Below are positions 1 to 22,530 of a stretch of 22,530 bases of DNA, one piece after another. The stretch's first letter is position 1; each line of letters opens with the position of its first letter. A program made the position numbers and the translations under genes. The notes beneath the pieces were generated by a model, which was not told the origin of the DNA, ran no database searches, and saw only the letters and a program-made list of their open reading frames with translations. The stretch comes from a virus. Location of the stretch: positions 1 to 22,530 of the IMG/VR virus record IMGVR_UViG_3300002334_000142; one strand, written 5' to 3'.

Positions 1-995
1 ACACTTCGTTCTTCCCATGTGTCCAATGTAACAATTTCTTCTGTCGTGCTATCATACAGCGTACTTATCACTGCAGCAGCTGCATCAAGAAATTGCACGA
101 GCACTCTGCCGGTATCATCCGCATTCGTATTCGCTCGGCGAATAGAGAAGCTAGATTCACATCCAGATGCATCAATAACGGCTTCGGAAACGCCGATGTC
201 AAGAAGAGCAATAGTTTGAGATAGAACATTCAGATCGGCACTACCCCCACGGAGAAAATTAGCACCAGCATACGGAGATAACCCTTCGGTCGCTCCAACT
301 TCAACTCGCCAAGTTCCAGCATCCACAGTCCAAGCAAATGGCACTATGTCGGCACCAGTTGCTCCAGTGTCGAATGATCTGTTTGTCAGTAAGTTTGGAA
401 AAGATACGCCGGTTGTTGATCCAGTTGCCACAAGATAAAAATCCCCTAATTCCACAGAAGCTGAGCGCTGCACAAGTGGTACTAAAATTGGTATACCACA
501 TTTTGACGATCCAAGATCGGTACTACATTCGGCACTATATAGTTCCAGCACTTCCTGGCTTAAATTCTGTGTGAGGCCACGCAGTTCGACGGTGTATCCA
601 CCTTTAGATGAAAACGTGGCTTCACCCAATTTACCTTTGCGCATTTTGATCGCGCCATCAGAAAGAGAATCCCAGTTGACAATACTGACCTTGATCGTCG
701 CATAATCAAACAACCCTCCACGCAGATCGTCTTTGCTAATCACATTGGCATCGAACAATCCACTGACCACAATATTGTCAACAGATAGCCCTGTGTTGCT
801 GGCAATTGCCGAGCGATTAAATCCAGTAGTGGCAGTATAAGTTTCGACGCTATCACCATCATCAAATAGGAGATTGACATCGTGATCAGTCAGATGAAAA
901 ACCTCACCATCACGGCGCGTCATTTTCCAAATAGTAGCCAACGTTGTGACGGTACCATCGAGATGGGTCTGTAGTGCTGCACTGAGTGTTTTCAC
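1..995 (-). CDS. DUF2163 (BR0599-like) tail hub protein, partial
   Basis: The gene starts with GTG at 993-995, directly abutting the TAA of the upstream DUF2460 gene, and runs off the left edge after about 331 codons. The N-terminal 170 residues fit the DUF2163 family: MKTLSAALQTHL, a TDHDVNL segment, GFNRSAI, GLSVDN, DDLRGGLFDYA and VNW, then the paired cysteines C157 and C166 in YSAECSTDLGSSKCG. In the Rhodobacter gene transfer agent the equivalent protein is the tail hub that carries an iron-sulphur cluster and sits below the distal tail protein, and the gene order here is the same. From about residue 195 the family pattern gives way to a carbohydrate-binding-like segment (NLLTNRSFD, AWTVDAGTW, YAGANFLRGG). 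The remaining C-terminal part lies outside the window. Family assignment is by motif reading only. Confidence 0.8.
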   Translation of the reverse strand, partial: MKTLSAALQTHLDGTVTTLATIWKMTRRDGEVFHLTDHDVNLLFDDGDSVETYTATTGFNRSAIASNTGLSVDNIVVSGLFDANVISKDDLRGGLFDYATIKVSIVNWDSLSDGAIKMRKGKLGEATFSSKGGYTVELRGLTQNLSQEVLELYSAECSTDLGSSKCGIPILVPLVQRSASVELGDFYLVATGSTTGVSFPNLLTNRSFDTGATGADIVPFAWTVDAGTWRVEVGATEGLSPYAGANFLRGGSADLNVLSQTIALLDIGVSEAVIDASGCESSFSIRRANTNADDTGRVLVQFLDAAAAVISTLYDSTTEEIVTLDTWEERS

Positions 996-1631
996 TTAGG
1001 TATCTCTAACTTCGATTATCGGCAAGTTAGGGATTGATCCAGCGTTGAATACTGCTAATGTAATACCAAATTGATCCGTATCAAAGCGGCATACAGCGTC
1101 AAATTCCAGTGTCACTGATACGTCAGTGCCGGTAGTTGCCGCATGGGTTGAACCAATCGTGACTTCGCCTGTGGTTGTATCTATGGCAACTTGTGTTGAA
1201 GATGGCGCTGTATTGTACACCACCGTTTGCTCAACACCGTTAACCTTAGCGACAACTGTACCATTGACAGGCTTTGAGATCAACCTATTAAATGATATCC
1301 CACCATCGGTATATGTTCTAAAAAGAGCAAAAGTTGACGTAGAAGTGTCTGTTTGCCCTAAAACTTGATCTGTCATCTCATAATCGGACCAGTCTTTGAA
1401 TCTGAATGAATGCGCGCGGCCTTGTCTGGCATAAAAGAATGACAGCAATAGAGAGAATTCTTCTTTTGTCTCTATGCCATAACCAATTACCCACTTGCCA
1501 CGAGTTTGAGACCAGTCAATGTTTCTCTGTTCATGCCCGGAAGACAGTTCAAAAATCGTGGTTTTAAATCTTGGTCCACCAGTAGCTCCACGTTCAACGT
1601 CTTCTGGTAGGCGTGTGTCATGAAAAGCCAT
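996..1631 (-). CDS. DUF2460 distal tail protein (GTA gp12-like)
   Basis: This 211-residue protein matches the DUF2460 / TIGR02217 family. It opens with FHDTRLPEDVERGATGGPR, followed by KTTIFELSSGHEQRN and a W..R..W pattern, all typical of the family N-terminus. In the Rhodobacter gene transfer agent this family forms the distal tail ring that joins the tail tube to the hub. Its ATG at 1629-1631 overlaps the tape measure stop by one base (TAATG), and its TAA is followed immediately by the GTG of the DUF2163 gene, so the three genes are translationally coupled. Length is normal for the family. Confidence 0.85.
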   Translation of the reverse strand: MAFHDTRLPEDVERGATGGPRFKTTIFELSSGHEQRNIDWSQTRGKWVIGYGIETKEEFSLLLSFFYARQGRAHSFRFKDWSDYEMTDQVLGQTDTSTSTFALFRTYTDGGISFNRLISKPVNGTVVAKVNGVEQTVVYNTAPSSTQVAIDTTTGEVTIGSTHAATTGTDVSVTLEFDAVCRFDTDQFGITLAVFNAGSIPNLPIIEVRDT

Positions 1632-4123
1632 TAGTTATTCCTATCGTTGCTACGCGCCAGTTCTTGAGCAAGCTTAGCCTGCACTTGTTCCGGCGACCGC
1701 ATGAATGAATCAGCGTCAGGTGTGACAATTGTTATAGAGATATTTTGCACGATGCCATTAGATTCGTTTTGACCTGCACCAGCTTTTTTAGAGTTTGGTG
1801 ATACAATTACATCCTCACCTTTTGACACTTTAACCACTGGGCGATTATTGATGCTCAGAAGATTATTGTCAACCCCCGAACGCCCATCAATTTTGAATGA
1901 TCCACCTTTTGCAAAACCAAGGAGATTTTCATTCACTTCACCTTTTTCTCCATCGTTCAGTCCACGATTGTTTGGATCGCCAAGCACAGCAAACTGATTC
2001 AGTTTTTCACCTGGCTGGAACGCTATGATACTACTAGTTTTGGTATTACCACTACCTCCAGAACTACTTCCTGTATTTCCTCCGTTTAATCTTAGTTGTA
2101 CTTTTTGTTCTGTGACCAGTGCTGCTTGTGCTTTTGCTAATTGTGCTTGAGCAGCCAATAGATTACCCTGCTGTTTAACCAATGCTATTTGTTTACCAAC
2201 AGCTCTCAATAATGTTTTTGCCCCAGACTCAAAACTACCAGATGCAAGACCTGCTTTATCGACTACAGCCAATGAACTTCGAGAAAATTCTACACCAGCT
2301 GCAGAGAGCAATTTAGCTCCTTGCACACCTCCGACAGCTGCACCTTGAGCCATACTCTCTCCAGCTCTTTTTCCACCTTCGGAAATACCAGCTTGCATGT
2401 CAGCGATGATTTGATCAAAGTTATCTGAATGAGCCTGTCTCTCAGCATCAGCTGCTTCTTTTCTTTTCTTGATAGTTTCAATAGTTGCTTTATGAATCGA
2501 GTCATACATTTTATCGGCGGCTTCTTTTCCGCCTTTAGCAAATGCTTCCTGAATTTTTTGAGAATTAGATTTGGCTGCTTCTTCTCCGCCTTTTTTATGT
2601 GCTTCTAAAATGCTACCGGCAGCAGCTTCGCCGCCTTCAAGATGTCCTGCTTTAATTGCTTCTGCAGCTTCCTGCCCATCAATCAATACATTGATAACAC
2701 TATTCGCTAAACTTGTTATTCCTAGTGCATCCAGAGTTGCTTTTATGCCTTCGAATATAAATTTAACTGCATCCCAAACAGCTTGAGCAATCTGTCTAAC
2801 AACTTTGAATTCTTTTCCAAGACTAACTAAGGCTGCGATCATAGAACCCACGATTACAACGATGCGTACTATTGGATTTGCTAGGAGCACTCTAAAGAAT
2901 GTAAGTGTCGCTGTGATGGCTGCAGGTATAGCTTGTCGAGCATAACGAATTAAAATTGCTGTAGATAATGCAATCACAGCAACAGTTGTTCGACTGATCG
3001 CATTCTCCGGTCCGCCCAGCGCCGAAACAATAGCCGATCCAGCATTTGCGAAGACCGTGCCTAATCCTTTTACAACACGCACAAGGAAATCAACTGCTGA
3101 TCCAATCGAACCAATTATTCCACCGGCACTAATCATTTCTCTTCTGAATAGAACCAAAGCAGTAACGGCACCAATGACAACACGCACCAAAATTACCATA
3201 CTGTTGTTAGATAGAATATTAACTGCCGCCGTAACCGCACCGGTTGCTGCAACAAATGCAAACATGGCTGGCACCAGTATGGATGCAATAGCTCCACCTA
3301 CAACCAAAACTGCAGGACCAATAATTTTCATATTATTTGCGATGAACAACATTGCTTGAGAGAACGTCGAAGCGATGCCGGTTGCCTCATTCAGTGTATT
3401 AATAAAGAAGATGACGTTGTTTTCAAGAACAGTAAAAGACTGTGCGATTGTTGGCACTGTTTTTGCAAATTTGTCGTTTAATTCCACACGCGCTTTTTTG
3501 AAAGCATCAAGCACAATTTTTGCGGTAATAGCTCCAGATTTACCCAGCTCACGCAATTCACCACGAGCCACGCCCATGCCTTTCGCGATAACATCAGCAA
3601 CAGCAGGCAACTGCTCCAAAACAGAACGCAGTTCGTCGCCACGCAGAGCGCCAGATGCCAAACCCTGACCCAACTGAATGATACCGTTTGATGCTTCTTT
3701 AGCAGACGCACCAGATAGGATCGTCGCTTGGTTCAAGCTCTCTGTGAAGTTTAGGAGTTCTTGTTGGCTCACACCCATCTCAGCCGTAGCCAGAGCAACA
3801 CGAGCATAAATATCAGCTGTGCCTTTAAACGCCGATCTGGAGCGGTTAGCGATGTCGCCCAGCTCACTAGTCACACGTTTAAGGTTCTCGGTACCAGTTG
3901 TTACCAAGCGCAATCTGTTCTGCATTTCTGTGAAAGTGTCTGAATATTCTTTTAAGACTGACAGGGTTTTTCTGATAGCCAGCAAGCCAAGAATTGCTCG
4001 CAGATCATCAACACCATTAGCGGCTTTTTTGCCTGCCTTGCCTACAGCTTGAAGGTTTGAACGGACAATTTTTGAGCCCCTATCAGTGACGACAATCTCA
4101 ATGCCTTCTCTAATATTTGCCAT
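1631..4123 (-). CDS. Tape measure protein
   Basis: An 830-residue protein that sets tail length and is carried inside the tail tube. Residues about 55-240 look like the TIGR02675 tape-measure domain (LASGALRGDELRSVLEQLP, then GAITAKIVLDAF). Residues about 250-440 hold several long hydrophobic stretches that could be membrane-inserting during DNA injection. Residues about 485-590 are Ala/Lys/Glu-rich with recurring GGEAA / KGGEEAA / KGGKEAA units, probably coiled coil. The C-terminal part has the GFAKGGSF...VDNNLL...KGEDVIV pattern common at the end of siphophage tape measures. At roughly 0.15 nm per residue it predicts a tail near 125 nm. It starts at 4123 behind an AGGAT ribosome site and lies between the gp10-like gene and DUF2460. 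Confidence 0.93.
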   Translation of the reverse strand: MANIREGIEIVVTDRGSKIVRSNLQAVGKAGKKAANGVDDLRAILGLLAIRKTLSVLKEYSDTFTEMQNRLRLVTTGTENLKRVTSELGDIANRSRSAFKGTADIYARVALATAEMGVSQQELLNFTESLNQATILSGASAKEASNGIIQLGQGLASGALRGDELRSVLEQLPAVADVIAKGMGVARGELRELGKSGAITAKIVLDAFKKARVELNDKFAKTVPTIAQSFTVLENNVIFFINTLNEATGIASTFSQAMLFIANNMKIIGPAVLVVGGAIASILVPAMFAFVAATGAVTAAVNILSNNSMVILVRVVIGAVTALVLFRREMISAGGIIGSIGSAVDFLVRVVKGLGTVFANAGSAIVSALGGPENAISRTTVAVIALSTAILIRYARQAIPAAITATLTFFRVLLANPIVRIVVIVGSMIAALVSLGKEFKVVRQIAQAVWDAVKFIFEGIKATLDALGITSLANSVINVLIDGQEAAEAIKAGHLEGGEAAAGSILEAHKKGGEEAAKSNSQKIQEAFAKGGKEAADKMYDSIHKATIETIKKRKEAADAERQAHSDNFDQIIADMQAGISEGGKRAGESMAQGAAVGGVQGAKLLSAAGVEFSRSSLAVVDKAGLASGSFESGAKTLLRAVGKQIALVKQQGNLLAAQAQLAKAQAALVTEQKVQLRLNGGNTGSSSGGSGNTKTSSIIAFQPGEKLNQFAVLGDPNNRGLNDGEKGEVNENLLGFAKGGSFKIDGRSGVDNNLLSINNRPVVKVSKGEDVIVSPNSKKAGAGQNESNGIVQNISITIVTPDADSFMRSPEQVQAKLAQELARSNDRNN

Positions 4124-4131
4124 TTATTATC

Positions 4132-4554
4132 CTAACTCATCCAGACTGATTCTGCTCTGCCCAGTGCATCAATTGCCGCTCGCACCGCTCGTCTTACGAA
4201 ACCGGATGGAGCCTGATCACTATGCCCTTCGTTCAAAGCAGTAATGTGTTCTATTCTATTGGTCAAAAACACAGCCTGCTCTGGCTGCGCTTGATCAATC
4301 GTTCTATTATTTTTGGAAATAGTAGACACACCGCCCTGGTCTAAACCAGTTGATATGTCAGAACCAAATCCTAAAGTTGCACTCCAACCACCTCGTGCCT
4401 CACCAGTGTCAACCGGGGTATCGAGAACTACGAATTGATTTGCAGCTTTCGCTACCAATTTTTTCGCTTCATTGGTGCCTGTGACAACCTGTTTTGCTCG
4501 GCGATTCATTCGGGCTTGAAAGCTGGCAATTCCTGTCTTAAAACTGCCAGCCAT
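4132..4554 (-). CDS. HK97 gp10-like head-tail/tail completion protein
   Basis: The 140-residue product has the marks of the HK97 gp10-like family: a basic N-terminal helix (FQARMNRRAKQVVTG), the central TPVDTGEARGGW signature, and the C-terminal LNEGHSDQAPSGFVRRAV segment. Family members act in head-tail completion of siphoviruses and myoviruses. The ATG lies three bases after the stop of the frameshifted chaperone ORF, and the stop sits just before the tape measure start. This position, between chaperone and tape measure, is not the usual one; the family normally precedes the tail terminator. Confidence 0.8.
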   Translation of the reverse strand: MAGSFKTGIASFQARMNRRAKQVVTGTNEAKKLVAKAANQFVVLDTPVDTGEARGGWSATLGFGSDISTGLDQGGVSTISKNNRTIDQAQPEQAVFLTNRIEHITALNEGHSDQAPSGFVRRAVRAAIDALGRAESVWMS

Positions 4555-4557
4555 AAT

Positions 4558-4884
4558 CTAAACCTTCTTTTTACTTTTTGCCGTGTAGAACTTGTCCTGT
4601 GTTGCATCCATTGCCACTATATGATGGTGCATGGCTTCGGTTTGCGTATTATCCAGTTCCAGTTCTTTACAATAATTTTGAACAGCGCTCCAAGGAATGG
4701 CACCATCGGTGCGCTCGCTATTCAAGTCTTTAAATGCATTGTAGAACAATCCTAAACCTAATTGCAGGTCCGGCGCGTCTTCAATGGATTTTGGGTATTT
4801 CTTACCACCAGCACGCTTTACTTGTTCTAATATGTTTCGTTCGGTCGGTCCTTGCTTTAGCGAATAAAGCAGAACCTCTGTTAG
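4558..4884 (-). CDS. Tail assembly chaperone, -1 frameshift extension (gpT-like)
   Basis: This 108-codon frame has no strong start of its own. It is open continuously from the slippery heptamer at 4884-4890 to a TAG at 4558-4560, in the -1 frame relative to the preceding chaperone ORF. Reading through by a -1 slip would give a 257-residue fusion (join 5330..4884 and 4884..4558). The sequence begins LTEVLLYSLKQGPTERNILE and continues with FYNAFKDLNSER and IPWSAVQNY. A short chaperone plus a frameshifted longer version just upstream of the tape measure is the lambda G/GT arrangement; the longer form recruits tail tube subunits to the tape measure. A TTG at 4749 is open in the same frame, but I do not believe it is the start. 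Confidence 0.82.
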   Translation of the reverse strand, partial: LTEVLLYSLKQGPTERNILEQVKRAGGKKYPKSIEDAPDLQLGLGLFYNAFKDLNSERTDGAIPWSAVQNYCKELELDNTQTEAMHHHIVAMDATQDKFYTAKSKKKV

Positions 4885-5330
4885 TTTTTTGCCTCTTGCT
4901 CCAGATCATCGACGCGGAAAGTAGCAGCTTGTTCTGCTGCGTCTTTCACTGCGATAAATAGTTCTGGCAGAGCTTTGAAAGTGGCAACTACATTTTCTGG
5001 CGTGAATGAGATGTTCTTCCCATCTTTGCCTTCAATGGCTGAAACCCAGACATCTTTGTCTTCGTTTTTCTCTTCTTGAGATTTGACAGTCCAACCAACA
5101 ACAATTGATTCGGCATAGGCTTGGTACAGGATGTCCATTGCCACATCTTCGTGCATTGTGTTAGCTGCAAGGGCTCGACGATGTGGACGAGATTTTGCCT
5201 CCATCACTTTTGCATATTTCTTGTTGGCTCCACCGGCGCGCGCGATGCGAATACGGAAAGAACCATAATCCAGTTCAACTCCACCTTTTTCAAGGTCGTC
5301 GTTAGTTTGGAAGCTTGAGTACATTGACAT
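4881..5330 (-). CDS. Tail assembly chaperone, short form (gpG-like)
   Basis: A 149-residue, mostly helical and acidic protein located between the tail tube gene and the tape measure, where siphophages keep the tail assembly chaperone. It contains a short beta segment near the N-terminus (VELDYGSFRIRIARAGG) followed by helices (YAKVMEAKSRPHRRAL, MHEDVAMDILYQAYAES). The central VVGWTVKSQEEKNEDKDVW region resembles the GP13-like phage chaperones. The ATG at 5330 is preceded by an AAGGAT ribosome site. Its last codons form the slippery site, so part of the product is extended into the -1 frame. The function call rests mainly on position and frameshift. Confidence 0.82.
   Translation of the reverse strand: MSMYSSFQTNDDLEKGGVELDYGSFRIRIARAGGANKKYAKVMEAKSRPHRRALAANTMHEDVAMDILYQAYAESIVVGWTVKSQEEKNEDKDVWVSAIEGKDGKNISFTPENVVATFKALPELFIAVKDAAEQAATFRVDDLEQEAKN
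4884..4890 (-). promoter_or_regulatory. Programmed -1 ribosomal frameshift site (A AAA AAC)
   Basis: The minus strand reads GCA AAA AAC TAA at the end of the short chaperone frame, so the heptamer A-AAA-AAC is in the correct X-XXY-YYZ phase and is followed directly by the zero-frame stop. A -1 slip enters the open frame that ends at 4558. I did not establish a downstream stimulatory structure. Confidence 0.85.
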
Positions 5331-5371
5331 AATAAAATCCTTCGGGTTATCGGGTTTTTGTGGAGCAGTTT

Positions 5372-6928
5372 TTACGCTGCAGCCACGGTAGGTAGGTAAT
5401 CAAAGAACACCATCATCATAGTGTAATCTAGAGTTGGATCGATAGACGCAGCTGTCGCAGCATCCATATCAAGAGGGAGCTTGATTGGTTCATCTTGTTC
5501 GATATTTGGACGACCATCACCAAGCGTGATAAGAGGCACATCAAGAACGATACCTGCATTGTTTTTAGACAGTGCGATATCCAGTGTGATGCTTGTGTTT
5601 GCACGAACAGATTCGATGGCAGCCACGTCCGCAAAATAAACTTCGAGAGAACCAGACACTTGGAAAGTACCAGCAGTCACATCGAATGAACCTAGAGTAC
5701 CAACCGCTTTGTTTGGAGACAGGTTGTTATTCAGCGTAATTGTGATATCGCTTGCGAAAGCGAATAGTGGGTCTGGCGCTTCGTTAGACGAGCTCACAGC
5801 AGCCAATTTAATGCGACTGAAATCAGAGCTTGTGTTAAATGCGTCAGTTTCGACAAGAGAAGGTCTGTTTCCTGTTTTCAGAGAAGTAGGACCATCAATT
5901 GTTGAGCTGTTTGTTCCCATGAACGAAAGATCAGCAGTCATGATATCAGCAGTAGGAATGTTGAATGTCACTTCACCTGGTACCTGACCTTCAAGATATT
6001 CGGCTTGAATTTCTGCTGTGAGCGCACCATCTGGCGCACCAAGGGTACGTTCAAAATTATAAGAACGGCGTTTGATCAACGCAGCAAGTTCGTTTTTCAG
6101 CACGCGCCCGAAGAACACATTAACTGTCAGAGAGCCAGCGCTTTCGACAACCATTACGCTGTCAGACTTGTCAAATTCAATGTACGTTGCGGCAACGCTA
6201 CGGATACGTTTGAAGCCATTATTTTCTGCGTTTGTGAACACAGTACCGGCACCATCAGAACCAATGTACATCCACTCGCCGGGGATAAGCCCAAAATCGG
6301 TAAAGTCTTTTGCACCGGTTGTACGAACAAGGCGAGGTAGTGGGTTGGTAACGTCAATTTCAACTTCGCCAGCTACAAAAGCGTGACCGACATTTACGAT
6401 GCGCGCAGTTGCAGGCGGTGAAGCCTCCGCGATAAGAACACCATCAGCGACTTCAACAGAAGTGTTGAGTACAATTGCTGTTATAGCATTCACTGCATTG
6501 TTTGCAGCATTCGTGAAATTTTGACCTTGGATCAGGTCGTCAACTTGGTATGCCCCAGTTGCAGCAACTTCGTATTCATCTGGGTTACCAGAATCAACGT
6601 CAACGACTGTAACAAGTTCTTCACCTTTTATGCGATGATCTGCGAAAAAGAATCCTTGTAGGATATCTTGCAGGTTTGTTTGTGTAACATCGGTGCCAAA
6701 GCCACCATTTGCATCGAGATCAACAACAACACCTTTTTTACGCTGGCGTGAATCGTTGATTGGATTACGGGCTTTCGTCGTGATCGAACCACCAAAGTCG
6801 TCGTAGCCATTAGGCTCAAGAGGAATCCAGTCAGGAGTGCCGGGCAGAGTACCAAGCGTGGCACCAATTACTTCTTCCGCATAGCGCAGCCCAGTGGCAT
6901 TACTATCAATTTTTACTGCTGCGACCAT
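5372..6928 (-). CDS. Tail tube protein, second of two paralogues
   Basis: A protein of 518 residues if it starts at the ATG at 6926-6928 (MVAAVKIDSNATGL); an in-frame TTG at 6940 is less likely because it lacks a ribosome site. The pattern fits the Phage_tube_2-like major tail tube proteins: an N-terminal ATLGTLPGTPDW segment, a central GAPDGALTAEI / LEGQVPGEVTF part, and the C-terminal FQVSGSLEVYFAD beta-strand motif. It shares this ending with the neighbouring 617-residue protein (FEISGSLEAYFET). It is longer than a plain tube protein, which suggests surface-exposed inserted domains. It follows a promoter-like element at 7029-7057 and a structured leader, and precedes the chaperone genes, as a major tube gene should. 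Which of the two paralogues builds the tube is inference. Confidence 0.75.
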   Translation of the reverse strand: MVAAVKIDSNATGLRYAEEVIGATLGTLPGTPDWIPLEPNGYDDFGGSITTKARNPINDSRQRKKGVVVDLDANGGFGTDVTQTNLQDILQGFFFADHRIKGEELVTVVDVDSGNPDEYEVAATGAYQVDDLIQGQNFTNAANNAVNAITAIVLNTSVEVADGVLIAEASPPATARIVNVGHAFVAGEVEIDVTNPLPRLVRTTGAKDFTDFGLIPGEWMYIGSDGAGTVFTNAENNGFKRIRSVAATYIEFDKSDSVMVVESAGSLTVNVFFGRVLKNELAALIKRRSYNFERTLGAPDGALTAEIQAEYLEGQVPGEVTFNIPTADIMTADLSFMGTNSSTIDGPTSLKTGNRPSLVETDAFNTSSDFSRIKLAAVSSSNEAPDPLFAFASDITITLNNNLSPNKAVGTLGSFDVTAGTFQVSGSLEVYFADVAAIESVRANTSITLDIALSKNNAGIVLDVPLITLGDGRPNIEQDEPIKLPLDMDAATAASIDPTLDYTMMMVFFDYLPTVAAA

Positions 6929-6960
6929 TTCGAATTCCAATCTTGTTGTAAAGGAGCGGG

Positions 6961-7020
6961 AGCATCCAACCCGACAATGGACACCCCCTAACTTTCCCGA
7001 GTCGGGGCCGGTTAATTAAT
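6961..7020 (-). promoter_or_regulatory. Structured 5' leader of the tail tube gene
   Basis: Between the promoter-like element and the tube ATG, the minus strand can fold CCCG-ACT-CGGG (6996-7006) or pair CCCGAC with GTCGGG at 6970-6975 over a larger loop. The two pairings exclude each other. No U-tract follows, so I do not call it a terminator. A role in translation or RNA stability is a guess. Confidence 0.3.
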
Positions 7021-7028
7021 TTGGATAG

Positions 7029-7059
7029 ATTGTCTCACAGCGTTAACCATAAATCAAGA
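7029..7059 (-). promoter_or_regulatory. Promoter-like element with GTTAACCAT box (copy A)
   Basis: On the minus strand TTGATT (7052-7057) and GACAAT (7029-7034) are separated by 17 bases, a sigma70-like layout. The spacer contains the GTTAACCAT box (plus strand 7042-7050). The 31-base block differs at only one position from copy B at 20756-20786 upstream of scaffold. It lies in the 147-base gap upstream of the second tail tube gene, about 100 bases before its start. Confidence 0.6.
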
Positions 7060-7075
7060 AATATTTTAAATGGCT

Positions 7076-8929
7076 CTATATGGGCTTGACACTTGAAAAC
7101 CGGTCAATTTGAATAAGACACTGTGTAATTGGGTCTCTTTTTGCCATCCATTGCAATTCATCTCGAATTCCAGCAGGCACATCTTGCGTTGATGCGCCTC
7201 TGAGCTCGACTAAATGGTCTGTGATAATGACGCTAGGAATCGTAAAAACGTAAACATTTCCAGATAAGTCATTGTAATTCCAAGACAAAGATATTGTGTC
7301 GTGATTCACAAAATTATTGTATAAATCCAGTGTCTCAAAATAAGCTTCTAGCGATCCAGAAATTTCAAAACGTCCAAGTCCTACATCAATCGGATATTTT
7401 GTTCCAACTGCAAATTGCTTTTTCGCATTTGCATCAATATCCAATACTACTTTTTCCACTGCAGTTGTCATCGGCAAACCATCTTTACTAATATTTCCGA
7501 TATTCGCCGTGCAATGAATTACATTTGTGGTTACAGATCGTAATCTATTATACGAAGATGCATTGAACTGATCCATTTGTGTCAGAGACTCCAGCACTGT
7601 ACCCGACACTAAATTATCTCCATCTTTCAGCAGAATGGAATCTCTCGGTGTGACTCTTCTTCCTTCCAGGGCAACCTCGCCCATCACCATTTGTCCCGCC
7701 ATCATGTGCAGCGACAATGCAGATACTCTCATGCCATCTTGCAGGCTGCTAATTCCTAAATCTTCGTACTGTTCTTCAATCGTGAATGATTTTTTTGATG
7801 CCTGTGGGTCGGTTGGATTTTTCAACACCGATCCTTTTATTGCTACAGCTCCAAGAACCGCCACACTTGGTGGGTGAGGCGTCACAGTTAGAGTGTCTGC
7901 ACCAGCAGCCGTAATCGTGAAGAAACCGCGTGCAGCGGCTGCGCTGGCAACAGAAACAGTAGAAAAAACCATTGCTCCACCTGAATCCACCATTTCGGCA
8001 GCTATGGCGGTTACTAAGTTCGTCAGAAAATACAAAGTGACAACAGAGCCAGATACGGTTGCCCGGATGCCAATGTCTCCAGAGTTGTTTTTTTCATTGA
8101 TCGCCGAGCAGATATTAGTAGCAGAATCAGCACTGGTTGCTCCAGTAGCAAAATCGACACCGGCAAATAACGAAATTATATCGATACCGTCAGTCATAGA
8201 GACATTATCGCCAGCAGTCACGGTGGCGCTGAATGTGATTGTTTGATTAGAAAATGTGATTGATCCGGTAGGAATATCAAGATAAATTCTCTGACCTACA
8301 ACAAACGATCCTAATTCATTATTCCCATTGCTATCAATTGTCGAATTACCACCTGTACCCAAACGAATGTCTGAACTTTGAACAACCACATCATTTGCAT
8401 CGATCAGAAACGCATAGCCATTTGTTGCCTCAATAGTGCCGGGAGACGTAGTAAAGGTGATCGTTGTATCAGTAGCACCAAAAGAAATTGTGCTGATAGC
8501 ATTGTATCCATTATTGCCTTGAGTCAGAAATCCTTCCAGCTTCACGATTTGACCCACAAAGAAGTATCCAGTTACATCTGCGCCAGACACCACTATGGTG
8601 TTATTGGCTGTCCAAGCAACGTCACCAAATTTGTCAAACGTCATTGATCTCGACCAAGTGCCTGATAAAACAGCCTCTAAGAAAGCATCGTGTGACCCTG
8701 CACTTATTTCAAATGATTGTTGGGAATTGGCACCATGAGTCACTTCAACTATTCTGCTCACCATGCGGTCGCTATTAAGCTGCCCATTGAGTACTGAATC
8801 TTTTTCTGTTATGAGATTGTTATGGATGAAATTTATAACTCGCGCAGAGCCATTGACTGGAGTTTGTCCCCATTCAGTTTCATCAAGGATAACAAGTTTG
8901 GAATCTTGAGGGTGGGCTATTTCGGTCAC
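7076..8929 (-). CDS. Tail tube-like protein, first of two paralogues
   Basis: A 617-residue beta-rich protein starting with GTG at 8927-8929; the ribosome site AAAGGAG overlaps the end of the tail terminator gene, whose stop is two bases away. The N-terminus (ILDETEWGQTPVNG, then LNSDRMVSRIVE) and the pattern SFEISAGSHDAFLEAVL fit phage tail tube proteins of the Phage_tube_2 type. The C-terminal part contains FEISGSLEAYFETLDLYNNF, similar to the end of the downstream paralogue. Residues about 100-360 are low-complexity, Thr/Ser/Ala-rich and look like inserted domains. Following the terminator gene is the normal place for a tail tube gene. It could instead be a tube-associated or minor tail protein; both paralogues need structural comparison to decide. 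Confidence 0.7.
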   Translation of the reverse strand: MTEIAHPQDSKLVILDETEWGQTPVNGSARVINFIHNNLITEKDSVLNGQLNSDRMVSRIVEVTHGANSQQSFEISAGSHDAFLEAVLSGTWSRSMTFDKFGDVAWTANNTIVVSGADVTGYFFVGQIVKLEGFLTQGNNGYNAISTISFGATDTTITFTTSPGTIEATNGYAFLIDANDVVVQSSDIRLGTGGNSTIDSNGNNELGSFVVGQRIYLDIPTGSITFSNQTITFSATVTAGDNVSMTDGIDIISLFAGVDFATGATSADSATNICSAINEKNNSGDIGIRATVSGSVVTLYFLTNLVTAIAAEMVDSGGAMVFSTVSVASAAAARGFFTITAAGADTLTVTPHPPSVAVLGAVAIKGSVLKNPTDPQASKKSFTIEEQYEDLGISSLQDGMRVSALSLHMMAGQMVMGEVALEGRRVTPRDSILLKDGDNLVSGTVLESLTQMDQFNASSYNRLRSVTTNVIHCTANIGNISKDGLPMTTAVEKVVLDIDANAKKQFAVGTKYPIDVGLGRFEISGSLEAYFETLDLYNNFVNHDTISLSWNYNDLSGNVYVFTIPSVIITDHLVELRGASTQDVPAGIRDELQWMAKRDPITQCLIQIDRFSSVKPI

Positions 8930-8931
8930 GC

Positions 8932-9351
8932 TTAAACTCCTTTAGTATCGATCAAATAACTGATATCTAAAGACAGCGAATACCGCCCATTTTTCAAAAG
9001 CATATTTTCATAATTTGGTTCGCCCATGACAACACGTCCGCCTGTCACAGGATACTCTTTTTCTGCGAAGTAGTTTCCTAGAAATTCAGCAACAGCATCG
9101 CGCTCCGCTGTAGCTGTGTCTTTTGCAGCTGACACTTCTACTTGGAAACGCCCATGAGATCGACGTGGCTTTACAGAGCCAATGCCCGTTCTCATCGAAT
9201 TTCCTGGATACATTTGCGGTGCAACTTCCAAGGCTTCATTTGTTTCATCTCGGTCGTCGTTTTCCCATCTTATTTCAACAGCCGGATACGATGCTGTGAG
9301 CTGTGCCAGCAACCGTGTCTCTAATGCTCGTCTAACTTCTAAGTGGCTCAT
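8932..9351 (-). CDS. Tail terminator protein (DUF4128-like)
   Basis: I place the start at the ATG at 9349-9351 (MSHLEVRRALETRLLAQL), which overlaps the upstream stop as TAATG, giving 139 residues. A longer in-frame reading to 9420 exists but would add a basic, unlikely N-terminus and overlap the previous gene. The protein shows the tail terminator pattern: an N-terminal helix (RRALETRLLAQL), a short PAVEIRWEND strand, a Y.G..R segment, then paired strands (GRFQVEVSAAKD, GRYSLSLDISYLID). Tail terminators cap the tube and stop its growth; the position between head closure and tail tube genes agrees. Confidence 0.75.
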   Translation of the reverse strand: MSHLEVRRALETRLLAQLTASYPAVEIRWENDDRDETNEALEVAPQMYPGNSMRTGIGSVKPRRSHGRFQVEVSAAKDTATAERDAVAEFLGNYFAEKEYPVTGGRVVMGEPNYENMLLKNGRYSLSLDISYLIDTKGV

Positions 9352-9725
9352 TATCTTTTTCTCAAATGTAGCATAGCCAAGCCTTCGCCGGGTACGCCTT
9401 TTGCTTTGACAATATCCCAAACAACGCCTTTTGCTGTCACGGTATCATTGTCGTTTGGTGTGAATGTTTGGTCTTTAAGAGGGAACAGGCATTTGATATC
9501 TGTGCGCCCATTTATGCTTTCATCCTTTTCTTGCTCGGACGCGGTATAGTCCGGCAGAGATGCCAATGAAATGACATGATCAACCACTGTCTTTGCTGTG
9601 TTCGCAGACGTAGCCGGATCATAAGCTGAGTCACCTTGTTCGTGATATGTGATTTGTTCTGATAAGTCGTCTGTGATCTCGAAAGCAGTTACGACGAGAC
9701 CGGCAACTAAATCTTTAAGAGCCAT
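9351..9725 (-). CDS. Head closure (stopper) protein, probable
   Basis: A 124-residue protein between the head-tail adaptor gene and the tail terminator, the standard place for the head closure or stopper protein. It has a short N-terminal helix (LKDLVAGLVVTAFEIT), a Tyr-His-Glu segment (QITYHEQGDSAYDP), and a C-terminal beta pattern (DTVTAKGVVWDIVKAKGVPG) that ends in a basic tail. The start is ATG at 9725 behind GGAG. The family is not recognisable with certainty from sequence; the call rests largely on context and size. Confidence 0.55.
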   Translation of the reverse strand: MALKDLVAGLVVTAFEITDDLSEQITYHEQGDSAYDPATSANTAKTVVDHVISLASLPDYTASEQEKDESINGRTDIKCLFPLKDQTFTPNDNDTVTAKGVVWDIVKAKGVPGEGLAMLHLRKR

Positions 9726-9727
9726 GT

Positions 9728-10249
9728 TTAACTCCTTACAATTTTGCCGAACGAACTGCCATTTGCGTTTTTGACACTTCCAAGGTCTTCAATTAACAGG
9801 AACACATCATTTGGAATGGTAATGGCGGTGTATCCTGTAGTGAACGTAATTTCGATTACATCCACGACCAATTTTTCGATGCCTGCAGAATCAAGAGGCT
9901 CGCCAAGATCACGCGCCAGAAGAAACCTTGTCAGTTCCATGATCGCGTATTGCAGTCGGATCGGGATTGTTGTATCCGTGATCAGAATATTTTCATGATC
10001 ATAGGCATAAGACCGAGGCCAAGCCAGGATATATGTCTCGTTCAGTTTTGTTCCTTCGAACGCCATACGGTATTCGATATAGCGGGTAGCCCACACAAGA
10101 ACTCGCTCTTTTTGATCGTCTGACAATGCATCCCAGACAAGAAAAGCATTAGCGTTCGCTTCAATATAGTCGCTGGCAGCAGCAAGCGTAACGTAGCCGT
10201 TAGCTCCCGCAACTCCTGATCCATCTTCAATTACATAACTGAATGCCAT
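9728..10249 (-). CDS. Head-tail connector adaptor (DnaT_2-like family)
   Basis: The 173-residue product begins SYVIEDGSGVAGANGYVTL, followed by an ASDYIEANAN helix, RVLVWATRYIEYRM, LAWPRSYAYDHEN, and IPIRLQYAIMELTRFLL. This is the pattern of the family that databases label 'DnaT-like ssDNA-binding' but which in phages sits in the head-tail adaptor position after the capsid genes. No replication genes are nearby, so I favour the structural role. The ATG at 10249 has GGAC upstream. It begins a unit behind a GTTAACCAT box and is followed by head closure with a two-base gap. Confidence 0.72.
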   Translation of the reverse strand: MAFSYVIEDGSGVAGANGYVTLAAASDYIEANANAFLVWDALSDDQKERVLVWATRYIEYRMAFEGTKLNETYILAWPRSYAYDHENILITDTTIPIRLQYAIMELTRFLLARDLGEPLDSAGIEKLVVDVIEITFTTGYTAITIPNDVFLLIEDLGSVKNANGSSFGKIVRS

Positions 10250-10276
10250 ATTTTGTCCAATTCATATTTGAATCGC

Positions 10277-10305
10277 ATTCTACCACAGAGACATGGTTAA
10301 CGCTA
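10277..10305 (-). promoter_or_regulatory. Promoter-like element with GTTAACCAT box (copy D)
   Basis: The 59-base gap between the PhoH-like gene and the adaptor gene contains AGCGTTAACCAT on the minus strand (10293-10304), the same 12 bases as on the plus strand of copies A and B. TAGAAT at 10277-10282 is a fair -10. A -35 17 bases upstream would be TAGCGT, which is poor and overlaps the box. Distance to the adaptor start is about 30-45 bases. Confidence 0.45.
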
Positions 10306-10308
10306 CAT

Positions 10309-11010
10309 TTATTTGAGTTTGGAAAATGCGGTAACCCACTCGCGCGCATGCTCTGATCGAACCACATCCTCCGGTAGGAACTCAACAATGTCGGCGTCTA
10401 TGTCAAACTTTTCAATAATCTTCAACACATCTTCCAGACCTGAATCATTTATATCAATTTGTGAGGGATCGCCAGTCACAACATATGTGGTGTTCTCGCC
10501 TTTTCTTGTCAAGAATAATCTCAGATCGGAAAAGGAACAATTCTGTGCTTCATCCAAGATGACGAAAGCATCCCTGAATGTGCGTCCGCGCATGTGCTCA
10601 AATGACAGGAATTCAATTTCTTTTGTCATCAGCATGCGCTGCAGCTCGTTGGTGCTGACTTCATCTTTGAACGCATCCATGAGTGGGACCAACCATGGTG
10701 CCAATTTCTGTTCCAGCTTGCCTGGGAGAAAACCCTGTGCATGCCGTGGGTCGGAAACAGTAGGTCTGGCGATGAGAATTTTGGAGGTCTGGCGTGCTTT
10801 CAATTTTTGAATAGCGATCCGAGCAGACAGCCATGTCTTGCCGGTGCCAGCTTCGCCTACTGCAAAAACTTGATCGCAATTCTGCAGGCTATCTATGAGA
10901 TCGCGCTGCCGGTCATTTCTTGGGATTATGGGAGGTGCTTGATGTGCTTTTTTCGCAGCTCTTCGCTGTTGACGTTTTCGGGCCTTATTACTAATTGATT
11001 GCTCAGACAA
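10309..11010 (-). CDS. phoH: PhoH-like P-loop ATPase
   Basis: A 233-residue PhoH-family ATPase. It has Walker A GEAGTGKT at residues 52-59, the ARPTVSD motif near 81-87, Walker B VILDEAQN at 150-157, the TGDPSQID motif at 179-186 and the RSEHAREW end motif. The N-terminus is very basic (ARKRQQRRAAKKAHQ), suggesting nucleic acid contact. It starts with TTG at 11008-11010 behind a clear AGGAG, so initiation is non-AUG. PhoH proteins are common in marine phages, and the family has been linked to RNA metabolism and helicase/RNase activity, but the phage role is not settled. It sits within the structural region, last in a unit after two small membrane proteins. Confidence 0.92.
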   Translation of the reverse strand: MSEQSISNKARKRQQRRAAKKAHQAPPIIPRNDRQRDLIDSLQNCDQVFAVGEAGTGKTWLSARIAIQKLKARQTSKILIARPTVSDPRHAQGFLPGKLEQKLAPWLVPLMDAFKDEVSTNELQRMLMTKEIEFLSFEHMRGRTFRDAFVILDEAQNCSFSDLRLFLTRKGENTTYVVTGDPSQIDINDSGLEDVLKIIEKFDIDADIVEFLPEDVVRSEHAREWVTAFSKLK

Positions 11011-11034
11011 TACAGTCTCCTAAGCGTTAGTTTT

Positions 11035-11208
11035 TCAGTTCGAAGTGTGGCAATCGCAGGCCGGGGCGGCGAACGATGCCGGGATAATAGCTTGTGTTTT
11101 ATTCTTTTCAAAAGAGTTCATTATAGGAATAGCAAAGAAAATAACCAAAGCAAGTAATAGTGCGCTGGTCCCATATTTATTCCAAAGATAATACAGTGCT
11201 TTTTCCAT
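11035..11208 (-). CDS. Small single-pass membrane protein
   Basis: A 57-residue protein if it starts at the ATG at 11206-11208, just past the stop of the upstream coiled-coil gene (TAATATG). An upstream in-frame codon at 11253 is unlikely because it lies inside that gene. The protein has a short N-terminal segment (MEKALYYLWNKYG), one strong transmembrane helix (ALLLALVIFFAIPIM) and a tail ending in PACDCH. Size, topology and pairing with an XhlA-like gene suggest a lysis role such as holin or spanin component, but no signature proves it. Confidence 0.55.
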   Translation of the reverse strand: MEKALYYLWNKYGTSALLLALVIFFAIPIMNSFEKNKTQAIIPASFAAPACDCHTSN

Positions 11209-11209
11209 A

Positions 11210-11437
11210 TTATTGCACAAGCACTTGTTGCATGATAGCTCCGAGGAAGCCAAGAAGAACGAACATCGTGATCCGCATTAGAATGGTATTGATTTTACTC
11301 ACACCTTTTTTGATATCTTCCATAGTTTCTGTCATGTGTTCAACGTCTTTACGGTCAAGTGCCGTTTTCAGTTCTTGATCATGCATACGCTGTTCAAGTT
11401 TTTTAAGTCGATCATTGAAATCTGTTATTTCGCCCAT
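11210..11437 (-). CDS. Coiled-coil protein with C-terminal TM (XhlA-like)
   Basis: A 75-residue protein with an N-terminal coiled coil (DFNDRLKKLEQRMHDQELK, then MTETMEDIKKG) and a C-terminal hydrophobic helix (ILMRITMFVLLGFLGAIM). This architecture and size match haemolysin XhlA-like proteins, which work with holins in phage lysis. The ATG at 11437 has a weak GAGAG site upstream. It is the first gene after the 168-base gap that carries box C, and is followed by the small membrane protein and PhoH. Another possible reading is an inner-membrane spanin-like protein with inverted topology. Confidence 0.55.
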   Translation of the reverse strand: MGEITDFNDRLKKLEQRMHDQELKTALDRKDVEHMTETMEDIKKGVSKINTILMRITMFVLLGFLGAIMQQVLVQ

Positions 11438-11553
11438 GGGTTTCTGCTCTCTTGTGGTAGCAGCGCCCCGCGCTGGATTGAATGAGTGAGGCCGGTGTCT
11501 AATGCTCGACTTTTAGAATACACTTGAGTTGAAAGAGCTTTCACCGCCTCAAT

Positions 11554-11582
11554 ATTACAGTATCACGAGATATGGTTAACAA
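11554..11582 (-). promoter_or_regulatory. Promoter-like element with GTTAACCAT box (copy C)
   Basis: On the minus strand TTGTTA (11577-11582) and TGTAAT (11554-11559) are 17 bases apart. The GTTAACCAT box (plus strand 11572-11580) overlaps the -35. The site lies in the 168-base gap (11438-11605) between the fibre-like gene and the XhlA-like gene, so it would drive the lysis/PhoH unit. The rest of this gap holds a short AGCGC/GCGCT hairpin near 11462 and nothing else I can name. Confidence 0.5.
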
Positions 11583-11605
11583 GCAATAGATTAAAAATAA
11601 ATATT

Positions 11606-12205
11606 TTATACAATCGCGATGACTGTCGTATAGCTTATGTCCAACAGTGCGGAGAAACTGGAAGCATCACCATTGCCAGTATCGATTGTTGATGGTGTAA
11701 AATATTCCAGCGTTCCACCACCATCGTTTGTGGCTCTGAGTCTGAACTGGGCATCGGCTGGAGAAGCCTGCCCTTGTCCAAATTCCATACTGATGAAACC
11801 TTCGCCATTTGATGCTATTTCCACCTGTCTGAGCGTGTTCGGAGTAGCAACCCAGGTGCTTCCACTATCTACACTGGATTCTACCCATATTAGCAATTCA
11901 GAAGCCTGTCCGCCGCCTGCTCTTTGAAGATGCAGGGATAATAGAGACACAGCGGTAGATAATGCAACTTTCAGTGTCACAACGCCATTGACTACAAGCA
12001 TATCGTCGTTTTCGACAGAGCCAAAGTCAATTGTCACACAGGACGCTGAATCTCCCGAAATAAAAGTTGGTATCGTTGTCCCGGCAGACTCGCTGTGCGC
12101 TGCTACGTTTTTCGTGAACTCAGTGATTAACGTGATAAAATTATCGTTAATTTTACCTGCTGCAACTCCCCAAGTTGTTGAGGATAGGATTGTTGAAATG
12201 CTCAT
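11606..12205 (-). CDS. Fibre-like or surface beta-sandwich virion protein
   Basis: A 199-residue protein. The N-terminus SSTTWGVAAGKINDNFITL is the kind of short motif seen at the start of phage fibre and surface proteins, and the following LITEFTKNVAAH may be a short helix. The rest is predicted beta sandwich (LLSLHLQRAGGGQASELLIW, WVATPNTLRQVEIA, FRLRATNDGGGTLEYF) ending in LLDISYTTVIAIV, reminiscent of C1q/TNF-like trimer heads. It does not share the N-terminal domain of the three spike genes upstream but is last in the same unit, so I infer a virion surface role. No enzymatic motif is visible. Confidence 0.45.
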   Translation of the reverse strand: MSISTILSSTTWGVAAGKINDNFITLITEFTKNVAAHSESAGTTIPTFISGDSASCVTIDFGSVENDDMLVVNGVVTLKVALSTAVSLLSLHLQRAGGGQASELLIWVESSVDSGSTWVATPNTLRQVEIASNGEGFISMEFGQGQASPADAQFRLRATNDGGGTLEYFTPSTIDTGNGDASSFSALLDISYTTVIAIV

Positions 12206-12222
12206 TATATTTCTTTCTCTGA

Positions 12223-14169
12223 TTAAGCAGTTTTTGTTATATGCTCGGCAATCTCAGTTGGAGTTAATGCCCGATCCACTAATGTAGCCACACCAATTCG
12301 ACCTAGTATGCCAGCTCCACCACTATTGCTGAGGTCGCCTAAATACGATCTAGTGTGCCATGCAGTGGGGTCAGCCACTGACGTGTTCTCATCTATCTCA
12401 ACACCATCCACATATTCTTTCATAGTTGTAGATGCCGCATCATATGTCACAGCAAAATGATACCATGTGTCTATTGCAGGGGCTGGTGATGCCGATGCCA
12501 CTTGATCGAAGGCACCATTGTGTGCAGCCTGCCAAGCATTTGACGGAACCCAAAGAAGGTGCGAGTGGGTTCCTACAGGAGCATAGTATGCAGACCATAC
12601 ATTCATATTGCCAGCCAATGAATCAAATTTTACCCACACTAATTTTGAATAACTGCTGGCAATTAAATCAGCAGTACCATCTAATTCAACACTATCATCC
12701 GCTGCCGGTACTGATATAACATTTTTACCAACATCAGAATCAAAAACAATTGCTGCTGAGTTCACGAAGGTGACAGTCGCCGATCCAACCAAATCATCTG
12801 AGCCTACAGACACGTCAATGTGATTAGTGATATTTGCCGCAAAAGTAAATCCGAGTGTTGCGGTCGCTTCTATGTTGCTCGCCACACTTGCTCCAATCGC
12901 ATTTATTGCAGATATTCTGTATTGGTAGGAAGTCGCGGCGGCTAGTCCAGTGTCATTGTGAGATGTAACAGCACCTATTCCAGAAGCAACCACAGAAAAA
13001 TTACCCCCTGTAAACTTTCTTTCTATCACATAATCTGTGATAGTTGACTCTCCGTCAAACACAGGAGCTGTCCACGCCAAAGCCACAGTTGTTGCTGCCG
13101 GTGTTGCATCAAAAGTTATCACTTTATTTGGCACCGCCGGGCTTGCCGGAATACTTCCATTGTTGCCTCGGGCACTTTCCCAGCTATCAAAATATCTACT
13201 GCCTAATTTTCTCAGAGATTCAGAATCGAAATGAAGATTGTCTCCTTGTAAAGTGAGATTGGCGGTATCCACATAAGCACAATTTACAAAATTGTCTGGT
13301 ATCGCAGCCATGGCATCATCCATCTCTTGTCGATCTGAATTTATTATAAACTCGTCACAGAAACCTCCAGCTACAAATGGCCCAGTTACGTCTACAAGCA
13401 TTTGATCAATCATAGCATACAATAAATTAGGATATGTGACAGGTATGCCTACATCAGACTCGCCTTGCTGCCAGAGTGTTCCTCCCATTAGGGCGTTTGG
13501 TACTAGACTCTTTGCCAAAATAATTCTAGCAACGGCATCAGAATAAAGCGAGTCTACCGGATTCCAAAAATCATTAGAGAAACCTGATCCAGATTTTCCA
13601 TGTGGTACTAAAATTAATGTTGCATTAGGGTACCTTCTCATGAAAGCTATCGCAAATTGTAAAGCAAACCCCATGTCTCCAGGCGTTTCATCCACGTGAT
13701 CGAGAGGTACCGTAGCTGCGACTATTTCTCCAGATTGATTTAATTGCATTACACCATCTGGATATGCCTGCCCACTATCAAACGTATCAGAGCCTACAGC
13801 ATTTGACTGACCAAAAACTCCGACAATTGCAGGTCCAGTGATTTCTGCCGGGAACCCTCTTTGTGCCACCGGTACAGAATCAATTGAGAAATGTAGTTTA
13901 ACATCTGAAATGGTGATTGTGCCCGAAGGCTCACCATCGGCAAGGATAACGCTGACTGCGCTCCCCGCGCGCGGTCCTACATATACTGCTAAATTTGGTG
14001 CCACGTAAGTATCATCAGTAGTGGCATCAGTACCATCAACTCTGTAATGAAATCCTTGTTTAGAGATCATACGCACAGTAGCAGAATAATTATACGCTGT
14101 CGCACTCTCTGCTGTAGCAGCAGCAGCTTCCAACTCTTGCGATGATATTTCGTAGAATGATTCAGACAT
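12223..14169 (-). CDS. Receptor-binding spike with SASA/SGNH acetylesterase, FN3 and LamG domains
   Basis: A 648-residue modular protein. Residues 1-95 form the domain shared with the two upstream spikes (ATVR, GFHYRVDGTDAT, AVSVILADGEPSGTI). Residues about 113-330 are a SASA/CE6-type SGNH hydrolase: block I GQSNAVG at 120-126 (Ser122 likely nucleophile), WQQGESD at 233-239, and GDNLHF with D310 and H313 as the likely Asp-His pair. Residues about 345-437 look like fibronectin type III, and about 455-645 like a LamG/concanavalin fold (VWVKFD, DTWYHFAVTYD, YVDGVEI). SASA enzymes remove O-acetyl groups from sugars, so it probably modifies an acetylated surface glycan at adsorption. ATG at 14169 has GGAA upstream, and the upstream stop is two bases away. 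Confidence 0.8.
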   Translation of the reverse strand: MSESFYEISSQELEAAAATAESATAYNYSATVRMISKQGFHYRVDGTDATTDDTYVAPNLAVYVGPRAGSAVSVILADGEPSGTITISDVKLHFSIDSVPVAQRGFPAEITGPAIVGVFGQSNAVGSDTFDSGQAYPDGVMQLNQSGEIVAATVPLDHVDETPGDMGFALQFAIAFMRRYPNATLILVPHGKSGSGFSNDFWNPVDSLYSDAVARIILAKSLVPNALMGGTLWQQGESDVGIPVTYPNLLYAMIDQMLVDVTGPFVAGGFCDEFIINSDRQEMDDAMAAIPDNFVNCAYVDTANLTLQGDNLHFDSESLRKLGSRYFDSWESARGNNGSIPASPAVPNKVITFDATPAATTVALAWTAPVFDGESTITDYVIERKFTGGNFSVVASGIGAVTSHNDTGLAAATSYQYRISAINAIGASVASNIEATATLGFTFAANITNHIDVSVGSDDLVGSATVTFVNSAAIVFDSDVGKNVISVPAADDSVELDGTADLIASSYSKLVWVKFDSLAGNMNVWSAYYAPVGTHSHLLWVPSNAWQAAHNGAFDQVASASPAPAIDTWYHFAVTYDAASTTMKEYVDGVEIDENTSVADPTAWHTRSYLGDLSNSGGAGILGRIGVATLVDRALTPTEIAEHITKTA

Positions 14170-14171
14170 TT

Positions 14172-15638
14172 TTATTCCTTACCTGCTTTTTCTGATAACC
14201 ATGTTATCAGTAATGTATCTTCTGCTGCTGTTAATTCTTCTGTTATCACTATTTGATTTGTCAGCCCAGAAAACCTCAAACTATCAGAAGCCGCTCCCCA
14301 TCCTGAAAAAGATAAAATATCATTTGTCATATCTAATCCTTTTATGGTTATTACGTGAGGTGTTCCGTCTGATGCTTCGGTGTGTAATTGTTGTCTCGTA
14401 TGCGGCGACACAGCTACACCATCGACGAAAGTTCCACGAGTTGCAGCCGGTGAATTTATATCTGCACTTATATCTCCAGAATCAAATCTCCCAGCGTATG
14501 GAGCAGACGTGCCTTCAAATCCTCCAGAAGAAAACAGTACAGAATCATCATCTGACGTTGTGCCTGCCCAATAGAAATCTAAATCGCTAACATTGGCATT
14601 CTCATTTAAAAATCCGATAGCATAGCCATCATTTGTTCCATCAGTATTAATTCCATATATGCCATTTACTATGCCGAGTAAACCACGATATTCTGCAGTT
14701 GATTGTGACATGTGCGCGCCTATCAGCGGACGTTCATATGCGTAATCTATTTCCCATTCAGTAACCCCGGAAAATGCACTAGATATTATCAATGAAGGAT
14801 GGGATAGAATGAGTCTCTGATCTATCTCAAACCATTCCCCAATGGTCGATTCTCGTGGCACAATATCAGTCCATGTACCATGATATGTCTGCAATGAAGT
14901 GGACGTAGAACCACTGACTCTTCTAGCTCTCATGTTTCTTTTATTTATTGTGTTTAGAGGAATTCCCTGCTGTATTCCGGCTAAATTAGCGGTTGCTGTA
15001 AACACATAATTACCATCCACAACGGCTCCCACACTCATATTACTCAGAGCATATGGATTCCAACCATTTGGTATCAATATGCCTCCGCCTGCATCATAAG
15101 TTCCTTCTGAGAAATTAGGATTCTCCAATATATTAGATTGTTTCGCAATGAATTCATCTGGAGACATGTCACGAATAACGGCCTTATCTAATATAGTATA
15201 AACTGAATCTAAATGTGCATTGACCGGATCAACAGCAAAGGCATCCTTGTACATTTTTGTCAAGTCAGACAGGTCCCATATGTGTCTCAATTTGCTGCCC
15301 AGCATGAAAGGGTGCCATTTAACATCCGGTGTAGGATTAATTGTGACTGCACCTTTTTGACTGTAAAGCCTTATTGAAGACAAGAATACATCACCGGACG
15401 TTTCTCCTGAGGCAAGCAGCACGCTTACTAGCGTATCTTTAGGTGGATTGATTAATATTGGATCGTTGGCATCCACCAGAGTATCAGACGTTGTGGCAAC
15501 TGTCCCTATAGCATAATGAAATGATTTTGTAGAGACTATTCGAACCAAAGCACCATATGAATAAGCGTCAGCATTGCTAACCACATCTGGGATAACACTG
15601 ACAGATTGAGAAGATATTGTGTGAAAGGCTTCTGCCAT
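14172..15638 (-). CDS. Receptor-binding spike with carbohydrate-binding-like modules
   Basis: A 488-residue protein. Residues 1-95 are the shared spike N-terminal domain (GALVRIVSTKSFHYAIG, LVSVLLASGETSGDV). A linking segment (VKWHPFMLGSKLRHIWDLSD) resembles text seen before C-terminal ligand-binding domains in phage fibres. A galactose-binding-like beta sandwich follows at about 165-315 (NILENPNFSEG, IPNGWNPYALSN), and a LamG-like region at about 320-480 (DGYAIGF, ADINSPAATRGTFVDG, LRFSGLTNQIVI). I see no catalytic motif, so binding rather than cleavage is likely. It sits between the deacetylase spike and the esterase spike with short gaps, so all three are probably made together. Confidence 0.6.
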   Translation of the reverse strand: MAEAFHTISSQSVSVIPDVVSNADAYSYGALVRIVSTKSFHYAIGTVATTSDTLVDANDPILINPPKDTLVSVLLASGETSGDVFLSSIRLYSQKGAVTINPTPDVKWHPFMLGSKLRHIWDLSDLTKMYKDAFAVDPVNAHLDSVYTILDKAVIRDMSPDEFIAKQSNILENPNFSEGTYDAGGGILIPNGWNPYALSNMSVGAVVDGNYVFTATANLAGIQQGIPLNTINKRNMRARRVSGSTSTSLQTYHGTWTDIVPRESTIGEWFEIDQRLILSHPSLIISSAFSGVTEWEIDYAYERPLIGAHMSQSTAEYRGLLGIVNGIYGINTDGTNDGYAIGFLNENANVSDLDFYWAGTTSDDDSVLFSSGGFEGTSAPYAGRFDSGDISADINSPAATRGTFVDGVAVSPHTRQQLHTEASDGTPHVITIKGLDMTNDILSFSGWGAASDSLRFSGLTNQIVITEELTAAEDTLLITWLSEKAGKE

Positions 15639-15650
15639 AATTTTTCTTTC

Positions 15651-17843
15651 TTAGCTAACAAATACTGGTGTGCACACTAATTTGAATGTATCAGTTCTTG
15701 TGCCGGAGGTGTTGTAGATATAAAAATCAGATATACCCGTTTGTCTTATAAATGGTCTGTCAATTATAGCACGAGAAAACAGTCGAGTAAACTGTCCCCC
15801 TTGTACAGTATGCTGATGGTGATGATAATATGCGTTGCCGTACCCTTCGCCGCTTATCGTTGCATTTATCATGCTATTTTTTGTTGTATTGGTAAAACTT
15901 CCCCAAGTCGATCCATTATAAGTCGTGAGTAATCCGCCTCTTGTGGCAAAATCTCCCAGACCTATTCCCACAACATAACAAGTCGTCCCATTTACTGGCG
16001 AAGGCACATCTGCGCTGTCGCTGAAAGCATAATCAACAGTATGTGAAACTGTGCTGGTTGCATCAGTGCTCACAACTTTTACATCCCATTCCCAGTCCCT
16101 ATAGCCATTTACTTGCGGCTTCATGAGCTGAATGTATCTACCTATGGTCGTGTTGTATGTTGCTTCAACAGTCAACGGTCTCTTGTTTAAAGAGTCCATT
16201 CGTTCAACAATAATTTGTCCAATATTCACAGTACCTGTGCATTGAATTAAAGACAAAGCTATAGAGGCGTGGTGCCCATTACCGGTATACATTATCATTT
16301 CATGTATAGCATAATCTCCACCCGTTGACTCATAAGGTAAATTGTATGCCAGATCACCTTGTAAAAGACGATACGAATTTATGTACGAACTAGCCGTCCC
16401 ATCTGTATTCCCAGTTTGCGTGATCAGTCCTACTTCCAGCCCATGATTCCTATTTCCAGGGCCTCCGTTGAGCACCATCTCCGTTCCAATTTTGTAGCGA
16501 ATTTTTACTCTGTATCTTGTGAACGGATTGACAATGAACGTCTCTGTCTGATATCGAGTTAAATTCACACTGCTTCTATATGCCGTGGCAGTCATTAGAA
16601 TAGAGTGTGCTGATTCATTTAAAGTTTCGCCATCGTCAAACTCACAAGTATCACCAGACGCAGCAACAAATGCTCCATTGTTAACATTTGTGAACGCAGA
16701 ATCATAAATAAGATTTGCCGCGCCAATCGCCGACCATGGCACTAATTGTACGCCACTTTCTACGCACACCCGGCACAGTTCTTCAAGATGGGCTGCATGA
16801 ATATACGGTATTCCCTCGGCATCACCTTCGGCAGCTGTCTGTGGAGTGTAATGTGCATAGATAATTGCTGTTTTCTTATGTGATCCACACCCTCGAACAA
16901 AAGCTAGGAGTCTTTGAAAGGCCGCATCATTATTGCTTGGGTCTGCCGGTATCGCAGACCAGTGTTGTGTAAACTCACTTTCCTGATCGGTTATGTACAA
17001 ATGATTTCCGCTGACTCCAATATCCCCATTGATTGATCTCACCTTATCATACAATGAATAGTATGCGTTATCACTATCTGTGTTTCTCGCACCTCCACGG
17101 TAGACAGCACCATTAATTTTGTAATTAGAATATTTCGGGTACGTCAGAGTTCCGGCAACAAAATCATTCCCATTCCAAACCAATTCACCAGTCAGGAGCT
17201 GGACTATTTGTAGATTTTCGGCTGCTGCATCAGCTGCCATTACGTCTTCATCAGCCGATAGATTTAAATTTGGATGATTGCATATTTCCCAACCATAATC
17301 TTCTATCAGACTGCGCATAGCATCTGCTGTCACCCACGGTCGCCCAGCACCATCTTCGTTGTCCACATCTTCTACTTCAAGAGACAGTGATGCAGAGAAG
17401 CCATGCTTTGCTAAAATTGGCGCAGCTATCTCCCAATTATTGTAATATCCATCATCAAATATCAATACCATCTGAGTTGGTACCAGGCGCGTGGCTGCAA
17501 TAACTTGTTCTATAGCACTGGTGTCAGTTACAGCGATTTCAGAAGAGCTGCGGTCGCCCGGATACTTATTGATGGAAGACACATTGATGGTACCAGCTGA
17601 TTGCCCAGCAGCAAGGATCAAGCTTACCGGTACCCCTTTAGATGGCGCAACCTCCACAGAGCCTCCAGCATTCACCAAAGTGGAAGAGATCGTCGCGTCT
17701 GATCCATCGATTGTAAAGTGAAATGCTTTTGGTGACGTTAACCGGACCATGGTCGCGAAAGTATAAGCCACCGCTTTGTCTTCCACCATAGGTGTTAGAT
17801 CAACGGTCTGCGTAGATGTGACGTAGAATGATTCAGATAACAT
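15651..17843 (-). CDS. Receptor-binding spike with NodB-type polysaccharide deacetylase
   Basis: A 730-residue protein. Residues 1-95 are the shared spike N-terminal domain (TFATMVRLTSPKAFHFTID, PVSLILAAGQSAGTI). Residues about 122-375 form a NodB/CE4 domain: motif 1 LIFDDG with D130-D131, motif 2 GWEICNH with H190, and a motif-5-like AIIYAH ending at H331. The second metal His of motif 2 (four residues after H190) is Asn194 here, so metal binding may differ from canonical enzymes. The C-terminal half (about 380-730) is beta-rich, with probable ligand-binding modules and a YHHHQHT stretch. CE4 enzymes remove N- or O-acetyl groups from polysaccharides. ATG at 17843 follows AAGGA, directly downstream of an intrinsic terminator. 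Confidence 0.78.
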   Translation of the reverse strand: MLSESFYVTSTQTVDLTPMVEDKAVAYTFATMVRLTSPKAFHFTIDGSDATISSTLVNAGGSVEVAPSKGVPVSLILAAGQSAGTINVSSINKYPGDRSSSEIAVTDTSAIEQVIAATRLVPTQMVLIFDDGYYNNWEIAAPILAKHGFSASLSLEVEDVDNEDGAGRPWVTADAMRSLIEDYGWEICNHPNLNLSADEDVMAADAAAENLQIVQLLTGELVWNGNDFVAGTLTYPKYSNYKINGAVYRGGARNTDSDNAYYSLYDKVRSINGDIGVSGNHLYITDQESEFTQHWSAIPADPSNNDAAFQRLLAFVRGCGSHKKTAIIYAHYTPQTAAEGDAEGIPYIHAAHLEELCRVCVESGVQLVPWSAIGAANLIYDSAFTNVNNGAFVAASGDTCEFDDGETLNESAHSILMTATAYRSSVNLTRYQTETFIVNPFTRYRVKIRYKIGTEMVLNGGPGNRNHGLEVGLITQTGNTDGTASSYINSYRLLQGDLAYNLPYESTGGDYAIHEMIMYTGNGHHASIALSLIQCTGTVNIGQIIVERMDSLNKRPLTVEATYNTTIGRYIQLMKPQVNGYRDWEWDVKVVSTDATSTVSHTVDYAFSDSADVPSPVNGTTCYVVGIGLGDFATRGGLLTTYNGSTWGSFTNTTKNSMINATISGEGYGNAYYHHHQHTVQGGQFTRLFSRAIIDRPFIRQTGISDFYIYNTSGTRTDTFKLVCTPVFVS

Positions 17844-17859
17844 CGCCGGTCCTTAATCC

Positions 17860-17886
17860 AAAAAGGCCGGAACTAATGTCCGGCCT
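17860..17886 (-). terminator. Intrinsic terminator after the capsid unit
   Basis: The minus strand has an 8-bp perfect GC-rich stem AGGCCGGA/TCCGGCCT with a 7-base loop, followed by five T. It lies between the Ala/Lys-rich gene and the first spike gene, so spike genes would need read-through or their own promoter. Confidence 0.8.
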
Positions 17887-17912
17887 GTTTAATTTGTGGT
17901 AGCCGTTACAGC

Positions 17913-18329
17913 TTACTTTTTGTCTTTGCCTTTACCAGTATTTGCAACTGGAATTTGGGCTTCGGCTTTTTTAACAACCTTCTCTGTTTGTGCAACAGCA
18001 GGCGCTTCACTTGGTTTTGATCCAGCAGCTTTTTTGATTTCAACTACATCAGGAGAAAGACCTTCGTTTTCTGTAGCTTCGTCCTCTGCAACTTTCGCAG
18101 CATCTGCAGCTTCGTCAGCAGGAGCCTTTGCAGCTTCCTTTGCAGCTTCCTTTGCAGCTTTAACTACATCGTCGGTTGCTGGTTTGAAAATAGGTTGTAC
18201 CGGAGAATTTGAGGATGTTTTCCAGCCTAGAAGCTGTACAGCATCAAAAGCATTTGGAACACTCATTGCGTGAACTTTGCCTTTAAGGTCGGTTACGTTG
18301 AGGGTGATTTCATCTTTAGCAGTTGGCAT
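17913..18329 (-). CDS. Ala/Lys/Glu-rich protein of the capsid unit, unknown
   Basis: A 138-residue protein I do not recognise. The first ~50 residues (DEITLNVTDLKGKVHAMSV, FDAVQLLGW) look folded. Residues 55-90 are low-complexity Ala/Lys/Glu with AAKEAAKEAAK repeats, visible in DNA as a repeated gcttcctttgca unit on the plus strand. The rest is Pro/Ala/Lys-rich and ends in a basic GKGKDKK tail. Disordered basic tails are common in virion proteins that meet DNA or capsid. It sits between the decoration protein gene and a terminator, so a capsid-associated or head-completion role is plausible but not shown. Confidence 0.6.
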   Translation of the reverse strand: MPTAKDEITLNVTDLKGKVHAMSVPNAFDAVQLLGWKTSSNSPVQPIFKPATDDVVKAAKEAAKEAAKAPADEAADAAKVAEDEATENEGLSPDVVEIKKAAGSKPSEAPAVAQTEKVVKKAEAQIPVANTGKGKDKK

Positions 18330-18378
18330 ATTGAATCCAATCGTGTGTGTCGAGTATTATCGAGTTGAAGAAACGAAC

Positions 18379-18402
18379 AGGCCGGGAGATAAGTCCCGAC
18401 CT
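18379..18402 (-). terminator. Hairpin after the decoration gene, weak terminator
   Basis: A 9-bp stem AGGTCGGGA/TCCCGGCCT with one G-T pair and a 6-base loop on the minus strand, followed by the moderately T-rich GTTCGTTTCTTC. It may reduce rather than stop transcription into the next gene, or protect the upstream mRNA end. Confidence 0.45.
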
Positions 18403-18418
18403 ATTATGTTAGAGAAGC

Positions 18419-18838
18419 TTATGCAGCGCCTGTGATAGGAGCCATGTATGCCCAGAAACCAGCAGCGGATGTGCCATCAGCTTTAGTTGATTTAACGCGG
18501 ATTGCCGTAGCAGCACCGAGTTGTTCACGAGTTAGCGTATATGTGAATGCGCCAACAGCAGTAACCACTTTTGTTACCTGTGCAACGGTGTCATCAAAAG
18601 CACCAGTGACTGATGTCTCGATTGTGAGTGTTGCGCCAGAGTCAACAATTGCGTCAATAGCACCGAAAACTGTGAAGTCCAGAGCTACAGCGTTTTCGCT
18701 GTTATTCCAATATGCAGAAAGCAGATCGAAAGAGATTACAGCAGAAGTAACATCGTTGTTAGCTGCTGGGGGAGTTGTGCCAGTGGCAAGAAACACTGTT
18801 TCGGCGTCAATTGAGTGGCGGACAGATGATGCAGTCAT
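18419..18838 (-). CDS. Capsid decoration protein, probable
   Basis: A 139-residue beta-rich protein immediately downstream of the major capsid gene. The sequence has alternating strands (VISFDLLSAYWNN, VALDFTVFGAID, GATLTIETSV, TYTLTREQLGAATAIRV) and resembles Bbp16-like capsid cement proteins in size, position and N-terminal pattern. Such proteins bind the outside of the shell and stabilise it. ATG at 18838 follows AAGGAT, the same ribosome site as used for the capsid gene, fitting high expression. Family membership is tentative. Confidence 0.6.
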   Translation of the reverse strand: MTASSVRHSIDAETVFLATGTTPPAANNDVTSAVISFDLLSAYWNNSENAVALDFTVFGAIDAIVDSGATLTIETSVTGAFDDTVAQVTKVVTAVGAFTYTLTREQLGAATAIRVKSTKADGTSAAGFWAYMAPITGAA

Positions 18839-18889
18839 AATTTTATCCTTAAAGTTGCATTCTTTTGTTGTGCGTAGGACTTATTGAAC

Positions 18890-18909
18890 GTGGGGTTTTT
18901 ACACCCCAC
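18890..18909 (-). other. Hairpin after the major capsid gene
   Basis: A 7-bp perfect stem GTGGGGT/ACCCCAC with a 6-base loop lies 8 bases after the capsid stop on the minus strand. No T-tract follows, so it is more likely an mRNA-stabilising or processing structure than a terminator. Confidence 0.45.
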
Positions 18910-18916
18910 TAATCAA

Positions 18917-19846
18917 TTAAGTTGTAACCACTGCGTTAGTGATACCCCAGACGCGAGCAGCTGCGCGACCGTGCATGATTGCCATGCTTACCAGCCATTC
19001 AACGCGAGTACGCATTACCGGAGCTGACTGTAACTGACCAAGGTCCTCAACTTCCATGACACCGTTTTGGATGCCTTGAACTTTGTTGGTACCGAGGGCG
19101 ATAACATATAGAGATGTTGATGTAGACCCACCGGCAGGACCAACTTCATTAAAGTCGATGATTTTTGTACCAGTGTCGTCGTAATCAACGTCGAGGAAAG
19201 GGATGCCGTTGTAGAAGTAAACACGGTCACCGAATTCGTTTTTCTCCCAAGTGATGTCCCCACCAACGTTTGCGCGAGCAGCAGCTGAGAGTTTACGGAA
19301 CATATCTTTTGAACCAACGATGTGCGTTGCGCCATCAACTTCGTCGATAGCTTTATCGATAGCTTCAAGAGAGAGTGGAGAGTTGGCAGAAGGTGCGCCA
19401 AGGTTCGCAGGGATTAACTGGTTACCAGTGATGCGGACACGCAGACCATCAAATTCACGAGGCTCAAGAGCCGAGTTACCATTGATCAGTTTGCCAGTTA
19501 TGTGCAGGGCCATTGATTTGATTTTCATTGCTTCCTGAGAAGAACGAATTTGCTCACCACGAGTTTTGATAAGCGCGCGATCAACGTCGAGATCACCACC
19601 CGCAATACGTAGGACTTCTACGTCTGGGTTGATAATGCCAGTTGATTCTGTGTATGATTCGTTGAAACCACGGAAAGCAACACCAGGAAGGGTACCTTCA
19701 ACGTTGTACGAAAGAGACGAACCAGGAATGTCTTCGAACGGCATAGCAGCCAGAAGAGATGAGCTTGCTGCGAACATTTCGATTACAGCAGAGCGTTTGA
19801 TGTCGCCTGAATTTTGTTTTGCAGCTTCCATTAGGGTAAGTGGCAT
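18917..19846 (-). CDS. Major capsid protein (HK97 fold)
   Basis: A 309-residue protein with the features of an HK97-fold major capsid protein lacking a long N-terminal delta domain; scaffold is supplied by the upstream gene. The N-terminal LMEAAKQNSGDIKRSAVIEM helix is followed by FEDIPGSSLSYNVEGTLPGV and the E-loop region GFNESYTESTGIINP. Then comes the spine-helix area (IRSSQEAMKIKSMALHITGK) and a P-domain core with FRKLSAAARANVGGD and GIPFLDVDYDDTGT. The end MRTRVEWLVSMAIMHGRAAARVWGI matches the usual C-terminal strand. ATG at 19846 follows AAGGAT. Position between scaffold and decoration genes supports the call strongly. Confidence 0.9.
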   Translation of the reverse strand: MPLTLMEAAKQNSGDIKRSAVIEMFAASSSLLAAMPFEDIPGSSLSYNVEGTLPGVAFRGFNESYTESTGIINPDVEVLRIAGGDLDVDRALIKTRGEQIRSSQEAMKIKSMALHITGKLINGNSALEPREFDGLRVRITGNQLIPANLGAPSANSPLSLEAIDKAIDEVDGATHIVGSKDMFRKLSAAARANVGGDITWEKNEFGDRVYFYNGIPFLDVDYDDTGTKIIDFNEVGPAGGSTSTSLYVIALGTNKVQGIQNGVMEVEDLGQLQSAPVMRTRVEWLVSMAIMHGRAAARVWGITNAVVTT

Positions 19847-19906
19847 AATATATCCTTACTTGAGGTTTGTTAATTTTCCTTACCCCCGGCAAGAATGATA
19901 CGGTTT

Positions 19907-20710
19907 TTACGCCGCGCTTAGTTTGTTTGCATAATCCAACCGCACATGTGCTGGTTGTTTATTGAATTCTTCTTCGCTCATACCTTTAGGGTATTTGCTT
20001 TTGCCATCTGAACCCTCTGCATCGCCACCTGTGTTAGGTGCGAAAAAGTGTGGTGCAGTTTTCTGCAGTCCCTGAACAAATTCAGCGCCGGACATTGGTG
20101 ATACACCATCAGTTCCATAAATCACTGTTGTTCCATCGGCTTTCATAGGAACTACTTCGTCTTCGGCATTCACTCTGTAAACAGCGCGTGCGCGCGTCAG
20201 AATGTCTGGTAGTGCTTGGACGTTCACGCCGGACTCTGGGTCAAGCACTGCGTCAGAAATATATTTGTCAACGATAGTAGTGTTGAATTTTTCAGTGCTG
20301 GCAGCCAGCGCCTGAGTCAATGCAACATTCTTGTCCGTAACTTCTGTCAGTTGAGCAGTGTGCTCTTCTGTCATTTGTGCAACACGAGAAACCAGACCAG
20401 CTTCAATAGCCGCTTCGATGTCTTTTGGTGCTTTCAACTTACCATTTTCGACATCTTGGGCTACTATGCGTAGGGCATCGAGATCGGTGGCAAATTGATC
20501 AGCATCTTCACCAACGATTTTCTTGTATCCTTCAATCACCAGTTTCAGAGCATCGCGATCTTTTGCAATCGCAGTATTGTTATCTCTGAACTCAGTCAGT
20601 TTTTCGTTGGAAACAACGTTGATAGTGAATTTTCCATCATCGGTTTTTTTGATGATGTCTTCAAATCCCGCAGGGATTTGAGCTTCGTCGGCAAATGTAA
20701 TTACGGGCAT
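19907..20710 (-). CDS. Capsid scaffolding protein
   Basis: A 267-residue acidic, helical protein upstream of the major capsid gene. The N-terminal FADEAQIPAGFEDIIKKTDD is followed by a long coiled-coil region (LTEFRDNNTAIAKDRDALK, then VAQMTEEHTAQLTEVTDKN). The C-terminal part has GGDAEGSDGKSKYPKGM and a helix (EEEFNKQPAHVRLDYANKL) resembling the capsid-binding end of phage scaffolds. Scaffolds direct procapsid assembly and then leave. ATG at 20710 follows GGGAGA. It is the first gene behind promoter-like copy B. Confidence 0.8.
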   Translation of the reverse strand: MPVITFADEAQIPAGFEDIIKKTDDGKFTINVVSNEKLTEFRDNNTAIAKDRDALKLVIEGYKKIVGEDADQFATDLDALRIVAQDVENGKLKAPKDIEAAIEAGLVSRVAQMTEEHTAQLTEVTDKNVALTQALAASTEKFNTTIVDKYISDAVLDPESGVNVQALPDILTRARAVYRVNAEDEVVPMKADGTTVIYGTDGVSPMSGAEFVQGLQKTAPHFFAPNTGGDAEGSDGKSKYPKGMSEEEFNKQPAHVRLDYANKLSAA

Positions 20711-20755
20711 ACTTTTCTCCCAGAAAAGTTAGTTATCGTTCGGGTTAATGAAGGC

Positions 20756-20786
20756 ATTGTCCCACAGCGTTAACCATAAATCAAGA
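20756..20786 (-). promoter_or_regulatory. Promoter-like element with GTTAACCAT box (copy B)
   Basis: On the minus strand TTGATT (20779-20784) and GACAAT (20756-20761) are 17 bases apart, with the GTTAACCAT box (plus strand 20769-20777) in the spacer. It is a near-identical copy of the element at 7029-7059. It sits between the tRNA terminator and the scaffold gene, 46 bases from the start codon, so it should drive the capsid unit. Confidence 0.65.
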
Positions 20787-20824
20787 TTTATTTTCAAACG
20801 GCTCAAACATTTTTCTTAGAACGC

Positions 20825-20856
20825 AAAAACCCCGCGCTGGTAAATACCAGGCGGGG
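20825..20856 (-). terminator. Intrinsic terminator after the tRNA array
   Basis: The minus strand folds CCCCGC-CTGGTA against TACCAG-GCGGGG with a one-base bulge, then runs into TTTTTGCG. It ends the tRNA transcript just before the promoter-like element of the capsid unit. Confidence 0.88.
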
Positions 20857-20866
20857 TACATCGGAT

Positions 20867-20942
20867 TGGTAGAAGATAATGGATTCGAACCACTGACGCG
20901 CCGAGCTTCAATCGACCGCTCTACACACTGAGCTAATCTTCC
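20867..20942 (-). tRNA. tRNA-Phe (GAA)
   Basis: Full cloverleaf of 76 bases. Acceptor GGAAGAT pairs with ATCTTCT (G1-T72 wobble), the anticodon loop is TTGAAGC, the T-loop is TTCGAAT, and ACCA is encoded. Last tRNA of the array, directly before the terminator. Confidence 0.93.
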
Positions 20943-20946
20943 ATAT

Positions 20947-21022
20947 TGGTCAAGGTGGCTGGATTCGAACCAGCGGCCCCCGGAGTCCAAGTCCGGTACT
21001 CTACCTGCTGAGCTACACCAAG
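20947..21022 (-). tRNA. tRNA-Pro (TGG)
   Basis: A 76-base cloverleaf with anticodon loop CTTGGAC, perfect 5-bp anticodon and T stems, C1-G72 and A73 as expected for proline, and encoded CCA. The acceptor CTTGGTG against CACCTTG leaves two adjacent T-T mismatches at 2-71 and 3-70, which is unusual. Confidence 0.85.
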
Positions 21023-21079
21023 TTATTCATTTCTGAGTTATAGCAAAATTCGCTATACCTCATAAGTATTTGCTATATC

Positions 21080-21154
21080 TGGTCCTAGCATAATGAGTCG
21101 AACATTAATCTCCGAGGCCACAACTCAGCGTCTTTACCATTGGACCATGCTAGG
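21080..21154 (-). tRNA. tRNA-His (GTG), lacking G-1, A73
   Basis: A 75-base cloverleaf: acceptor CCTAGCA/TGCTAGG is perfect, T8 is conserved, the anticodon loop is TTGTGGC, T stem TAATG/CATTA is perfect, and ACCA is encoded. The base before position 1 is T and the discriminator is A, so the usual bacterial G-1:C73 pair is absent. That form is characteristic of alphaproteobacteria. Confidence 0.9.
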
Positions 21155-21159
21155 ATATT

Positions 21160-21233
21160 TGGATCACCCTCTAGGATTCGAACCTAGATTCTAAGGGTCA
21201 AAACCTTTTGTCCTCCCATTAGACGAAGGGTGA
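21160..21233 (-). tRNA. tRNA-Gln (TTG)
   Basis: A 74-base cloverleaf with acceptor TCACCCT/AGGGTGA, anticodon loop TTTTGAC, T stem CTAGG/CCTAG and encoded CCA. U1-A72 fits glutamine identity. The discriminator is T rather than the more usual G, and the anticodon stem has one A-A mismatch at its base. Confidence 0.88.
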
Positions 21234-21239
21234 ATATAT

Positions 21240-21315
21240 TGGTGCCAGTAACAGGAATCGAACCCATGGCATCCGACTTACAAGATCGGCGCTCTACCTA
21301 CTGAGCTATACTGGC
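21240..21315 (-). tRNA. tRNA-Thr (TGT)
   Basis: A 76-base cloverleaf with perfect acceptor GCCAGTA/TACTGGC, D stem GCTC/GAGC, anticodon loop CTTGTAA and encoded ACCA. Confidence 0.94.
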
Positions 21316-21324
21316 GTTGTTAAT

Positions 21325-21415
21325 TGGTGGGTCGCCAAGGAATCGAACCTTCTCGTCAACCACCTGTGTGTTTCATAGACAGCGGGATTACAATCCGCTC
21401 ACAGGGAGGCGACCC
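21325..21415 (-). tRNA. tRNA-Tyr-like (GTA), D arm reduced, atypical
   Basis: A 91-base gene with perfect acceptor GGGTCGC/GCGACCC, encoded ACCA, T-loop TTCGATT and a tyrosine-type anticodon hairpin (loop TTGTAAT). Only eight bases separate position 9 from the anticodon stem, so the D arm is missing. The variable region is about 29 bases. CCTGTG (plus strand 21400-21405) can pair with CACAGG (21363-21368) around the anticodon hairpin. It may be a degenerate tRNA or a non-standard fold. Confidence 0.65.
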
Positions 21416-21435
21416 TGTGTATAATAGCTTTCGTC

Positions 21436-21529
21436 TAGTAATCGTTTTTCGAGTTTTTTGTTCTCAGTAATCATTTTTCGATCCTTGTAATCACTTTTCG
21501 CCGTTTGGTGTCTGAGTGATCTGTTTTCA
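21436..21529. repeat. Degenerate direct repeats in the tRNA array
   Basis: In the 119-base spacer between tRNA-Tyr and tRNA-Leu, the plus-strand unit GTAATCRYTTTTCG recurs at 21438, 21467 and 21487, with a degenerate fourth copy (GTGATCTGTTTTC) at 21516. Spacings are 29, 20 and 29 bases. It looks iteron-like. Function is unknown; a remnant of decayed tRNA or coding sequence is also possible. Confidence 0.5.
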
Positions 21530-21534
21530 TGGAC

Positions 21535-21610
21535 TGGTACCTGCACTCAGAGTCGAACTGAGAAATTTAGGATTTTAAGTCCCTTGACTTTACCGTTTGC
21601 CCATGCAGGC
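21535..21610 (-). tRNA. tRNA-Leu (TAA) with short variable loop
   Basis: A 76-base cloverleaf with acceptor GCCTGCA/TGCAGGT, D arm containing GG, anticodon loop CTTAAAA, T stem CTCAG/CTGAG and encoded ACCA. The variable region is only five bases (AATTT), whereas bacterial leucine tRNAs carry a long variable arm. The amino acid call rests on the anticodon. Confidence 0.82.
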
Positions 21611-21618
21611 ATGTTGAT

Positions 21619-21696
21619 TGGTGTCCCACCTCGGACTCGAACCGAGAAAACTCTTGAGCCTAAATCAAGCGACTTTACCAATTTGCCCAGCAGGAC
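21619..21696 (-). tRNA. tRNA-Leu (TAG) with short variable loop
   Basis: A 78-base cloverleaf with acceptor GTCCTGC/GTGGGAC (two G-T pairs), perfect anticodon stem CTTGA/TCAAG around loop TTTAGGC, T stem CTCGG/CCGAG and encoded ACCA. The variable region is six bases (AGTTTT). With the adjacent Leu(TAA) gene it forms a pair of class I-shaped leucine tRNAs. Confidence 0.82.
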
Positions 21697-21708
21697 TTGA
21701 TTGAATTT

Positions 21709-21753
21709 TATGCGCTAACCCGTATAATTCAGTTTTATACGGGTTAGCGCATA
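21709..21753. repeat. 19-bp perfect inverted repeat between tRNA genes
   Basis: The arm starting TATGCGCTAACCCG (21709-21727) and the arm ending CGGGTTAGCGCATA (21735-21753) are exact complements over 19 bp around the 7-base loop TTCAGTT. No T-tract follows on either strand, so it is not a standard terminator. It could be an RNA processing site of the tRNA transcript or a protein or recombination site. Confidence 0.85.
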
Positions 21754-21757
21754 TGAT

Positions 21758-21832
21758 TGGTACCCAGTAGAGGAATTGAACCTCTGACGCGGGGTATGTA
21801 AAACCCCCGTTCTCCCACTGAACTAACCGGGC
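21758..21832 (-). tRNA. tRNA-Val (TAC)
   Basis: A 75-base cloverleaf with acceptor GCCCGGT/ACTGGGT, D stem GTTC/GAAC, perfect GGGGT/ACCCC anticodon stem around TTTACAT, T stem AGAGG/CCTCT and encoded ACCA. Confidence 0.94.
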
Positions 21833-21838
21833 ATGTGT

Positions 21839-21914
21839 TGGAGCTTACGGTAGAAGTCGAATCTACGGCCTTCCCATTCGTAGCGGGACGCTCTTCCAGC
21901 TGAGCTACGCAAGC
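21839..21914 (-). tRNA. tRNA-Arg (ACG)
   Basis: A 76-base cloverleaf with acceptor GCTTGCG/CGTAAGC, anticodon loop CTACGAA, T stem GTAGA/TCTAC and encoded CCA. The discriminator is T. Its D-arm region GTAGCTCAGCTGGAAGAGC is identical to that of the neighbouring tRNA-Arg(TCT). Confidence 0.9.
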
Positions 21915-21923
21915 ATATTTGTT

Positions 21924-21999
21924 TGGCCTTCCCGGTAGGACTCGAACCCACGACACGCGGGGTAGAAGCCCACTGCTCTTCCAGCTGAGCTACGGAAAG
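21924..21999 (-). tRNA. tRNA-Arg (TCT)
   Basis: A 76-base cloverleaf with acceptor CTTTCCG/CGGGAAG, anticodon stem GTGGG/CCCGC around loop CTTCTAC, T stem GTGGG/CCTAC, discriminator G and encoded CCA. Confidence 0.92.
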
Positions 22000-22005
22000 A
22001 TGAAT

Positions 22006-22079
22006 TGGAGCGGGTAGAGAATTTCGAAATCTCGCACGCGGGGTGGAAGCCCACTGCTCTGCCTCTGAGCTATACCTGC
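22006..22079 (-). tRNA. tRNA-Gly (TCC)
   Basis: A 74-base cloverleaf with acceptor GCAGGTA/TACCCGC (one A-C mismatch), anticodon loop CTTCCAC, discriminator T as usual for glycine, and encoded CCA. Its anticodon arm differs by a single base, in the anticodon, from the adjacent tRNA-Arg(TCT). The T stem has one T-T mismatch. Confidence 0.87.
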
Positions 22080-22087
22080 ATAAATTT

Positions 22088-22161
22088 TGGCGGTCTATGG
22101 GAGAGTTGAACTCCCGACTTCGCACTGACAATGCGCTGATTTACCACTAAACTAATAGACC
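22088..22161 (-). tRNA. tRNA-Asp (GTC)
   Basis: A 74-base cloverleaf with perfect acceptor GGTCTAT/ATAGACC, anticodon loop TTGTCAG, T stem GGGAG/CTCCC, discriminator G typical of aspartate, and encoded CCA. The D stem is weak. Confidence 0.9.
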
Positions 22162-22211
22162 TAAATGTGGTCCTTATATATGATGTATTAAGGAAAATTG
22201 TGAGGGAGGGC

Positions 22212-22288
22212 TGGTTGCCCATATCGGATTTGAACCGATGCCGCTAGGGTGAAAACCTAGAATTCTAACCAGACTAAACTAATGGGCC
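22212..22288 (-). tRNA. tRNA-Glu (TTC)
   Basis: A 77-base cloverleaf with acceptor GGCCCAT/ATGGGCA (G1-A72 mismatch), perfect anticodon stem CTAGG/CCTAG around TTTTCAC, T stem ATCGG/CCGAT and encoded ACCA. First tRNA of the visible array, a few bases after the stop of the small upstream ORF. Confidence 0.9.
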
Positions 22289-22292
22289 ACTA

Positions 22293-22469
22293 TTAGTGGC
22301 GTGTCTCGTTTTGTCCGACCAGATCGACCGTGAGATAATCTCGTAACGGTCGTTGGTATCTACCGACAACCCGCACAGGTGTACCCACGGTCAAGCCGTG
22401 TTGTAGTCCTGTAAATCGCTGGTTGTTTCTAGTAGACATAATCGTATCCATTAAGTTGAATAATTTCAT
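22293..22469 (-). CDS. Small basic protein, unknown function
   Basis: A 58-codon reading frame from ATG at 22467-22469, with alternative in-frame ATGs at 22451 and 22439, ending in tandem stops TAA TAG just before tRNA-Glu. The longest form starts MKLFNLMDTIMSTRNN and continues QRFTGLQHGLTVGTPVRVVG, then YQRPLRDYLTVDL, which has the alternation of a small beta barrel. The frame stays open to the contig's real end at 22493, so the gene may start further upstream. No clear ribosome site is seen. I do not recognise the family. Confidence 0.5.
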   Translation of the reverse strand: MKLFNLMDTIMSTRNNQRFTGLQHGLTVGTPVRVVGRYQRPLRDYLTVDLVGQNETRH

Positions 22470-22493
22470 TAAAGGGATACTCTCATATCCCTC

Positions 22494-22530
22494 AGATCGG
22501 AAGAGCGTCGTGTAGGGAAAGAGTGTAGAT
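22494..22530. other. Illumina TruSeq adapter sequence (artefact)
   Basis: From 22494 the sequence begins AGATCGGAAGAGCGTCGTG and continues for 37 bases exactly as the reverse complement of the Illumina universal adapter. It is not biological. The true contig end is 22493. Confidence 0.97.

Follow-up and report, generated by a model that had tools for sequence, protein, structure and literature searches.

The nearest precedents for the locus described here are the CE4-like turrets of HFTV1 and the fibre modules of LSH1 and GP4. HFTV1 is an archaeal virus with one turret type, which sits on the capsid hexamers. Its turret head protein, gp31, is a head surface protein with polysaccharide-deacetylase-like and galactose-binding-like domains and is mounted on a separate base protein. 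The LSH1 gp34-36 and GP4 fibre I module combines a small Ig-like anchor (gp36) with an adhesin payload, the parts being separate proteins joined by a fibril linker. Glycan-modifying domains are also present in other phage surface proteins. SGNH-type O-acetyl esterases occur on the tailspikes of G7C (gp63.1), Possum (gp66), Aristophanes (gp41) and Moo19/B2, all of which are tail-located and have other N-terminal anchors according to their papers. Minor tail proteins in Gordonia phages contain CE4-like domains, as does gp10 of Arthrobacter phage Qui. In phage phiCbK, a head filament contacts the flagellum, and the gene of its candidate protein, gp76, lies in the phage's structural module just downstream of the position considered here, nearer to the head than to the tail genes (PMC3556154).

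The window analysed here is a stretch of 22,530 nt (IMG/VR record IMGVR_UViG_3300002334_000142) from a distant relative of phiCbK and of Microcystis phage Mwe-JY26. Its major capsid protein (MCP) shares 69% identity with that of Mwe-JY26 and 55% with that of phiCbK. Three adjacent open reading frames encoding 730, 488 and 648 aa lie on the minus strand within positions 12223-17843, with intergenic gaps of 12 and 2 nt (Table 1). They probably encode accessory adhesin or esterase spikes, in which a small virion protein of the phiCbK gp71 type was fused to swapped payloads and duplicated.

Table 1. Features of the three-gene locus and its surroundings, in window coordinates.
Feature	Position	Strand	Evidence
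Head-tail adaptor	9728..10249	-	phrog_477, E 6e-34
PhoH-like protein, bounding the variable slot of relatives on its far side	10309..11010	-	phrog_170, E 2e-75
199-aa protein, separated from the trio by 17 nt	11606..12205	-	phrog_23862, E 5e-6
648-aa protein: shared N-terminal domain, SASA esterase, FN3, LamG	12223..14169	-	
LamG/concanavalin-like domain, residues 490-641	12247..12702	-	Pfam PF13385, E 1.1e-17
FN3 domain, residues 358-432	12874..13098	-	Pfam PF00041, E 7e-8
SASA/SGNH esterase domain, residues 119-328	13186..13815	-	Pfam PF03629, E 1.2e-22
Shared domain copy 3, residues 1-93 of 648-aa protein	13891..14169	-	AF2 model
488-aa protein: shared N-terminal domain, body without match	14172..15638	-	
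Shared domain copy 2, residues 1-92 of 488-aa protein	15363..15638	-	
730-aa protein: shared N-terminal domain, predicted divergent CE4/NodB-like domain, C-terminal region	15651..17843	-	
Predicted CE4/NodB-like domain, ~residues 124-375	16719..17474	-	Bridging phage CE4, PgaB profile, motif alignment
Shared domain copy 1, residues 2-94 of 730-aa protein	17562..17840	-	
phiCbK gp70 homologue, 138 aa	17913..18329	-	hhalign 88.5%, E 2.8e-6
phiCbK gp69 homologue, minor capsid protein, 139 aa	18419..18838	-	hhalign 99.4%, E 3e-21
Major capsid protein	18917..19846	-	phrog_212, E 8e-82
Head scaffolding protein	19907..20710	-	phrog_206, E 2e-27

A shared N-terminal domain homologous to phiCbK gp71

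A preliminary description had proposed that the three proteins share an N-terminus of ~95 residues and carry different bodies, and the alignments bear this out. Every pairing of the three shows homology over residues 1-93 (39.6-41.9% identity, E 2e-22 to 3e-15), with z scores of 27, 31 and 31 against 1000 shuffles. The homology ends at about residue 93, and comparison of the bodies gave no significant match between any two of them (best E 1.7). The further proposal, that the N-terminal domains share one origin and the modules behind them were swapped, is supported.

Structure prediction and a profile search had also been suggested for the N-termini. The AF2 model of copy 3 is all-beta (pLDDT 78, pTM 0.71) and matches many small, stand-alone phage proteins of 83-118 residues at a TM of ~0.7, including one from Caulobacter phage CcrBL9. 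In a Foldseek comparison of the model with the PDB, a cupin/jelly-roll-like likeness was weak, with no match at E <1e-3, and no function was drawn from it; sequence searches of the PDB with profiles of the N-terminus were uninformative.

The profile search matched phiCbK gp71 (HMM E 7e-6), a stand-alone protein of 93 residues belonging to the phrog_12998 family of the Dolichocephalovirinae, which are prolate siphophages with genomes of at least 200 kb. Profile-profile comparison (hhalign) of the shared domain with gp71 sequences gave 95.5% (E 1.4e-8). With gp71 alone the value was 92.6%, none of 60 control ORFs exceeding 3.5%, and CcrSC gp122 scored 96% against the joint profile. Direct PHROG matches are weaker, at E 0.003 and 0.04 for two copies of the domain and none for the third. 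Gene order is also conserved, the phiCbK series MCP, gp69, gp70 and gp71 corresponding here to MCP, the 139-aa protein, the 138-aa protein and the first spike. Whereas gp71 stands alone, its counterpart here is the N-terminal part of three proteins of 488-730 residues with differing payloads. Because a stand-alone homologue sits at the corresponding place in the genomes of Caulobacter phages, the earlier label of docking domain has become likelier, and this small all-beta domain may well anchor each spike to the virion. Two further proteins were considered as homologues: the 106-aa protein of L023, a weak hmmsearch hit (5e-5, filters off) that hhalign did not confirm, and the 92-aa protein of L053; neither is claimed.

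Payload domains

The SASA, FN3 and LamG assignments made earlier for the 648-aa protein are solid, the SASA domain scoring 81.1 bits against a Pfam cut-off of 24.8. A motif scan located GQSN (S122), QQGE (residues 234-237) and DxxH (D310/H313), and the catalytic set of S122, D310 and H313 looks intact. This spike would most likely bind a host surface glycan and de-O-acetylate it at adsorption.

For the NodB/CE4 call in the 730-aa protein, Pfam PF01522 alone gives 15.5 bits (E 0.017), below its cut-off of 23.1. The protein is nevertheless related pairwise to Qui gp10 (E 3e-11), which itself passes PF01522 at 32.6 bits. A phage CE4 profile detects the 730-aa protein at E 6e-14 in a one-sequence search, and the CE4-like profile matches PgaB in the PDB (E 2.9e-4). 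By way of a bridging phage CE4, the assignment of a divergent CE4/NodB-like domain is supported. In the motif alignment, D130, D131, H190 and H331 are kept, but the second metal-binding His of motif 2 is absent and N194 stands in its place (HPNLN), leaving the Asp-His-His triad incomplete. The same place is altered in the CE4 domains of Qui and Lilmac1015, whereas the Gordonia phage minor tail proteins have the second His.

Because this His is missing, catalysis by the CE4-like domain is doubtful. The earlier proposal of two deacetylase types thus stands in part, with an apparently intact SASA set beside a CE4-like domain of uncertain activity. The domain could be dead and purely a binding module, a reading that is compatible with any location and is given somewhat less than an even chance. 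The altered motif 2 and its counterparts in Qui and Lilmac1015 argue for it, and two B. anthracis lipoproteins of the polysaccharide-deacetylase type are reported to be without deacetylase activity (PMC4505593). Against it, four motif residues are kept, and another residue, such as N194, could complete the metal site. The CE4-like spike may accordingly only bind, or act through an altered metal site. A single-sequence structure model of the domain was poor (pLDDT 34, pTM 0.35) and was left unused, and pairwise HMM comparison gave no support to a carbohydrate-binding reading of the C-terminus.

The description of the 488-aa protein as consisting of binding modules only is unconfirmed, its body having no significant match in Pfam, NCBIfam, PHROG or the PDB. 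A concanavalin-like reading of this body likewise received no support from pairwise HMM comparison. Pfam also detected no pectate-lyase-like beta-helix domain, as in beta-helix depolymerase tailspikes, in the trio, and PADLOC gave no match for a defence-system reading.

Genomic position and likely place on the virion

The trio belongs to the head module, where it follows the MCP and the gp69 and gp70 homologues, and gp69 has been detected in phiCbK virions (PMC3556154). On a longer contig, candidate tail fibres are encoded separately, after the tail-tip gene. These positions do not support the tail spike implied by the preliminary description. The slot held by the trio is variable in relatives. 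One arrangement has phrog_24741 ('virion structural protein, head and packaging') with a beta-propeller-like protein, another relative has lysis-like genes, and in the closest relative (MCP 78%) the slot has small proteins only and no spikes.

The lysis-like cassettes indicate that the slot also holds non-virion genes, which would suit surface-modifying enzymes that are free or secreted, or exclusion factors, produced late in infection. Such a role is improbable for the trio, given an N-terminal domain homologous to a head-region phage protein and a SASA, FN3 and LamG architecture inside a structural gene cluster; moreover, inspection by eye revealed no evident signal peptide at any of the three N-termini.

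For accessory spikes, anchoring to the head or neck is favoured, and within that reading the preferred location is the capsid itself. Spikes placed like the HFTV1 turrets could make reversible or enzymatic contact with the host surface before the tail engages. This location is held with a little under even confidence. It agrees with the position of the trio directly after the capsid, minor capsid and gp70 homologues, with the domains of the HFTV1 turret heads and with the phiCbK head filament. On the other hand, gene position is not localisation, and the eight proteins detected in phiCbK virions do not include gp71 (PMC3556154). That all three are head-mounted spikes, built from a gp71-type protein with different glycan-modifying or glycan-binding payloads and equivalent, in a bacterial phage, to the deacetylase-like turrets, is suggested only tentatively.

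An alternative that differs in location only, and shares the anchor-plus-payload reading, has the proteins as fibres or spikes of a branched receptor-binding apparatus attached to the tail or collar, the shared domain docking at the neck or tail as in GP4/LSH1-type adhesin modules, with genes that merely lie in the head module. In phiCbK, the neighbour of gp71 is gp72, a member of the GP4 fibre I family (PF23140, E 1.7e-16; PDB 8jou, E 7e-5); this kinship with a GP4 tail fibre protein favours the tail or collar over the head. Bcep22-like podophages likewise carry this family between the MCP and tail fibre genes, and the CE4 domains of the Gordonia phages are in minor tail proteins. A gp72-family match was, however, absent from the trio and the 199-aa protein, the four slot proteins scanned with Pfam. 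BcepIL02 gp57 and Itty13 gp14, considered as homologues of the shared domain, do not match it, and the trio has the minor capsid homologue on one side and the head-tail adaptor on the other, with the candidate tail fibres after the tip protein. In contrast to the LSH1/GP4 module, anchor and payload are here parts of a single polypeptide, and the slot has no recognised fibril gene. Attachment to the tail or collar is a possible but not a leading explanation.

Should the spikes sit on the head, capsid-borne enzymes that modify surfaces would not be an archaeal peculiarity, the phrog_12998/gp71 family would gain a role as a spike anchor, and a place would be suggested in which to seek missing adhesins, including the phiCbK head filament. 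Even if they are attached to the tail, the locus would indicate that a phage can add adhesins through payloads fused onto one small virion domain.

Occurrence of the trio

Short-peptide-pattern searches of IMG/VR with each protein and with the N-terminal domain returned the same virus only, and searches of genome contigs returned no relatives of the trio or domain. These absences are weak evidence because such patterns reach close relatives. In both collections, fusion of the domain to a payload was seen only within the same sample. There, a 29.8-kb contig has the last two genes complete and the first truncated by the contig end, and a 65.8-kb contig, the known extent of the phage, carries all three genes with 100% identity.

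The shared N-terminal domain and phiCbK gp71

The three adjacent proteins of 730, 488 and 648 residues possess a homologous N-terminus, as the preliminary description had held. Residues 1-93 show 39.6-41.9% identity in every pair (z = 27-31 relative to shuffled sequences); pairwise comparison past residue 93 gave no match in any of them. An AlphaFold2 model from the three sequences predicts an all-beta domain (pLDDT 78, pTM 0.71). Compared with predicted viral structures, the model agrees best with short phage proteins that stand alone, most of them 83-118 aa long (TM ~0.7), one being a 94-aa protein of Caulobacter phage CcrBL9. None of the solved structures matches it convincingly.

An HMM from the three domain copies finds gp71 of Caulobacter phage phiCbK, a 93-aa member of PHROG family 12998, in the local ORF set (E 7e-6). 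In profile-profile comparison, gp71 homologues matched the trio at 95.5% (E 1.4e-8), and gp71 by itself reached 92.6% against the trio domain, compared with 3.5% for the best of 60 control ORFs. In phiCbK, the major capsid protein (MCP) is followed by the minor capsid protein gp69, gp70 and gp71; in the window, it is followed by a 139-aa protein homologous to gp69 (99.4%), a 138-aa protein homologous to gp70 (88.5%) and the first trio member. The trio thus stands in the place of gp71, which is here lengthened by payloads and occurs in three copies. This type of fusion was found in no other genome searched, the pattern-based searches reaching close relatives only. In phiCbK virions, gp69 is proven and gp71 was not detected (PMC3556154). 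In Caulobacter phage CcrPW, a gp71/gp72 pair adjoins the portal gene, beside an annotated tail fibre protein.

Payloads and known enzymes

The earlier proposal that two of the payloads are deacetylases is half secure. The 648-aa protein carries SASA, FN3 and LamG domains, all over the Pfam cut-off, and its SASA domain retains GQSN (S122) and DxxH (D310/H313). The CE4-like region of the 730-aa protein, a weak Pfam match when searched alone, matches gp10 of Arthrobacter phage Qui (E 3e-11), itself over the Pfam cut-off, and their joint profile reaches PgaB structures. Alignment with phage CE4 sequences shows that the DD motif is kept, as are the first His of motif 2 and the distal His. The second motif-2 His, however, is absent, and the two-deacetylase claim is in doubt for this reason. 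This position is also changed in Qui and Lilmac1015; phage G keeps the standard HxxxH, and the H-to-H distance is wider in Gordonia phages. The 488-aa body had no match in family searches or pairwise HMM comparison.

Phage tailspikes are well known to bear SGNH-type esterases, several of which have demonstrated deacetylation or esterase activity (PMC9569702, PMC8471582, PMC11654681, PMC13123978), and CE4-like minor tail proteins already exist in phages. The trio differs in how these parts are combined, in sharing a gp71-type anchor and in lying in the head module.

Proposed anchoring and the variable slot

Tentatively, the trio may be anchored on the head, as suggested by gene position, gp69 synteny and the separately encoded candidate tail fibres. 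A precedent on the same side is HFTV1, whose capsid turrets bear a polysaccharide-deacetylase-like domain (PMC12494034). Anchoring at the neck or tail is slightly less likely. In its favour, gp72, beside gp71, falls in the GP4 fibre I family, described as a fibril that joins an adhesin to the tail nozzle collar; a module of Ig-fold anchor, fibril and payload is what the LSH1 authors propose (PMC13243795). The remaining weight goes to proteins that are not virion-bound, or is left unassigned.

The slot, defined as the interval from the minor-capsid/gp70 homologues to PhoH or the adaptor, differs in content among related phages, in the manner of a site that gains accessory genes. In Mwe-JY26 it holds an 834-aa protein along with several small ones, in the nearest relative by MCP (L053, 78%) only small proteins, and in L019-L021 genes resembling a lysis cassette, as judged by eye. 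In a further relative, L057, it encodes two proteins, possibly another adhesin pair: one of 482 aa assigned to phrog_24741 ('virion structural, head and packaging'), the other of 1159 aa and beta-propeller-like. Just downstream in phiCbK sits the 2799-aa lectin-like gp76, which the authors of the phiCbK study consider the likeliest head-filament gene (PMC3556154).

Gene order around the trio

The window belongs to an uncultured phage, and its sequence recurs on a 65.8-kb contig from the same sample, with 100% identity across the trio. On the minus strand, 13 tRNA genes, head scaffold, MCP and the 139- and 138-aa proteins precede the trio, which is followed by a 199-aa protein, two small ORFs, PhoH-like protein, head-tail adaptor and tail genes including tape measure. 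Further on, the contig encodes a 1213-aa protein (tail-tip position), candidate fibres of 530 and 344 aa, neither with a strong match in the Pfam search, and an amidase-like protein, all four labelled by position and appearance rather than by family searches.

Coordinates of the trio and other features
Feature	Sequence	Positions
730-aa trio protein	window	15651-17843
488-aa trio protein	window	14172-15638
648-aa trio protein	window	12223-14169
522-aa phrog_290 protein	window	5372-6940
617-aa phrog_290 protein	window	7076-8929
Head-tail adaptor homologue	window	9728-10249
PhoH-like gene	window	10309-11010
13 tRNA genes	window	20867-22288
Slot	L057	711-5647
gp71/gp72 pair	CcrPW (L036)	6001-7653

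Both window and contig stop beside the tRNA cluster, which may reflect an assembly break or the genome end. The 522- and 617-aa neighbours belong to the same PHROG (minor tail protein) and share 28% identity across 180 residues (E 3e-7), indicating a duplicated tail protein. The PhoH-like gene lies within the head module, a place kept in Mwe-JY26, DSS3_MAL1 and several IMG/VR relatives. The adaptor homologue matches Pfam 'DnaT_2, putative DnaT-like ssDNA binding' (E 4e-29), a name that looks misleading, and PHROG assigns it to head-tail adaptor Ad1 (E 6e-34).
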